Assembly: GCF_000744255.1 (NCBI RefSeq)
Contig: NZ_JQLO01000001.1
Location: 992,001-1,056,000, forward strand
DNA: 64,000 nt
Reading direction: 5' to 3'
Source: Carnobacterium divergens DSM 20623
Lineage (GTDB): Bacteria; Bacillota; Bacilli; Lactobacillales; Carnobacteriaceae
Shown here one piece after another: positions 1 through 64,000 of this stretch. The notes below the pieces were generated by a model. That model saw nothing but the letters and a program-made list of their open reading frames with translations. It was not told where the DNA came from and searched no databases. Both the position numbers and the translations under genes were made by a program. Each line of letters starts with the position of its first letter. The stretch's first letter is position 1.

Positions 1-321
1 AATCCCATTTGCATTGGCAATCAAAACTGCTGCTAATGCAAACAAAGTAAATCCTGGAATCAATACCATTTTCTTACCAAATTTATCAACTAAAATCCCG
101 GCTGGAATTTGCATTCCTGTATAGCCAAAGAAATAAAAACTTGAGATGGCTCCTAGTGAAGCATCACTAATTCCACCACCTAATGAAGCATTTAATTCTG
201 GGAAAATTGGGGATAGTGCTGAACGATACACCCAAATAATGGCCCACCCTAAACACAACATGACAATGATTTGTTTCCAGTATTCCATACCTTTTTGTTT
301 GATTGCTTGACTATTCTCCAT
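1..321 (-). CDS. MFS transporter, N-terminal part (cut by window edge)
   Basis: This is the first 107 codons of a major facilitator superfamily membrane transporter; the rest lies beyond position 1. The start is an ATG preceded by AAGGAG at good spacing. The protein opens with a short polar stretch, a hydrophobic helix around residues 17-35, and then the typical MFS loop between helices 2 and 3, reading GILVDKFGKK (G-x-L-x-D-[KR]-x-G-[KR]). It lies 14 bp downstream of allC on the same strand, so the two are probably co-transcribed and the transporter may bring in a ureide or a related nitrogen compound. That substrate is inference from context only; MFS proteins are very diverse. Confidence 0.85.
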   Translation of the reverse strand, partial: MENSQAIKQKGMEYWKQIIVMLCLGWAIIWVYRSALSPIFPELNASLGGGISDASLGAISSFYFFGYTGMQIPAGILVDKFGKKMVLIPGFTLFALAAVLIANANGI

Positions 322-335
322 ACCCTTCACTCCTT

Positions 336-1568
336 TTAATCTACGTATGCTAGCTCATACAAGACTAACGCCATTGTTTTAACACCTTCAACTAAATCTT
401 CTAATTTCGTGTCTTCTGCTGGATTGTGACTAATGCCATCAATACTTGGGACAAAAATCATACCTGTTGGTATTTGAGGGGCAATAATTTGAGAATCATG
501 ACCTGCGCCACTATGCATCATACGATAATTAATGCCTTCTTTTTCAGCCACATTTTTAATAACCTCAATCATTTTTTTATCCATTGGAATCGGTGTTTCG
601 TCCATCCATAAATCCACGGTTAACTCTAAACCTAATTCATCAGCAATTTGATGCATATCTTCTTCAATCTCCGCTGTAAAGTCATTTAGAATGTTTTGAT
701 CTGTATGACGACAATCCATTGTGAACAAAACTTCTCCAGGAACAACATTCACAGTATTGGGTTTTGGCTCTACTTTTCCAAAAGTCAGTACCAATGGTTC
801 TCCAACTAATCGTGCTTTATCAATGGATTGGGAACAGATTTTACTAAATCCATAAATCGCGTCTTTTCGATACTTCATTGGAGTTGTTCCTGCGTGATTT
901 GCTTGACCTTTTAAAATCATTGTATAGCGCTTTTGACCAACGATACTTGTCACCACGCCGACTGATTTATTTTCTAATTCTAATACATTTCCTTGTTCGA
1001 TATGAATTTCCAAGAAGGCTTTAATATCTTTACGAAGCGTTTCTTCTTCATCTTTAAAATCAAAACCAGCGTTTCTCATAGCATCAACAAATTTCACTCC
1101 ATTAAAATCGGCTATTTCAGATACGTCTTCTTTTTTTGCAAGACCCATCAAATTTTTACTTCCCCAAAAAGCAAATGGAAAACGGCTTCCTTCTTCTTCT
1201 GCCATTGAAATTACTTCAAGCGAACGAAGAGGTGTTCCGTATTGTTCTTTTAAATACTTAACTGCCAGATAAGAAGAAATAACACCAAATTGTCCATCTA
1301 ATTTCCCACCATTTACCACAGTGTCAATATGTGATCCTGTTAAAATGGTTTCAGTTGGATACTTGCTTCCTTCCAAACGACCGAAAAGATTGCCTATTGC
1401 ATCAAAACTTGTGACCATTCCAATATCAGAAAGCCTTTGTTTCACACCATTTTGAGCTTCTAACCAGAAATCAGAATACAACAAGCGAGTGGTTCCTCCG
1501 GTTGGATCTGCCCCTATATTTGAAAGCCATTTAACATTTTCTGCCACTTCTTTTGTTAAATCCATCAT
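336..1568 (-). CDS. allC: Allantoate amidohydrolase (M20/hydantoinase-carbamoylase family)
   Basis: A cytosolic M20-family metal-dependent amidase of 410 residues, matching the length and, from memory, much of the sequence of E. coli AllC, which hydrolyses allantoate to ureidoglycine or ureidoglycolate, CO2 and ammonia during purine-nitrogen recovery. Visible family residues are GSHIDTV (His80), LDGQFG (Asp91), the catalytic/metal motif AEEEGSRF (Glu125-126), HIEQG (His189) and HSGAGHD near residue 355. The related N-carbamoyl-amino-acid hydrolases share these motifs, but long stretches such as MAEEEGSRFPFAFWGSKN favour AllC. The start is one of two adjacent ATGs behind AAAGGA. A transporter follows 14 bp downstream. 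No other allantoin-pathway gene is visible here. Confidence 0.85.
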   Translation of the reverse strand: MMDLTKEVAENVKWLSNIGADPTGGTTRLLYSDFWLEAQNGVKQRLSDIGMVTSFDAIGNLFGRLEGSKYPTETILTGSHIDTVVNGGKLDGQFGVISSYLAVKYLKEQYGTPLRSLEVISMAEEEGSRFPFAFWGSKNLMGLAKKEDVSEIADFNGVKFVDAMRNAGFDFKDEEETLRKDIKAFLEIHIEQGNVLELENKSVGVVTSIVGQKRYTMILKGQANHAGTTPMKYRKDAIYGFSKICSQSIDKARLVGEPLVLTFGKVEPKPNTVNVVPGEVLFTMDCRHTDQNILNDFTAEIEEDMHQIADELGLELTVDLWMDETPIPMDKKMIEVIKNVAEKEGINYRMMHSGAGHDSQIIAPQIPTGMIFVPSIDGISHNPAEDTKLEDLVEGVKTMALVLYELAYVD

Positions 1569-1615
1569 GTATCATCTGTCCTTTCTTTTATAAGCTTTCT
1601 TACTACACTTCTTAT

Positions 1616-1630
1616 TGTAAGCGCTTATCA
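1616..1630. promoter_or_regulatory. cre-like palindrome upstream of allC
   Basis: TGTAAGCGCTTATCA carries the AAGCGCTT core of a catabolite-responsive element but has one extra base in its right arm compared with the TGWAANCGNTNWCA consensus. It lies about 48 bp upstream of the allC start codon, where CcpA binding would repress. The function is inferred. Confidence 0.4.
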
Positions 1631-1783
1631 ATGGAATTGCATTGTATAAACACGCTAAATAGTCTTATATCTTTTTGTTCATAACAAACAATTATCTTCT
1701 TTTTTTTAGATACTGTTGCTATATCATTCTTTTTCTATCATCCTTTACAATGAAGATAGAATTATTCTTAAGGAGGAAAATAA

Positions 1784-2653
1784 ATGGATTATCAAGAATT
1801 TACGTATAGTACCTTACAAGGACTTCCTTTAATGGCTACTTTTTATCCATCAACACATTCCGAAGGCAGTCGCACTATTCTTTACATTCATGGTGGTGGC
1901 CTTGTTTGGGGCAGTCGCAAGGATTTGCCTGCTGATTATATCGACCTTTTTCATAAAGCTGGATACAATTTTTTAACTTTTGACTATCCATTGGCACCTG
2001 AAACCACTTTACCTGAAATAGTAGCCTCTATCAAACAAGGGATTCAATGGTTTCATAAGGTTGCGACTTCAGAGTTAAACCTTTCTTCTTCGGATTTTCA
2101 TTTATTTGGCCGTTCAGCAGGTGCTTATCTAGCTTTTTTAGTTTGCAAAGATCAAACACTTCCTCAGCCTAAAAGTTTAATTAGCTTTTACGGATATGAA
2201 GCGATCAATGCTTCTTTTTACTCAAAACCAAGCCACTATTATTTACGCTTCCCTAAGGTTTCAGTGGAACTTAAAAATGCAATTATTGGAAATAAACCTC
2301 TTGCTTCCGGAGCAATTGAAGAGCGTTATGGCATCTATATGTACGCAAGGCAATCTGGTCACTGGCTAGACATGGTGCTGCCTGCTATTTTACAAGCAAC
2401 AAAATATTCTCTAACCGATACGGATCTTCTGTCATTGCCTCCGACCTTTTTAGCTCAAAGTACTACTGACGAGGATGTTCCTTATGAGATTGGAGAATCC
2501 TTAGCTAAAAAAATCCCAATAAATCAATTTGTATCTGTTGAAAATGAGCCTCATGATTTTGATAAAAATCCTAAAAATCCAAAAGCATTAGCAGTTTATC
2601 ATCAGTTGATTCAATGGTTAACCTCTCATGAAATAAAAAAGGATTCTAACTGA
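1784..2653 (+). CDS. Alpha/beta hydrolase (hormone-sensitive-lipase-like esterase)
   Basis: A soluble 289-residue alpha/beta hydrolase without signal peptide. The oxyanion-hole motif HGGG is at residues 36-39, the nucleophile elbow GRSAG at 109-113 (Ser111), a likely acid lies in the segment STTDEDVP, and the catalytic His is near residue 257 in NEPHDF. HGGG plus GxSAG is typical of the alpha/beta hydrolase 3 (HSL, carboxylesterase) group, which cleaves small esters. The true substrate is unknown. The start has a strong AAGGAGG 8 bp upstream. The gene is monocistronic, converges on rbsB, and its stop codon lies inside the shared terminator hairpin. Confidence 0.8.
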   Translation: MDYQEFTYSTLQGLPLMATFYPSTHSEGSRTILYIHGGGLVWGSRKDLPADYIDLFHKAGYNFLTFDYPLAPETTLPEIVASIKQGIQWFHKVATSELNLSSSDFHLFGRSAGAYLAFLVCKDQTLPQPKSLISFYGYEAINASFYSKPSHYYLRFPKVSVELKNAIIGNKPLASGAIEERYGIYMYARQSGHWLDMVLPAILQATKYSLTDTDLLSLPPTFLAQSTTDEDVPYEIGESLAKKIPINQFVSVENEPHDFDKNPKNPKALAVYHQLIQWLTSHEIKKDSN

Positions 2654-2668
2654 ATAGAATCCTTTTGA
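2635..2668. terminator. Bidirectional terminator between hydrolase and rbsB
   Basis: Stem GGATTCT/AGAATCC (2641-2647 with 2656-2662), flanked by six A on the left and TTTT on the right, so it can work for both converging genes. It is stronger for the rbs operon, which reads into the longer T tract. The hairpin includes the hydrolase stop codon. Confidence 0.75.
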
Positions 2669-2671
2669 ATC

Positions 2672-3604
2672 TTATTTATTTTTTTCAATTAATTCAAGCG
2701 GTGAATCTACTTTTGCTTGAACGTCTTTTAAATTAAAGAAATCATAGGCCGTTTGCAAGGCAAGACGTCCCATTTCAGTTGGTTTTTGAGCGACGGTCGC
2801 ATCTAATTTCCCTGATTTAATCGCTTTTAAGCCATCTTCCGTTCCATCAAAACCAATCACTTTAATCTCTTTTTTACCTGCTGCTTCAATGGCTTCAATT
2901 GCTCCTAGCGCCATTTCATCATTTTGAGCAAAAATAGCCGTTACTTCAGGATTTGATTGGAGCATATTTTCCATAACCGTTAATCCTTTTGCTCGGTCAA
3001 AGTTGGCTGTTTGTTTGGCAACAACGGTTAAATGTTCTTTTGCATAATCTTCAAATCCTTTACCGCGCTCTCTGGTAGCCGAAGCTCCTGGCACGCCCTG
3101 CAATTCTCCAACTAATGCCTTTTTTCCACTCACTCTTTCAAGATACTCTCCAGCCATCTTTCCGCCTTCACTATTATTCGAAGCCACAAGACTTAACAAC
3201 TTGCCTGATTCACTGCTTCGATCAATAGCAATGACAGGAATATTGGCTTGATTCGCAGATTCAACGGCAGGAGCGATTGCAAAAGAATCTACGGGATTAA
3301 TCAAAAGGACATCTACATTTTGTTGAATCAAATCGGTGATATCGTTACTTTGTTTAACTGAGTCATCTTGCGCATCGACTATTTTTACTGTCGTATCATG
3401 TTCCTTTGCCAAGTCACTAATCCCTTCTTTAACAGAGACGAAGAATGGATTATTCAAAGTTGATAAAGAAACGCCCACAACCAATTGATTTTCAGCTTTT
3501 TTTTCAGGTTTAAGCTCCTTCACATTTTCGCCTTCTAATGTCGCTATTTTACAACCTGACAAAACCAGCATACTGACAAGGAATAATGCGATTGTTTTTT
3601 TCAT
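2672..3604 (-). CDS. rbsB: Ribose ABC transporter, substrate-binding lipoprotein
   Basis: Extracytoplasmic binding protein that captures D-ribose and delivers it to RbsAC. It is 310 residues long and begins with a lipoprotein signal peptide ending in the lipobox LSGC (Cys18), so it is anchored to the outer face of the membrane. The mature part is a periplasmic-binding-protein 4 fold; typical stretches include LINPVDSFAIAPAVE, NSEGGKMAGEYL, IFAQNDEMALGAIEA and KVIGFDGTEDG. It is the last gene of the rbs operon, 14 bp after rbsC. Synteny makes the ribose assignment strong. Confidence 0.95.
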   Translation of the reverse strand: MKKTIALFLVSMLVLSGCKIATLEGENVKELKPEKKAENQLVVGVSLSTLNNPFFVSVKEGISDLAKEHDTTVKIVDAQDDSVKQSNDITDLIQQNVDVLLINPVDSFAIAPAVESANQANIPVIAIDRSSESGKLLSLVASNNSEGGKMAGEYLERVSGKKALVGELQGVPGASATRERGKGFEDYAKEHLTVVAKQTANFDRAKGLTVMENMLQSNPEVTAIFAQNDEMALGAIEAIEAAGKKEIKVIGFDGTEDGLKAIKSGKLDATVAQKPTEMGRLALQTAYDFFNLKDVQAKVDSPLELIEKNK

Positions 3605-3618
3605 TTGTTATCCCTCCG

Positions 3619-4569
3619 TTATTTTTTCTTTCTATCCAATAAAACAGCGATAATAATCACAATACCTTTAACAATTTGTTGGTAAAAGCTAGAAACACCT
3701 AGCAAGTTTAATCCATTATTTAAGGTTCCAATAATCAATGCACCAATCAATGTCCCAAAAATACGTCCCTTCCCACCAGAAAGACTCGTTCCTCCTAATA
3801 CCACTGCAGCAATTGCATCCATTTCATACGCTTGTCCTGCTGTAGGTTGGGCTGAGTTTAAGCGTGAAGTGATAATAATTCCGGCAACTGAAGCCATCAT
3901 TCCTGATAATGCATAGATCAATGTTTTAACTTTATCAATCTTAATTCCTGCAATATAAGAAGCTTTTTCATTTCCCCCAATTGCGTAAGTTTTACGTCCA
4001 AATGTCATTTTGTGTAATAAAACATATAATAAAACAAAAGCCATTACCATTAAAATAACTGGAACCGGTATATTGAATAAATAGCCACGTCCAACAAATT
4101 TGAAAATAAAGCTATCGCCAATTCCCGTAATCGGGTTTCCGTCGGTATAGACTAGTGTTGCCCCACGGTAAATCGTCATTGTTGCTAACGTTGCAATAAA
4201 AGGTGCCATTTTGCCTTTAGTAATTAACAAGCCATTGACTGCACCTAAAACGCCACCGATGACCACACCAATAATCATTGCTAAAATTGGATCTAAACCG
4301 CTTGCAATCATTCCAGCCACTAATGCTCCACTTAATGCTAATGTTGACCCAACAGATAAATCAATCCCTCCTGTCAAAATAACAAAGGTCATCCCGAAGG
4401 CAATCAATGCATTTACCGATACTTGTCGTAATAAATTCAACAAGTTAATGGGTGCTATAAAATTTGGATTTAAAATGGTAACTATGACCATTAAAACAAG
4501 TAGTGCAAGAACTGGGCCTAATTTTCCTAACAACTCTTTTAACTGATTTTTTTTCATTGAATTTTCCAT
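3619..4569 (-). CDS. rbsC: Ribose ABC transporter permease
   Basis: Membrane-spanning permease of the ribose importer, 316 residues with about eight to ten hydrophobic helices and family signatures such as GGIDLSVGS, NGLLITKGKMAPFIATL and ALSGMMAS. I start it at the ATG of MENSMKK: a GGAGG lies 8 bp upstream inside the end of rbsA, whereas a longer in-frame start at 4590 lies upstream of that ribosome binding site. With this start the gene begins one base after the rbsA stop codon, which suggests translational coupling. Confidence 0.95.
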   Translation of the reverse strand: MENSMKKNQLKELLGKLGPVLALLVLMVIVTILNPNFIAPINLLNLLRQVSVNALIAFGMTFVILTGGIDLSVGSTLALSGALVAGMIASGLDPILAMIIGVVIGGVLGAVNGLLITKGKMAPFIATLATMTIYRGATLVYTDGNPITGIGDSFIFKFVGRGYLFNIPVPVILMVMAFVLLYVLLHKMTFGRKTYAIGGNEKASYIAGIKIDKVKTLIYALSGMMASVAGIIITSRLNSAQPTAGQAYEMDAIAAVVLGGTSLSGGKGRIFGTLIGALIIGTLNNGLNLLGVSSFYQQIVKGIVIIIAVLLDRKKK

Positions 4570-4570
4570 T

Positions 4571-6052
4571 TTAATAGCCTCCAGTTGCAAGTTTCATAAT
4601 ATTTTCTTGAGTGGCTTCTGATTTTGGGTATTCTCCGGCAATTTTTCCTTCATGAATCACAATAATCCGATCACTTACACCAAGTATTTCAGGTAAATCA
4701 CTGGACACCATCACAATGGCAACACCACGTTCTGCTAGTTCATTCATTAACTGATAAATCTCACGTTTAGCTCCCACATCCACGCCACGAGTAGGTTCAT
4801 CTAAAATCAATATTTTAGGACCAATGCCAATCCATTTTGCTAAAACAACTTTTTGTTGATTCCCACCAGATAAACTTCCTACAGATATGTCTTTATTTTG
4901 TGCTTTTACCGTTAAACGCTTCATTAGTAACTCTGCAAATTCATCTTCAGCTTTTTCGTCAATAATTCCCTTCACCGTAAAGCCGTCAATACTTGGTAAA
5001 CTAATATTGTCTTCTATTGAAAAATCTAAAATTAACCCTTCTGATTTACGATCTTCTGTTAAAAAGCCAACCCCATTTAAAATAGCCGTGCTTGGATTTT
5101 TCAATACAACTTCTTTTTTCTCAATGTAAATTTTTCCTGAGTCGATGGGATCAATCCCAAATATAGCTCGCATAATTTCGGTTCGTCCTGCTCCCATTAA
5201 ACCAGAAAACCCTACTATTTCACCTGAGCGAACAGCAAAAGAAACTTGATTGAATTTTCCTTTACTAGAAATATTTTTGACTTCAAATCGAACTTCGCCA
5301 ATTCGTGCAGTTTTTTTTGGATAATAGTCACTTAACTCACGACCAACCATTTTGCGTACCACATCGTCAACGTCTGTTTCTGCCACTTTCATTGTGCCAA
5401 CTGTCAATCCATCTCGCATAACTGTGATGCGATCACTAATTTGAAAAATTTCTTCCATTCTATGAGAAATATAAACAATTGCGACATTTTTTTGTTTTAG
5501 TAGCTCAATAATTTTAAATAAAGCAAGAATCTCTCGTTCCGTTAAAGCAGCAGTTGGCTCATCCATAATGAGTACTTTAGCATCTGTCATTAAGGCCTTA
5601 GCAATTTCAATCATTTGCTGTTGACCGACAGATAAATCGCTGACATTCGCTGACAAATCTAATTCGATGGTTAATTCTTCAAAAATAGATTTTGCTAACG
5701 CTTCCATTTTTTTGTTTTGAATGATTCCAAATTTATTTTTTAATTCTTTTCCAATAAAAAGATTTTCTAAAACGGTCATCTCTGACCATGTGTTCATCTC
5801 TTGATGGATAAAACTAATGCCGTATTCCTCTGCTTCTTTAGGATTACTAAAGTAACGCTCCTTGCCATCTATAAAAATAGTGCCTTGATCTTTTTTATGC
5901 AGTCCTGTTAGAATATTCATTAATGTGGATTTCCCTGCACCATTTTCTCCCATCAGCGCATGGACTTCTCCGCCAACACAGTCAAAATCAACGTTGACAA
6001 GTACCTTATTTTCTCCAAATGCTTTTGATATTCCTTGTAATAAAATATTCAT
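4571..6052 (-). CDS. rbsA: Ribose ABC transporter, duplicated ATPase subunit
   Basis: Cytoplasmic ATPase that powers ribose import, 493 residues with two nucleotide-binding domains as in all monosaccharide importers. Domain 1 has Walker A GENGAGKST (35-43), an LSVGQQQ signature and the Walker B stretch VLIMDEPTAAL. Domain 2 has the degenerate Walker A GLMGAGRTE usual for RbsA and MglA, the signature LSGGNQQKV and ILILDEPTRGVDVG. The gene lies 11 bp after rbsD and directly precedes rbsC. Confidence 0.96.
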   Translation of the reverse strand: MNILLQGISKAFGENKVLVNVDFDCVGGEVHALMGENGAGKSTLMNILTGLHKKDQGTIFIDGKERYFSNPKEAEEYGISFIHQEMNTWSEMTVLENLFIGKELKNKFGIIQNKKMEALAKSIFEELTIELDLSANVSDLSVGQQQMIEIAKALMTDAKVLIMDEPTAALTEREILALFKIIELLKQKNVAIVYISHRMEEIFQISDRITVMRDGLTVGTMKVAETDVDDVVRKMVGRELSDYYPKKTARIGEVRFEVKNISSKGKFNQVSFAVRSGEIVGFSGLMGAGRTEIMRAIFGIDPIDSGKIYIEKKEVVLKNPSTAILNGVGFLTEDRKSEGLILDFSIEDNISLPSIDGFTVKGIIDEKAEDEFAELLMKRLTVKAQNKDISVGSLSGGNQQKVVLAKWIGIGPKILILDEPTRGVDVGAKREIYQLMNELAERGVAIVMVSSDLPEILGVSDRIIVIHEGKIAGEYPKSEATQENIMKLATGGY

Positions 6053-6063
6053 TCTGATTCCTC

Positions 6064-6459
6064 CTAAAAAATAACCCCAGCTTCTAGTATGATATTGGAA
6101 TATGGTGTGGCTTCACCAGTTCTGATAATGACTTTTGCTTCTTTAGTTTGTTCTTTAAAAGCTTCATGGCTTACAAATGTCAGTGGTCGGTCTAACATTA
6201 AAGCATGGATCGACTTTAACTGTGGCACATTCATTTGTTGAATCTCATCTGCTAAAATAGCTGATTCCACCTCCATTTCTTGAAGAAGAAGCGCCAATAT
6301 TTTTTGAAAAGGAGGATCTTGTAGACTAAGAGCTAAGTCTATTTTAGCAACCCCTTTAGGAATCGGAAGTCCTGCATCGGCAATCACAATTTGATCGGTA
6401 TGTCCTAAATCGGCTAATACTTTGGCAATCTCGCTATTTAAAATCCCATTCTTTTTCAT
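6064..6459 (-). CDS. rbsD: D-ribose pyranase
   Basis: Interconverts the beta-pyranose and beta-furanose forms of ribose so that RbsK can phosphorylate it. The 131 residues match the usual RbsD length, and it starts MKKNGILNSEIAKVLADLGHTD with the conserved DAGLPIP motif after it. I chose the ATG at 6459: AAAGGA lies about 10 bp upstream, while the in-frame GTG at 6468 sits against that site. Its 5' end overlaps rbsK by 26 bp, so translation is probably coupled. Confidence 0.95.
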   Translation of the reverse strand: MKKNGILNSEIAKVLADLGHTDQIVIADAGLPIPKGVAKIDLALSLQDPPFQKILALLLQEMEVESAILADEIQQMNVPQLKSIHALMLDRPLTFVSHEAFKEQTKEAKVIIRTGEATPYSNIILEAGVIF

Positions 6460-7339
6460 AGTGATCACTTCCTTTCAACTCTTCTAGAGTAGGCATTCCA
6501 CCTTGTGCACCAAATTTTTGAATTGATAAAGAGGCAGCTAAATTTCCAAAGCGAATGCTTTCTTTGAGAGACAATTGATTCATCAATCCCACCACAAATG
6601 CTCCGTTGAAAGTATCTCCAGCACCAGTTGTGTCTGTTGGATTAACTTGATATCCTGAAATAATCAGTTGTTCTTGACCATTGTGGTATACAACCCCTTT
6701 ACTCCCTAATGTAACTAGTAATTTATTGGGGTACATCGCTAAGCCAGATTCAAGCGAATGATTAGGAAACAACAACTCAAATTCATGTTCATTAGGTGTA
6801 AGGTAGGTTACTTTATCGATTGTTTTTTTAGCAATTTGACGCGCTGGAGCCGGGTTTAAAACGGTTTGAATCCCATGTTCAAAACAATAATCAATAATGA
6901 TTTCTACTGTTTCACTTGGAATTTCTTGTTGTAATATAACAAAATCTTCCTTATTTAAGGTTGTTAGTAACGGCTTAATCTTTTTTTTATTTATCGCGTT
7001 ATTAGCTCCTGGTATCACTATAATACTATTATCCCCTTCAGATAGTGTAATGTGAGCTGATCCTGTCCCTATATGTGGAACCCGTTCCACATTTGTTACA
7101 TCAATCTTTTCTTTTGATAAATTCTCGATAATTTCATCCCCATAAAAATCCTTGCCAACAGCTCCAATCATTTTTACCTTTGCTCCTAATCTTACCGCAG
7201 CAACAGCTTGATTGGCGCCTTTTCCTCCAAAGGTTGTTTGAAAATCTTGGCCTATTAAGGTCTCACCTTTTTTAGGGCGCTTTTCAGTTTTTACAACAAA
7301 ATCTGTTGATGCACTTCCAATCACAATAATTTGGTTCAT
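6434..7339 (-). CDS. rbsK: Ribokinase
   Basis: Phosphorylates ribose to ribose 5-phosphate, feeding the pentose phosphate pathway. It is a PfkB-family kinase of 301 residues with the substrate motif GGKGANQAVAAVRLGA around residues 38-53 and the catalytic/anion-hole motif DTTGAGDTFNGA around residue 240, where the Asp of GAGD is the base. It starts 2 bp after the rbsR stop and overlaps rbsD at its 3' end. Confidence 0.96.
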   Translation of the reverse strand: MNQIIVIGSASTDFVVKTEKRPKKGETLIGQDFQTTFGGKGANQAVAAVRLGAKVKMIGAVGKDFYGDEIIENLSKEKIDVTNVERVPHIGTGSAHITLSEGDNSIIVIPGANNAINKKKIKPLLTTLNKEDFVILQQEIPSETVEIIIDYCFEHGIQTVLNPAPARQIAKKTIDKVTYLTPNEHEFELLFPNHSLESGLAMYPNKLLVTLGSKGVVYHNGQEQLIISGYQVNPTDTTGAGDTFNGAFVVGLMNQLSLKESIRFGNLAASLSIQKFGAQGGMPTLEELKGSDHYEKEWDFK

Positions 7340-7341
7340 GA

Positions 7342-8316
7342 TTACTCCTTCTTTCTTAAAGTTTCTCTTTGTTTTAATAGAACGGGTAGTTGAATTATTT
7401 TTTTATCAATAGGTTGGTTTTCCATGATGCGACATAATAATTCTGCTCCTTTATACCCCATCTCATAGGCTGGCTGAGCTATCGTCGCTAAACTAGGATA
7501 GACCATTTGACTAAATGGAATGTCATCATATCCAATGATTTGAAGCTCTTCTGGAACCTTAATTCCTCGACGTAAGGCTTCTTTTAAAATAGCTAACCCG
7601 TGTACGTCATTTGAAGCAATTACGCTATCCACTTTTGGAAACTGTTCAAATAATTCTAAGGAAGCTTTCTTTGCTGAATCAAATTGAAAAGAATCCGTTT
7701 GAAGCAGCTGATACGTTAAGTTTTCCTCTTTAAAAACAGAGACACTACCTTTTAAACGTTCCACAGAACCTTTAATTGATTTTGGTCCTACTAACAAAAC
7801 AATTTCTTTTGGGCTTCCCTCAGCAATCGTTTTAGCTGCAAGTATTCCACCTTCAAAATCATTGCCATGAACGGCGTATTCTTTTTTTGTTGCCACGCGA
7901 TCTAGTAAAACAAAAGGGATTTCTTTTAAATTACTGGTTCCACCATCCACAGCAGATAGTATTCCAGCAACATTGTTTTGCATAAATGCTTTTAAATAAT
8001 CTTGCTCTTTTGCCATATCTTCTTGTACATTTCCTAGAATTAAATGATAACCTGCTTCATTCATTTTATCCTCTACCCCTTTTGCTAATAGAGGAAAAAA
8101 AGGATTGGAAATATCAGGCAACAGTAAACCTACTAATTTCGATTTTTTTTGATAGAGAGACCGAGCCACTTCGCTTGGATGAAAATCCAATTTTTTGATG
8201 GCTTTTTCAATTTTTTGTGCAGAGTCAACACCTACATAGCCACTTTGATTGATGGCTCTTGATACTGTCGCAACAGAGACACCTGCTAATTTAGCAACAT
8301 CTTTAATGGTTGTCAT
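7342..8316 (-). CDS. rbsR: LacI-family ribose operon regulator
   Basis: Transcriptional repressor and first gene of the ribose operon. The 324-residue protein has an N-terminal LacI helix-turn-helix (TIKDVAKLAGVSVATVSRAIN region, residues 3-23) with a hinge helix and a sugar-binding domain; motifs include LLLPDISNPFFPLLAKGVED and VIASNDVHGLAILKEA. As a member of its own operon it is presumably autoregulated through the palindrome at 8344-8357. The effector is taken to be ribose or a derivative from operon context. Confidence 0.93.
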   Translation of the reverse strand: MTTIKDVAKLAGVSVATVSRAINQSGYVGVDSAQKIEKAIKKLDFHPSEVARSLYQKKSKLVGLLLPDISNPFFPLLAKGVEDKMNEAGYHLILGNVQEDMAKEQDYLKAFMQNNVAGILSAVDGGTSNLKEIPFVLLDRVATKKEYAVHGNDFEGGILAAKTIAEGSPKEIVLLVGPKSIKGSVERLKGSVSVFKEENLTYQLLQTDSFQFDSAKKASLELFEQFPKVDSVIASNDVHGLAILKEALRRGIKVPEELQIIGYDDIPFSQMVYPSLATIAQPAYEMGYKGAELLCRIMENQPIDKKIIQLPVLLKQRETLRKKE

Positions 8317-8343
8317 TCAATGGATTCTCCTTCCTACCAAACA

Positions 8344-8357
8344 TGTAACCGATTACA
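8344..8357. promoter_or_regulatory. cre / RbsR-type operator of the rbs operon
   Basis: TGTAACCGATTACA is a palindrome that fits the cre consensus TGWAANCGNTNWCA at every position on both strands. It lies 5 bp downstream of the -10 box, over the expected transcription start, the classic place for repression. LacI-family RbsR proteins bind similar palindromes, so CcpA, RbsR or both could use it. Confidence 0.8.
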
Positions 8358-8362
8358 CAACT

Positions 8363-8391
8363 ATAGTAACACGCATATTTTTGATTAGCAA
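8363..8391 (-). promoter_or_regulatory. Promoter of the rbs operon
   Basis: On the minus strand a -35 box TTGCTA (8386-8391) and a -10 box TACTAT (8363-8368) are separated by exactly 17 bp. The predicted start site falls in or next to the operator at 8344-8357. Confidence 0.75.
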
Positions 8392-8405
8392 GTTTTTTTA
8401 TAAAA

Positions 8406-8705
8406 TCAATCTTGTAATTTAACACCAATCAGTTTATTAATCACTTGGCAAGGATAAGACCGCGTCGTTAGCAATGGGCCTGCTTCAAAATAACAATCTA
8501 TTAATTGATCGACGGCAATTTCTTCTATCTCTTCTAAATAATCTATAGGAATCGTCAATCTTACACTTCCTTCATTGTTCTCATCTACAATACTTTTATG
8601 ATAAAAATTAACACGCATTTTCATTACTTCTTCGTTTATTGATTCAATTTTTCGTATTTTAAAAGTGGCAGTTGAAAATTGGCTCACATTTAAATCTGTT
8701 TTCAA
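8406..8705 (-). CDS. Hypothetical small protein
   Basis: I do not recognise this protein. It is about 99 residues, soluble, without signal peptide or membrane helix, acidic in the middle (IDYLEEIEEIAVDQLIDCYFEA) and with a possible beta-rich C-terminus. The start is uncertain: a TTG at 8705 has AGGAG 10 bp upstream and is preferred; an ATG at 8735 would add ten residues but precedes that binding site. It stands alone between the rbs promoter and the divergent peptide-transporter gene. Confidence 0.55.
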   Translation of the reverse strand: MKTDLNVSQFSTATFKIRKIESINEEVMKMRVNFYHKSIVDENNEGSVRLTIPIDYLEEIEEIAVDQLIDCYFEAGPLLTTRSYPCQVINKLIGVKLQD

Positions 8706-8885
8706 AATAAAACAACTCCTAACATTGCATTCCAAATCTTTTTAAGTATAACATCTCTAATGACACTACCTTACCAATTTAAGAAAATCTTGAGGTAAAT
8801 TTAATACTTTAAATTAAAAAAAAATTAAATTTTTCCGGTTTTATTAACTTCTTATGTGAAAAACGCTATCAATGTTTATTTTACT

Positions 8886-8914
8886 ATTCAATTATTGAAA
8901 TTTTAGAGTATAAT
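8886..8914 (+). promoter_or_regulatory. Possible promoter for the peptide transporter
   Basis: A consensus -10 box TATAAT is at 8909-8914 in the 292-bp AT-rich gap before the transporter. The -35 region (ATTCAA at 17 bp) is weak. Apart from this and a poor cre-like stretch near 8857-8871 I see nothing else in the gap. Confidence 0.4.
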
Positions 8915-8997
8915 CTTACTTTATAGAACGCTTAAATTTGATAAAGCTAAATTGTTAGAATATTTCAAATTCAAGCGATATTGGAGGATGAATTCAA

Positions 8998-10458
8998 GTG
9001 AAAAAAGAAAAGACCTTCTTTGGTCAACCAAGAGGATTATCCACTCTCTTCTTTACTGAAATGTGGGAACGATTTAGTTATTATGGCATGCGCGCAATTT
9101 TAATCTATTATATTTACGATACTGTTGCAAATGGTGGACTAGGTTTTTCTCAAACACTAGCTGCTTCGATTATGGCCATTTATGGGTCGTTAGTTTATAT
9201 GTCCAGTGTAATTGGAGGTTGGGTAAGTGATCGGCTTCTAGGTAGCCGTAAAACCATCTTCTATGGTGGTGTGTTAATTATGGTTGGTCATATTGTCTTA
9301 GCAACGCCATTTGGTGCCGGTGCTTTGTTTGCCTCAATAGCCATTATTGTTCTTGGAACCGGAATGTTAAAACCAAATGTTTCAGAAATTGTTGGAGGTC
9401 TTTACGATAAAAAAGACAATCGCCGCGATGCAGGTTTTAGTATCTTTGTAATGGGAATCAATATTGGGTCATTTTTAGCTCCTTATATTGTAGGAACAAT
9501 CGGTCAAACTTATAATTATCATCTTGGTTTTTCCATTGCTGCAGTCGGAATGTTTGTAGGATTAATTCAATTCCATTTCCAAGGGAAAAAATATCTTGGT
9601 GAGTTAGGAATGAAACCAACAAATCCTATCAATGAAAACGAAAAGAAACAACTTTTAAAAAATCTTATTATTGGTGCAATTGTTGTAGTTGCAGTCTTTC
9701 TTATAGCGTTCTTAATGGGACAACTTACAATTGAATTCGTTATTTTATTACTAAGTATTATGGGTGTTGCTTTACCTGTCTTTTACTTTACGAAGATGAT
9801 TCGTAGTAAAGATGTTGACGATACAGAGCGTTCAAGAATTTGGGCTTATATCCCACTTTTCATTGCCAGTATTTTCTTTTGGTCAATTGAAGAACAAGGC
9901 TCAGTTATTTTAGCAATTTATGCAGATAAACGTACGAACTTAGACTTTATGGGTGTTCACTTAATGTCAAGCTGGTTCCAATCGTTAAATCCATTATTTG
10001 TTATTTTAATGTCACCTATCTTCGCATGGTTATGGACTAAGTTGGGTAGACGTCAACCTTCTACTACAATTAAATTTTCAGTAGGGATTGTTTTTGCCGG
10101 ACTTTCATTCGTCGTTATGGTGATTCCTGCCATGATGCATGGCGTTGATACACGTGTAAATCCAATGTGGTTAGTTTTAAGCTTCTTCTTAGTTATTATC
10201 GGGGAAATGTGCCTTTCTCCTGTCGGTTTAAGTGTTACTACTAAATTAGCTCCTCGTGCTTTCCAATCTCAAATGATGAGCATGTGGTTCCTTGGAGATG
10301 CTGCAGCTCAAGCAATTAATGCTCAAATCGTTTCATTATATAATCCAAACAATGAAATTGTCTACTTTGCAGCTGTTGGTGGCTTTACTGTAGTAGTTGG
10401 ATTATTGCTATCCTTTATGAATCCAAGAATTAAAACGTTAATGCGTGGTTTAAATTAA
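8998..10458 (+). CDS. dtpT: POT/PTR2-family di- and tripeptide transporter
   Basis: Proton-coupled importer of di- and tripeptides in the cytoplasmic membrane. The 486 residues contain about 12-14 hydrophobic helices. The N-terminus holds the family hallmark ExxER in FFTEMWERFSYYGMRAIL, and the second signature GTGMLKPNVSEIVGGLYD follows near residue 118. The start is GTG, placed 10 bp after GGAGG; the ATG at 8988 is in another frame. It is followed by a strong terminator and is probably monocistronic. The symbol follows lactococcal DtpT, with which length and motifs agree. Confidence 0.9.
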   Translation: MKKEKTFFGQPRGLSTLFFTEMWERFSYYGMRAILIYYIYDTVANGGLGFSQTLAASIMAIYGSLVYMSSVIGGWVSDRLLGSRKTIFYGGVLIMVGHIVLATPFGAGALFASIAIIVLGTGMLKPNVSEIVGGLYDKKDNRRDAGFSIFVMGINIGSFLAPYIVGTIGQTYNYHLGFSIAAVGMFVGLIQFHFQGKKYLGELGMKPTNPINENEKKQLLKNLIIGAIVVVAVFLIAFLMGQLTIEFVILLLSIMGVALPVFYFTKMIRSKDVDDTERSRIWAYIPLFIASIFFWSIEEQGSVILAIYADKRTNLDFMGVHLMSSWFQSLNPLFVILMSPIFAWLWTKLGRRQPSTTIKFSVGIVFAGLSFVVMVIPAMMHGVDTRVNPMWLVLSFFLVIIGEMCLSPVGLSVTTKLAPRAFQSQMMSMWFLGDAAAQAINAQIVSLYNPNNEIVYFAAVGGFTVVVGLLLSFMNPRIKTLMRGLN

Positions 10459-10462
10459 ACAA

Positions 10463-10492
10463 AAAGAGATCCTTTAAAAGGATCTTTTTTTT
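10463..10492 (+). terminator. Terminator of the peptide transporter gene
   Basis: Hairpin GATCCTTTAAAAGGATC (10468-10484) followed by a run of eight T. Confidence 0.85.
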
Positions 10493-10645
10493 ATGCTAGC
10501 TAATAAGTTAACCATAATTTAATTATGTAATCATTACAAAGTAACAGTTCCGTTAATAAAAGATTAAAGTTTTGACCATTCGACCTTTTTACTTTTAGAG
10601 CATGTTATAGTTAACAAAAATAGCTATAGAAAGTCAGGAATAAAT

Positions 10646-11401
10646 ATGTCGCCTAATAGAAAATGGATTAAATTTGGTTTGCTCGTAACAACGTTCATCA
10701 TTGGAATTTTATTTATTAATGAGCGTTACATTAAAGCCGATCAAAAGAACGACACGATTGGAAATCAATCACCTCATCAAACAGAGAAAAAAGCTTTGTC
10801 TGTTCCAATAAAAGAATCTTCTCAACTTGATGTCCCTTTATTGTACCAATTTGATGAACCTAGTCTTTATAACGGATGTGAAGTTACTTCGTTAGCAATG
10901 ATTTTAAATTATTACGATATTGAAGTGACAAAAAATGAATTGGCTGATGAAATAAAAACAGTTCCTTTATTAAATGAGGACGACGAATATGGGAACCCTC
11001 ACAAGGGCTTTGTTGGAAGCATTAGTGGTGAAGAACCTGGTTTAGGCGTCTACCATGAGCCAATTGTAAAACTTGCGCAAAAATATGTTTCAAAAAATAA
11101 AGTAATTGATCTTACTGGCAGTGATTTTAACGAAGTTCTTGCAGCCTTATCAAGTGGTCACCCTGTTTGGACGATTACTACTGCTACTTTTAGCCCAGTT
11201 GATGATTTTGTAACATGGGATACAACTGACGGTGAAATAGATGTTACTTATAGTATGCACAGCGTTGCAATTACTGGTTATGATAGTGAAATGGTCTATT
11301 TTAATGATCCATATGGCGAAAAAGATTCTTCAATGGATCGCGATACATTTGAAGAGACCTATGAACAAATGGGCAGCCAAGCTGTTTACTTTAATCTATA
11401 A
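10646..11401 (+). CDS. Secreted or membrane-anchored C39-like cysteine peptidase
   Basis: A 251-residue protein with an N-terminal hydrophobic segment (about residues 10-25) that is a signal peptide or anchor, then a polar linker and a papain-fold C39-like domain. The catalytic Cys is Cys78 in YNGCEVTSLAMILNYY; the His lies in SMHSVAITGYD (about residue 205), followed by FNDPYG, which supplies the third catalytic residue. The mid-region EYGNPHKGFVGSISG is typical of the peptidase C39_2 family (YvpB-like). No bacteriocin or ABC exporter is nearby, so a role in leader processing is unlikely; the substrate is unknown. A ribosome binding site (AGGA) precedes the ATG. Confidence 0.75.
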   Translation: MSPNRKWIKFGLLVTTFIIGILFINERYIKADQKNDTIGNQSPHQTEKKALSVPIKESSQLDVPLLYQFDEPSLYNGCEVTSLAMILNYYDIEVTKNELADEIKTVPLLNEDDEYGNPHKGFVGSISGEEPGLGVYHEPIVKLAQKYVSKNKVIDLTGSDFNEVLAALSSGHPVWTITTATFSPVDDFVTWDTTDGEIDVTYSMHSVAITGYDSEMVYFNDPYGEKDSSMDRDTFEETYEQMGSQAVYFNL

Positions 11402-11406
11402 ACAAA

Positions 11407-11443
11407 AAAGCTAAAATCAACCTAGTTGATTTTAGCTTTTTTT
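11407..11443. terminator. Bidirectional terminator, C39 peptidase / addA
   Basis: Stem AAGCTAAAATCAA with TTGATTTTAGCTT, flanked by A and T runs on both sides. It ends the plus-strand peptidase gene and can stop addBA transcripts arriving from the other side. Confidence 0.85.
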
Positions 11444-11524
11444 ATTTATTCAGTTTTTATTCATTGGTAAGATTATCAATTGTTCTTTCCTTACTATGAA
11501 TCGTCAAACTGGAAATCAGCAAAT

Positions 11525-14500
11525 TTAAACGCTAGCGTTCATCTGAAAAACTTCTCCAATTGATAACAAACAAATATAGCTTTTTTTGACGGGTTTTCCT
11601 AAAATTGAGGATAATGCTTCCTGATACAAATTTAATTGACCTCGATATTTTTGAATAATTTTTTCAGTTCCATTTTTAGGAACATAATCTGTTTTAAAAT
11701 CATACAATATAATATAGTCATCAAATTCAATAAACCCATCTACGATTCCGTGAATTAAAATTTTATCTTCTGTCTGCTCAGCCATATCATGGAAAATATC
11801 TTCCGCCCTCATTAATAATGAAAAAGGTTGCTCTCGACGCACTAACGAATGATAGTTAACTAATTGATTCCCTAGTTCCGTTTCGAAAAATTGCAGCATC
11901 TGATTGAGTGATAGTTTTTTTTCAATTTGAGGAGTCACTAACTCTTCTTCAACTAACTTTTTGATTAATTTTTCCAGTGATTGAAAAGTTGGTTTTTCTT
12001 TTAAATCAATTGATTGCATGACCAAATGAGTCGCTGTTCCAATTTCTGCAGCTGTTGGTTCAGTTAATTCTTGCATAAATTTAGGGCGAGCTAATTTTTG
12101 TTCAACAAATCGATTTCTTGGTTGATTGATATCAATTTTTACCATCCGTGTATCTTCTGGTTCTTCAAATAGACGTTTGATTTCTGAAACCGATTGATAA
12201 CTTGTTGTTCGTGTTGCCCCCTCGTAAGGATAGGTGAAATCCATTAATTGGATTGCTTTTTGAAGTTTTTGATTCGCTTCAACTTCTTGAACATCATAGG
12301 TTTGTTCAGCTAACTCAACTAAAATATTTCGTTCTGTTTGACTTGTAACCAGCTTCATTGACTCTTGTATTTCCTCTTCATTTTTGAATTCAATCGAAAA
12401 AGAGGCTGGATGTTGACAAATTTCACCAATTGGAGCAATTTCTGTCACATAATCGTTTTGACTACTTGGATGACGAACAAGCGTTGAACCAATCCATTTC
12501 ATCATATGACTGGCTGTTAATCGCATATCACTTGGTAAAACAACTTCTTTATGGTTGCTAACGCTTCCCCATTCCTTCCAAGCAGCTTCTTGACTCTCAT
12601 AAGAACCTACTAGAAATAATTTTTCTTCAGCTCTTGTTAAGGCTACATATAACTTACGCATTTCTTCTGCTAAAAGTTTTTTCTTTTTCTCTATTTTCAA
12701 AGCGATTTCTGGTAAGGTTCGATAGGTAATTCGCTTTTCTAAATCTTTATAATTCGTTCCCACACCATATTCCTCATTGAATACATATGCGCTTCTTGTA
12801 TCTTGTAAATTAAATCGTTTTGTTAAGTCTAAGATAAATACAACGGGAAATTCTAAACCTTTACTTGCATGAATCGTCATCACGCGAACTGCTTTTTCAT
12901 CCGGTGCAACGGCAGTCGGCTCTGCTAAATCTTTATCTTTTTCTTGCATTTTTTCAATAAAACGGACAAATTGAAAGAGACCTTTAAAACTACTTGCCTC
13001 ATAACGACTTGCGCGCTCATACAAAGCATGAAGATTGGCTTGTCTTTGTTTTCCGGCACTCATCCCACCAACGTAATCTAAAAAGCCAGTTTCTTCATAA
13101 ATACGCCAAATTAAGCGAACCAATTCTTCTCGTCTCGCCATCTCTCGCCAGCTTAGCAATTGGCTACGAAACTTCGCAATTTTTTCATAAAGTGCAGTCG
13201 TAAAATGACTAGCTTTATCTCGACCTTCGTACTGATGATAAAAAGATTCTAATGCTTCATAATATTCTCCTGTTTTCTTAGTAATCCGGATGGATGCCAA
13301 TTCATTTTCATCTAAACCCACAATTGGTGATCTTAAAACAGCCGCTAATGGAATATCTTGATAAGGATTGTCAATCACTTTTAGTAAAGACATCATAATT
13401 TTGATTTCAGTCGTTTGAAAATAATTTTGTGTATCATTGACATGAATAGGAATCTCCAAACGCTTAAAAATATCTAGTAATACTAAATTATTTTTTTTTG
13501 TCGGAGTTAGTAGTACAATATCTTGATAGTGAATTGGACGATTTTGTTTTAACTCTTTATCATAGATTGGAAATTCACTGGCAATTAATTGCTGAATTTT
13601 TTGCCCAACCATTAATAATTCCCCTTCTGTTTTATCATCAATTCGCATATTCCATTCAAGAGATTCAACTTCTGTTTCCTCTTCTTCTGATACACTCGTA
13701 CCTTTTTCATAAATTAATATTTCCGGTTGATGAAGAGTACTTTCTGGAAAATTAGGAAAGCCGTGAATCAATTTTGCAGCTTCATCGTAAGCCATTTGAC
13801 CAACGGTTTTATCCATTAATTGTTGGAAAATTAAATTGGTAAAGTGCAATACTTCTCCTCGTGAACGGAAATTTTCTGCCAGAATAATCCGCTCTCCATT
13901 TCGATGTTCCCCAAACTGTTCATATTTAGTTAAAAACAAGGATGGATCTGCTAAACGGAAGGAATAAATCGATTGTTTAACGTCTCCTACCATAAATAAA
14001 TTGCCCTTTTCTTCCTCACCGTGCTTCGTCAACCAATAAACAATGCTTTCTTGTAGCTTATTGACATCTTGATATTCATCTACTAAGACTTCTTGAAATT
14101 TTTCACGGTAATAATCAGAAGCCGTTGTTCCTAACCACTGTTCATCCGTATATGTCGCTAAAATTTGATGTGTTAAATGCTCCAAATCATTGAAATCCAG
14201 TACGTTTCGTCTCGCTTTCTCCTTACGATAGGCATCTGTAAAGCGTTGGGTTACTCGTGCCATTTCATCAACTAACGGTGCTGCACTTGCCATAATCTCT
14301 AACATATTAATCGGTTTTGTGTAAAAATAGCTATCTTTTAATTCACCAAACCTTTTTTTATATTGATCCCGTAACATTTTTATCTCTTTTCCAGCTTCTT
14401 TAACCGCTTCATCCGCCGATTTTTTAACGGTAGGAATACGACCAAAACTAAAGTCAGAGATAAATTGAAACGCAGCATTATAGTTATTGGTATCAACTAA

Positions 14501-15319
14501 TTCAACTAACTCTTCAAAAAAGACTGCTTCACTTGCTACTAAGTCGTAATGTTTTTTTAATTCTTCCGTTCCATCGGCTAAAACAACGGCCGAACGGCTT
14601 ACTTGAATCAAGCTTTTAAGAATTTCAAGAATTTGTGGTTTTAGTAATTCTAAAAAAAGTTTAGATTTTCCGATGTCAGTTGAAGTGATGCGATACAAAT
14701 CAGATAATTGAGTTAACCATAAAGCTGGGTTTGGATTTGCTCTTGAAAATTCATATAAAGAAAAAATCAACTTTGTTAACCCATCATCATTTCGATCTCC
14801 AGAATAATTCGCTGTTAGCTCATAAAAAGCATTTTTTTCTTCTCCATAAAGTTCTTCTCTAAGTTCTTCCCAAACATCTTCCTTCAATAACAACATTTCT
14901 GTTTCATCCGTTAGCAAACGAAACACCGGATCTAAATCAATTAGATAGTAATAACGTCTAATCACTTGTAGACAAAAAGCATGTAGTGTGCTGATAGAAG
15001 CCTGTGAAAGTAAGGAAACCTGTTTAACCAAGTGACGTTTTGATTCCGCTTCCCCTTCTTGTGTAATGGCTTTTTGAATCGCTACTTGAATACGTTCTTT
15101 CATTTCTCTTGCAGCACTTTCCGTATAGGTAACAATTAAAAGTTCATCTACATTCACTCCACTTTTAATTTTTTCAATTACTCGTTGCACTAAGACAGTG
15201 GTTTTTCCTGAGCCAGCAGAAGCCGAAACTAAAATATTGTGTCCCTCTTCATAGACAGCTTGCCATTGGCCATCGGTAAAACGACTATTAAGTGGCTTAA
15301 CAGGTAAATTATGACTCAT
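11525..15319 (-). CDS. addA: ATP-dependent helicase/nuclease subunit A
   Basis: The motor and nuclease subunit of AddAB (called RexA in many lactic acid bacteria), which resects double-strand breaks for recombination. About 1264 residues. Walker A ASAGSGKT is at 33-40; other UvrD-type helicase motifs are VDEYQDVN, GDVKQSIYSFR, VMTIHASKGLEFPVV and YVALTRAEEKL. The C-terminal RecB-like nuclease shows HGIVDGFIEFDD followed by YDFKTDYV, the expected catalytic Asp/Lys cluster. I place the start at ATG 15319, 8 bp after GAAGG; the in-frame GTG at 15328 overlaps that site. It overlaps addB by 11 bp. Confidence 0.95.
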   Translation of the reverse strand: MSHNLPVKPLNSRFTDGQWQAVYEEGHNILVSASAGSGKTTVLVQRVIEKIKSGVNVDELLIVTYTESAAREMKERIQVAIQKAITQEGEAESKRHLVKQVSLLSQASISTLHAFCLQVIRRYYYLIDLDPVFRLLTDETEMLLLKEDVWEELREELYGEEKNAFYELTANYSGDRNDDGLTKLIFSLYEFSRANPNPALWLTQLSDLYRITSTDIGKSKLFLELLKPQILEILKSLIQVSRSAVVLADGTEELKKHYDLVASEAVFFEELVELVDTNNYNAAFQFISDFSFGRIPTVKKSADEAVKEAGKEIKMLRDQYKKRFGELKDSYFYTKPINMLEIMASAAPLVDEMARVTQRFTDAYRKEKARRNVLDFNDLEHLTHQILATYTDEQWLGTTASDYYREKFQEVLVDEYQDVNKLQESIVYWLTKHGEEEKGNLFMVGDVKQSIYSFRLADPSLFLTKYEQFGEHRNGERIILAENFRSRGEVLHFTNLIFQQLMDKTVGQMAYDEAAKLIHGFPNFPESTLHQPEILIYEKGTSVSEEEETEVESLEWNMRIDDKTEGELLMVGQKIQQLIASEFPIYDKELKQNRPIHYQDIVLLTPTKKNNLVLLDIFKRLEIPIHVNDTQNYFQTTEIKIMMSLLKVIDNPYQDIPLAAVLRSPIVGLDENELASIRITKKTGEYYEALESFYHQYEGRDKASHFTTALYEKIAKFRSQLLSWREMARREELVRLIWRIYEETGFLDYVGGMSAGKQRQANLHALYERASRYEASSFKGLFQFVRFIEKMQEKDKDLAEPTAVAPDEKAVRVMTIHASKGLEFPVVFILDLTKRFNLQDTRSAYVFNEEYGVGTNYKDLEKRITYRTLPEIALKIEKKKKLLAEEMRKLYVALTRAEEKLFLVGSYESQEAAWKEWGSVSNHKEVVLPSDMRLTASHMMKWIGSTLVRHPSSQNDYVTEIAPIGEICQHPASFSIEFKNEEEIQESMKLVTSQTERNILVELAEQTYDVQEVEANQKLQKAIQLMDFTYPYEGATRTTSYQSVSEIKRLFEEPEDTRMVKIDINQPRNRFVEQKLARPKFMQELTEPTAAEIGTATHLVMQSIDLKEKPTFQSLEKLIKKLVEEELVTPQIEKKLSLNQMLQFFETELGNQLVNYHSLVRREQPFSLLMRAEDIFHDMAEQTEDKILIHGIVDGFIEFDDYIILYDFKTDYVPKNGTEKIIQKYRGQLNLYQEALSSILGKPVKKSYICLLSIGEVFQMNASV

Positions 15320-18300
15320 CTTTTTCACCTTCTTCTTTTAACATTCGCTCTAAAACATCTTTTTGACTTAGAGGATCGACACGGTGGTAGTTATTTTCTG
15401 GCAACATCACATCAAATTCACAAATCGAACGGAACGGGCACATCCCACATGCAATTCGTTGTTTGTCTTTGTAATAGGGATTTAAATCCGTATCTCCACT
15501 AATAATTTTATCTCCTGCTTTTTTAAACAAACGATTATTATGATTTCTTAAAGCTGCCATTTCATCATTCGTTACGAACTTCGCTGATTTTAAGGTTTCA
15601 TCTTTTAATTCTCGGTAAGGATAAACAAGAGAGCTATTCGTTGGTTCTAATGATTGATCTAATTTTCGCAACATCGGATCATCTTCTAATAAAATCCCAT
15701 CTAGCTTAAAGTTTTTTAAAAGAGAATCCTGATAATGCTCTTCATCGCTTGCGTCTTCATCATTAATAAAAGGATTTTTTACATGTAAATAAAAAGCACC
15801 GGCTGGTTTTGCTTCATGACCGACTAAACTCACTGAATTCATTAATGCAGTATCTAAATACGTAATCATTTGCATTGCTAAACCATAATACGCATCACGG
15901 TAATCAAATGTGTGTGCACTTGATTTATAATCAACAATGCTTAAATAATGACTTCCATCGACTTCCATTCCATCAACTCGATCAATTTTCCCACGTACAT
16001 GAAGTTTCCCATCATTTTTTAGTGGTATTTCTAATCCTTCAATTCCTTTTTGACTGGCAATCTGACCAAATAAAACTTCCGTTTCAATTGTAGACATACC
16101 GGTCTTTCGACTTTGATTGGATAATGCCCACGCTACTCGTTGAATCGTTTGGCTTAGTTGGTATCGAATGTAATTCATTCGGTTAGAAACAGTTAAAATC
16201 GAAAATTTTGGTTTTCCATAAATCACTTGCAACACATCATCGGTAACTTTACTTAGGGTTTCTTCTGTTAATTCACTTAACAATATGTTTTGACTATGAA
16301 GGGATTTAAAAAGTTGGTCTAACGCATCATGGAAAAATTCCCCAGTACCTGCTGGCGAGAGTCCGAAGACTTCACGTTCTTTTAAACCTAATCCGTAGGT
16401 GACAAAATGTTTATAGTGACAAGAATAAAAATTTTCCATTCGTGAAACAGATGTATAGAGCTCTTTTCCGTATAACTCCGAGACAATTTCTGGCTTTAAC
16501 GGTTTAGGAACATTTTTATACGTTAAACTTTTTAAAACTTGTTTGGTTAGCTCTTTCATTCCTCCAGATCCCGTTAAATATTGATAGATGCCATACCAAA
16601 AATGATTTAAAGGGCTATTTTCTTCTTGAGATTTTCTTAAAACAACTAACAACTGACTTAAGGTACTTCTTTTTGAACCAATAAACGCTAAAGCTTCCTC
16701 TTGCTCTTCTAAAATAGTTGTACTATCTTCTACTTTAGTTTGAATTGGAATGTCTAGGCCTGTGACAATTCGTTGAATATAAGAAGACAGTTGCGCACTC
16801 TGTTTTGAATCGTCATTTTTTGAATAAGAAAAAATCAAGCGCTCTGTTGATGAAAGAAAGGCAAGATAAGCTTGCAGCGGTTCTGTTGCTGTTAAAGACT
16901 CAACCGATGGTGCTAAAAATTTATCTTCTGGTAAAAATTCAGAAAAATAAGTGCGATCTTCTTGCGTCAAAACACTTTTGTTCTCAATTTTTGCTGGTAA
17001 ATTCGTATCTGTCATTCCTAAAATAAAGGTGATTTTGGTTGCATTTCTTCTGGTTGTATCAAAAGGAGAGAACATGATTTGGTCAATTGTAGGGGGGACT
17101 AAATGATAACTTGCTCCCTCAAATCCTGCAATTAAAATGTCATTAAAGGCATCTAAATCGACAGATTCAGTACCTAAAATTTCAACGTATTCATCTAATA
17201 ATTGTAGTAAAACATCCCATGTTTGCTCATGCTGTTTGGCTACTTCTAAATTATTTTTTTCAATTTCTTGGTCACGCCAAAAAGAGAGCTGTTGGCTAAC
17301 GCCACTTTTTTCTAAAAATTCATAAAGCTCTTTAGCAAAGCTTAAGCCATTCGTTGCTTGATCCAATTTTTTAAAAAACGGCAATAAGGTTTTTTGTAAA
17401 AAATCTCTGACTTCATTGGCAATGCCTTCAATTCGTTGATCTTCCGTCGTTTGTCCTGCTGTTTCTTCTTGTACAAAGCGACTATAATGCCATGGTTTTT
17501 TTTGCGTCCAATAAAAACCTTCGTAACCATACATTAAAACCACATTTTCAGTAATATCAATCTTATTTCGAAAGTTGTTTATGTGGTTTTGTTTCATCAA
17601 TACCCTAGTTGTACGGTCCACTGATTCTTCTACTTGTTGAAGTGGCAACAATAGTTCGGTTCGAAGTAAACGCATCACGTCTTGGTATCGCCAATTATTT
17701 TTCTTAATTGCTAGCATGGCTACTAAAAATTCAGCTAAAGGGTGATGACTCATCACCGCTGCATCATCCGTAAATACTTCTAATTCATTTTCTTTAAAAA
17801 TAGGTTCCAAAATAGATTGGTATTCACTCATATCTCTAGCCAATACTAATATATCCTGATAACGATATTCTTTTGAAGCAATCAAGCGACGGATTTCTTT
17901 AGCAACATGTGTCACTTCAACTTGCTTGTTACTTGCTTGCCAAACCTCCACACAATTAGACATTGGAATTCGTTCTTGTTTTTTTCGGTAATCTATCGGT
18001 AAGAGTTTACTTGTTTCAACCCAAAAATCTTCTAATTGATTGATTTCTTCACTGTAACGGGCATCTGACTCTTTTAAAATCTTATCGTGTTCTACTTGAA
18101 TCCCATCTCCTCTGGCTGCTTGATAAAGTTGATAGTAAGTTTCTCCCGTTGCTTGAAAAAGTTCAAACATAGACGGTTTTTCAGTTGGATAACCTTTATC
18201 TAAAGTCAAAGCGATGGTCACTTTTTTAGAAGCTTTCATTAAAGCTACTATTAATGCTTGCTCTTGAGCATTAAATCTTGTATAGCCATCAATATAAATG

Positions 18301-18926
18301 GTTGTATTTGATAAATCAACAGTTTCAATTTTAGTCGCTAAAGCCGTTAAAATATCTTCTTTTTCCAAGTATTTTCCCAATAGAGCATTCTCAAAAGCAT
18401 GATACAGTAACACAATATCCTGCAATTTTAATTTTAAATCCGCTTCTTTTGGTGAATCTCCTTGCTGTTTTAACAACTCTTGTAAATCAGATTCCGTAAT
18501 TTTTCCACTTCGTAATTCCAAAAATAATTCAGTTAATTTTTCTACAAAACCACTTTTTTTGACTTCTCCACGATAAATGGTTAACTCATTTTCATATTGC
18601 AACAATAACTTTCGGACAAGCATCGTTAATCCTGTATTTGTCAATTGAGGCTTGTGGTACAGAGATGAGTCTTGTAAAAAATACCAGGCTAAACGTCTAA
18701 AACTAAAAACTTGTAAATTCATCATTCCTATTAATTTTTGATTTTGAAAATTAGGCATTTTACCTAATCCTTCAAGTACAGACATTTCTGTTTGAAAAGA
18801 CATATGCTCTGGAATTAAATAAAATAGCTTAGCTGTGGAATCCTCTGTTAAAGTTTGACCAATTTCATCTAATAAATAGTTTTGTTTAGCTGTATTTCCT
18901 CTTCCCAAAACAAATTGCAAACGCAT
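15309..18926 (-). CDS. addB: ATP-dependent nuclease subunit B
   Basis: Partner of AddA (RexB in lactic acid bacteria), about 1205 residues, carrying the second nuclease domain. The C-terminus has the iron-sulphur-type cysteines: one in YSCHYKH near residue 810 and three in CGMCPFRSIC (Cys1160, 1163, 1169). The nuclease motif LSIVDYKSS lies between them. The N-terminal Walker A position reads LGRGNTAKQN, which lacks the usual GxGKT ending. The start is set at ATG 18926 because the in-frame GTG at 18938 lies only one or two bases after the AAAGGA site. Confidence 0.94.
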   Translation of the reverse strand: MRLQFVLGRGNTAKQNYLLDEIGQTLTEDSTAKLFYLIPEHMSFQTEMSVLEGLGKMPNFQNQKLIGMMNLQVFSFRRLAWYFLQDSSLYHKPQLTNTGLTMLVRKLLLQYENELTIYRGEVKKSGFVEKLTELFLELRSGKITESDLQELLKQQGDSPKEADLKLKLQDIVLLYHAFENALLGKYLEKEDILTALATKIETVDLSNTTIYIDGYTRFNAQEQALIVALMKASKKVTIALTLDKGYPTEKPSMFELFQATGETYYQLYQAARGDGIQVEHDKILKESDARYSEEINQLEDFWVETSKLLPIDYRKKQERIPMSNCVEVWQASNKQVEVTHVAKEIRRLIASKEYRYQDILVLARDMSEYQSILEPIFKENELEVFTDDAAVMSHHPLAEFLVAMLAIKKNNWRYQDVMRLLRTELLLPLQQVEESVDRTTRVLMKQNHINNFRNKIDITENVVLMYGYEGFYWTQKKPWHYSRFVQEETAGQTTEDQRIEGIANEVRDFLQKTLLPFFKKLDQATNGLSFAKELYEFLEKSGVSQQLSFWRDQEIEKNNLEVAKQHEQTWDVLLQLLDEYVEILGTESVDLDAFNDILIAGFEGASYHLVPPTIDQIMFSPFDTTRRNATKITFILGMTDTNLPAKIENKSVLTQEDRTYFSEFLPEDKFLAPSVESLTATEPLQAYLAFLSSTERLIFSYSKNDDSKQSAQLSSYIQRIVTGLDIPIQTKVEDSTTILEEQEEALAFIGSKRSTLSQLLVVLRKSQEENSPLNHFWYGIYQYLTGSGGMKELTKQVLKSLTYKNVPKPLKPEIVSELYGKELYTSVSRMENFYSCHYKHFVTYGLGLKEREVFGLSPAGTGEFFHDALDQLFKSLHSQNILLSELTEETLSKVTDDVLQVIYGKPKFSILTVSNRMNYIRYQLSQTIQRVAWALSNQSRKTGMSTIETEVLFGQIASQKGIEGLEIPLKNDGKLHVRGKIDRVDGMEVDGSHYLSIVDYKSSAHTFDYRDAYYGLAMQMITYLDTALMNSVSLVGHEAKPAGAFYLHVKNPFINDEDASDEEHYQDSLLKNFKLDGILLEDDPMLRKLDQSLEPTNSSLVYPYRELKDETLKSAKFVTNDEMAALRNHNNRLFKKAGDKIISGDTDLNPYYKDKQRIACGMCPFRSICEFDVMLPENNYHRVDPLSQKDVLERMLKEEGEKDES

Positions 18927-18964
18927 CGTGATGGTCACATCCTTTCTTTAAAAATGTCCTATCT

Positions 18965-19010
18965 AAAAAAGAGGATAAAAGGAAATTAGTCACTCGTTTC
19001 CTTTTATCCT
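18965..19010 (-). terminator. Terminator downstream of the pepT/DUF1294/DUF1697 group
   Basis: Perfect 14-bp stem AGGATAAAAGGAAA/TTTCCTTTTATCCT (18972-18985 with 18997-19010), followed on the minus strand by CTTTTTT. It separates the DUF1697 gene from addB. Confidence 0.9.
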
Positions 19011-19019
19011 AAACAAATT

Positions 19020-19562
19020 CTACGTCTTTAACTCAATCAGTAATCCACTTAATTTTGTCACAGTTCGCCAGTTGCGAATGGTTGCTTGTTCTTTTTTTAA
19101 ATATGGTGTTAATTGTTTTAACAAGGGCGAAGACAACTGATTGCCATAAATTTGAATAACTAAACAATTTTTGATCATTTCCCATTGTTCATTTGGAAAG
19201 TTAAAATTGACTAACTCACTCGTAACGAAAGCTGATTTTTTATAAACAATAAGAATTTCTTTCTGTTCTTGTAATTCTGCTTTAAAAAGGGAACATTTTT
19301 CTAAATTCTGAATAAATGTTTCTCCCGTTATTACAATAACTGGAATAGGAAAATCAACAATTGTTTTTAATTTTTCTTCAATTTTTGTAGCAATTAAATT
19401 TACATCTTGTGGCGCGCCTTTCATCACTGCGTTACCGCTACGTAAAACTGTTTTCACAGATTGGAACCCCAGCATTTCAAGGATCTTTTTTAAATCGCTC
19501 ATTTTAAGCTGATGAGCTTTCCCGACATTGATTCCTCGTAATAAAACGACATAATTCTCCAA
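19020..19562 (-). CDS. DUF1697 domain protein
   Basis: A 180-residue soluble protein that matches the DUF1697 family along its length. The conserved opening is YVVLLRGINVGKAHQLKMSDL, then LRSGNAVM and further on IVYKKS; these N-terminal motifs define the family. No biochemical function is established that I know of. The start appears to be TTG, about 7 bp after AAGGATG, with no better in-frame ATG upstream. It lies 32 bp after the DUF1294 gene on the same strand and is followed by a strong terminator, so it is probably the last gene of the trmK-to-DUF1697 transcript. Confidence 0.8.
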   Translation of the reverse strand: MENYVVLLRGINVGKAHQLKMSDLKKILEMLGFQSVKTVLRSGNAVMKGAPQDVNLIATKIEEKLKTIVDFPIPVIVITGETFIQNLEKCSLFKAELQEQKEILIVYKKSAFVTSELVNFNFPNEQWEMIKNCLVIQIYGNQLSSPLLKQLTPYLKKEQATIRNWRTVTKLSGLLIELKT

Positions 19563-19594
19563 AAAAACACATCCTTAAACTCAATCAAAAGCCC

Positions 19595-19885
19595 TTATCT
19601 AAAAATTGGACGGTTAAATAAAAAATAAAGCATACCTAACATTAGGACTAACCCTAATAAATAAATAACTTTAAATTTTGTCACTCGGATTTTATGATGG
19701 AAGAGAACCATTCCTAAAATACCGCCTAAACCGCCGCCTAAAATACCAAATGAAAGCAATGTTTTTTCAGGAATACGCCACATTTTTTTCTTTGCACGGT
19801 ATTTATCAATGCCCATTAAAACAAATAAAATTGCATTGACCGATCCAAAATAGAGAAGTGCGATTAAACGATCTTCCATCATCAT
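19595..19885 (-). CDS. DUF1294 small membrane protein
   Basis: A 96-residue protein with about three membrane helices (residues 8-24, 40-62, 70-90) and the conserved DUF1294 core [20 protein letters not shown] followed by [10 protein letters not shown] and a basic [10 protein letters not shown]. Its role is unknown. The start codon overlaps the pepT stop codon (ATGATGATG around 19877-19885), and no separate ribosome binding site is visible, so translation is probably coupled to pepT. Which of the three consecutive ATG codons is used cannot be decided. Confidence 0.8.
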
Positions 19886-21108
19886 TGGGCATTTAACTTA
19901 GCGATTTCAACAATTACATTTGTCGCTTTCTCCATGCTTTCAACCGCAACAAATTCATATCGGCCGTGGAAATTTTCGCCACCTGCAAAAATATTTGGTG
20001 TTGGCAGTCCCATAAAGGATAATTTTGACCCATCTGTTCCACCACGAATAGGTTCAATAATTGGTTTAATAGAAAGATTTTCCATTGCTGTTTTCGCTAA
20101 AGTAACAATCGATAAATCTTTTTCAATAATATCTTTCATATTATAATACTGATCTTTTAACTCTACTGTTACACGTTCTGTCTTGTACTTCTCATTTAGT
20201 TTCGCTGCTATTTTTTGAATCATTTCTTTACGAGCTATAAATTTATCATGATCGTGGTCACGAATAATGTAGACCATTTTGGCCTCTTCAACTTCCCCAT
20301 TTAAATCATACAGATGATAGAAACCTTCACTCCCATCCGTTTGTTCAGGAACTTCATTTTGTGGTAACGCTGCATCAAATTCTAATGCAATTTTTAATGC
20401 ATTAACCATTGTGTTTTTAGCTGTTCCTGGATGAACATTTTTACCTTGAATCTTCACAATTGCTTGTGCAGCATTAAAACTTTCATATTCCAATTCACCA
20501 ACTGGACCGCCATCCATCGTATACGCAAAGTCTGCATTAAAACCAGCAACATCAAAACGATCTGCTCCAATACCTATTTCTTCATCTGGACCAAAAGCCA
20601 CGCGAATTGTACCATGTGGAATTGAAGGATCCTTGATTAAAATTTCCATTGCTGTCATAATTTCAGCAATACCTGCTTTATCATCAGCGCCTAGTAGGGT
20701 TGTTCCATCTGTTGTAATCAATGTTTGACCAAGATAATTTTTTAAATTAGGAAAATCAACTGGCGAAAGAACAATGTTTTCAACCTCATTTAAAATAATT
20801 TCAGAACCGTCGTAATTTTCATGAAATTGTGGCGAAACATTTTCAGCATTAAAGTCTGCTGTATCCATATGAGCAATAAATCCAATGGTTGGGACTTCTT
20901 TTTCGCTATTACTTGGAAGTGTCGCTGTTACAAAACCATTTTGCTCATTGTAAGCAACATCACTCATGCCAAGTTCTTTTAACTCTTTTGCTAAAACTTT
21001 TGCAAATTCTACTTGTGTTTGAGTTGAAGGGACAGTTGAACTTGTTTCATCTGAACGAGTTTCGGTTTGAACATAACTTATAAAACGTGGCACTAAATTT
21101 TTATACAT
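19882..21108 (-). CDS. pepT: Peptidase T (tripeptide aminopeptidase)
   Basis: Cytosolic M20B metallopeptidase that releases the N-terminal residue of tripeptides, 408 residues as in the family. Metal and catalytic motifs: [11 protein letters not shown] (His and Asp), [14 protein letters not shown] (bridging Asp), [12 protein letters not shown] (catalytic Glu-Glu), [12 protein letters not shown] and [18 protein letters not shown]. The start is ATG 21108 (MYKNL) with AGAGGA about 9 bp upstream; the upstream in-frame TTG at 21126 precedes that site. It fits with the peptide uptake system at 8998. Confidence 0.95.
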
Positions 21109-21133
21109 AAGAAAACTTCCTCTCAAATTTGGT

Positions 21134-22258
21134 TTATTTAAAACGGTACGGATCGGTATTTAAGTTGGATTGAATAATTTCGATTTCCCAGGATTCGCTA
21201 ACTTTCCATTGAGTAAATAGATCAGCTAATCCTTCTTTACAAATGCTTTCAATATGATGTCCTGGATCAATCACTGTCAAACCATCAGCTAACATATCAT
21301 GAGCAGTATGGTAATAAACATCTCCCGTAATATAAACATCTGCTTGTTTTTTTAAAGCGCTTGGATAGTACTTGCCTGCGTCTCCTCCACAAATAGCCAC
21401 CCGTTGAATCATTTTTGAAGGATCTGTCGTAACAAGTCGTAACCCCTCTAATTGAAAAATAGCTTTTACTTTTTCTGAAAAATCATTCACTGAAATAGGT
21501 TCTGGTAAATCTCCAACTCTTCCTAATCCATAGGCATCTACAAAATTTTCAATTGTATACAAATCATATCCTGGTTCTTCGTATGGATGGCTCTCAAATA
21601 AAGCTCGTTCAATTTTAGCTGTTTTATGTTCAGGAAAAATCACTTCAATTCGAGCTTCTTCAACTTCTTCCGTTTGATTTAACGTTCCAATTGTCGGCAT
21701 TGCACCATTAATGGGTGTAAATCTTCCAGTTCCTTCAAGTGTATAGCTACAATTTTCGTAATTAGGACCAATTTTCCCTGCTCCTGCTTTAGTTAAAGCC
21801 ACTCGTACTTTTTCTTCATCCGACTTAGGAACATAAACAGCTAATTTTTTATAACCTGTTTGATTGGTAATATGCATAATTTCTGTATTTTTAATTCCAA
21901 TTGCTTGTCCCAACCAGTCATTTAATCCATTTGTTGCTACATCTAGATTGGTATGAGCGCCATATACTGCGATATTGTGTTTCAATAAATCTGCATACAT
22001 TTTATTTTGGGGATTGTCTGTAATTAAATTTTTAGCTGCTCTGAACATAATGGGGTGATGAGCAAAAATCAAATCAACCCCTTTTTCAATAGCTTCTTCA
22101 ACTACTTCTGGGCGGATGTCTAACGTCACCAGTATTTTTTTGATTGGCTTATCTAACGTTCCAATTTGTAACCCTACCGGATCTCCAGCTTCAGCTAATT
22201 CCATAGGTGCAAATTCTTCAAATTTTGCTATAAATTCTTTTCCCGTCACTATGCTCAT
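21134..22258 (-). CDS. Nif3-like dinuclear metal centre protein (YqfO type)
   Basis: A 374-residue member of the Nif3/YbgI/YqfO family, which forms a toroidal hexamer with two metal ions per subunit. Metal-site motifs are FAHHPIMF and GAHTNLDVA in the first half and [13 protein letters not shown] near the end. The central insertion (about residues 125-235, with [21 protein letters not shown] and [10 protein letters not shown]) is the PII/CutA-like domain found in YqfO but not in shorter homologues. Its function is uncertain; a GTP cyclohydrolase type of activity has been suggested for relatives. The start overlaps the trmK stop codon (ATGA). Confidence 0.9.
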
Positions 22259-22956
22259 TGGATCAACTCCTCGATTTCTTTGATTTCTCTTTCGACTTGC
22301 TGAATTTTTTCACTTTGGTCCGTTGATGATTTTTTTAAACTTGCTAAAATTGTCCGACTCTTCTTTAATTCACTCTTCCATTTTTCAATAAAAATAGCTG
22401 AAGGAGTATTTTTTAAAAAGACACCGTATTTTAAATCTTGATTACTATAATTCTGTTTTTTTTCACTTTTTTCAGCAACAATAATTTCATATTTTTTTTG
22501 ATCTTCTTCAATTAACTCTTCAGCAATAATTTGATAACTATGATGCATCAACCAGTTTCTTAGAGTGTATTCCCCAATATTCGGTTGTAAAATTAAGCGT
22601 TCTTTTCCTGAAAGTTGGTTTTTTTGAACTCCATTTTCTAAAATAGAGGCAATTAATGAGCCTCCCATTCCACAAATGGTAATAGCCGTAATTTCATCTT
22701 CTATCGTTAATACGTCTAAGCCATTCCCTAAGCGTACATCTATTTTATTTGTTAAATTTAATCGTTCTACTTGATCTTTGGCTGTTTGAAACGGTCCGAT
22801 TACAACTTCTCCGGCAATGGCAAACTCAATCTGTTGATTTAAAGTCAATGCGCAAGGTAAATAGGCATGATCCGAACCAATATCTGCTAATCTCGCTTTT
22901 TTAGGTACATAAGAAGCGGCTTTTGCTAACCGCATCGATAATTGTTTTTCATCCAT
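22255..22956 (-). CDS. trmK: tRNA (adenine-22-N1)-methyltransferase
   Basis: SAM-dependent enzyme that methylates N1 of A22 in bacterial tRNAs; formerly YqfN. The SAM-binding segment reads LADIGSDHAYLPC, with the family motifs ICGMGG and LILQPNIGEYTLRNWL. It is about 233 residues with a coiled-coil C-terminus (KSELKKSRTILASLKKSS). I start it at ATG 22956: a TATAAT box at 22991-22996 overlaps the next upstream ATG, so that longer form would not be transcribed whole. Its coupling to the Nif3-like gene is the usual Firmicutes arrangement. Confidence 0.92.
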   Translation of the reverse strand: MDEKQLSMRLAKAASYVPKKARLADIGSDHAYLPCALTLNQQIEFAIAGEVVIGPFQTAKDQVERLNLTNKIDVRLGNGLDVLTIEDEITAITICGMGGSLIASILENGVQKNQLSGKERLILQPNIGEYTLRNWLMHHSYQIIAEELIEEDQKKYEIIVAEKSEKKQNYSNQDLKYGVFLKNTPSAIFIEKWKSELKKSRTILASLKKSSTDQSEKIQQVEREIKEIEELIQ

Positions 22957-22990
22957 AAATTCGCTATCATTCCTTTCAGGCTTCTTTTCC

Positions 22991-22996
22991 ATTATA
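22991..22996 (-). promoter_or_regulatory. -10 box of the trmK operon
   Basis: TATAAT on the minus strand, 35 bp upstream of the chosen trmK start. No good -35 box is seen (AAGAAA at 17 bp). The position argues against the longer in-frame start at 22992. Confidence 0.55.
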
Positions 22997-23243
22997 CAAC
23001 AAATTGACTTATTTTTCTTCTAGTTTAAGTGAGAAGTTTTTGCAAGAAATAAAGAATTGGTCTCATTTTTCTCTACGCGTCTTTAATGAGATCTTTCAAC
23101 GGGTATGTTTTAATGCTTTTGATTATTTTGACTTATCATTTGATTTAACAATTTTTAGATAACTTTAAAAGTCCGATGCTACTAATTAGAAGGAACTCTT
23201 TTATCCTTACCGAGTCTGCATCTCTTGTAGTATCGTTATACAA
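22997..23243. other. Intergenic stretch with an unexplained hairpin
   Basis: No ORF with a ribosome binding site, tRNA or known riboswitch is apparent in this part of the 353-bp gap between the trmK and autolysin coding regions. It holds an inverted repeat at 23059-23093 (GGTCTCATT with AATGAGATC, nine pairs including one G-U, 17-nt loop) without a good T run on either side. The base composition is slightly more mixed than the neighbouring gaps. Confidence 0.4.
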
Positions 23244-23280
23244 CAAAAAAAGACAAAGAAGTAAGTTTCTTTGCCTTTTA
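23244..23280 (-). terminator. Terminator of the autolysin gene
   Basis: Stem CAAAGAA/TTCTTTG (23254-23260 with 23267-23273), followed on the minus strand by CTTTTTTTG. Confidence 0.75.
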
Positions 23281-23309
23281 GTAACGAATTTCATTTTATT
23301 TAAATCAAC

Positions 23310-24803
23310 TTAAACAGTATGAATGGTTAATTGTTGACCGATAAATAATAGATTTTGTTTCATTCCGTTCCATTTTTTTATTTCAATTGGAGAAACATGA
23401 TGTTTTAATGCAATACTATGAAGAGAATCTCCCTCAACTACTTGATAATTGATAGTTGCCGTTGCTTCACTTTTTTTGTCAGAACGTAAAGATGATGCTG
23501 TTTCATCAAATGCTAGTGAACCTTGTTGAATTTGTTGAAATTTAGTCGTTTCCTCAACTGAAGTTGATTTAGAGACATCCTTATTTATTACATCTTCTGT
23601 TGGTTCAACAGGTACCTCAGTCATCTCACCTTTTTTAGCAATAATTTCTTGATTCACAAATATAATATCTGATGTTAACTGATTCCATTCCATCAATTCT
23701 GCAACAGAAACATTATAAGTATTAGCTATGTCCCACAATGTATCGCCTTTGACAATTGTATGCATCAAGTCAGCTTCTTTTTCAACTGATTTTTTAACTA
23801 CACCCTCATCAAATTGAGTTAAATCATACGTTTCAATTAATTGATTTAATTTCTCTGCATAACGAGTATCCGTCGCATATTTTCCTGTTAAAAATTGGGT
23901 AGCCTCACGATAAGAAGTTGTATTTGATTTCCAAGTTCCTGCATAAAAAGTTTCGTTGTATGAAGTTCCCCCTTTTAGAAGTTTAGCGTAATCTTCTAAT
24001 GATTCCTTATAAGAAGGGTATTTTCTGAATTGACCGGTAATTTGGTAGTAATTACCAGAGCCATCATCTTCTAACGTCAACATTGCAACAGAATCTGATT
24101 CAAAAGTGCCCTTGATTCCAAATAAATTGTGGTTTGGTTCACTAGAGAGTGAACTATTTCCTGAACCACTTTCTAAAATAGCTTGTGCAATCATTACTGA
24201 AGCGTATAAATCTTGTTCTACTCCAATTTCAGAAGCAGATTCTGAAATTTTATCAATAAATTCTTGAGTTGATTGATTTTTAACAAACATAATTTTTTCA
24301 GCTTCTTCACGATTTGCTTCCGGAGCTTGAACTTCAATAATATTTTGACTTACAACTTCTTCTTTTGTGAATGGGCGTGTCGTTTCAACTTCTGTTTTTG
24401 GTGCTGGAGCTGGCGTCACTACAACTGGTGGAACTTCTTCAACTGGTGGTGAAATAGGTTCAACAGGTTTTGGTTGAGGATTTTCAGTAGTCCGTTCTTC
24501 AACTGGTGGGACTACTGGTTCCGTTGTTTCTGGTTCTGATTCTGAAATTTCAGGCATATCCTTTTCTAGACTATTTTTTTCATCAGAAGAGTTTAATTGT
24601 GATGACGCTGATTGATCTATCATCTCTTCAATCGCTCGATGACTTGTGGATGCATTCTCTTCAGCACTAGCTAAGACCGAGAAACTTGGCAATGCAAGTG
24701 AAGCAACAACAATTGATGTATTCAATAATCCAGAACTTTTTTTGATTATTTTTAATTGTTGTTCTTTTTTTTCTTTTAAAATTCTTGTTTTTCTACTTTT
24801 CAT
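23310..24803 (-). CDS. Peptidoglycan glucosaminidase (autolysin) with two LysM repeats
   Basis: Secreted cell-wall hydrolase of 497 residues. Order of parts: basic N-terminus and signal peptide ending near residue 47 (VLASA-EE); a Ser/Glu/Pro-rich low-complexity linker to about residue 160 with repeated PPVEE; a GH73 glucosaminidase domain (about 170-330) with IAQAILESGSGNSSLS holding the catalytic Glu and HNLFGIKG; then two LysM modules, HTIVKGDTLWDIANTYNVS and YQVVEGDSLHSIALKHHVS, that bind the wall. GH73 enzymes of this type separate daughter cells. The start is strong (GGGGGAAG before ATG). It follows the broken coiled-coil gene by 32 bp. Confidence 0.92.
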   Translation of the reverse strand: MKSRKTRILKEKKEQQLKIIKKSSGLLNTSIVVASLALPSFSVLASAEENASTSHRAIEEMIDQSASSQLNSSDEKNSLEKDMPEISESEPETTEPVVPPVEERTTENPQPKPVEPISPPVEEVPPVVVTPAPAPKTEVETTRPFTKEEVVSQNIIEVQAPEANREEAEKIMFVKNQSTQEFIDKISESASEIGVEQDLYASVMIAQAILESGSGNSSLSSEPNHNLFGIKGTFESDSVAMLTLEDDGSGNYYQITGQFRKYPSYKESLEDYAKLLKGGTSYNETFYAGTWKSNTTSYREATQFLTGKYATDTRYAEKLNQLIETYDLTQFDEGVVKKSVEKEADLMHTIVKGDTLWDIANTYNVSVAELMEWNQLTSDIIFVNQEIIAKKGEMTEVPVEPTEDVINKDVSKSTSVEETTKFQQIQQGSLAFDETASSLRSDKKSEATATINYQVVEGDSLHSIALKHHVSPIEIKKWNGMKQNLLFIGQQLTIHTV

Positions 24804-24835
24804 TTTACTTCCCCCTATTAATTAGTACGTTCGAC

Positions 24836-25402
24836 CTAGTGTAATGTTGATTCAATTGCTGTTGTCATCTTTGTTACTAAAGAATCTATCTGTTCTTTTG
24901 ATTTTAATAGTTCTCCTGTTAAATCTGACAACTCTTTTTTTAACCGTTCTTCCAACTGGTTAGGCTTTTTTTCTATATCAAAACTACTCCATCCTACTCT
25001 TTTCTTTGCATCAATCAACACTTCCGCAATCTCAGCCTTTGAATTTCTTAAGTCTTCGTACATTTTTTGATTTTGTTTTTCAAGTTCTTGAATTTTTTGT
25101 TTGCTTAATTCAAGCTCTTTTTCTAAATCTATAGTATTAGAATGCTTTGTTAGATGACTTTGTTCTTTTAATTGACGATTTTCTTGAGTTAACTGCTGAA
25201 CAAATTTTTGAAGTTCTAAATAATCTTGTTCAATCGTTTGATAATGTGCAGGTAAGGCTTTTTCTTTGTAACTATCTGCTTCAATTTAATTTTTTTTTAA
25301 TTTTAAAGATTTGTATTTTTCGTTGACGTTTTTTAACTGTCGTCTTACCTTGCGATTTTCTTTTTCTAATTGCGTTATTTTATCTGTCGAGAAATCTGGC
25401 AT
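24836..25402 (-). pseudogene. Coiled-coil protein gene interrupted by an in-frame TAA
   Basis: Reading from ATG 25402 (AGGGAG upstream) gives 38 residues, then TAA at 25286-25288, then the same frame stays open for 150 more codons to the stop at 24836. Both halves are alike: highly charged heptad-like coiled coil (ITQLEKENRKVRRQLK; later LQKFVQQLTQENRQLKEQ and LELSKQKIQELEKQNQ). The intact protein would be about 188 residues, soluble, with a C-terminal amphipathic segment. A CAA-to-TAA change would explain the lesion. No usable restart with a ribosome binding site is seen for the second half. The family is not recognised. It lies directly upstream of the autolysin gene, suggesting a former wall or division role. 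Confidence 0.8.
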
Positions 25403-25593
25403 ATTAACTATCCACTCCCTTTAACAAACTCTATAGCATAGGTTTTATATAATTTTATGTACCTTTTTTTTATTCACGAAGATATGGAAATGTTAGTTAT
25501 TTTAATGATTCCTATAAATTATACCTTCTTTATTATACCATAATTCCTTAAAAAATGAACATTATCTCTATTCTTATTTTTTCGCTTTTGAAC

Positions 25594-25627
25594 GTAAAAA
25601 AAAACCTAAAATAAGTTTATTTAGGTT
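25594..25627 (-). terminator. Terminator of the DUF1003 gene
   Basis: Hairpin AACCTAAA/TTTAGGTT (25603-25610 with 25619-25626) with a run of nine T after it on the minus strand. The stem includes the stop codon of the gene. The rest of the gap to 25402 is AT-rich with no other feature seen. Confidence 0.8.
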
Positions 25628-26348
25628 TGTGAGGTTTAAATTTTTCAAGTTCATCTATTCTGTCATGTAATTCGTTTAAAAGATCTACTTGTACAGTTTG
25701 AATTTCAAGTAAGTGTTGCCATTGTTCGTTTAGCATATAATCCATTTTTTCATGCAAAAGTCGGATCTCTATTTCTGATTTTAAATTGACTTGGTAATCA
25801 CTATTTGATTGTGCTCGATCACGAGACTCTTGTCGATTTTGACTCATCATAATAACAGGCGCTTGAATTGCAGCTAAACAAGATAAGACTAGATTTAACA
25901 ATATAAAGGGGTAGGGATCAAAGGTTGGCTTGAATAGCGCGATTGAATTTATTAAAATCCAGACAACTAAAACGCCAATAAAAGAAAAAATAAAAATCCA
26001 ACTACCACCAAATTTCGCAATCGAATCTGCTACTCTTTGTCCCAAAGTTAATTTGCTACTTAGTTGCTGATTAATATTTTCTGAAACTGTTTGACCTTCC
26101 TTAATGCTAGTTAATACTTTGCTATTTAATAAATCCATTTCTTTTGAATCATTTTGAATCATTTTTTCTATTGAACTTAATCGATATTCCACTAAATCAT
26201 GATAACATATAAAATCTTTTTCTGTTAATGTGGGGTGCTCTTTTAGAATAAATTTTTTAAGTTTTTCTTCAACGTTTTGAATTTTAGTTCCTTCATTTAA
26301 AGCATATTTTTTATGACAAACAAAACATTGTTGATCTTTTTTATCCAT
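25617..26348 (-). CDS. DUF1003 membrane protein
   Basis: A 243-residue protein of the DUF1003 (YqhA-like) family. It starts with a small CxxC element (CFVCHKKY), then a predicted helical region, two membrane helices near residues 115-135 and 147-170 (WIFIFSFIGVLVVWILIN; PFILLNLVLSCLAAIQAPVI), the conserved motif MMSQNRQESRDRAQSNSDYQ and a C-terminal coiled coil. Some relatives are tied to magnesium or manganese physiology, but function is not settled. The start is ATG 26348, behind AGAGGTGG; the in-frame GTG at 26360 falls inside that ribosome binding site. Probably co-transcribed with the two genes upstream. Confidence 0.85.
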   Translation of the reverse strand: MDKKDQQCFVCHKKYALNEGTKIQNVEEKLKKFILKEHPTLTEKDFICYHDLVEYRLSSIEKMIQNDSKEMDLLNSKVLTSIKEGQTVSENINQQLSSKLTLGQRVADSIAKFGGSWIFIFSFIGVLVVWILINSIALFKPTFDPYPFILLNLVLSCLAAIQAPVIMMSQNRQESRDRAQSNSDYQVNLKSEIEIRLLHEKMDYMLNEQWQHLLEIQTVQVDLLNELHDRIDELEKFKPHKPK

Positions 26349-26363
26349 TTTTCTTCCCACCTC

Positions 26364-26597
26364 TCATGAGTTTGATAAATCAATTTTATAAGCACTTGTA
26401 TCTTCTTTAGAGGTAAAAGAAATCTTTACAATCTGACTTGGATTTAAATAAATAATCTGTGCTTCATTATTATAAAAACGAATTAATCGACTATGGAGTG
26501 TACCGTCACCATTTGAAACTTTTTCAAAAAATTCTTTTTCAGACATCATTAATGTTACTTTTTCATTATTACTTAATGTGACTAAACAGTGTGTCAT
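26364..26597 (-). CDS. Hypothetical small protein
   Basis: I do not recognise this protein. The chosen form is 77 residues, starting at MTHCLVTL, where AAAGGTGGG lies 7 bp upstream. A longer reading to 26633 would overlap the lipoprotein gene. The sequence is beta-strand-like (THCLVTLSNNEKVTLMM; LIRFYNNEAQIIYLNPSQIV) with no signal peptide or helix anchor, and resembles a small Sm-like or PH-like fold in pattern only. It lies between the lipoprotein and DUF1003 genes with short gaps, so the three look like one operon. Confidence 0.65.
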   Translation of the reverse strand: MTHCLVTLSNNEKVTLMMSEKEFFEKVSNGDGTLHSRLIRFYNNEAQIIYLNPSQIVKISFTSKEDTSAYKIDLSNS

Positions 26598-26625
26598 CCT
26601 TTTTCCCACCTTTACAATCATACTA

Positions 26626-27054
26626 TCACTCAACTACTACTATTTTATAAACATCTTTTCCTGGAATTTGAGGAGGCAATGACATCGTTGAAACAGGTTC
26701 TTTAGCTAATGTTATTTTCACGGTCATTCCACTCTTAACATCAATCATATCCACTTTTTCTTTTGTTTTTGCATTCAACAGATTTGTACCATCTGTAATC
26801 AATATAACGTCATTTGTTAAAACCGGAGGTGTCGTATTTTTTGAATCTACGGGTGTAATATCTTTTACTAAAATTCCTCCCTTTTCAGCAGCGCCGTCTT
26901 CTTTAACAACTGCCGTATAGACGATTGATTCTTTTTTTGTCTCTGTTGTTGAGGACTCCTTTTTTTTTGATTCTGATTCATTCGTTGCTTGCTTACATCC
27001 TGTTAACGCTAATATAGCAACTGTTAGGAATACGGCTATTTTTATTTTTTTCAT
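26626..27054 (-). CDS. Putative lipoprotein
   Basis: A 142-residue exported protein. The signal peptide ends with the lipobox LTGC (Cys20), so it should be lipid-anchored. A Ser/Lys/Glu-rich linker follows (ESESKKKESSTTETKKES), then a beta-rich domain of about 90 residues that I cannot assign; it contains VYTAVVKEDGAAEKGG and VDMIDVKSGMTVKITLAKEP, resembling small OB-like lipoprotein domains. A ribosome binding site GGAGGG precedes the ATG. It is the first gene of the small group that ends with the DUF1003 gene. Confidence 0.8.
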   Translation of the reverse strand: MKKIKIAVFLTVAILALTGCKQATNESESKKKESSTTETKKESIVYTAVVKEDGAAEKGGILVKDITPVDSKNTTPPVLTNDVILITDGTNLLNAKTKEKVDMIDVKSGMTVKITLAKEPVSTMSLPPQIPGKDVYKIVVVE

Positions 27055-27121
27055 CTTTATCCCTCCAACTCATTCTCTCTTCTCTAGTATCTTAAAGATT
27101 ACACAAAAATGCAACTCACAA

Positions 27122-27158
27122 GGTAAAAAAAACCTATCTAAATTTTCTTAGATAGATT
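27122..27158 (-). terminator. Terminator of the dnaG-rpoD operon
   Basis: Stem CTATCTAA/TTAGATAG (27134-27141 with 27149-27156), followed on the minus strand by a run of eight T. Confidence 0.85.
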
Positions 27159-27166
27159 TTGTATAA

Positions 27167-28285
27167 TTATTCTAAAAAGTCTTTTAATTGTTTTGAACGA
27201 CTTGGATGACGTAATTTGCGTAATGCTTTTGCTTCAATTTGACGAATTCGTTCTCTTGTAACACCAAATACTTTCCCAACTTCTTCTAGTGTTCTTGTGC
27301 GTCCATCATCAAGTCCAAAACGCAATCTCAGAACATTTTCTTCACGATCTGTTAATGTATCTAATACATCTTCAAGTTGCGCTTTAAGATGTTCAAAATC
27401 GGTATGTGCTGCTGGACTTGTAGCGTCTTGATCTTCAATGAAATCCCCTAGATGTGAATCATCTTCTGCACCAATAGGCGTTTCTAGCGAAACTGGCTCC
27501 TGAGCAATTTTTAAAATTTCACGTACTTTATCTGTCGGCAAATCTAGTTCGGCACCAATTTCTTCTGGCGTTGGTTCACGACCTAAATCTTGATGCAATT
27601 GACGTTGAATGCGAACTAATTTATTGATTGTTTCTACCATATGAACTGGAATACGAATGGTTCTAGCTTGATCTGCAATCGCTCGTGTAATGGCCTGACG
27701 AATCCACCAAGTAGCATAAGTTGAAAATTTAAATCCTTTTTGATAGTCAAATTTTTCAACAGCTTTCATTAATCCCATATTTCCTTCTTGGATTAAATCT
27801 AAGAATTGCATTCCTCTTCCAACATAACGCTTGGCAATACTAACTACTAGACGCAAGTTAGCTTCTGCTAAACGCTGTTTTGCTTCCTGGTCTCCTTCTT
27901 CAATTAAGATAGCCAAATCAACTTCTTCTTGCCCACTAAGTAGCTTCACGCGACCGATTTCTTTTAAATACATCCGAACAGGATCATTAATTTGCACTCC
28001 TGGAGGCGCCATTAAATCATCTTTTATTTCAGCATCTTTTTTATTCTTTTCTCTGACTAACAATTGTCGATCCGTTGGTCCACCATCGTCTCCAACAACA
28101 CTCACGCCACCATCTTCTACTTCCATAATTAGGTCGTCGATTTGCGTGACAGTTAATTTATAAGGCAATGCAATTTGTTTTGCTAACTCATCATAGTGTA
28201 TTGAACCCTTTAATTTATTTTCTTTGATTAATAACTTGATTTCTTTTTTTAATTCTTGTTTTTTTGTTCCTTCTTCATTAGCCAT
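27167..28285 (-). CDS. rpoD: Primary RNA polymerase sigma factor (sigma-70/SigA)
   Basis: The housekeeping sigma factor that directs RNA polymerase to -35/-10 promoters. At 372 residues it has the usual size for Firmicutes SigA. Region 1.1 is at the N-terminus; region 1.2-2 includes [52 protein letters not shown]; region 3 and 4 follow, ending with [32 protein letters not shown]. The start has AGGAGG 8 bp upstream. It lies 40 bp after dnaG, as in the classic macromolecular-synthesis operon, but rpsU is located elsewhere (45921). Confidence 0.98.
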
Positions 28286-28325
28286 CGAAAGCCTCCTAAT
28301 TAAAATCCAACATGATAACTCAAGT

Positions 28326-30221
28326 TTACTGCTTTAATAATCGCGACAGATTTGTTATTTCCATTAATAATTGTTTTGCTTTATCAGAATCGCCCATCCG
28401 ACTAGCTTCAATCAGTTCAACATTTTTATTTGCAATTTGTTCTTGTAGGGAAGATTTCCGTCCAATCATATCAAGATAATCTTCAATTTCTCCAGTCGAA
28501 ACTTCTTCACTTAATTCCATTAGTTCAATTTCAACTAAAAGATTTTTTAAGTGGGGTTCCTTCACAAAATCAATAAAAGCTTCAATTGTAACATCGTTAT
28601 CAACTGTCTCTTTAAAATTTTCAAATAAAATAAACAGCATTTCATAATCTTCATGTACAAAATTGAACGTTGTTTTTTGAGTTTGTACTCGAATCCAAGC
28701 TTCCTCGTGATGAAATAAGCGATTCAATAAATTTCGTTCAGCTACTTCAACCACATTTAATTTACGTTTTTGAGTGTGCAATTGAACTTGTAAAGGCGGT
28801 TCTGGATACTCTTCTTGATAACCATGAACCATTTCCATTGGTGGTTCTGGGTAATACTCTTTTTTATCAACCTTTTTTTTCGCTCTTTTTTGCTCGTATA
28901 ATTGATGGTACTGAGTATTTAATGAATCTAATGAAATGTCAAATTCTACTGAGAGCTGTTTTAAATAGACTTCTCGTTCAACAGCTGACGTAATCGTAAG
29001 TAATTCATTTAAAATTACTTCAATATAAGCTAATCGCTCGCTTTCATTTTGCAAATTAATCCCTTTTCGGTAATAACGCATTTTAAAAGCAAAAACTGTA
29101 TCTCGCCCATGAGCCAGCATTTCTTTATAGGATGCTGCACCATATTTATGAATAAATTCATCTGGATCAAGTCCTTCATTTAAACTGAGAACATCTAAAT
29201 CAAAATGGGTCTCTTCTGATAATAAATCAACTGCTCTTTTAGTCGCTTCAATTCCTGCATTATCGCCATCATACGCAATTAATACATGGTCTGTTACTCG
29301 ATCCAGCATATGAATCTGTTCATTAGTCAAACTGGTTCCCATCGAAGCCACGCCATTTTTAACACCTGCATCCCAGGAAGCAATAACATCCATAAAACCT
29401 TCAAACAATATGACTTCTTTTTCACGTCGAATATTCGCACGCGCTAAATCATAGTTAAAAAGCACATTTCGTTTATTAAATAAATAAGTCTCTGGACTAT
29501 TCAAATATTTGGGTGCTGCCTTCCCGTCAGTTGGCTCTACTTTGAAAATCCGACCAGAAAAAGCAATTGTTTTACCTTGTTGATTTCGAATAGGAAACAT
29601 AATTCGATTGTAAAAACGATCTAATAATTCGCCGTTATCCCGTTCGACAAACAAACCTGTTTCACTTAACAAAGTCTGATCGTATTCTTTTCCAGACAAA
29701 TACTGATACAGCATGGTTCTTTCAGCAGGTGCAAAACCAATATTAAAGGTCTCTATTAACTCTCTAGTTAAGCCTCGATCTAACAAGTATTGCAAAGCCT
29801 CTTCACCGACTTTAGTATTCAGCAATACATGATGAAAAAGTTCAGCTGTATCTACATGGACTTTAATTAGTTTTTCTTTTTTGGAATCTGTTTTTTGTTC
29901 ACCAAAATTATGGGCTGTTAAACTTTCATCCAACTTAACATGACTTAATTCAGCCGTTTTAAATACTGATTCAGGAAAAGATAATCCTTCTACTTCCATT
30001 AAAAAAGTAAAGACATTACCGCCTCTACCACAACTAAAACAATGAAAGATTTGCTTTTCTTCTGCAACTGAAAAAGAAGGTGTCTTTTCATCATGGAATG
30101 GACAGAAACCAAATAAATTCTTACCACTTTTTTTTAATTGGACATATTGACTGACAACATCCACAATATTTGTTTCTTGCCTTACTCGATTGACTACTTC
30201 ATCAGGAATCATCATCGCCAT
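28326..30221 (-). CDS. dnaG: DNA primase
   Basis: Synthesises RNA primers for the replication fork. About 631 residues. The N-terminal zinc-binding domain has [11 protein letters not shown] and HCFSCGRGG (Cys-His-Cys-Cys); the TOPRIM catalytic core shows [10 protein letters not shown] (Glu) and AYDGDNAG (Asp-x-Asp); the C-terminal third is the helicase-binding domain. I set the start at ATG 30221 ([10 protein letters not shown]), with GAGG 8 bp upstream; the in-frame GTG at 30230 is part of that binding site. First gene of the dnaG-rpoD operon. Confidence 0.97.
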
Positions 30222-30439
30222 GTAGTTCACCTCGTTTACATGATAAAAATATACTATTAAAAGTCGCTTCTATTATTTCGATTAAATAACTAACTTAAAC
30301 GACTTGTTTTTATTCTTCTTAAATATTACTACAAGAAATTAATTGTAGCATAAAAAAGCCTTTATAACAACGTTTAAAATTTAAATTTCAATTTAAATCT
30401 CACTCTTTATAATTACTAAAACTATCTAAATACATAATA

Positions 30440-30464
30440 AAAAACTTATCAAAAATAAGTTTAC
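30440..30464 (-). terminator. Terminator downstream of the HTH regulator gene
   Basis: Stem AACTTAT/ATAAGTT (30443-30449 with 30455-30461), with TTTTTTATT after it on the minus strand. The remaining gap up to dnaG (30222-30439) is very AT-rich and shows nothing else I can name. A second inverted repeat, ACAAGTTT/AAACTTGT at 30488-30513, adjoins the stop codon without a T run. Confidence 0.7.
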
Positions 30465-30513
30465 CTTGCGCTAAAGCTTCTCTGTTTACAAGTTTTTTAT
30501 TATGTAAACTTGT

Positions 30514-30939
30514 TTATAAGAAGGTACTTAAATTTTCCTCAAAAAGCAACTCATCTAATTGTTGGATTGATAAATGATGAGTGATTCCATAAATAATTGC
30601 CGCATCCCACTGATGTTTAGGATAAAGTTTTGCGTAACCTGTTTTTTTCATCAATAAGTCTGTTTCATCTAGCGTAAGTTCCATTCCAATCGCCAAAGCT
30701 ATCATTTTTTCACGGGAAGGTTTGCGCTTCCCATCAAAATATTGATAGCCTGTAGCTTCAGTAATTTCAGCTCTTCTTAAGACAGCTGCTTTGCTTTTAT
30801 TTTTTAAAATTAAACATTCATTTAAGTGCGTTTTAATGTCTTCTGCAATTAAATACTCTTGCTGTTCATTTAGGACAACTTTAAAATTAGCAGCTTTTTT
30901 CAATGAATGAATCAGCTGATCCGTGTCTTTTTCCAACAA
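30514..30939 (-). CDS. HTH-type (XRE-like) regulator
   Basis: About 141 residues with a helix-turn-helix in the middle: KAAVLRRAEITEATGYQYFDGKRKPSREKMIALAIGMEL follows the pattern of XRE/Cro-like domains found in proteins that pair with a Ser/Thr kinase in lactic acid bacteria. The C-terminal part (DETDLLMKKTGYAKLYPKHQWDAAIIYGI) is typical of that subfamily. The start is uncertain. A TTG at 30939 has GGAG 8 bp upstream and is preferred; the GTG at 30948 lies within the GGAG. It is divergent from the kinase gene, with 137 bp between, which suggests it regulates or senses with that kinase. Confidence 0.75.
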   Translation of the reverse strand: MLEKDTDQLIHSLKKAANFKVVLNEQQEYLIAEDIKTHLNECLILKNKSKAAVLRRAEITEATGYQYFDGKRKPSREKMIALAIGMELTLDETDLLMKKTGYAKLYPKHQWDAAIIYGITHHLSIQQLDELLFEENLSTFL

Positions 30940-31029
30940 ATCAATCACTCCACATTTTTTATAACTTTCCTCCTACTAGTATACAATACTTAAATGGCAA
31001 AGAGGACTTTTTATTCAGTTAATTTTTGC

Positions 31030-31035
31030 TATAAT
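31030..31035 (+). promoter_or_regulatory. Extended -10 promoter of the kinase gene
   Basis: TGCTATAAT gives a consensus TATAAT with an upstream TG (TGnTATAAT), which can work without a good -35 box. It lies 41 bp before the kinase start codon, and no clear -35 is seen. Confidence 0.6.
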
Positions 31036-31076
31036 AGAAAAGAGAACTGCCGAATTTAAAGGAGCGGACATACATT

Positions 31077-32258
31077 ATGCTGAATGAAGAACCTTCCGTG
31101 GTTCACTATAAAGAATTAGAACCCTTGACTCATAAAGAAAATAGCCCGATTTTAGTGCGAAATATTGCCACCAAAGAATTTTTAGTTAAAAAAAAATATG
31201 ATATCAGCCTATTAACCAATTTAGAACGATTGAAAGAAATTAATCATCCGAATTTACCTAGAATTTTTGAAATTGTCACTAAAGAGCAAGATTTATGGCT
31301 TTACGAAGAATACATTCATGGAAAAAACGTAAATGAATTGCTGTTACAAAATCAATTAACCGATACCCAATTAATTTTAGAGTTAGGTAAGGCTGTGACA
31401 GAAGCCTTAATGATTTTGCATGAGAAAAAGATCATTCATCGTGATATAAAACCCTCTAATATTATGGTTACAAACGATGGCCTTGTTAAATTAGTAGATT
31501 TCGATGCCATCCGTTTCTATGATGGTTCTAAGGAAAACGATACCACTCACTTAGGAACAATTGGTTTCGCCTCACCAGAACAATATGGTTTTGCTGAAAC
31601 AGATAAACGCAGCGACCTTTATTCCCTTGGTGTTGTGTTAAATGTCTGTAGCGTAAAGGCTTTCCCAAAAGAACAATTAACAACTAATCCCTTTTTAAAG
31701 GAATTGGTAATTAAAGCCACTAAAATGGATCCACAAAATCGCTATCAAACAGCTTCTGAAATGCGCACTGTTATTGTAAATCAATTAAACCACCTAAATG
31801 ACTCGACTAATTCAATACAAAAGACACCTTCAGTAAAAAAATACACTACTCAATTTAAAGATAAAAAAAACTCTGCTACTCCTTCTTTTTTATCAAAATT
31901 TTTAAGTGTTGTACCTGGCTTTAGAACAGGATATTATTGGAAAAGTATTATTGCAATTGTTTGGTAACTCATTGTTCTGTTAGCGATTGTCTCTTCTTGG
32001 ACATCAGGTACTTGGTTTGATAAAGTTTTAGCTACCATTGATACAAATATTTTAGTAGTCTTGCCAACAATCATTGCAACTAATTTTATGGATATTCAAA
32101 GTCAAATCCCTTTTTTATCCTCAAAAAAGATTTATCATAAAATACCTGGATTTCTATTAGCTATTATTATTTGGATTTTACTATACAGTGCCTTCACATC
32201 AATTGCAACACCTTTTCACTCACCTGAATACTTAGAAACAAGAGCACAAACAAAATAA
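31077..32258 (+). pseudogene. Membrane-anchored Ser/Thr protein kinase, interrupted by an in-frame TAA
   Basis: The gene reads 296 codons to TAA at 31965-31967; the same frame then runs 96 codons further to 32258 and encodes the rest of a membrane domain, so one nonsense change splits a protein of about 393 residues. The kinase domain (about residues 1-240) is whole: FLVKKKYD with the ATP-site Lys, HRDIKPSNIM catalytic loop, LVDFDAIRF where DFD replaces DFG, TIGFASPEQYG and KRSDLYSLGVV. The break falls within the first membrane helix (YWKSIIAIVW then LIVLLAIVSSW), consistent with a TTA-to-TAA change. A truncated kinase lacking its anchors could still be made. Confidence 0.85.
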
Positions 32259-32260
32259 AA

Positions 32261-32304
32261 CGACGGCCTATGCTTTTTGCATAAGACTTTCGTTTTTTTT
32301 TTTT
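32261..32304 (+). terminator. Terminator of the kinase gene
   Basis: Short stem TATGC/GCATA (32269-32273 with 32279-32283), extended imperfectly outward, followed after a few bases by a run of twelve T. Confidence 0.6.
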
Positions 32305-32353
32305 GCATAATAGTTCTTGTCAGACGGACTAAATAACAAAGGAGTCGATCGAA

Positions 32354-32872
32354 ATGAAAAAAAATAAAAAGGTGCTTGTTGGGTTAATGGTAGCAGGAGT
32401 TGCAGTAATTGCAGTCGCTTGTGGCGATTCCTCATCCAAAACGGATACTAAAAAAGAAGAAAAAGAAAAACCTACTACTGAACAAGTTACAAAAAAAGAA
32501 GCAACGGGGCCAACAGATAATGGTGATTTAGGAAAGTATTATGTTGCTATTCAAGATTTTACGCTAGCTCAAGATTACAATGGAGCAGATGTAGGAATTG
32601 TTCAATATGAATTTAAAAATAATAGTGATAAAAATGCCATGTTTATGGTAGCAACTCAGGCAAAAGTCTTTCAAAATGGTATTGCTCTAGAAAGTGCGAT
32701 TATGTCTGAAGACGGTTATAACGATCAATCAACCGACATTCAACCTGGTGCTACAATCGTAGTAAAAGTTCCGTATAAATTACAAGATACTACGACACCA
32801 GTTAGTGTTGAAGTTAAACAATCATTTGGCATCGGCAAAGATATCTTAAAAAAAGAATTTACATTACAGTAA
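32354..32872 (+). CDS. DUF5067 lipoprotein
   Basis: A 172-residue exported lipoprotein. The signal peptide ends in AVAC (Cys23), then a Lys/Glu/Thr-rich spacer leads to a beta-sandwich domain of the DUF5067 type: GKYYVAIQDFTLAQDYNGADVGIVQYEFKNNSD and later DIQPGATIVVKVPYKLQDTTTPVSVEVKQ, as in immunoglobulin-like surface lipoproteins of Firmicutes. Function is unknown. GGAG precedes the ATG. The next gene follows after 14 bp, so the two are probably an operon; they are separated from the kinase by a terminator. Confidence 0.85.
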   Translation: MKKNKKVLVGLMVAGVAVIAVACGDSSSKTDTKKEEKEKPTTEQVTKKEATGPTDNGDLGKYYVAIQDFTLAQDYNGADVGIVQYEFKNNSDKNAMFMVATQAKVFQNGIALESAIMSEDGYNDQSTDIQPGATIVVKVPYKLQDTTTPVSVEVKQSFGIGKDILKKEFTLQ

Positions 32873-32886
32873 GCGAGGGGTAAAAA

Positions 32887-33219
32887 TTGAAAAAAACAAT
32901 TGGCATTTTATCCATTATTATCAGTGTTATCGTCGGGTTTCAATCTTTGATGGCTGGACTTGCGAATACACTTTCTGACAATGGAGAAACAGGTGGTTCA
33001 GTAGGCATTTTGCTGTCTTTTATCTTGTTAACAGCAGGTGTCGTAGTTTTAGCTTCTAAAGGAGCAAAAGGCATGCTGACTTTTAGTATGGTCTTCTATC
33101 TATTAGGTGGTTTATTAGGATTAATTGGAGCAGGTAGCTACAAAGATTTAGTTATTTGGTCCGCATTCAGCTTACTCTTTGCAGTTCTGCTTTTCTTTCA
33201 AATTCGAAAAATTGCTTAA
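32887..33219 (+). CDS. Small four-helix membrane protein
   Basis: A 110-residue hydrophobic protein with four predicted membrane helices (about residues 4-24, 38-56, 62-82, 87-106), resembling small DUF4064-like membrane proteins; the family call is tentative. The start codon is TTG at 32887, with GAGGGG 6 bp upstream and no ATG that fits. It is co-transcribed with the DUF5067 lipoprotein. I can say nothing firm about its function. Confidence 0.75.
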   Translation: MKKTIGILSIIISVIVGFQSLMAGLANTLSDNGETGGSVGILLSFILLTAGVVVLASKGAKGMLTFSMVFYLLGGLLGLIGAGSYKDLVIWSAFSLLFAVLLFFQIRKIA

Positions 33220-33236
33220 TGTCTACTGCTCAAACA

Positions 33237-33268
33237 AAAAAAAGTAACGCAATTGCGTTACTTTTTTT
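33237..33268. terminator. Bidirectional terminator, membrane protein / glyS
   Basis: Perfect palindrome AAAGTAACGCAATTGCGTTACTTT (33241-33264 region, ten or more paired bases) with A runs on the left and T runs on the right. It serves the two converging transcripts. Confidence 0.9.
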
Positions 33269-33271
33269 GTG

Positions 33272-35356
33272 TTATTTTACAATCAATTCATCTACATTAG
33301 CAAATGACAAGGCTAAATTTGCTAAACTCATTAGTAAAACTAAACGGTTATTACGAATCGCTTCATTATCTGCCATAACCATATTTTCATCAAAGAATGC
33401 TTCAATTTTAGCACGTAATGATTCTAATGTTTGATAGTCTACTTCCATATTACTATCTTCAAAAGCCGCTTCAGCTTCTTTTAGAGCATTGAAAAGAGTC
33501 GTTTCTGATGCTGTCTCAAATAAAGCTGGATCTATCTGTAAGTGTTTTTGAGCAACTAATTCTTTGCCTTTTTTCGCTAAATTCATCACACGAGTCATCG
33601 CTTCAATAGTTGGTTTAAACGTTGGTTCTGTTAAATGTTTTTCTAAAACAGCAGCTGCTTCTGTGATTTTAATTAAATCTTCTTGATTTGAAGTTAAAAC
33701 TGCTTCAATTACATCATGGCGCATATTCAATCCGATTAAATGCTGACGCATTCTAGCTTTAATAAAATCAATTACCTCAGGAGCACTTTCAGCTAATCGT
33801 TTGCTTAATTCTTCTTTGTGCTGAGTAGCAGCTGTAATCATTTCTGAACGGATGGTTTCAATTGGGAAATACCAGCCTTTATTTTCAACAATCCGCACCA
33901 CGCCATAGGCTTGTCTTCTTAATGCATAAGGATCATTTGACCCGGTTGGAATCATACCTACTGCAAAGAAACTCATAACACTATCTAATTTATCAGCAAT
34001 CGCAAGAACTGCACCAACATTAGATTGTGGCAGCTCGCCTTCACTTGAAATTGGTAAATAATGCTCTCTAATCGCTGTCGCAACTGCAGGTTCTTCGCCT
34101 TGCATCAACGCATATTTTTCACCCATAATTCCTTGCAACTCAGGAAATTCACCCACCATGTTTGTGACTAAATCAAATTTGTAAATTTCACTAGCTCTTT
34201 TTAACTCAGTTAATTCTTGCTGGGTAAGTCCGACAATTTTCCCAATTATTTCAGCAAAATAGCCTACACGTTCCATTTTTTCAAACATGGTTCCGATTTT
34301 TTCGTGGAATGTCACTGTTTTCAATCGTTCAACGGCATCTTTGATCATCATTTGTTGGTCTTCCTCATAGAAAAAGGCGCCATCATCTAAACGAGCAGTT
34401 AACACTTTTTCATTGCCTTTAGCGACATTTTCAATATGACTGCTATTTCCATTGCGAACTGAAATAAAGTGAGGAAGTAAATTCCCAGCTAAATCACGCA
34501 CTTCAAAGTAACGTTGATGTTCTTTCATTGAAGTCACTAGCACTTCTTCTGGAATTGCTAGATATTTTTCATCAAAGTGCCCAGAAAAAGCCGTTGGATA
34601 CTCAACTAAATTGGTTACTTCTTCTAACAATTCTTTGTCTAAACTAACTTGCCATTGTTTTTCTTTCGCAATCTCTTCAATTTGTTTCATAATCATTTCT
34701 TTACGAGTTGAACTATTTGCAACAACAAATTGCTCTTTTAATTTTTCTTCATAGTCAGTAGCGCCATTAAAAGACGTTGTATCTCCTAAAAAGCGATGAC
34801 CACGGCTTGTGTTGCTTGTTTCAATATCTAATAGTTTAAATGGAATAATTTCATTGTCTAGCATCACTGTAATCCAATGAATCGGACGAATGTATTTAAA
34901 ACTATGATTTGCCCAATGCATACTTACAGGAAACGTCATAGAAGTAATGACCTTTTCTATTCCGGCCAAAATTTCTTTTGCTGGTTTGCCTGCTGTAAAT
35001 TTATCCACATGAACATATTCGACGCCATTAAGTTCTTTAAACGTAATATCTTCCACGGATAACCCTTGTCCTTTAACAAATCCCATCGCGGCCTTACTCC
35101 AATTTCCTTCACTATCAAGAGCAATTTTTTTAGCAGGTCCTTTGACAACTTCGCTAATATCTTTTTGCTTATCTGCAACATCTTTAACAATTACAGCTAA
35201 TCTTCTAGGTGTTGAAAAACGTTTAATTTCAGTGAATTCTAATTTGTTTTCAGTTAAAAAATCCGCCACTCGTTTTGCTAATTGCTCACTGCTTGGAGAC
35301 ACATATTGAGCAGGCATCTCTTCTAATCCAATTTCTAGTAATAAATCTTTCGCCAT
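33272..35356 (-). CDS. glyS: Glycyl-tRNA synthetase beta subunit
   Basis: Large subunit of the bacterial alpha2beta2 glycyl-tRNA synthetase, 694 residues as expected. Family features: the N-terminal [18 protein letters not shown], the central FVSVRNG-like segment [38 protein letters not shown], then [35 protein letters not shown] and the anticodon-binding C-terminal domain. It starts one base after the glyQ stop codon. Confidence 0.97.
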
Positions 35357-35357
35357 C

Positions 35358-36260
35358 TTAATTAGCCTCCTTTGTTGTTTCTTTTTGAAGTAATGGGAAC
35401 CCTAATTTTTCACGCTCTGCTACAAAGGCTTTAGCTAAAGCACGCGCCATTTTACGAATACGAGCCAAGTAACCCGCACGTTCTGTTACAGAGACTGCTC
35501 CACGTGCATCTAAAAGGTTAAAGGTATGACTACATTTTAAAACATAATCATAGGCTGGATGCACCAAGCCATTTTCAATTTGGACTTGTGCTTCTTTTTC
35601 GTATGCATCGAATAAACTCAATAGTAATTCTTGATTACTCGTTTCAAAAGCATATTTAGAATGTTCATATTCTGGTTCGATAAAAATTTCCCCATATTTT
35701 ACACCGTTAGTCCACTCTAAGTCATACACACTATCTACTTCTTGAATGTACGAAGCTAAACGTTCGATTCCGTATGTGATTTCACTAGTGACAGGTTTGC
35801 ATTCCAATCCGCCAACTTGTTGGAAATAAGTGAATTGCGTGATTTCCATTCCGTCTAACCAAACTTCCCAGCCTAAACCTGCACACCCCATTGATGGGTT
35901 TTCCCAGTTATCTTCAACAAAACGAATATCGTGTTCCAATGGATCAATTCCTAATAATTGCAAACTTTCTAAATACAATTCTTGAATATTTTCTGGGGAA
36001 GGTTTCATTACGACTTGAAATTGATGATGTTGAAATAGACGATTAGGATTTTCTCCATAACGACCATCTGCTGGTCTTCTTGAAGGCTCTACATAGGCCG
36101 CGTTCCATGGTTCTGGTCCAATAGCACGTAGAAAGGTATAAGGGCTCATAGTACCTGCCCCTTTTTCAGTATCATACGATTGCATCAACATACAGCCTTG
36201 CTCAGACCAAAATTTTTGTAATGTCAAAATCATCTCTTGGATTGTTAATTTTTTACTCAT
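35358..36260 (-). CDS. glyQ: Glycyl-tRNA synthetase alpha subunit
   Basis: Catalytic small subunit of the alpha2beta2 glycyl-tRNA synthetase, 300 residues. The class II core is visible in [65 protein letters not shown] and [33 protein letters not shown]. The start has AAAGGAG upstream. The operon is controlled by the glycine T-box leader between 36366 and 36583. Confidence 0.97.
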
Positions 36261-36365
36261 AAATGATGTGCTCCTTTAATAGTTTATAGTCATAAAAATC
36301 TTTAATTGATGTTTTACTTAGTTTTTTTAATTAAAAAGTACTTTTCAACTCCTTTAAAAAAAAAT

Positions 36366-36583
36366 ACAACAAAAAAGTCCCTATGTTAACAAGACTTTCT
36401 GTTAACATAGGGACGATTTAATATCGCGGTTCCACCCTAATTCTAGCACAATCGCTAGCATCTTCATTGAACAAGCTCAAGAATGCCTTTCACAATTTCC
36501 TCTAGTTCTGGCTCTCACTCTCCCAGAATCGCTTTGCTAGCTAAAAATCCCTACTTTTTTCTCTCAACGCTTCGTATTAAGTT
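36366..36583 (-). promoter_or_regulatory. T-box leader, glycine type, of glyQS
   Basis: A T-box riboswitch read on the minus strand. Key parts: the T-box sequence AGGGTGGAACCGCG (complement of 36425-36438), the specifier GGC at 36485-36487 in the context GAAA-GGC-A, and an intrinsic terminator with a perfect 14-bp stem (36377-36390 with 36401-36414) followed by TTTTTT. Uncharged tRNA-Gly should favour the antiterminator and allow glyQS expression. The short distance between specifier and T-box sequence fits the compact glyQS class that lacks stem II. Confidence 0.92.
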
Positions 36584-36589
36584 ATGTTA

Positions 36590-36619
36590 ATAATAGCGCT
36601 AAACAAGTCTATTTGTCAA
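36590..36619 (-). promoter_or_regulatory. Promoter of glyQS
   Basis: Consensus -35 TTGACA (36614-36619) and -10 TATTAT (36590-36595) on the minus strand, 18 bp apart, directly upstream of the T-box leader and only 27 bp from the end of the sortase gene, with no terminator seen between. Confidence 0.8.
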
Positions 36620-36645
36620 TCTTTTATTGCCTTTGTGTAAAAAAA

Positions 36646-37488
36646 TTAGTTATTATCACTAAAAGCTGCTTGCTCTTTTTTTGATACTTTTGATAGTTCT
36701 GTCTTTTTTTCAAATTCTCCTTGGACAACTAATCGCTCTACACCAGCATCTGTGCTACATGTATACATTGTAATCATTGTCTCATTTTGCCTATCATCTA
36801 AAATATCAACTCTATCTGGTGCCACTATTTCTATGTTGTTGACTTTATACGTGTAAATAAACTGATCATCTTGTAAATAAATACGATTGCCTTTTTTTAC
36901 ATTAAATAAAGGACCAAATAAAGAGGTATCATCTCCAGGAACTTTATGAGCGGCCATTGGATAATTTCCCTTCCCCATTAGCTGTCCAATTTTATTAGTA
37001 GCTGCCCCTCGATAAAGATTTTTTTCCCCAACACCTTTTACAACTGGCAATTGAAGGTGAACCTCAGGTATCGATACTTGACCTAAATAAACTTCATCAT
37101 CTGAATCGTCTAAAAATGTCTCTTTAGGTTGGTACGTAAATTCAATGCTCGATTGACTATTTTTTTGTGTTGTATCAGCTATTCTTTTTTTCTCCTGCTG
37201 TTTTTTTTCTAATTCTTCCTTTACTATTGCAATCTGTTCATTTGTTTTTTCAGCTTGCTTTTTATAGTAAAATTGGCTTCCTAACGCAACGAAAAGAGCT
37301 AATGCAGCTAAAAATATACTTATGTAGCGCCATTTATTAGGTGTTTTTTTTCTTTTTATTAAACTAGTTGGTTGAATAATCAACTCATAATTAGGTCGTT
37401 CTTTTTTTGACGGTACTTGATAATTAATCAGAATAAAATTAGTTTTTTCAACAGTATTTATTTTTTGTTTTTTGTCTATATTCCCCAA
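36646..37488 (-). CDS. Class A-type sortase
   Basis: Membrane-anchored transpeptidase that attaches surface proteins to peptidoglycan. In its 280 residues a cytoplasmic basic N-terminus is followed by a single membrane helix (about 53-71), a charged coiled coil, and the sortase barrel. Catalytic residues are visible: His in PMAAHKVPGDDTSLFGPL, Cys in TMYTCSTDAG and Arg in VERLVVQG. The N-terminal cytoplasmic part of about 50 residues is longer than in most sortases A. The start is TTG 37488, 9 bp after GGAGGAG. The upstream neighbour on the same strand encodes a protein with a sortase-type C-terminus, its likely substrate. Confidence 0.88.
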   Translation of the reverse strand: MGNIDKKQKINTVEKTNFILINYQVPSKKERPNYELIIQPTSLIKRKKTPNKWRYISIFLAALALFVALGSQFYYKKQAEKTNEQIAIVKEELEKKQQEKKRIADTTQKNSQSSIEFTYQPKETFLDDSDDEVYLGQVSIPEVHLQLPVVKGVGEKNLYRGAATNKIGQLMGKGNYPMAAHKVPGDDTSLFGPLFNVKKGNRIYLQDDQFIYTYKVNNIEIVAPDRVDILDDRQNETMITMYTCSTDAGVERLVVQGEFEKKTELSKVSKKEQAAFSDNN

Positions 37489-37510
37489 TTAGATGTTCTC
37501 CTCCAAAACG

Positions 37511-37550
37511 AATAAAAATGAGTATCAGATTACTGACACTCATTTTTATT
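37511..37550 (-). terminator. Terminator between surface protein and sortase genes
   Basis: Stem AATAAAAATGAGT/ACTCATTTTTATT (37511-37523 with 37538-37550), with the inner pairs CAG/CTG. A T-rich arm ends it on the minus strand. It may limit read-through from the surface-protein gene into the sortase gene. Confidence 0.75.
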
Positions 37551-37563
37551 CAATTTACAGTGC

Positions 37564-38757
37564 TTATTTTTTACGACTTCTAAGAAATGCTGCAATTGAA
37601 CCACCTAATAAACCAAAGCTACTGAATGCTGGCATAAAACCTAGACCTGCATTTGTTTGTGCTAATTTAGTTGGTTTTGCTGCTGGTGCTGATTTAGCAG
37701 GCGCTGGATTGCCTGTTGGAGCGTCAGTTGAAACTGTTTGACTCAATACATCTGAACCTGTTCCACCTTCTGTAAAGTTGAAATTAACCATATAAACGTT
37801 TTTAGCATTTAGCAAAGGCATTTCAACAGTAAATCTAAGACCTTTATAAATGGTAGAAGAAATTGTTTCATCTTGTACCACTTCACCAGTCTCTAAATTA
37901 GTTACTCTTAGTCCATAATTTGTTCCTGAAATATACCACACATCAAATTTTAACAAACCATCTTTTGATGTGTGGGTCGCTTTATTTGCTTCTGTATTTG
38001 TTGTTTTATTAATCGTTAATGTTGTTTCTTCCACAATTTTTTCTACCATCGAAGCATTGATGATTGCAACAGCTGATTGAAATTCCATTACTTGTGGTTC
38101 AATCATTGCTCTTTGTTCGTCTGACGTTATATTTTCAGTGATGGTGTATTTAACTGGATAAACACCAATTTTTGTTGTATCTACTTGTGAAACATCTGCA
38201 GTAATTGTTCCATCAAATGCTTTACCTGATGCATCTACAAAAGTAATTCCTTTTAAGGGATCAAAAACCTCGCCTACATAAGAAGTAGCAAAATTATTTT
38301 CTGAAACTGCTTTTCCATTGTACATAAATGAGAAGTCTGCAATGTTTTGACCAGATTCTTGTGGTTCTTCCGGTTTGTTTTCAACAAGTGTTTCAACAAT
38401 TGTTACCTCTTCACCCGTCACTGGATCTTGATACGTGATTTCAAACTCATCATTTAATTGAGCTACTCCTGTAGCCAAAACTGCTTCTGGTTCTTCATCT
38501 GAAAATAATTCCCATGTAAAATTTACTTCATCTGTCATTGTAACGCTTAGCGAAAGTCCATTTCCTATATGAACTACTTGCGTATAGCCTGGATCAATGC
38601 GTTGCACACCGTTTGGTTTTGTAATAGTATGAACATTTTTCGGTGCCGCTTGAACTTCATTGTTGCTTAATAAGCCACTTGTTGAACTAAATCCTACCCC
38701 TAAAATAAAAGAACTTGCTACTACTCCTTTGATTAAACGCTTTTTAAAATTTGTCAT
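37564..38757 (-). CDS. Secreted surface protein with sortase-like C-terminal signal
   Basis: A 397-residue exported protein. The signal peptide ends near VQA-APK (about residue 37). The middle contains a region about 150-240 like the bacterial Ig-like/MucBP family (ADFSFMYNGKAVSEN; GITFVDASGKAFDGTITADVSQVD) and further beta-rich segments that I cannot assign. The C-terminus has a classic sorting-signal layout: LAQTN (365-369), a hydrophobic stretch and the basic tail RSRKK, with LAQTN in place of LPxTG. The start is ATG 38757, behind AGGGGGAG; an in-frame start at 38805 precedes that site. The ligand is unknown. Confidence 0.8.
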   Translation of the reverse strand: MTNFKKRLIKGVVASSFILGVGFSSTSGLLSNNEVQAAPKNVHTITKPNGVQRIDPGYTQVVHIGNGLSLSVTMTDEVNFTWELFSDEEPEAVLATGVAQLNDEFEITYQDPVTGEEVTIVETLVENKPEEPQESGQNIADFSFMYNGKAVSENNFATSYVGEVFDPLKGITFVDASGKAFDGTITADVSQVDTTKIGVYPVKYTITENITSDEQRAMIEPQVMEFQSAVAIINASMVEKIVEETTLTINKTTNTEANKATHTSKDGLLKFDVWYISGTNYGLRVTNLETGEVVQDETISSTIYKGLRFTVEMPLLNAKNVYMVNFNFTEGGTGSDVLSQTVSTDAPTGNPAPAKSAPAAKPTKLAQTNAGLGFMPAFSSFGLLGGSIAAFLRSRKK

Positions 38758-38973
38758 AATTCTTGTTCTCCCCCTAAAAAATAAATATGTACAAAAAAAT
38801 CGCAATTAAATTTATTTTGCACTATTTAAATTTTAACAAATCAGTCGTTTTTTTACTATATTGAAAAACACCTAGAATTTAATTAATTTCACTTTATGAC
38901 GCTTTTGTGACCGCTTTATTAATTATACTTAATGTTCATACTAGGAAAAGATTTTAAAGTATTCAATCACAAA

Positions 38974-39018
38974 CAAAAAAACGTCAACCGTTTTTCTAAT
39001 GAATGATTGACGTTTTTT
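38974..39018 (-). terminator. Terminator of the recO operon
   Basis: Stem ACGTCAA/TTGACGT (38981-38987 with 39007-39013) with TTTTTTTGTTT after it on the minus strand. It overlaps the recO stop codon region. The rest of the gap up to the surface-protein gene is AT-rich and without a clear element. Confidence 0.75.
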
Positions 39019-39805
39019 AATTTAGTGAATTTTTATCTTTCTTTAAGAGCATATCGCCCCAAGTATACATTTGATCAATAAAGGACTTACTTTTCAATTT
39101 AATACCTACTGATTCATCATAAATCATGTCAATTAAATGTCGCAACTCTTTTTTTGTCTCTTCTTTTACGGTAATTGTTCCTAATTTGTCCAATGAAATC
39201 CTTGAAAAAATTTGTAAAAAATAAATGGCTCTTGGGCTTGCGTGGTAGCGATGTTCATCTAAACTCCAATGCTTTTGACATAACAATCCGCCATAACTAT
39301 CAGAGTAATCAAAATTTCCGTCCATTTCACCACAAACCTTACAACCTCGTAATTCAGGGGCCACACCAAAGTAAGGCAATAATTGGACTTCAAAAATATT
39401 CACCATAATTTCTGGATCATAGCCTTCATCAATATCCGTTAACGTCATTTCTACTTTATTAAATAAAACAGGGTCTACGACACCATCCTCTAAGGCTGCA
39501 TCCGCTAAATTTAAAACATAAGTCGCATAGGCGTTTAAAAAGATATCTGTCTGCATCGCATTGAAATGTGTCACTTCTTTTGCATCTCGTAAAAAACACA
39601 ACCCTGAATCACGAATATCTGCAATGTAAGATGCTTTCGTAAAAGGCAAAACGGCTGATTTTATTTTACTATTTGCTTTTCTTGTACCTTTCACAAAAAA
39701 CATTCGTTTGCCAAACCGATTGGTAAAGATTTTAACTAGTTGATCATTTTCACGATGATTGCGAACAGATAAGACTATCCCTTCAATCTCTTCAAGCGGT
39801 CCCAT
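39017..39805 (-). CDS. recO: DNA repair protein RecO
   Basis: Helps load RecA on gapped DNA together with RecR and RecF. It is 262 residues, with an N-terminal OB fold (EEIEGIVLSVRNHRENDQLVKIFTNRFGKRMFFVKGTRKANSK) and the zinc-finger-like segment CKVCGEMDGNFDYSDSYGGLLCQKHW, where three Cys and a nearby His or Cys form the site. The start has GGGAGGG upstream. It follows era after a short gap that contains a hairpin, so it is the last gene of the era region. Confidence 0.95.
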   Translation of the reverse strand: MGPLEEIEGIVLSVRNHRENDQLVKIFTNRFGKRMFFVKGTRKANSKIKSAVLPFTKASYIADIRDSGLCFLRDAKEVTHFNAMQTDIFLNAYATYVLNLADAALEDGVVDPVLFNKVEMTLTDIDEGYDPEIMVNIFEVQLLPYFGVAPELRGCKVCGEMDGNFDYSDSYGGLLCQKHWSLDEHRYHASPRAIYFLQIFSRISLDKLGTITVKEETKKELRHLIDMIYDESVGIKLKSKSFIDQMYTWGDMLLKKDKNSLN

Positions 39806-39835
39806 AATTACCCTCCCTTACAATAAATACAAAAG

Positions 39836-39867
39836 CAGACCTTAAAAGAAAATTCTTTTAAGGTCCA
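39836..39867 (-). terminator. Hairpin between era and recO
   Basis: Strong stem GACCTTAAAAG/CTTTTAAGGTC (39838-39848 with 39855-39865). The trailing T run on the minus strand is weak (TGCTTTTG), so it may only partly terminate or may protect the mRNA end. Confidence 0.6.
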
Positions 39868-39874
39868 GTTTCTA

Positions 39875-40774
39875 TCAATAATCGTCTTTTTTATAACCAT
39901 AGTCAGTTAAATAATTTTGTTTGTCGCGCCAATCTTTTTGTACTTTGACCCAAAGTTCTAGATAAATTTTATCGCCTAGCATAATTTCGATATCTTTTCT
40001 AGCCTTGATGCCAATATCTTTTAGCATTTTTCCACCTTTACCAATGATAATACCTTTTTGCGAAGAACGTTCAACGATAATAGTAGCTTGAACTTGAACT
40101 TTATCATTTTCATTGCGTTTCATACTTTCTACTACTACCGCAACAGAATGCGGAATTTCTTCACGCGTTAATTCTAACACTTTCTCACGAATTAATTCTG
40201 AAACAATAAAATACTCTGGATGGTCCGTTACTTGATCTTCTGGATAATATTGTGGACCTTCAGGTAAACGTTTCGTAATTTCAGTTAATAACGTCTCCAC
40301 ATTATTTCCTTCAGTTGCAGAAATTGGAATAATTTCTGCAAACTCTAATTGGCTTTGATAATCGTTCATAATTTCTAATAATTTTTCTGGATGAATTTTG
40401 TCAATTTTATTAATAATCAAAAAAATTGGGGTTTTATTTTCTTTTAATTTATCAATGATAAAATTATCACCAGGTCCACGTTTCTCTTCAGCATTCACCA
40501 TTAATAAAATGACATCAACACCTCTAAGACTACTTAAAGCTGAATCTACCATGAAATCACCTAGACGATGTTTAGGTTTGTGAATTCCAGGTGTATCGAT
40601 AAAAATGATTTGAGAATCATCAGTTGTATGGATTCCTTGGATTTTATTTCTAGTTGTTTGTGCTTTATCGCTCATAATCGCGATTTTTTGACCTACAACA
40701 CGATTTAATAGGGTTGATTTCCCTACATTTGGTCTGCCAACAATGGCAACAAAGCCTGATTTGTACTCACTCAT
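39875..40774 (-). CDS. era: GTPase Era
   Basis: Essential Ras-like GTPase that binds 16S rRNA and assists 30S ribosome assembly. At 299 residues it has G1 [10 protein letters not shown]3 DTPG, G4 NKID and the C-terminal KH domain with [30 protein letters not shown]. Its start overlaps the cdd stop codon (TAATG). Confidence 0.97.
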
Positions 40775-41184
40775 TATGTTAAATCCTCCGGTGTAAAGGC
40801 CCCAGGTAAAAGACGTTCAATCGTTGTCTCAAACTGATCTCCTTTTTTATTTGTTAATAATACAGGCATCTCTTTATCACAGAACTCTGCCATAACTTGT
40901 CTACATGCCCCACAAGGCGCAATTGGACCTTCTGTATCTCCTGTAATGACAAGGTAACTAAATTCCTTATGACCTTCTGAAACAGCTTTAAAAAAGGCTG
41001 TACGTTCGGCACAATTAGTTAACCCATATGAAGCATTTTCAATATTACATCCTGTATAAACAAGACCTTCTTTAGTAACCAAAGCTGCTCCAACTGGAAA
41101 TTTAGAATAAGGAACATAGGCTTTTTCTAACATACCATTAGCTGCATCAATCCATTTTTGACTATCTTCTACATGTTTTTTCAA
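40774..41184 (-). CDS. cdd: Cytidine deaminase
   Basis: Deaminates cytidine and deoxycytidine for pyrimidine salvage. The 136 residues form the small homotetrameric type, with the zinc-site motifs [21 protein letters not shown] (Cys and catalytic Glu) and [12 protein letters not shown]. The start codon is TTG 41184, with AAAGGAGA 8 bp upstream. It lies between dgkA and era as in other Firmicutes. Confidence 0.96.
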
Positions 41185-41197
41185 CAGGGATTCTCCT

Positions 41198-41599
41198 TTA
41201 AAAAAATAATTTAATTACTTTTGGTAAAAAAATAACTATTGCCACTATCACTGCAAATCCAGCCGTCATTAATACAGCCGCTGCTGCCATATCTTTTGCT
41301 TTTTTAGCTAATGGGTAATAGTCATGATTTGTTATTAAATCAACGACATTTTCTATGACAGTATTCCACACTTCCATGACGATTACAAGAAAAATACTTA
41401 AAATCATCCATAGCCATTCAGACCAGCTAACCTTGAAAAACCAACAACAAATCAAAACAAATATGCCTAATAATACATGAGTACGCATATTTCGCTCTTC
41501 TTTAAAAACTGTGATTACTCCTTCAAAGGCATGCCTAAAAGAATCTAAAAAATGTTTGTTTTTTCCGCAATTTTTATTATCTTCCCAATCCATACGCAT
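41198..41599 (-). CDS. dgkA: Undecaprenol/diacylglycerol kinase
   Basis: Small membrane kinase that, in Gram-positive bacteria, phosphorylates undecaprenol to recycle the cell-wall lipid carrier. About 133 residues with three membrane helices, an acidic catalytic segment [14 protein letters not shown] and an N-terminal [21 protein letters not shown] typical of the family. It overlaps ybeY by 23 bp. The ribosome binding site is weak; ATG 41599 or 41593 may be used. Confidence 0.93.
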
Positions 41600-42053
41600 C
41601 TAATATCACTTTCTGCAAATCAAACATCTCTTTTTCATCAGCAAGCTCCATATGATCGTAACCATTTAAATGAAGGAAACCATGAAGTGCTAGAAATCCT
41701 AATTCTCGATCAAAAGAATGACCGTAATCAGCTGCTTGTTCTGCGGTTTTATCAATGGAGATAATAATATCACCTATGTTGCGAGGCATTTTCTCATCAA
41801 GTAAATCGAAATTGATTGCCTCTTCTCCTTCAACTTCATCTTCTAGAGCAAAACTAATTACATCTGTTGGCTGATCTTTACCACGATAGTCACGATTAAT
41901 TACTTGAATTCCTTCATTGTCTGTAAAAGTAACCGACATTTCTGTATCTTCTGGTAAATTCAAGTGACTTCCTGCAAACTCTAATAACGATTCTACTAGT
42001 TTTTGTTGTTCGTCAGTTACTTTCGCTGTTTCATCATATAAATCAAGTTCCAT
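41577..42053 (-). CDS. ybeY: Endoribonuclease YbeY (16S rRNA maturation)
   Basis: Zinc-dependent RNase involved in 16S rRNA 3'-end maturation and ribosome quality control. The 158 residues contain the metal motif [11 protein letters not shown] and the family segments [21 protein letters not shown]. The start is ATG 42053, about 10 bp after AAAGGA; the in-frame ATG codons further upstream come before that site. It lies directly after pgpH. Confidence 0.96.
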
Positions 42054-42054
42054 A

Positions 42055-44241
42055 TTAGGACTTCCTTTCATTTGTAGCATTGTTTTTCGTTAGCGTTGGA
42101 TACTCAATTCTTGAATGGAATGTACCATTCAAGCCTTCACAAATTGACAATTCAACTTGATGCAATTCCTTTAAGGTAATATTACATTCATCAAACTGTC
42201 CATCTATAATACGTCCATTTACTAAATCGTGAACAAATGTCGCGATTTTTTCAGTCGTAGGTTGAGACATCGCTCGCACTGCTGCCTCACAGCTATCTGC
42301 AATATTAATAACAGCTGCTTCTTTTGTTTGAGGTTTTGGACCTGGATAACGAAAATCACTTTCTAGCACATTAGGATCTGCTTCTTTAGCTTTAACATAG
42401 AAAAACTTCATTAAAGTTGTTCCATGATGTTGCGCACAAATATCAATGATTCCTTTTGGCAACTTCGCTTCCTCTAACATTTTAACACCTTCTGTTACAT
42501 GATTAAAGATAATTTCTTTGCTCTCTTCAGGTTTTAACATATTATGAGGATTTTCCATACCTTGTGGTAAATTTTCAACAAAAAAGAACGGATGCTTGAT
42601 TTTTCCAACGTCGTGATAATAACAAGCAACTCTTGCAAACATTGAGTCTCCTCCAATTGCTTCAACTGCATTCGCACTTAAATTAGCAACCATCAAACTA
42701 TGATGATAGGTCCCCGCTGCTTTCGTTAAAAGTTCTTTCAACAATGGTTGGTTTGGATTAGCTAATTCTGTCAATGTTAAAACAGCATTATCTTCAAAAA
42801 GCACTTCGATATAAGGGTTTAAAACAATTGCTAAGATATAAGAAGCTAATCCACTTAAAATTCCATAAAGTAAAATGAGCAACCCATCGCTTGAAAAAGG
42901 TTGCATATTTAAATAAAGAACAAAAGCAATTACGAATAAGCTATTAAAAATAGTTATCCAAATAAAGGTTGGCCATAACTGGCGATTGATTCTAGCTCTG
43001 CTTAACATCGTTCCCATCATTCCACTCAACAGATAGAATAACGTTACTACTAGACTAAAACTCGTTCCAGCTTCTCCAATAAATATAAAAATAGAAAAGG
43101 CTGCTAAAAAACCATTTGCAATATTCCCAAATCTTCTAGAAACAAAAACCGTAACTAGTAGAGGAATTAATGCAGCTGGATATAACATGGCTAAAAAATT
43201 AGCCCCTGATGATTGAATTAATTGCAATCCTTTCATTAATATTACACCAAATACCATAACAAAAGTGTATAGAGTAATATGTTGCCCTCGTTCAATCAAA
43301 CGATTTTTTCTATTCATTTCCATATAATATAGAATGAGCATTTGTGTAATTAATACTAAAATCAATGCGTAGATGGGTCTGTATGATGCCGTTTTATCTA
43401 ATAGTCCTAATAATTCAATTTGATTCATCGCATTGCTATCAATGATATGTCCCTCTTGAACCAATACTTGCCCTTGTAAAATCATGGCTGGTTGAACGCG
43501 TTCTACTGCCATTTGCCTTTGTTCTTCAGTTGCTTTTTCATTTAAAATATCGTTTGCAACAATACTATTTTCTAAAATTAAATTGGCAGTTCTTAAGTTA
43601 TTCCCAGTTAGATTGCTATATTCTAATTTATCTTTTGCTTCTTGTTTTACCTCAGTTAAATCTGTATCTCTGATAGCTTTAGACATCTTTTCTTTAACAA
43701 TTTTCCATGTATTTTCTTTAACGGATTTTAAAGTTGAACTATCCATATTTAACAATTGGACTATTGCCCAATCTGGCAAATCGTTTGAAAAATCATTAGC
43801 TTGATCTGTGGCTGCTTTCATTCTTTCACGAAAAGCTGCTGTTTTTTCTTTATTTAATGTATCAATCGAACTTTCTTTACTCTCAGTTGTTTCTTCTATT
43901 TTTTTAGTTTTATCTTGAAATTGTGTACGGATATCATCAATTGTAGCAAATAAAATTTCGATTTTAGATAATTGAGTATTCACGAGATTACTATTTAATT
44001 GATAAACCGGTTGAACACTCTCCGACGCTGCTTTTTGATTCTCTTTCGTTTTTTCTTTATCCTCAATAGTAGCATTGGAACGGATTGTTTCGTCGGCTAC
44101 TTGATACAATCTCAAGTCCAATGATTTTGGTTTAACGCTATCAAAAATAATGAAAAAAAGAATGAGGGAAAATAGTGCAAGTACAAATGGAATGTAAAAT
44201 TTCCCCATTTTCTTTTGTATGCTAACTATTATTCGCTTCAT
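42055..44241 (-). CDS. pgpH: Cyclic-di-AMP phosphodiesterase, 7TM-HD type (PgpH)
   Basis: A 728-residue membrane protein. An N-terminal helix is followed by a large extracytoplasmic 7TMR-HDED domain (about 50-280), seven membrane helices, and a C-terminal cytoplasmic HD domain with [30 protein letters not shown] and HHGTT. In Listeria, PgpH of this architecture hydrolyses c-di-AMP. The order phoH-pgpH-ybeY is conserved. The ribosome binding site (AGGATG) is moderate. Confidence 0.93.
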
Positions 44242-44252
44242 TCTTACACATC

Positions 44253-45251
44253 CTATTCTTTTGTGTTTCTGCTATTTTTTAGTTCATCTTTTGATTCTTT
44301 ATCATAGGCCTCAATAATACTTGCTACAACAGGATGACGAACCACATCACTTGAATCAAACCGAACAAAACGAATGCCTTTGATTCCTTGTAGTGTTTTT
44401 TCCGCATGAATTAACCCACTATTTGCCCCTCTTGGCAAATCGATTTGAGTCTTATCTCCATTTACAATCATTTTCGAACCAAAACCCAGTCTGGTTAGAA
44501 ACATTTTCATTTGAGCAGCTGTAGCATTTTGTGCCTCATCAAGAATGATAAATGCATCTTCCAATGTACGCCCGCGCATATAAGCTAGAGGCGCAATTTC
44601 AATCACTCCTCGTTCCATTAAACGAGTGGTGTGTTCTGTACCAAAGACGCTATTTAACGCATCATAGATAGGTCGTAAATAAGGATCTACCTTCTCTTTT
44701 AAATCACCTGGCAAGAAACCAAGACTTTCCCCAGCTTCAACAGCAGGACGAGTTAAAATAATCTTCTTAACGTCACCATTTTTTAACGCTGAAATAGCCA
44801 TTACAACTGCCAAATAAGTTTTCCCTGTTCCTGCAGGTCCAATTCCAAAAACGATATCGTTCTTTTTTACTGATTGAACATACTCACGTTGACCACTATT
44901 TTTAGCACGAATTGGTTTCCCACTGAAGTCTTTTCCAATCTCTTCTTCATATAGACTAACAAAATAGTCTAAACTACCTTTTTCAGCCATTTTTACAGCG
45001 CTTAGAACATCTGCTTGTCCTATTCGAATGCCTCTTTTAATAAGTTCTTGTAGCTTAACTAAAATTTCTTCAACTAATTGAACTTGGCTTTCTTCTCCTA
45101 TTAACTCAATTTTTTCGCCACGACTATTGATTGTGACTTCCATTGATTCTTCTAATAATAACAAATTTTTATCATGATTGCCAAATAAGGCGATGGCTAA
45201 ATCTTCATTTTTTAATTGTAGTTCTCGCGTTACATCCTTTAGTTTGGTCAA
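44253..45251 (-). CDS. phoH: PhoH-like ATPase
   Basis: Cytoplasmic P-loop ATPase of 332 residues, with Walker A GPAGTGKTYL, Walker B FIILDEAQNA and a superfamily-1-like segment TRLGFGSKMIVNGDKTQIDLP. The exact role is unresolved; it is commonly linked to RNA metabolism through its ybeY neighbourhood. The start is probably TTG 45251, since GGAG lies 10 bp upstream. First gene of the phoH-to-recO transcript. Confidence 0.93.
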   Translation of the reverse strand: MTKLKDVTRELQLKNEDLAIALFGNHDKNLLLLEESMEVTINSRGEKIELIGEESQVQLVEEILVKLQELIKRGIRIGQADVLSAVKMAEKGSLDYFVSLYEEEIGKDFSGKPIRAKNSGQREYVQSVKKNDIVFGIGPAGTGKTYLAVVMAISALKNGDVKKIILTRPAVEAGESLGFLPGDLKEKVDPYLRPIYDALNSVFGTEHTTRLMERGVIEIAPLAYMRGRTLEDAFIILDEAQNATAAQMKMFLTRLGFGSKMIVNGDKTQIDLPRGANSGLIHAEKTLQGIKGIRFVRFDSSDVVRHPVVASIIEAYDKESKDELKNSRNTKE

Positions 45252-45293
45252 ACGACTGACACTCCTTTAGTTTTTAGAATAGGCTTTAATGAA

Positions 45294-45322
45294 ATGATAG
45301 CATATTTTTTCAACAAAAAGAA
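45294..45322 (-). promoter_or_regulatory. Likely promoter of the phoH operon
   Basis: An extended -10 (TGCTATCAT; hexamer 45294-45299) with a weak -35 TTCTTT (45317-45322) 17 bp upstream on the minus strand. Confidence 0.5.
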
Positions 45323-45398
45323 GTATTCTATTACTACAATAAAAGCCATTACATTCTTTTTTATGTACTCCACACACACTAAGATTAAGAATTAGAAA

Positions 45399-45441
45399 TA
45401 AAAAAGAACACTATTAGAATTTACACTCCAATAATGTTCTT
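45399..45441 (-). terminator. Terminator of rpsU-yqeY
   Basis: Long imperfect stem GAACATTATTGGA/TCTAATAGTGTTC around 45406-45439, followed on the minus strand by TTTTTTATTT. Confidence 0.85.
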
Positions 45442-45447
45442 CAAATC

Positions 45448-45891
45448 TTAACTTAACGATTCTTTCACAATACGATTAACAACATTCCCATCCGCAATTC
45501 CCTTAGTTTTAGGCATTACTGCACCCATTACTTTGCCAAAGTCCTTCATAGAAGAGGCTTCAACTGTTGCAATTGCTTCAGTGACTATTGCTTTAATCTC
45601 AGTTTCAGAAAGTTGTTTAGGCAAATATTTTTCAACAATCACAATCTCAGCTTGTGTTTTTTCAACTAAATCTTCTCGATCAGCATTCTTAAACTCTGCT
45701 AAAGAATCACGACGTTGTTTCATCTCACGAGCAAGAATCGTTAATTCTTCATCTTCGCTTAACTCTTTGCCTGTTTTAATTTGTTCGTTTTGTAATGAAG
45801 CTTTCAACATACGAATAACCGTCAAAGTTTCTTTATCTTTGGCTTTCATCGCTGTTTTCATGTCTTCATTTAACGTAGTTAGAAGAGACAT
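45448..45891 (-). CDS. yqeY: GatB/YqeY domain protein
   Basis: A 147-residue soluble protein of the YqeY family, related to the tail of the GatB amidotransferase subunit and thought to bind tRNA or act in tRNA-dependent metabolism; the function is not settled. Signatures include [24 protein letters not shown] and [26 protein letters not shown]. The start is ATG 45891 behind GAGGGTGG; an in-frame start at 45906 precedes that site. It follows rpsU by 29 bp and they share a promoter. Confidence 0.93.
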
Positions 45892-45920
45892 ATTATCCAC
45901 CCTCATTAAAAAGCAACTGA

Positions 45921-46094
45921 TTAGAATTTACGTTTTCTAGCAGCTTCAGATTTTTTCTTACGCTTCACACTTGGTTTTTCATAGAATTCGCGTTTGCGAG
46001 CTTCTTGCAAAGTACCTGTTTTAGATACGGTACGTTTGAAGCGACGAAGAGCATCATCAAGAGATTCGTTTTTACGAACGACTGTTTTTGACAT
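45921..46094 (-). CDS. rpsU: 30S ribosomal protein S21
   Basis: Small very basic ribosomal protein of 57 residues: [20 protein letters not shown] at the start and a Lys/Arg-rich tail [14 protein letters not shown], the typical S21 pattern. GGAGGGAGGG gives an excellent ribosome binding site. It is separate from dnaG-rpoD here, as in Bacillus, and heads the rpsU-yqeY operon. Confidence 0.97.
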
Positions 46095-46184
46095 ATTAAA
46101 TTCCCTCCCTCCGAGCTTATAAAAGTAACCGTTTTTTATTATGCAACTAACAATCTACTACATAAATAATAACTGTCCTTCTTC

Positions 46185-46213
46185 ATTATATCGAATGAAT
46201 AAAATTACGTCAA
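46185..46213 (-). promoter_or_regulatory. Promoter of rpsU-yqeY
   Basis: On the minus strand -35 TTGACG (46208-46213) and -10 TATAAT (46185-46190) lie exactly 17 bp apart, giving a leader of about 85 nt before rpsU. Confidence 0.85.
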
Positions 46214-46344
46214 TAAGACATTGGAAATTCTTTTAAAAAAAGTGAAATTATTTTTAGATTTTCGTAATGAAAAAATAATAAAACAAGGCGATTCTACTAA
46301 AAATCCCACTAAATCAGTTCTTAAAGCTGTCATAGCAAGTTTTT

Positions 46345-46770
46345 TTATAATAGAGAGCATTTTTCACACTTACCAAAAATTTCAAATCGGTGGCTTTCAA
46401 TCTCACAACCAGTTAGTTGTTCTTCAAAGAAATTCATTGGACACATATGAATTTCTTTTGTATTGCCACAAATTGTACAAATAAAATGATGATGGTGGCC
46501 TTCATGAACACAAGCAAAACGAAACATTTTTTCACCATTTAATTCGGTTTCTTCTAAAACATTTACTTCAACAAATGTATATAAATTTCGATAAATAGTA
46601 TCATAACTTAAATTTGGAAAACTTTCTTTCAATCCACTTTGTACATCTTTAGCAGTCAAATAACGATTTTCATTCGCAAAAAGCAATAACATACCTTCGC
46701 GTTTATCCGTATACTTATAGCCATTATCTTTTAAAATATCAATTGCTCTTTTAACAGCAGTTTCATGCAT
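46345..46770 (-). CDS. zur: Fur-family regulator, zinc uptake repressor type
   Basis: A 141-residue Fur-family metalloregulator. The N-terminal winged helix reads KRAIDILKDNGYKYTDKREGMLLLF and SYDTIYRNLYTFVE; the metal part has HEGHHHHFICTICGNTKEI and the structural zinc cysteines ICTIC and GKCEKC. The segment FICTICGNTKEIHMCPM with FEIFGKCEKC resembles Bacillus Zur more than Fur or PerR. When zinc is bound it should repress zinc-uptake genes. A TATAAT at 46803-46808 (minus strand) is a likely -10 box. Fur or PerR cannot be ruled out by eye. Confidence 0.8.
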   Translation of the reverse strand: MHETAVKRAIDILKDNGYKYTDKREGMLLLFANENRYLTAKDVQSGLKESFPNLSYDTIYRNLYTFVEVNVLEETELNGEKMFRFACVHEGHHHHFICTICGNTKEIHMCPMNFFEEQLTGCEIESHRFEIFGKCEKCSLL

Positions 46771-46921
46771 TTTTTCTGCCTCCCATCTACATTTCTCTTA
46801 GTTATTATACCCTATTTTATCTTCAATTAGCAAATTTGCTTACTTAAAAGAAGCAGAGAATAGTTTTCGGAATTTTCAATAACGCTATTTATTTGTTTAT
46901 TCGATTCATTAAGACGTCTTA

Positions 46922-46950
46922 TTGATTTTATTTGTGACCTACTATATAAT
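46922..46950 (+). promoter_or_regulatory. Promoter of ccpN
   Basis: -35 TTGATT (46922-46927) and -10 TATAAT (46945-46950), 17 bp apart, 38 bp before the ccpN start codon. Confidence 0.75.
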
Positions 46951-46988
46951 TAAGATACATGATCAACACATAAGAACTGAGGTGCACA

Positions 46989-47612
46989 ATGGAGCTAACA
47001 GAACGTCAAAAAAGGATTATTCAAATCGTGAAAGAAAACGAGCCCATTAGTGCCGATAATATTGCAAAACATCTCTATTTATCAAAACCTACTTTGCGAA
47101 CAGATTTAACCATTTTAACCATGACAGGAATCCTTGATGCTAGACCTAAAGTCGGTTATTTCTTTGCAGGTCAAAATTTTGAACCTCTGCTATTTGAGGA
47201 TTTATATGAAAAAAGCATTTCCGAAATTATGGTTCCACCTGTTGTGATAAAAAAAGAGGCAACTATTAATGACGCCGTGACTATGTTGTTTATGCATGAT
47301 GTTGGAACCCTTTACGTAACAGAAAATCAAGTATTACTTGGAATTATTTCAAGAAAAGACTTATTGCGTAGTACGATTTCCAACACCTCAATAAATAAAG
47401 TTCCAGTTGCGATGATTATGACAAGAATGCCCAATGTCGTGACCCTTCAAGAAGACGAACGGATTTTAGACGCTGGATATAAAATTATTCAACATCAAAT
47501 CGATTCTCTACCAGTTATAAGTAAAGATAACCCCGCTTTAGTAATCGGAAAAGTTTCTAAAACTGTTGTCTTAAAGCATTTTATAGACGAAGCCATGCAC
47601 TTGAAGAAATAA
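46989..47612 (+). CDS. ccpN: HTH/CBS transcriptional regulator CcpN
   Basis: A 207-residue repressor made of an N-terminal winged helix (LTERQKRIIQIVKENEPISADNIAKHLYLSKPTLRTDL) followed by two CBS domains (about 75-135 and 140-205; VGTLYVTENQVLLGIISRKDL). In B. subtilis CcpN represses gluconeogenic genes (gapB, pckA) and its gene sits upstream of the PPDK-regulator homologue yqfL, exactly as here. CBS domains usually bind adenine nucleotides. GAGGTG precedes the ATG. Confidence 0.9.
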   Translation: MELTERQKRIIQIVKENEPISADNIAKHLYLSKPTLRTDLTILTMTGILDARPKVGYFFAGQNFEPLLFEDLYEKSISEIMVPPVVIKKEATINDAVTMLFMHDVGTLYVTENQVLLGIISRKDLLRSTISNTSINKVPVAMIMTRMPNVVTLQEDERILDAGYKIIQHQIDSLPVISKDNPALVIGKVSKTVVLKHFIDEAMHLKK

Positions 47613-47639
47613 AACGTATCCTCGAAGGAGTTCGCTATT

Positions 47640-48440
47640 ATGAATAAAAAACCAATTATTTACATTTTATCTGATTCCATTGGTGAAACTGCTCAAAAAG
47701 TTGTTTCTGCCGTATTGGTTCAGTTTCCAGAACTTAAATTAACAGACATTCGACGCTATCCTTTCATTGAAGATGAGCGCATGCTACTTGATATTTTGAA
47801 TGAAGTATTGAAAGAAAATGGTGTGATTGTCCACACGTTAGTCTCAAAAAAATTTGTAAGTCTTGTAATGAATTTTTGCAAAGAAACAGGATTATCTTAT
47901 ATTGATGTGATGAGTCCACTAACTAGTGTCTTACATGCTAAAACAGGAATATCTCCTTTGGAAGAACCTGGTGCGCTTCATAAATTAGACGAGCATTATT
48001 TTAGTCGAGTGTCAGCGATTGAATTTGCAGTAAAGTATGATGATGGCAAAGATCCGCGAAGCTTCTTATTAGCAGATTTTGTCTTGCTAGGCGTTTCACG
48101 AACCTCAAAAACTCCTTTAAGTATGTATCTAGCAAACAATAATTTTAAAGTAGCAAATCTTCCAATTATTCCAGAAGCTACATTGCCAAAAGAATTATTT
48201 GAAATAGATCCTACAAAAATTATTGGTTTAACCAGTAGCGCCCATTCTTTGATGAAAATACGAAAATCAAGATTGCGTACGCTTGGTTTAAATGAAGATG
48301 CAAGTTATTCAAGCGAAACACGAATCGAAGAAGAACTCGCTTTTGCAAATGAACTTTATCAAAAATTAGGCATTCAAGTCATTGATGTCGAACATCGTGC
48401 GATTGAAGAAACCGCCGCATTGATTTGTGCCTTAACTTAA
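47640..48440 (+). CDS. PPDK regulatory protein (DUF299 kinase/phosphorylase), copy 1
   Basis: A 266-residue member of the bifunctional ADP-dependent kinase / Pi-dependent pyrophosphorylase family that in bacteria and plants controls pyruvate, phosphate dikinase or PEP synthase by phosphorylating a Thr next to the catalytic His. Visible motifs are ILSDSIGETAQK at the N-terminus, the P-loop-like GVSRTSKTPLSMYLA and the central AIEFAVKYDDGKDP. AAGGAG precedes the ATG, 27 bp after ccpN, so ccpN and this gene form an operon. A second copy follows (48619). Confidence 0.9.
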   Translation: MNKKPIIYILSDSIGETAQKVVSAVLVQFPELKLTDIRRYPFIEDERMLLDILNEVLKENGVIVHTLVSKKFVSLVMNFCKETGLSYIDVMSPLTSVLHAKTGISPLEEPGALHKLDEHYFSRVSAIEFAVKYDDGKDPRSFLLADFVLLGVSRTSKTPLSMYLANNNFKVANLPIIPEATLPKELFEIDPTKIIGLTSSAHSLMKIRKSRLRTLGLNEDASYSSETRIEEELAFANELYQKLGIQVIDVEHRAIEETAALICALT

Positions 48441-48518
48441 TTTGTTTGTCCCTCCACTTGGAGTACAATATATATACCTCATAGACATAAAAAACCTCAA
48501 TTTTATGTCACTTTAATT

Positions 48519-48550
48519 GACCTATTCTACCTCAGGATAGGTCTTTTCTT
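48519..48550 (+). terminator. Terminator after PPDK-regulator copy 1
   Basis: Stem GACCTAT/ATAGGTC (48519-48525 with 48537-48543), followed by TTTTCTTTT. Confidence 0.8.
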
Positions 48551-48576
48551 TTATTTTAAAGTTCGTTTAAATAAGG

Positions 48577-48582
48577 TATAAT
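48577..48582 (+). promoter_or_regulatory. -10 box before PPDK-regulator copy 2
   Basis: TATAAT 36 bp upstream of the second copy, after the terminator of the first. The -35 region is poor, but together with the terminator it suggests separate transcription of the second copy. Confidence 0.45.
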
Positions 48583-48618
48583 AAAGTATCACATTACTTT
48601 TTAACAAAGGAGTTCATT

Positions 48619-49446
48619 ATGAGTAAAAAAGAGCAATATGTATACATTATTTCTGATTCTGTTGGAGAAACAGCAAATAAACTGATTCAAGCAGCCTTAG
48701 CACAATTTCCCGATTTAGAAGTGGATGTTTCCCGCTATCCATTTGTTCGAGGAGAAGACACACTTATTTCAATTTTAGAAAAAGCTAAAGAAGATAACGC
48801 CATGATACTTCATACGCTAATCACAAACGGATTGAGTTCTGCTGCAAATCAATTTTGTAAAGAAAATAACTTATACTGTTTTGATTTATTAAACCCTGTT
48901 ATTGAAGAAATTGAAAAACGAACTGGCGCTATTCCTACAAAAGAAGCTGGTGCTCTACATCAACTAAACGATAATTACTTCCATCGAATCAGTGCAATTG
49001 AATTCGCTGTAAAGTATGATGACGGGAAGGATCCTAAAGGCTTCCTTGAAGCTGACATTGTTTTACTAGGTGTTTCTAGAACTTCAAAGACCCCTCTAAG
49101 TATGTTTTTAGCCAATAAAAATTTAAAGGTAGCTAATTTGCCACTTGTTCCTGAAGCACACATTCCTGATCAATTATGGAAAGTAAATCCTAAAAAAATC
49201 GTTGGGTTAACAAACGATCCAAAAATTTTAAATTCGATTCGTCGTGAAAGAATGATTGCCTATGGATTAAATCCAGATACTGCGTATTCCGATATGAAGC
49301 GTATTGATGATGAACTAGCATTTGCGCAAAATTTATATAATAAATTGGATTGTCTTGTTATTAATGTTTCAAACCGTTCAATTGAAGAAACAGCAGCGAT
49401 TATTTTAAATACTTTACAACTAAATGACATGAGTTACGACAATTAA
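48619..49446 (+). CDS. PPDK regulatory protein (DUF299 kinase/phosphorylase), copy 2
   Basis: A second, 275-residue member of the same family directly after the first. It has IISDSVGETANKL, AIEFAVKYDDGKDP and the P-loop-like GVSRTSKTPLSMFLA, all intact, and a similar C-terminus. By eye the two copies are roughly half identical, with the middle third nearly the same, so they are old paralogues rather than a recent duplication. Both look active. Each has its own AAGGAG, and a terminator plus a -10 box lie between them. No PPDK gene is visible in the window. Confidence 0.9.
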   Translation: MSKKEQYVYIISDSVGETANKLIQAALAQFPDLEVDVSRYPFVRGEDTLISILEKAKEDNAMILHTLITNGLSSAANQFCKENNLYCFDLLNPVIEEIEKRTGAIPTKEAGALHQLNDNYFHRISAIEFAVKYDDGKDPKGFLEADIVLLGVSRTSKTPLSMFLANKNLKVANLPLVPEAHIPDQLWKVNPKKIVGLTNDPKILNSIRRERMIAYGLNPDTAYSDMKRIDDELAFAQNLYNKLDCLVINVSNRSIEETAAIILNTLQLNDMSYDN

Positions 49447-49483
49447 AAAAGCGAGCTAAACAAATGTTTAGCTCGCTTTTTAG
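49445..49483. terminator. Bidirectional terminator, PPDK regulator / TPM gene
   Basis: Stem GCGAGCTAAAC/GTTTAGCTCGC (49451-49461 with 49466-49476), flanked by A and T runs for both converging genes. Confidence 0.9.
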
Positions 49484-49488
49484 CATTT

Positions 49489-50331
49489 TTAGAATCCTCG
49501 ACTAGAGCCACCTCCGCCAGAGCTTCCTCCGCCTCCGAAAGAACCGCCGCCGCCAAAACCACCACCAGATGATCCGCCGCCACCTCTGAAAATGCCACTA
49601 GACAATCCATAAAGTAGCGCTGTACTTACATTGCTTCCCCTTCTTCTTCCACCAGGGCCGCCACTATTTCCACCGCCACCAAAGAAAAAAATAGCTAGAA
49701 TAACAATGAACAGAATTGTAAAAATAGAAACTGGAGAATCTTTACTATCCTCTTGTTTATAATCAGAAGGGTCTACAGCATAGCCCGAAAAAATCGTATC
49801 ATCTTTATAGCCGTATTCTTTATTGACTTTTAGTGCTGTTTCAGTAAAAATTTGTTTTAATGCCTCATCAAATTGATCCTTTTTTAATAAATCGATATTA
49901 CGATCTAAAATTTGCCCAGTTCCACTATCTGTTAGAGCGCCTTCTAACCCATAACCCACTTCAAACCGAATTTTTCGGTCTTCTTTGGAAAATAAGATTA
50001 ATACTCCATTATCATCTGTCTTGTTTCCAATTTTCCATTTCTCAAATAAATGAGAGGCATACTCTTCTATCGTCAAACCTTGTAAATTATTAACTGTTGC
50101 TACAACAATTTGAGGTTTTTCTTTAGTTTCTTCATAATGTTTATTCACATCAACAATAAATTTATTGGTTGTTTGTGATAAAATAGAGGCTTCATCATAC
50201 ACATAAAATGCTTTGGATGCTTCTGGATAAGTGACTGCTGCCTGACTTATTCTGGGAAACAGTATCAAACAAAAAGAGGCCATTGCCATTACTAGAAAAT
50301 AGAGACTTAATTTTTTAGACCCATTCTTCAA
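49489..50331 (-). CDS. TPM-domain membrane protein with Gly-rich tail
   Basis: A 280-residue envelope protein. The signal peptide ends near residue 32 (SQA-AVTYP). The TPM (YgcG) domain occupies about 40-190 with FYVYDEASILS, ASHLFEKWKIGNK and NGVLILFSKEDRKIRFEVGYGLEGALTD. A membrane helix near 207-220 is followed by a Gly/Ser-rich tail (GGGGSSGGGFGGGG). TPM proteins commonly pair with LemA, as here. Their role in the envelope is not known. The start is TTG, 10 bp after AAAGGAG. Confidence 0.88.
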   Translation of the reverse strand: MKNGSKKLSLYFLVMAMASFCLILFPRISQAAVTYPEASKAFYVYDEASILSQTTNKFIVDVNKHYEETKEKPQIVVATVNNLQGLTIEEYASHLFEKWKIGNKTDDNGVLILFSKEDRKIRFEVGYGLEGALTDSGTGQILDRNIDLLKKDQFDEALKQIFTETALKVNKEYGYKDDTIFSGYAVDPSDYKQEDSKDSPVSIFTILFIVILAIFFFGGGGNSGGPGGRRRGSNVSTALLYGLSSGIFRGGGGSSGGGFGGGGSFGGGGSSGGGGSSRGF

Positions 50332-50360
50332 GATTAAACAGCTCCTTTCTCTTTGAACGA

Positions 50361-50933
50361 TTATTTCGTATCAAAATTGACACTTGGAGCATTTTGAGCT
50401 CCTTCAACTGCTTTAAAGTAAGTTTTAGAATCAAATACACTCATTTTAGCAACAATTGATCCAGGGAATCTTTTAACTTTATTATTATAAGTTTTAACAG
50501 CATCGTTGTAACGGTCGCGTTCAGTTGAAATACGGTTTTCAGTTCCTGCTAACTCGTCCATCAAGGCTTGAACATTTTTATCTGATTTAAGATCTGGATA
50601 ATTTTCAACGACTACTAACAAGCGAGACACTGCTGAATCTAATTCATTATTTGCTTGAACTTTATCATCCGTGGTTGATGCATTGCTTAATTTTGAACGA
50701 GCATCTGCAATCTTTCCAAAAACTTCTTTTTCTTGGGTCATGCTTCCTTTAACAGAGTTTACAAGATTAGGAATCAAGTCATAACGACGTTGTAATTTTG
50801 ACTCAACTTTTGCCCACTGTGCATCTACTTCACTTTCTGCACTAACTAAACCATTATAAGAACTAGCAAATGGCACTACCAATATTACAATCGCCACAAC
50901 AATTCCAATAGCTATTTTCATCCAATTTTTCAT
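50361..50933 (-). CDS. lemA: LemA family protein
   Basis: A 190-residue membrane protein with one N-terminal helix (about 6-24) and a helical LemA domain: AQWAKVESKLQRRYDLIPNLVNSVKG, ENYPDLKSDKNVQALMDELAGTENRI and RDRYNDAVKTYNNKVKRFPGSIVA. It is the usual partner of TPM-domain proteins. It lies 29 bp upstream of the TPM gene in the same operon, with AAGGAATTGGA before the ATG. Function is unknown in general. Confidence 0.93.
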   Translation of the reverse strand: MKNWMKIAIGIVVAIVILVVPFASSYNGLVSAESEVDAQWAKVESKLQRRYDLIPNLVNSVKGSMTQEKEVFGKIADARSKLSNASTTDDKVQANNELDSAVSRLLVVVENYPDLKSDKNVQALMDELAGTENRISTERDRYNDAVKTYNNKVKRFPGSIVAKMSVFDSKTYFKAVEGAQNAPSVNFDTK

Positions 50934-51046
50934 TCCAATTCCTTCTTTCTATTTTAAGTGTTATCTTTTGTAATTACTGTTACTATTGTTGATTTTACAC
51001 TACTTCCATGTGAAATAAATCCATCCAAAGTCCTATTTTTATGCAG

Positions 51047-51469
51047 TTAGCTTTTATCATCTAAACTATGACGATTAACAATCACTAACGCAATTAGCAA
51101 TACCACAATCGCACAAGCTAAAATCAATGTATCCCACGGGCTACCATGATCTGTAATAATAATACGGACAATCGCTGTGATTCCAATATAAATAAAGTAA
51201 TCTAACGGAAAATGGTAATTTGATTCAAAATACTTTACCACTAATGAAATAAACTCGAAATACAAGAAAAAGACGAGGACTTCTTGGATTAAAACATAAT
51301 AATCATTAAATCCAGATTTTGCGATCATCAAAAAGATATACACTACTTCCTTTGCAATGCAGTAAGCAAGGACTAAGCCTAAGATGGACAATGAGATGTT
51401 CAAGATAAATCTCAAGCCTTTTGCAATTTTAAGTGTTAGCTTATTTTGTTCATGTTCCATGATTATCAT
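51047..51469 (-). CDS. psiE: PsiE-family membrane protein
   Basis: A 140-residue membrane protein with four helices and the PsiE signature FFLYFEFISLVVKYF followed by HFPLDYFIYIGITAIVRIIITDH. E. coli PsiE is induced by phosphate starvation; its molecular role is unknown. The start could be ATG 51469 (AGGA 5 bp upstream) or ATG 51460 (14 bp). It is a single gene. Confidence 0.85.
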   Translation of the reverse strand: MIIMEHEQNKLTLKIAKGLRFILNISLSILGLVLAYCIAKEVVYIFLMIAKSGFNDYYVLIQEVLVFFLYFEFISLVVKYFESNYHFPLDYFIYIGITAIVRIIITDHGSPWDTLILACAIVVLLIALVIVNRHSLDDKS

Positions 51470-51701
51470 CTCTTTCCTATTTAAATTGATCAGCTAATTT
51501 TCTGCTTCTATTACATAATAACCGTTTTAGGAAAAAAAAAAAAGAAAAATTTATTTCTTTAATTCGAGTGATAATAATACTTTTTTAATTTCTATTCAAT
51601 TAACGGAAAAAAAAGAATAAAAAAAAGGTAGTATCTCCATAAAAATACTTCTAAATAAAGTATACTATAAGAAGATACTTAGATTCACATAGGAGGTTTA
51701 C

Positions 51702-52388
51702 ATGAAAAAGATTTTAATCGTTGAAGAATCACTGAATACAAATAATCGGTTACTTGATCAATTAAAAAGCGCAGGATATTTAGTAAAAAATACGTCTAGC
51801 TGTGATCAACTGAAATTATTTATTGAACAAATTGAATTTGATTTAGTTTTAATGAACCTATCTTCCTCAGCACAAGTAAAAGAAAGCATTCATTTAATTC
51901 ATAGCATCGATCAAATACCCGTCATTGTGATTTCGGATTCTTGGGACAAACAATCTAAAATTAGAATTTTAAAGGATGGGGCTGATGATTTTATTGCAGA
52001 TCCTTTCGATATCGAACTTTCATTAGCACGAATAGAAGTTGCTTTGAGAAGAACACAGCCCATTATTTTTGAAAAAAAAGAAACGATGATTCAACATAAA
52101 GATTTGATAATTTACCCTGAAAATCGTAGCTTGTATATTCAAGATAAAGAAATTCATTTAACTAATTCTGAATTTGATATTTTATCGTTTTTAATGTCCA
52201 ATCCTAAAAAGGTATTTACTAAAAAAGAAATTTTTTGTTATGTTTGGAAAGTCCATTCTTTTGTTGGTACAGAAGGAACAATTAATGTACATATTAGCCA
52301 TTTACGTGCGAAGTTATTAAAAGCAAACTCGGAAATGACTTATATTGATACTGTTTGGGGAATAGGGTTTAAAATGAATGAAGAGTAA
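51702..52388 (+). CDS. OmpR-type response regulator with degenerate receiver
   Basis: A 228-residue regulator. The C-terminal winged helix is normal: LTNSEFDILSFLMSNPKKVFTKKEIF and EGTINVHISHLRAKLL. The N-terminal receiver keeps its fold but not the chemistry: the phospho-acceptor Asp position is Asn52 (LVLMNLSS), and the conserved Lys before Pro-Phe is Asp100 (DDFIADPF); the acidic pair is Glu8-Glu9. It therefore cannot be phosphorylated in the usual way. No histidine kinase gene adjoins it. AGGAGG precedes the ATG. Upstream are GTAT/ATAC repeats, with a possible -10 TATACT at 51661-51666. Confidence 0.88.
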   Translation: MKKILIVEESLNTNNRLLDQLKSAGYLVKNTSSCDQLKLFIEQIEFDLVLMNLSSSAQVKESIHLIHSIDQIPVIVISDSWDKQSKIRILKDGADDFIADPFDIELSLARIEVALRRTQPIIFEKKETMIQHKDLIIYPENRSLYIQDKEIHLTNSEFDILSFLMSNPKKVFTKKEIFCYVWKVHSFVGTEGTINVHISHLRAKLLKANSEMTYIDTVWGIGFKMNEE

Positions 52389-52480
52389 TGACTAAATCAG
52401 ATAGTGTACAAAAGAGTCGCTACTCTAAAAATTTATTAGCAATTCATAAACTATGGAAGCATAATTTCTTCGTTCTTTAA
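52388..52480 (+). CDS. Possible 30-residue ORF coupled to the response regulator
   Basis: An ORF of 30 codons whose ATG shares a base with the regulator stop codon (TAATG at 52386-52390). It starts MTKSDSVQKSRYSKNLLAIH and is basic; it ends 30 bp before the terminator. The overlap is typical of translational coupling, but a peptide this short may also be a remnant of a former partner gene, or chance. No homologue is recognised. Confidence 0.35.
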   Translation: MTKSDSVQKSRYSKNLLAIHKLWKHNFFVL

Positions 52481-52510
52481 TAAGTTTTGATATAATTGAA
52501 CACCTTATTT

Positions 52511-52560
52511 GAGCTTAATTAATAGTGTAAAATTTACATTATTGATTAGCTCTTTTTTTA
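52511..52560 (+). terminator. Long hairpin terminator after the response regulator
   Basis: Inverted repeat of about 20 bp per arm with mismatches (52511-52531 with 52533-52552; outer GAGC/GCTC), followed by a run of seven T and ATTTATTT. Confidence 0.8.
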
Positions 52561-52561
52561 T

Positions 52562-53412
52562 TTATTTATCTGATTGAGTTTTAAAAATAATACGGTTTAA
52601 AACGCTAAAAACAAGGTAACCAACTATCATGGCTACTACAAATAAACATCTGCCCTTCGTACTATTAAACAAAGATTTTCCAAATGCTAATTTTGAGTAT
52701 ATACCAACCATACCTATAATAAATGTAATTGGCAAAAAAGCATACAATTTATCTGGATTTTTCAAAAAATCATAGCCTAATACAGCAATCATTAGGATTC
52801 CGATAAAAATCAAATCAAAAGGATTAGGGATCCTAAAATCTAAATTTTTAGGTGTGAATAAATCAATCAAAATAAAAGTACCCATGACACAAGAACTAAT
52901 TAACCATAAGTAAAAATATCCCAATAAACGCTTTATTTTAGTGGGAGTACTATGTGAATACACATTTTTATGTACATAGAAAAAAGTTAAATAAACTATA
53001 ATAAAACTTAAAATACCCTTTAATAAAAGAAGAATCGGATTAAAATTGAATTCAGGGGCTGCCAATTCTCCAAGTAAGCTAAAAAATGAACTAATTCCAA
53101 CTATATATCCTGATAATTTCAATTTTGTTTGAAATTTAGGTTTTTCTAGTTTTGAAATTAAAGAATCTGCCATTTTTTTAGGATCTCTTCCTAAATAGTC
53201 GGCTGCTGCTTCACCATGTTCTTGTGCCAATACTATATCGCTTAAAATAGCATATAACAAGCTCTCAGTTTCATCTTCATCATAAAAAAATTCAACGCTT
53301 CGAATATAAATTAATAGTTTTCATAGTAGTCCTTATTGGCATCCTCTAATTTATCTCGCAATAAATTATTTTTTACAATCCATTGATTGGTATCATTTTT
53401 CTGATTATTCAT
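52562..53412 (-). pseudogene. PadR-associated membrane protein gene with a one-base frameshift
   Basis: The gene begins at ATG 53412, overlapping the padR stop (ATGAATAA) with AAAGGA upstream. It reads MNNQKNDTNQWIVKNNLLRD and on to DYYEN, then stops at TAA. Adding one A to the A4 run at 53318-53321 restores a continuous frame DYYEKLLIYIRSVEFFYDED... into the open frame that ends at 52562. The full protein of about 283 residues would have an N-terminal helical HAAS/DUF1129-like region (LAQEHGEAAADYLGRDPKKM) and about six membrane helices, the usual partner type for PadR. The downstream piece has no start with a ribosome binding site. A sequencing error in the A run cannot be ruled out. Confidence 0.8.
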
Positions 53413-53743
53413 CTGGATACATCCTTTCTGAGGTTAATAAATGATTGACTTTCTTTACCAAACCATTCCACTGGTTGTCAAATTCTTGCAGATACAATTG
53501 ACCTTCTTTAGTTAAGAAAAAATATTTACGGTCAGGACCATCATGGGAAGGAAGTATTTTACTTTCTATGAACTGTTGCTTCTCAAGTTTTTGTAAAAGA
53601 GGATAAACCGTTCCTGCAACAATAGTAGTAAATCCATAACTTTTTAAAATTTGAACAAGTTCATAACCATAAACTTCACGGTCTGCAATAATTGACAACA
53701 CACAGCCTTCCAATACACCCTTTAATAATTGAGTTTCTTTCAA
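53405..53743 (-). CDS. PadR-family transcriptional regulator
   Basis: A 112-residue winged-helix repressor. It opens with KGVLEGCVLSIIADREVYGYELVQ, then TVYPLLQKLEKQQFIESK, the wing with GPDRKYFFLTKEG, and a short C-terminal helix. The start is TTG 53743 just after GGAGGGAG. Its promoter is bracketed by two near-identical 21-bp palindromes, so autoregulation is very likely. The downstream gene encodes the usual membrane partner but is frameshifted. The inducer is unknown. Confidence 0.92.
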   Translation of the reverse strand: MKETQLLKGVLEGCVLSIIADREVYGYELVQILKSYGFTTIVAGTVYPLLQKLEKQQFIESKILPSHDGPDRKYFFLTKEGQLYLQEFDNQWNGLVKKVNHLLTSERMYPDE

Positions 53744-53758
53744 GTCACTCCCTCCTCT

Positions 53759-53779
53759 CTAGTATGCTTTACATACTAG
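53759..53779. promoter_or_regulatory. Operator 1 of padR
   Basis: Palindrome CTAGTATG-CTTTA-CATACTAG, just downstream of the expected start site and before the ribosome binding site. It is the inverted near-copy (20 of 21 bases) of operator 2 at 53805-53825. Confidence 0.75.
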
Positions 53780-53787
53780 TCAATTAC

Positions 53788-53816
53788 AGTATAAAATAAA
53801 TCCACTAGTTTGTAAA
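53788..53816 (-). promoter_or_regulatory. Promoter of padR
   Basis: -35 TTTACA (53811-53816) and -10 TATACT (53788-53793) on the minus strand, exactly 17 bp apart. The -35 box lies inside operator 2. Confidence 0.8.
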
Positions 53817-53825
53817 GCATACTAG
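53805..53825. promoter_or_regulatory. Operator 2 of padR
   Basis: On the minus strand CTAGTATGCTTTACAAACTAG, matching operator 1 at 20 of 21 positions. It covers the -35 box of padR and is nested in a longer inverted repeat TCCACTAGT/ACTAGTGGA (53801-53829). Confidence 0.75.
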
Positions 53826-53927
53826 TGGATAAAATGATTTTCTAAAATAACACATAATAAAAATAAGTTAAAGCAGAGACTTCGTTTAAAAATTTGGGAT
53901 AGCCTCTTCTTTTATACTAGTTATTGA

Positions 53928-55802
53928 CTAAAAGGCACCTCCGCCTCCGCCTCCAAAACCTCCTGAAGATCCACCACTAAATCCACCACCAGTTCCGCCG
54001 GCATTACTTGAATTTGAAATAGCACTTCCCATTGCGTTCGTAAAACTACTTTCAAAAGCACTATTAAAGGCACCATTTGCCCCCATGTTCCACGCTGCTC
54101 CATACAGGTAGTAATGTCCTACATTCATCGTCCCCAAATCTGCTTGTGGAAATTGGACTGCTAAAGCTTTAATGACTTCTTTTGAAACCCCAAGAGAAAT
54201 GGCATACACTAGGAAATGATCCCATAAAATTAGCGAACCAACATCTGCCATTTTCAAATTGCTAACGTCTTGTAACATCTGTTTAAAAGACGCCCACTGC
54301 TTAAGTGCGGTCTCACCTTCCAAATTGCGAACTGGAAAATAGCCGATCCATTGAATGAAACCAATCGTTGCTGCTAAAACTACAATAACTGCAACTATTG
54401 GATAAAAGCCATTTAACATCAACATAGTCATGATCGTACTTACTCCGATCAAGGTTAAAGTTCCCCCATAAATCATTGCAAGTGTGAAAGCTTTTTGGCT
54501 ACTTGATTTGATGTAGCCTAAGTTCGTTGAAGCTTTTTTTACTTTTTGTTGCCAATTTAAATATTTTTTTGTAAATATTTCTGCTTTTTTCACATCTTTT
54601 TTTCCGTAATCCTCAATTTGTTTTAAGGTTACTTTTTGGCCATCTCCAATTTTCTCAATCAACCATGTCTGTAAATAAATTTCATGCTCAAGTAAATGAG
54701 CGGGTTTTGATGGAATCACTTTCTCAATTAAAAAAGTTTTTTCAATTTTTTTATTTTTTCTTTTAATTGGTATTTCAATCTCAATTTCTTCGATTGTAAG
54801 TTGACCTTTACGAACTAAATCCATAATGGTTGCTGTTAAGTCCGTTGTTCTCGGTAACTGATTCGTCGTCGCGTGGTACATTACAGCTGGGGTAATATCT
54901 GCTGGAATATCATACAGATGCTCTGGAACTCCAATTGAGAATTTTTTTTTGCCTGCTACTTTTCGAACATGTAGTGAACCAAAAATTAAAATAATAACGG
55001 ATAAAACTGCAAAACCATAGCTTATGCCCATTACCATTTTACGTTCTTTAGTTGCTTTTTCTGCAGCTATTTTTTCTGATTTAAGAATCTTGTTTAATTG
55101 CTTAGTATTTACTTTGTTTTGATTTTCACTAGTAATAGTAGTCGGAAAAATGACTCTTGCTTCAATTGGACTATTCGCTGGATTTTTTTTGATTGTTAAT
55201 TGAACCGTATTCTCATTCGCTAATTTTATGCTACCATTTAAGGAGCCGTGTGCCCATGCGCGTAACTCGTCACTTTTTGTTCCCTTAGGTAAATGAATTG
55301 TTATATGGACATCATTTAGCGTATCTTGCCACTCTTCACCAATAACAATTTGATTTAATTCTGCAATATCTTCATAGTTTGTCACCACATTTTTTAAATG
55401 ATAACGATAAATAACGGCTTGCTTTTCATTTGTTACTTGATTGAACACTTTAAACTTAGCTATTCCATTATTTTTTGTTAGTTGATACGTGTTATTTTTC
55501 CCTGAATTATCCTCTGTGTATGGCGCTGTTTCTTTTCCTCCAAACGGTTGTGTTCGAATTTCAATATCTGAAATGGATGAATCATTTCGTCGTCCAGTTA
55601 AATTTAAATCGTAAAATACACCATTAAACGTTCCGTCAAACTGATACAACATTCGCTCTTCATAGTTTGCGCTACCATCTTTTTGCAGCTGAATATCGAC
55701 ATTGTATTGATCAATTGAGTAAGAACGTTCTGCATTTACATTATTCGGAAAACTTAGCCCTATTCCAATGATTAGAATTAAACCAACTATATATTTTTTC
55801 AT
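53928..55802 (-). CDS. DUF2207 membrane protein with Gly-rich C-terminus
   Basis: About 624 residues. The signal peptide ends near VNA-ERSY; the extracytoplasmic DUF2207 domain (about 25-230) begins YSIDQYNVDIQLQKDGSANYEERMLYQFDGTFNGVFYDL; a membrane helix near 260-280 is followed by a cytoplasmic region with PADITPAVMYHATTNQLPRTTDLTATIMDLVRKGQLTIEE, two further helices (about 450-495) and a Gly/Ser tail GGFSGGSSGGFGGGGGG. The family often accompanies LemA and TPM proteins; a function is not established. The start is ATG 55802 with GGAGGG upstream; the in-frame start at 55823 is less likely. Confidence 0.88.
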   Translation of the reverse strand: MKKYIVGLILIIGIGLSFPNNVNAERSYSIDQYNVDIQLQKDGSANYEERMLYQFDGTFNGVFYDLNLTGRRNDSSISDIEIRTQPFGGKETAPYTEDNSGKNNTYQLTKNNGIAKFKVFNQVTNEKQAVIYRYHLKNVVTNYEDIAELNQIVIGEEWQDTLNDVHITIHLPKGTKSDELRAWAHGSLNGSIKLANENTVQLTIKKNPANSPIEARVIFPTTITSENQNKVNTKQLNKILKSEKIAAEKATKERKMVMGISYGFAVLSVIILIFGSLHVRKVAGKKKFSIGVPEHLYDIPADITPAVMYHATTNQLPRTTDLTATIMDLVRKGQLTIEEIEIEIPIKRKNKKIEKTFLIEKVIPSKPAHLLEHEIYLQTWLIEKIGDGQKVTLKQIEDYGKKDVKKAEIFTKKYLNWQQKVKKASTNLGYIKSSSQKAFTLAMIYGGTLTLIGVSTIMTMLMLNGFYPIVAVIVVLAATIGFIQWIGYFPVRNLEGETALKQWASFKQMLQDVSNLKMADVGSLILWDHFLVYAISLGVSKEVIKALAVQFPQADLGTMNVGHYYLYGAAWNMGANGAFNSAFESSFTNAMGSAISNSSNAGGTGGGFSGGSSGGFGGGGGGAF

Positions 55803-55891
55803 TTTTTTCCCTCCATTTTTCATTGACTCCTTAGTTACATTATGACACAGATGTTGTTTTTTCGGTAGTCAAACTATACGAATTTTAGGGA

Positions 55892-55919
55892 TAAAAAAAG
55901 ACTCTTAATCAGAGTCTTT
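55892..55919 (-). terminator. Terminator of nfo
   Basis: Stem AAAGACTC/GAGTCTTT (55897-55904 with 55912-55919), with TTTTTTT on the minus strand side. Confidence 0.85.
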
Positions 55920-55925
55920 AGTGAT

Positions 55926-56828
55926 TTAAAATCCAACTTGATTAAGAATGTCTTCTAATAAATTAGGATTAAATTTTTGTTCCCGTAGCATTTTAATTTC
56001 ATAGCCATATGGTGCTTTTTTGTCTTTTTTATCTTCGCCAACATAAGGTGTTTCTAGAATTTTAGCTAGTCCTTTTAATTCTGGATGATGCACAATTTTA
56101 TTTAGCGCATCAAAGCCAATTGTACCAAATCCAATATTGGCATGTCGGTCTTTGTGACTACCTTGTGGATTTTTTGAGTCGTTGATGTGCATCACTTTTA
56201 AGCGATCTAATCCAATAATTTTATCAAATTCTGTCAAAACTCCGTCAAAATCTTCTCGGACATTGTAGCCTGCATCATTCGTGTGGCAAGTATCAAATGT
56301 GACAGATAATTTATCATTTAATGTTACGCCATCCATAATTCGAGCCAATTCATCAAAGGAACGACCTATTTCTGTTCCTTTTCCAGCCATTGTTTCCAGA
56401 GCGATTTGAGCTACTTGGTCTTTGTGTAAAACTTCGTTAAGCCCCTTAACTATTTGGGCAAGTCCAGCATCTACCCCCGCTCCAACATGAGCTCCTGGAT
56501 GCAAGGTAATTTGAGTTGCGCCTAGTGCTTCCGCTCGAACAATTTCTTGGCGTAAAAATTCTGTTGCAAAACCAAAATTCTCTGGTTTAATTGTATTTCC
56601 TAAATTGATGATATACGGGGCATGGACCACTATATTCGATAAGTGATGCTCCTTCATATATTCTTGACCAAGTGGAATATTCATTTCTTCAATTGGTTTT
56701 CGTCTAGTATTTTGCGGGGCTCCTGTATAAATCATAAACGTATTTGCTTGGTAACTTGCTGCTTCTTCAGCTGATCCTAGCAACATTTTTTTTCCACTCA
56801 TTGAAACATGACTTCCTAATAAAACCAT
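55926..56828 (-). CDS. nfo: Endonuclease IV (AP endonuclease)
   Basis: Repairs abasic sites by cutting 5' to the lesion; a three-zinc TIM-barrel enzyme of 300 residues. Motifs include [68 protein letters not shown] and [28 protein letters not shown], which hold the zinc ligands (His, Glu, Asp). The start has GGGAGAAG upstream. It is a single gene between two terminators. Confidence 0.97.
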
Positions 56829-56937
56829 TTTTTCACTTCTCCCTTTTTCCCATTTTCCTCTTAATCATTGTATGTGATATTTCTTAAAAGTACAAATTAT
56901 TTATTTTCTTTTGTTACACTCTATTTTTTAGGAATAA

Positions 56938-56976
56938 AAAATAAAGCGTGTCTTAATTAAAGACACGCTTTATTAT
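56938..56976 (-). terminator. Terminator of sppA-RDD operon
   Basis: Stem AAAGCGTGTCTT/AAGACACGCTTT (56942-56953 with 56960-56971), followed on the minus strand by ATTTTTTATT. Confidence 0.9.
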
Positions 56977-57749
56977 CAATTGACAATCGTTACCTGACTC
57001 GCTTTCACTAGGTTTTCTGTTACTACACTGGTATCGCAAAATAAATCTGCTGCTTGCTGTTTGCGCTCATTAAAAAATAAAATCAAGTACAATGCATACA
57101 TAAAGAACCAAACTTGCATTAAGTAGCGCCCGAAGCCTTCTCTTACAATAACGGTTCCCCAACTTAAATTTTCTTCTCTAAAACAAACTACCCGTAAGCC
57201 AAAAATCATTTTCCCAATCGTTTGCCCATTGCTTAATTTTGTCATTAAAACAAAATACAGTAGAAAAACTGCTAAGTGTGCTAAAGCATAAGGTGAATAA
57301 GGAACAGTCGATTTTTCTATTTGAAAAGCTGAAAAAATAGGATCCACTATAATTCTACCGATGCTTCCCACGACAATTAAATCGACTAGATAAGCAAAGA
57401 ATCGCAACCAAAATCCTGCATAAAAATAATTTGGATAACGGTGATACGGTTTTTCAGCTAAATCTTCTTCCACTTGTTTTTCATGTAAATAACGTCTTCT
57501 AATTTCACGACTTAAAGCTAATTCTTTTTCTTTAGCTTCTTTATTTTCTATATCATTGAGTTTCTCTTCATATCTTAGCTTTGTATCCTCTGTATCATTC
57601 TCATCGCTTATTTCTTTTTCAACGACAGCTTGATCTAAGGCTTGAGTAAATTCTTCCATTTCTATTTCCTTTTGAAAATCATTTAAATCAAATTGTTTTG
57701 TTTCGTCAATTTCTCCATCAATTTTTTTATCTAAGAAATCATTTGACAT
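56976..57749 (-). CDS. RDD-family membrane protein
   Basis: About 257 residues. An acidic N-terminal half with heptad-like segments (EKLNDIENKEAKEKELALSREIRRR) is followed by the RDD domain with three or four membrane helices: YAGFWLRFFAYLVDLIVVG, VFLLYFVLMTKLSNGQTIGKMIFGLRVV and FGRYLMQVWFFMYALYLILFF. The eponymous residues are Arg and Asp in FFAYLVDLI and the second Asp downstream. RDD proteins are of unsure transport or sensing function. The start is ATG 57749, 8 bp after GGAGG within the end of sppA; the in-frame GTG at 57758 overlaps that ribosome binding site. Confidence 0.85.
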   Translation of the reverse strand: MSNDFLDKKIDGEIDETKQFDLNDFQKEIEMEEFTQALDQAVVEKEISDENDTEDTKLRYEEKLNDIENKEAKEKELALSREIRRRYLHEKQVEEDLAEKPYHRYPNYFYAGFWLRFFAYLVDLIVVGSIGRIIVDPIFSAFQIEKSTVPYSPYALAHLAVFLLYFVLMTKLSNGQTIGKMIFGLRVVCFREENLSWGTVIVREGFGRYLMQVWFFMYALYLILFFNERKQQAADLFCDTSVVTENLVKASQVTIVN

Positions 57750-57750
57750 T

Positions 57751-58779
57751 TTACTCACCTCCGTACAGATACATCATTTTAGGAGAATTCGTTGTTCCAA
57801 ATTTACTCATCATACCATCCAATTCACTTAATACCGAATTTTTAGGTGAAATCATTTGACTTGCTTTTGATGTAAATAAACTCGATAGACTTGGACTAGC
57901 TGCTTGATATTCAAATAATTCTGCTTCTTTTAAGGAGTAATCTTTTCTCATCGCTTTGATTACATCTTCTTGGTAGCCGATTTCATCTACTAAACCCGCT
58001 GCTTTTGCTTGTGCGCCATCGTAAATTCGCCCATCTGCTAATTCTCTCACACGAGACTCATCCATGTGACGACCTGTTGCAACGACATTTACAAAACGGC
58101 CATAAGAATCATCGATCATTTGTTGTAAAATAGCACGGTCCTCTTCTGTCATTGGGCGACTAGCTGAGCCAATATCCTTAAATTCTCCACTTTTAATGGT
58201 TGTATCACTAATGCCTAGCTTTTCAAATAAACCACTGTAATTTGAGCCTGACATAATCACACCAATTGAACCAGTCATGGTTTCATCTGTTGCAAAAATT
58301 TTCTCAGCATTTGCTGACACATAATAGCCCCCACTGGCAGCCATATTCTTCATTGATACATAAAGTGGTTTCTTAGTTTTTTCTTTAATTTCGACTAATT
58401 TATCTTTGATTTGAGCACTTTCATACGTCCCACCACCTGGAGAATTGACGGATAAAACAATTCCTTTAATAGTGTCGTCTTCTTCGATTTTTTGCAATTC
58501 ACTCATAAATAGTTGATGGTCGTAACTTGCTGTATTAAACATACCCGACGTACCACCAGATAAAATGGTTCCTTCAATCGTTAACAAAACGATTCGTTGA
58601 TTAGCTTTTCCAGCTTCAATGACATTCTCTGAAAGTGAATCCTCTCCACCTAATAACTCATTAATTGAGTTTGTTGAGCTGGCATTCTTTTTTGAAATCT
58701 CCATAACTCCTGTAGCAACAATTGATGCTACAAATAATATTATTGCTGAAACAATTGCAATCCATCTTTTTTTATTCAC
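57751..58779 (-). CDS. sppA: Signal peptide peptidase SppA
   Basis: Membrane serine-lysine protease that degrades leftover signal peptides and resists lantibiotics in Bacillus. The 342 residues comprise an N-terminal helix (about 6-27) and the SppA/S49 domain: VLSVNSPGGGTYESAQI, the nucleophile region NMAASGGYYVSANAEKIFATDETMTGSIGVI and the Lys-region IKSGEFKDIGSASRPMTEEDRAIL. The start is GTG 58779, 8 bp after GGAGG. It is coupled to the RDD gene, an arrangement common in Firmicutes. Confidence 0.94.
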   Translation of the reverse strand: MNKKRWIAIVSAIILFVASIVATGVMEISKKNASSTNSINELLGGEDSLSENVIEAGKANQRIVLLTIEGTILSGGTSGMFNTASYDHQLFMSELQKIEEDDTIKGIVLSVNSPGGGTYESAQIKDKLVEIKEKTKKPLYVSMKNMAASGGYYVSANAEKIFATDETMTGSIGVIMSGSNYSGLFEKLGISDTTIKSGEFKDIGSASRPMTEEDRAILQQMIDDSYGRFVNVVATGRHMDESRVRELADGRIYDGAQAKAAGLVDEIGYQEDVIKAMRKDYSLKEAELFEYQAASPSLSSLFTSKASQMISPKNSVLSELDGMMSKFGTTNSPKMMYLYGGE

Positions 58780-58877
58780 TTTTTATTCCTCCAATGCTAA
58801 TTTAAATTCTTCTTATCTTTATTTTGACAAATTTTATGACGCATTACAAGCTTTATCCTAAAATGGCTCCACTTAAC

Positions 58878-58925
58878 GAAAGAAAGTCTTGTAAGAATTC
58901 TTCCATTTCTCACAAGACTTTTTCT
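58878..58925 (-). terminator. Terminator of hisS-aspS
   Basis: Stem AAAGTCTTGT/ACAAGACTTT (58883-58892 with 58912-58921) with a 19-nt loop. The T run on the minus strand is imperfect (TTTCTTTC). Confidence 0.7.
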
Positions 58926-58926
58926 C

Positions 58927-60714
58927 TTATTCTTCTTCGGTTGTTTCTTCTTCAATTCTTGTTGTTGCAAGTGACAACTCATCTAATTGTGCTTCACTGA
59001 CAACACTTGGTGCTGACGTTAATGGATCTGATGCACGCCCATTTTTAGGGAAAGCAATCACTTCCCGAATATTTTCTTTGCCTGCTAATAGCATTGCTAA
59101 GCGGTCTAAACCAAGTGCAATTCCGCCGTGTGGTGGGAATCCATAATCTAATGCTTCTAATAAGAAACCAAATTGTTCTTCTGCTTCTTCTTTTGAGAAT
59201 CCTAATGCTGCAAACATTTTTTCTTGTAATTCTCTTGTGTGGATACGAAGAGATCCACCACCTAATTCATACCCATTTAAAACGATATCATAGGCTTGCG
59301 CGTAAACTTCTCCAGGACTCGTTGTTAATTTATCAATGTCACTCTCTTTTGGCATTGTAAATGGATGATGAGCTGCAGTATAGCGTCCATTTTCTTCATC
59401 GTATTCCAATAAAGGCCAGTCAATGATCCAAAGAAAAGCAAATCTAGTTTCATCGATTAATTCTAATTCTTTTCCTAATTTATTTCTCAATGCTCCTAAA
59501 GCGTCGGCTACAATTGATTTTTTATCTGCTACAAATAATAATAAGTCACCTGGTTCTGCATTCGTTGCAGCGATTAAGCGTTCTGCGTCCTCAGTAAAGA
59601 ATTTAGCAATTGGCCCTTTTAAGCCATCCTCTTCCATTTTTAGCCAAGCCAAACCTTTCGCACCGTATCTGCCAACAAATTCTCCTAAGCCGTCAATGTC
59701 TTTTCTTGAATACTTGTTAGCTGCACCTTTTGCATTAATTGCTTTTACTTCGCCGCCATTTTCGATAGCTCCACTAAAGACTTTAAAGCTAGAATCTTTT
59801 ACTATCTCGTTTAATTGGATTAATTCTAAGTCAAAACGGATATCTGGTTTATCTGAACCGTATCGGCTCATCGCTTCATCGTAACTCATTTGTGGAAGGG
59901 GCAATGAAATATCAATACCTTTTGTTTCTTTCATTACTTTTCTCAATAATTCTTCTGTAAAACCTTGAATTTCATCAGCTTCTAAGAAACTTGTTTCAAT
60001 GTCAATTTGCGTAAATTCAGGCTGACGGTCACCACGTAAATCTTCATCTCTAAAACAGCGAACGACTTGATAATAACGATCAAATCCAGCTCCCATCAAC
60101 AACTGTTTAAATAATTGCGGGGATTGTGGCAATGCGTAGAAATGACCTGGGTGTACTCTAGAAGGGACTAAGTAATCTCTTGCACCTTCGGGAGTTGATT
60201 TTGTTAAATAGGGCGTTTCAATATCAATAAACCCAGTGTTATCAAGGTAGTTACGAATTGATTTAGTAATTTCATGACGTAAAATAAAGCTCTTAGTCAT
60301 TTCTGGACGACGTAGGTCTAAATAACGGTATTGCATTCTTTTATCGTCTGAAACGCTGACGCCGTCTTCAATGTAGAATGGTGTCGTTTTTGCTTTATTT
60401 AAAATCGTAATTTCGTTTGCTTCGATTTCTAACATTCCTGTTGCAATATTTTTGTTAATTACTGAAGCATCTCTATTTACAACTTTACCTGTAATTTCAA
60501 GTACATATTCACTTCGAACATTTTCGGCAATTTCTAGTGCTTCTTTTGAAAAATCTGGATTGAAAACAACTTGTATAATGCCTTCACGGTCACGTAAATC
60601 GATAAAGATTAAACCACCCAAATCTCTACGTTTTTGCACCCAACCTTTAACTGTAATTACTTCTCCTAATAAATCTTCTGAAACTTTTCCACAATAAACT
60701 GTACGTTTTGCCAT
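58927..60714 (-). CDS. aspS: Aspartyl-tRNA synthetase
   Basis: Class II synthetase charging tRNA-Asp, 595 residues, the bacterial type. The N-terminal OB fold binds the anticodon ([25 protein letters not shown]); class II motifs follow: motif 2 [27 protein letters not shown], the inserted GAD domain, and motif 3 [11 protein letters not shown] with HHPFTMP ahead. The start has AAAGGAG upstream. It is co-transcribed with hisS 25 bp upstream under the T-box leader. Whether it is discriminating or charges Asn as well cannot be told from the sequence by eye. Confidence 0.97.
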
Positions 60715-60739
60715 TTGAGTTGCTCCTTTTTAGTTGGTT

Positions 60740-62062
60740 TTAGTCTTTGTTAAAAAATTCATTAAATGCTGTCATATCTGTTGTTTGTAAATTATAGACT
60801 TTATCAAAATCGCGGTAAATATTTTTTAATGACACTTTTTCTTGTTTTCCTGTTTTCATCACTTTGAAATTCACTTCACCATTTGCAAGTTCTTCTTCTC
60901 CAATAGTAATTACAACTTTTGCACCTAATTTATCAGCTGTTTTAAATTGAGCCTTTATTTTTCGATTTAGGTAATCACGCTCTGCTGAAAAACCTGATTC
61001 ACGAATGGTTTGAACTAATTTTAAGGTTTCAATATTAGTTTCTTCTCCTAGTCCGACCACGTATACATCTAACTCATCCAGATCTGGAATTTCAATTTGT
61101 TCAGCTTCTAAAGCTAACATTAATCGTTCCAAGCCCATTCCAAAACCAAAGCCCGGTGTTTCAGGTCCGCCAACTTCTTCGACTAAACCATTGTAACGTC
61201 CGCCTGCACATAGCGTTGTAATAGCTCCAAAGCTCTTAGCATCACTCATAATTTCAAAAATAGTGTGATTGTAATAGTCCAATCCACGTACCATATTCGA
61301 ATCAATTTCGTAAGGAATCTCCAACGCTTCTAAAAGAAGTTTAACGGAATTGAAATAAGTTGCGGATACTTCATTTAAGTAATCCAAAATAGATGGAGCA
61401 TTTGCAACAATTTCCTTATCTTTTGGATCTTTACTATCCAAGACACGTAAAGGATTTTTGTGTAAGCGAACTTGTGAGTCATGGCTTAATTCATCAAAAT
61501 GAGGTTCTAAAAATGCAATCAATGCCGCGCGATAGGCATCACGACTTTCTTTATCCCCTAATGTATTAATAACCAATTTAATATTTTTTAATCCTAGCTG
61601 ATTAAAAATATCCATTGCCAATGCCATTGTTTCAACATCTGTTGCTGGATTATCGCTACCAAATACTTCGGCGCCTAATTGGTGGAATTGACGCATACGT
61701 CCGCCTTGTGGACGTTCATAGCGAAACATTGGTCCCATGTAATATACTTTATACGGCTTAGCAAATTCCGGTCCGAATAATTTATTTTCAACAAATGCAC
61801 GAACAATCGCTGCTGTCCCTTCTGGACGAAGTGCCATATGACGATTCTTTTTATCCATAAAGTCATACATTTCTTTAGAAACAATATCACTGGTTTCTCC
61901 TACACCACGTGAGAACAAATCATAACTTTCAAAAATTGGCGTTCTCATTTCATGAAATTGGTAATCTCTCATAATCATACGTGCAATTTCTTCCACATAT
62001 TGCCATTTTTTTGAATTTCCTGGTAATAAATCTGCTGTGCCTTTTGGTCTTTGAATTGCCAT
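60740..62062 (-). CDS. hisS: Histidyl-tRNA synthetase
   Basis: Class II synthetase charging tRNA-His, 440 residues. Motif 1 region [13 protein letters not shown], motif 2 [29 protein letters not shown], the His-specific segments [15 protein letters not shown] and [31 protein letters not shown] are all present, with the C-terminal anticodon-binding domain. GGAG lies upstream of the start. It is the first gene after the T-box leader. Confidence 0.97.
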
Positions 62063-62112
62063 TTTAAAACACTCCTTAGATAATAATTAGTTGAATAATG
62101 CTATTTGTAAAA

Positions 62113-62366
62113 TAAAAAAAGCCCGCCCTTATTCTATATAGAATAAGGACGAGCGAAATGAATTAGACCGTGGTACCACCTTTTTTTGAAAGCAATGGAT
62201 GCTTTCCTCAACGATTAACGCTCGTAAACGTAACAGCTTTGCACTGTTAACCCTCCAGAGTGTCTTTCAATCAAAATTACGGGAATCTTTTTCAGCCATC
62301 GAAGATCCTCTCTTTATACTCGCTAATTTTGTTTACTTTTTCTTTCATCAGGTAACTTATTAGATT
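62113..62366 (-). promoter_or_regulatory. T-box leader of hisS-aspS
   Basis: T-box riboswitch on the minus strand: T-box sequence AGGTGGTACCACGGT (complement of 62167-62181), a terminator stem GCTCGTCCTTATTC/GAATAAGGGCGGGC (62121-62154, some G-U pairs) followed by TTTTTTT, and a specifier region GAAA-GACAC (GACAC = complement of 62260-62264). GACAC contains GAC (Asp, 62262-62264), aligned with GGC of the glyQS leader, and CAC (His, 62260-62262) two bases on. The leader thus responds to uncharged tRNA-Asp, tRNA-His or both. The remainder of the 504-bp gap holds the two promoters and AT-rich DNA. Confidence 0.9.
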
Positions 62367-62372
62367 ATAACA

Positions 62373-62401
62373 AGATTACAAGAAACACCTTCCCTTGTCA
62401 A
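62373..62401 (-). promoter_or_regulatory. Promoter of hisS-aspS
   Basis: -35 TTGACA (62396-62401) and -10 TAATCT (62373-62378) on the minus strand, exactly 17 bp apart, just before the T-box leader. Confidence 0.85.
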
Positions 62402-62566
62402 GAGATTATCTACAATTCTTTCGAACTTTTTTGAGAATTCGCTAAATTTTTGTTATTTTTCAATTAAAAAAATTGCTAATTACTAGGAAATATTGCTATA
62501 ATTAAAGAGAAATCATTTTTTTGAAATTTGATTTATTTGGATAAGTAGAAAGTAGTGGATAAATGA

Positions 62567-63886
62567 ATGGAACAGACAACAATACCGAGGAATCATAAAA
62601 AGACTTTTTTACTTTTTTTCATTCTATTAATTAGCCTTACTGCTTTTGCTACAATGGCTTTAGCAAATTATAGTACGATTAAAATTGACGCCGCTGTAGT
62701 AAATGTTCGAACTGGACCGGGTTTATCTTATGATACGATGACCCAAATCGGTGCAGGAGATCGAGTCAATATTTTAGAAGAAAAAAACAACTGGTACAAA
62801 GTGCGTTTAAGCAATGACAAAATTGGTTGGGTTGCGAGCTGGCTCGTAAATAATACTGAAATCAGTGCTGCTACAAATACCATGGGAACTGTTACCGGAG
62901 AAAAAATTAACATTCGCAGTGAAAGCAACGATCAAGCAGCAATCATTGGTTCTGTTACAAAGGGAACAGAATTAACTGTGTTGTATCAAGAAAATGGTTG
63001 GACTCAAATTCAATACAATCAACAAGTAGCTTGGATTAGTTCAAAATTTATCGATGTAAAACCAGCTTCTGTTCAACAAGAAGCTCCGACGACTGTTAGT
63101 ACAACTGATGAGAAATCAGCTTCAATCAAGACCATTACAATTCGAAATGAAGAAGCTAATATTCGAAGTGCACCAGGTACAACGTCTAGTTTAGTAACAA
63201 CCGCTACTAAAGGTCAAAATTTTGACTATGTTGGAACAAGTGGCGATTGGTACCATATTCGAAATGATGCTGGTATTGATGGGTATGTCGCTAGCTGGTT
63301 AGTTGATTTATCTGCTGATACTTCTTCTGCACCACTGGCTAATGTTTCATCGTTAGCAGAAGCGACTGTCGTCATTGACGCAGGACATGGTGGGGATGAT
63401 CCAGGCGCAGAAGCATCTACCTTTTACGAAAAAGAAGCGACGTTAAAAACCGCTCAAACATTAGCAGCTAAACTAAAAGCTGTCGGTGCGAATGTTATTT
63501 TAACGCGTGATTCAGATAAGAGCGTTAGTCTTCGCCAACGTCCAGCTATCAGTAACCAAGCTAAAGCTGACGTCTTTATCAGTATTCATTATGATTCAAC
63601 GGAAAATGCGAATGATGGAAGCGGAACAACCACGTATTATTACCACGAACGTGACAAAGCACTTGCAAAAATAGTGAATGATGGACTGGCTAATGGTCCG
63701 TTGCCTAATAACGGTGTGCGTTTTGGTGATTTCCAAGTAACAAGAGAAAATACGCAACCTGCTCTATTGTTAGAGCTTGGTTATGTGAATAATACGACGG
63801 ATAGTTCAATGATTAATACAGACAGTTATCGAGAAAAAATTTCAAATACTATTGTTCAATCTTTAAATCAATACTTTAAAAAATAA
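62567..63886 (+). CDS. N-acetylmuramoyl-L-alanine amidase with three SH3b domains
   Basis: Secreted peptidoglycan amidase of 439 residues. A signal peptide or anchor (about 12-32) is followed by three bacterial SH3 domains, each with an RTGPG- or RSxx-type start: VNVRTGPGLSYDTM (about 43), INIRSESNDQAAII (about 113) and ANIRSAPGTTSSLV (about 203). The C-terminal amidase_3 domain (about 265-439) shows VVIDAGHGGDDPGA with zinc His, YEKEATL with Glu, and SIHYD, ending near LLELGYVNN. It should cleave the wall for remodelling or cell separation. The ribosome binding site is weak. Confidence 0.92.
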   Translation: MEQTTIPRNHKKTFLLFFILLISLTAFATMALANYSTIKIDAAVVNVRTGPGLSYDTMTQIGAGDRVNILEEKNNWYKVRLSNDKIGWVASWLVNNTEISAATNTMGTVTGEKINIRSESNDQAAIIGSVTKGTELTVLYQENGWTQIQYNQQVAWISSKFIDVKPASVQQEAPTTVSTTDEKSASIKTITIRNEEANIRSAPGTTSSLVTTATKGQNFDYVGTSGDWYHIRNDAGIDGYVASWLVDLSADTSSAPLANVSSLAEATVVIDAGHGGDDPGAEASTFYEKEATLKTAQTLAAKLKAVGANVILTRDSDKSVSLRQRPAISNQAKADVFISIHYDSTENANDGSGTTTYYYHERDKALAKIVNDGLANGPLPNNGVRFGDFQVTRENTQPALLLELGYVNNTTDSSMINTDSYREKISNTIVQSLNQYFKK

Positions 63887-63930
63887 TAAAAAATAGGATT
63901 TGATCCGTGGATCAAATCCTATTTTTTATT
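63887..63930. terminator. Bidirectional terminator, amidase / dtd
   Basis: Perfect 16-bp stem AAATAGGATTTGATCC/GGATCAAATCCTATTT (63891-63906 with 63909-63924), with A/T runs on both sides. The dtd stop codon lies at its right end. Confidence 0.9.
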
Positions 63931-64000
63931 TTGATTGGCTGTCTATTATGATTGTAACTGGACCGTCATTTATTAACGAGACTTGCATATCGGCGCCAAA
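63926..64000 (-). CDS. dtd: D-aminoacyl-tRNA deacylase, C-terminal end (cut by window edge)
   Basis: The last 24 codons of a gene that continues beyond the window. The end FGADMQVSLINDGPVTIIIDS matches the C-terminus of Dtd, which frees tRNAs from D-amino acids, and includes the conserved NDGPVT motif. In many Firmicutes dtd lies next to hisS-aspS and an amidase gene, as here. Confidence 0.9.
   Translation of the reverse strand, partial: FGADMQVSLINDGPVTIIIDSQSK

Follow-up and report, generated by a model that had tools for sequence, protein, structure and literature searches.

The 64,000-nucleotide window of Carnobacterium divergens DSM 20623 contains hisS and aspS, arranged as an operon, and there is a T-box leader followed by an intrinsic terminator upstream of hisS (Table 1). 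Of 190 hisS loci in Lactobacillales, 172 are followed by an aspS match. By HisS, the nearest named relatives of the genome are Lactobacillales, the first being a Carnobacterium MAG. A divergent gene (62567-63886, plus strand) encodes a 439 aa protein that, by eye, is N-acetylmuramoyl-L-alanine amidase-like with SH3-like repeats. The same T-box search gave 17 T-boxes in the genome. The window also holds the glyQS T-box (L015; 36576-36406, minus strand), which has a GGC specifier and UGGA and, at 88.7 bits, scores below the Rfam cut-off. Three Met T-boxes of the genome (L009, L011 and L016) precede metN-type transporter genes, with L011 and L016 in tandem, 49 bp apart.

Table 1. Features of the hisS-aspS locus (CM, covariance model)
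Feature	Position	Strand	Evidence
T-box leader RNA, from stem I through the antiterminator	62357-62142	minus	Rfam RF00230, 93.2 bits, E 4.2e-19, model 1-219; aligned with 219 relatives
GAC, Asp specifier, in register	62264-62262	minus	CM alignment; GAG-anchor spacing as in glyQS GGC and tyrS UAC of the same genome
CAC, overlapping His codon at +2, out of register	62262-62260	minus	Last base is the first lower-helix pair in relatives
Lower helix below specifier loop, 5' strand AGAA	62340..62343	minus	Comparative pairing
Lower helix below specifier loop, 3' strand CUCU	62257..62260	minus	Counts of pairs between +2 to +5 and 62340-62343
Antiterminator bulge UGGU, N = U62175	62178-62175	minus	Sequence, CM alignment, tRNA genes of the genome
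Intrinsic terminator stem-loop	62154-62121; T tract to about 62112	minus	15-pair stem, 7 GC, then TTTTTTT
hisS, histidyl-tRNA synthetase	62062-60740	minus	ORF 440 aa; 312 related stretches among searched genome contigs
aspS, aspartyl-tRNA synthetase	60714-58927	minus	ORF 595 aa; 25 bp after hisS

The leader barely exceeds the RF00230 gathering score of 93 bits. The string GACAC (62264-62260) is in its specifier loop: the minus strand reads GAAAGACAC from 62268 to 62260 (plus-strand letters GTGTCTTTC), and in the CM alignment UUGAAAGACACU falls on the specifier-loop strand auGAAauucaCC of the model. A preliminary description of this DNA had noted a hisS-aspS T-box with overlapping GAC and CAC codons, and these results bear it out. 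The terminator folds with -25.4 kcal/mol (z -4.59) and its stem overlaps the 3' strand of the antiterminator, so that the two are mutually exclusive, as in a T-box. The specifier within the loop, GAC, matches the second gene of the operon, aspS, and the last base of UGGU can pair with the discriminator of tRNA-Asp (G73) by a G.U wobble. Stem I was judged by CM alignment and comparative pairing, as its minimum-energy fold in isolation was uninformative (-10.7 kcal/mol, poorer than for most shuffled sequences).

In the other T-boxes of the genome and the family the specifier is 6 bases (at times 7) from the GAG, as for GGC of glyQS, UAC of tyrS, UGC of the Cys leaders and AUG of the Met leaders. 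The hisS-aspS leader has GAC 6 bases from the GAG, as against 4 for the overlapping CAC. Together with the CM alignment, this spacing confirms that GAC is in register and that CAC is two bases further on, as had been read from an alignment with the glyQS leader. In true His T-boxes, which precede His-type ABC transporter genes or hisZ, CAC is at the canonical spacing. Three hisZ leaders (L381-L383) carry GACAC, yet have CAC in register and N = A in UGGN, and so the string alone is not decisive; the register decides.

The CM alignment upholds the placing of GAC on the specifier columns, but the last base of CAC, C62260, is on the first paired column beneath the loop. In 149 of 176 distinct hisS leaders the base at this position (+2) forms a pair with its partner on the 5' strand, against a mean of 116 and a best of 128 in 2000 shuffles that leave relatedness among the leaders in place. 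These pairs are G-C in 117 leaders and A-U in 24, the base covaries with its partner, and neighbouring offsets give far fewer pairs. At +3, +4 and +5 there is pairing in 165/169, 175/176 and 168/174 leaders (shuffle means 149, 128 and 136). In the window leader A62340 faces C62260, an A.C mismatch also present in 10 other leaders. GAC is inside the loop whereas CAC extends into the lower helix, although CAC is less tied up here than in most relatives because of the mismatch.

Overlapping CAY codons are also found at T-boxes for other amino acids. In a set of 47 T-boxes from this bacterial family whose specifiers end in C, neither Asp nor His and assigned by eye from downstream gene and spacing, A-C or A-U comes directly after the specifier in 28. 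Examples are CGCAC (argS), UACAC (tyrS), UUCAC (pheS) and ACCAC (thrS), and A-C follows the C-ending specifier in 21 of 22 argS/argG, tyrS, pheS and thrS leaders. We judge that CAC in the hisS-aspS leader is probably a by-product of ordinary T-box structure, arising because C-ending specifiers commonly precede an A and then the first base of the helix, which is usually C or U.

The tRNA genes of this genome and of every other genome read give the discriminators G73 for tRNA-Asp and C73 for tRNA-His. Of 171 Lactobacillales hisS T-boxes, 159 have U as the N of UGGN and 12 have C; both bases can pair with G73 and neither with C73. In the 22 true His T-boxes, N is A in 17, G in 4, C in 1 and U in none; the 11 before transporter genes all have A and the hisZ leaders have A (6), G (4) or C (1). 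The UGGU of the window leader thus suits tRNA-Asp and not tRNA-His. TBDB, however, skips the discriminator criterion for His on the grounds that C73 can pair inside the tRNA (PMC7778990). As tRNA-His may bypass the contact in this way, the UGGN evidence favours Asp more than it forbids His.

A simple T-box pattern missed many leaders in which the motif ends in GTG rather than GCG, and was replaced by an iterated profile. The comparison covers 220 hisS leaders, of Lactobacillales and of other Bacilli. The codon in register is GAC in 193 of these and AAC in 27. GAC is followed by A-Y in 144 of the 193, making GACAY the commonest form, and CAY is absent from 49. The forms without CAY include GACAG (Enterococcus avium group and others), GACGC (Lactiplantibacillus and some Levilactobacillus), GACAA and GACCC. 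Presence of CAY has changed at least 19 times on a HisS tree (FastTree). Nearly all of the 49 leaders precede hisS-aspS pairs, so the two codons are not kept together while both genes are present. The preliminary description had suggested comparing other leaders as a check on dual sensing, and the comparison goes against that idea.

GAC and AAC have switched at least eight times on the HisS tree. AAC (Asn) replaces GAC in leaders L075, L098, L102, L107, L116, L196, L207, L212 and L227-L232, for example as AACAG in Enterococcus cecorum. AAC was considered as a mark of genomes that lack AsnRS, but this is not general: most of the AAC-leader genomes searched have an AsnRS match, and only four (G068, G036, G181 and G281) are without a match above the asnS cut-off. 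On the tree, independent changes were too few to test whether AAC goes together with N = A. In one Bacilli family (f11) all ten hisS-aspS leaders (L233, L234, L236, L238, L239, L241, L242, L243, L277 and L282) combine AACAY with UGGA. UGGA is the usual form of the true His T-boxes of Lactobacillales, yet the in-register AAC would mean Asn. From the AAC leaders and the f11 form, the predicted tRNA specificity at hisS-aspS is not fixed across Bacilli.

Within Lactobacillales, 172 hisS loci are followed directly by aspS, and 170 of them have a T-box. Of the 18 others 1 has it, and there aspS is about 1.8 kb further on. No T-box was found at any of the 17 hisS loci with aspS apart. Eleven genomes sampled from two genera (f8 g18 and f2 g15) have the two genes apart, and none of them has a T-box before hisS; two of these loci were also negative by cmscan. 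There is, in contrast, a T-box before aspS in all 10 of the split genomes of these genera that were scanned, and those read have GACAC or GACAU with N = U. Scanning of 14 split aspS loci in all gave 10 with a T-box, the four without one being those of streptococcal type (f3). As the T-box is on aspS and not on hisS when the genes are split, the leader goes where aspS goes, and GACAC is retained even where no hisS follows it.

Taken together, the register, the helix pairing, the UGGN base, the repeated loss of CAY and the staying of the T-box with split aspS suggest that the hisS-aspS leader is very probably a transcription-attenuating T-box specific for uncharged tRNA-Asp, and that it controls the operon. 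Binding of the tRNA, antitermination and a response to aspartate starvation are what we infer from this. The anticodon GUC of tRNA-Asp would pair with the GAC specifier and the 3' end of the uncharged tRNA, GCCA, with UGGU, with the wobble at the discriminator. This pairing would stabilize the antiterminator and block the terminator, so that hisS and aspS would be transcribed when Asp-tRNA is short. As the first gene, hisS would be carried along in aspartate control. Four observations count against a reading as Asp alone: the mismatch at C62260, the prevalence of GACAY, an N that only wobbles with tRNA-Asp, and the AAC and f11 leaders of other Bacilli. The leader may also respond weakly to tRNA-His.

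The preliminary description had proposed that one leader might sense both tRNAs by a change of register, so that tRNA-Asp at GAC or tRNA-His at CAC, shifted by 2 nt, would balance both synthetases. In its favour are the presence and overlap of both codons, the position of hisS as first gene, the frequency of GACAY, which is the commonest form, and the unpaired C62260 of the window leader. There is also a precedent in a Clostridium acetobutylicum T-box for tRNA-Asn and tRNA-Glu, as described in the passage of PMC4052509 that cites Saad et al. (2013). However, A-Y after a C-ending specifier is common among T-boxes that can have no dual reason for it, the third base of CAC belongs to a helix, and an N of U or C never suits C73. 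CAY has been lost many times while hisS remained in the operon, and GACAC has been retained before aspS with hisS elsewhere. We consider regulation by both tRNAs quite unlikely, and the evidence favours tRNA-Asp alone. That CAC is the sole codon read, in a His-specific T-box matching the first gene, would agree with the position of hisS and with the name histidine T-box given to the staphylococcal hisS-aspS element (PMC7927825). This is highly improbable given that CAC is out of register here and in register, mostly with UGGA, in true His T-boxes from this genome and its order, that 49 leaders have lost CAY and that hisS alone has no T-box.

The changes between GAC and AAC and the form of the f11 leaders could also mean that the operon has changed its tRNA partner in evolution (Asp with GAC, Asn with AAC, perhaps His with CAC), each leader reading one tRNA and GACAC or AACAC easing the switch. 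Against this, in-register AAC would be Asn, AsnRS is missing from only some AAC genomes and nothing indicates that a shifted CAC is read anywhere; we give this explanation of the overlap almost no weight. As a general picture of the locus, a switchable leader that would be read as Asp in most Bacilli (GAC with UGGU or UGGC), as Asn in some (AAC) and as His through a shifted CAC in f11, with the overlap as the route of switching, seems doubtful.

The overlap and the dual idea are already known from Gutierrez-Preciado et al. (2009), to judge by the passages of two later papers that cite it, and the earlier proposal mentioned in the preliminary description can be traced to this review. In one, the hisS-aspS element may take two structures and so sense both tRNAs (PMC4342826); in the other, GACAC is characteristic of the element and Gutierrez-Preciado et al. 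are said to have suggested mainly tRNA-Asp (PMC5313534). The latter also reports GACAC for hisS2-aspS of Lactobacillus parabuchneri. As far as these passages describe it, the Bacilli element is like the window leader in operon, T-box class and GACAC within the loop, and there is no basic difference beyond the A.C mismatch at +2 of the latter. The C. acetobutylicum transamidation-operon T-box likewise has overlapping codons in one specifier loop but, as cited in PMC4052509, is reported to bind both tRNAs, whereas the comparative evidence for the hisS-aspS leader is against a second tRNA. The glyQS, tyrS, argS and pheS T-boxes of the same genome or family share the register and antiterminator, and often A-Y after a C-ending specifier, and differ in specifiers and downstream genes. 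The His T-boxes of Lactobacillales histidine transport and hisZ operons also contain CAC, and differ in the register of CAC and in the base at N.

An overlapping codon string on its own is weak evidence for dual sensing because ordinary T-boxes yield it more than half of the time. Other proposed dual specifiers can be checked in the same way, by the register, the helix pairing, the UGGN base and the gene that keeps the leader after the operon splits. For this lineage, the comparison provides further evidence against sensing of both tRNAs and independent grounds for regarding the hisS-aspS leader as a probable aspartate switch.
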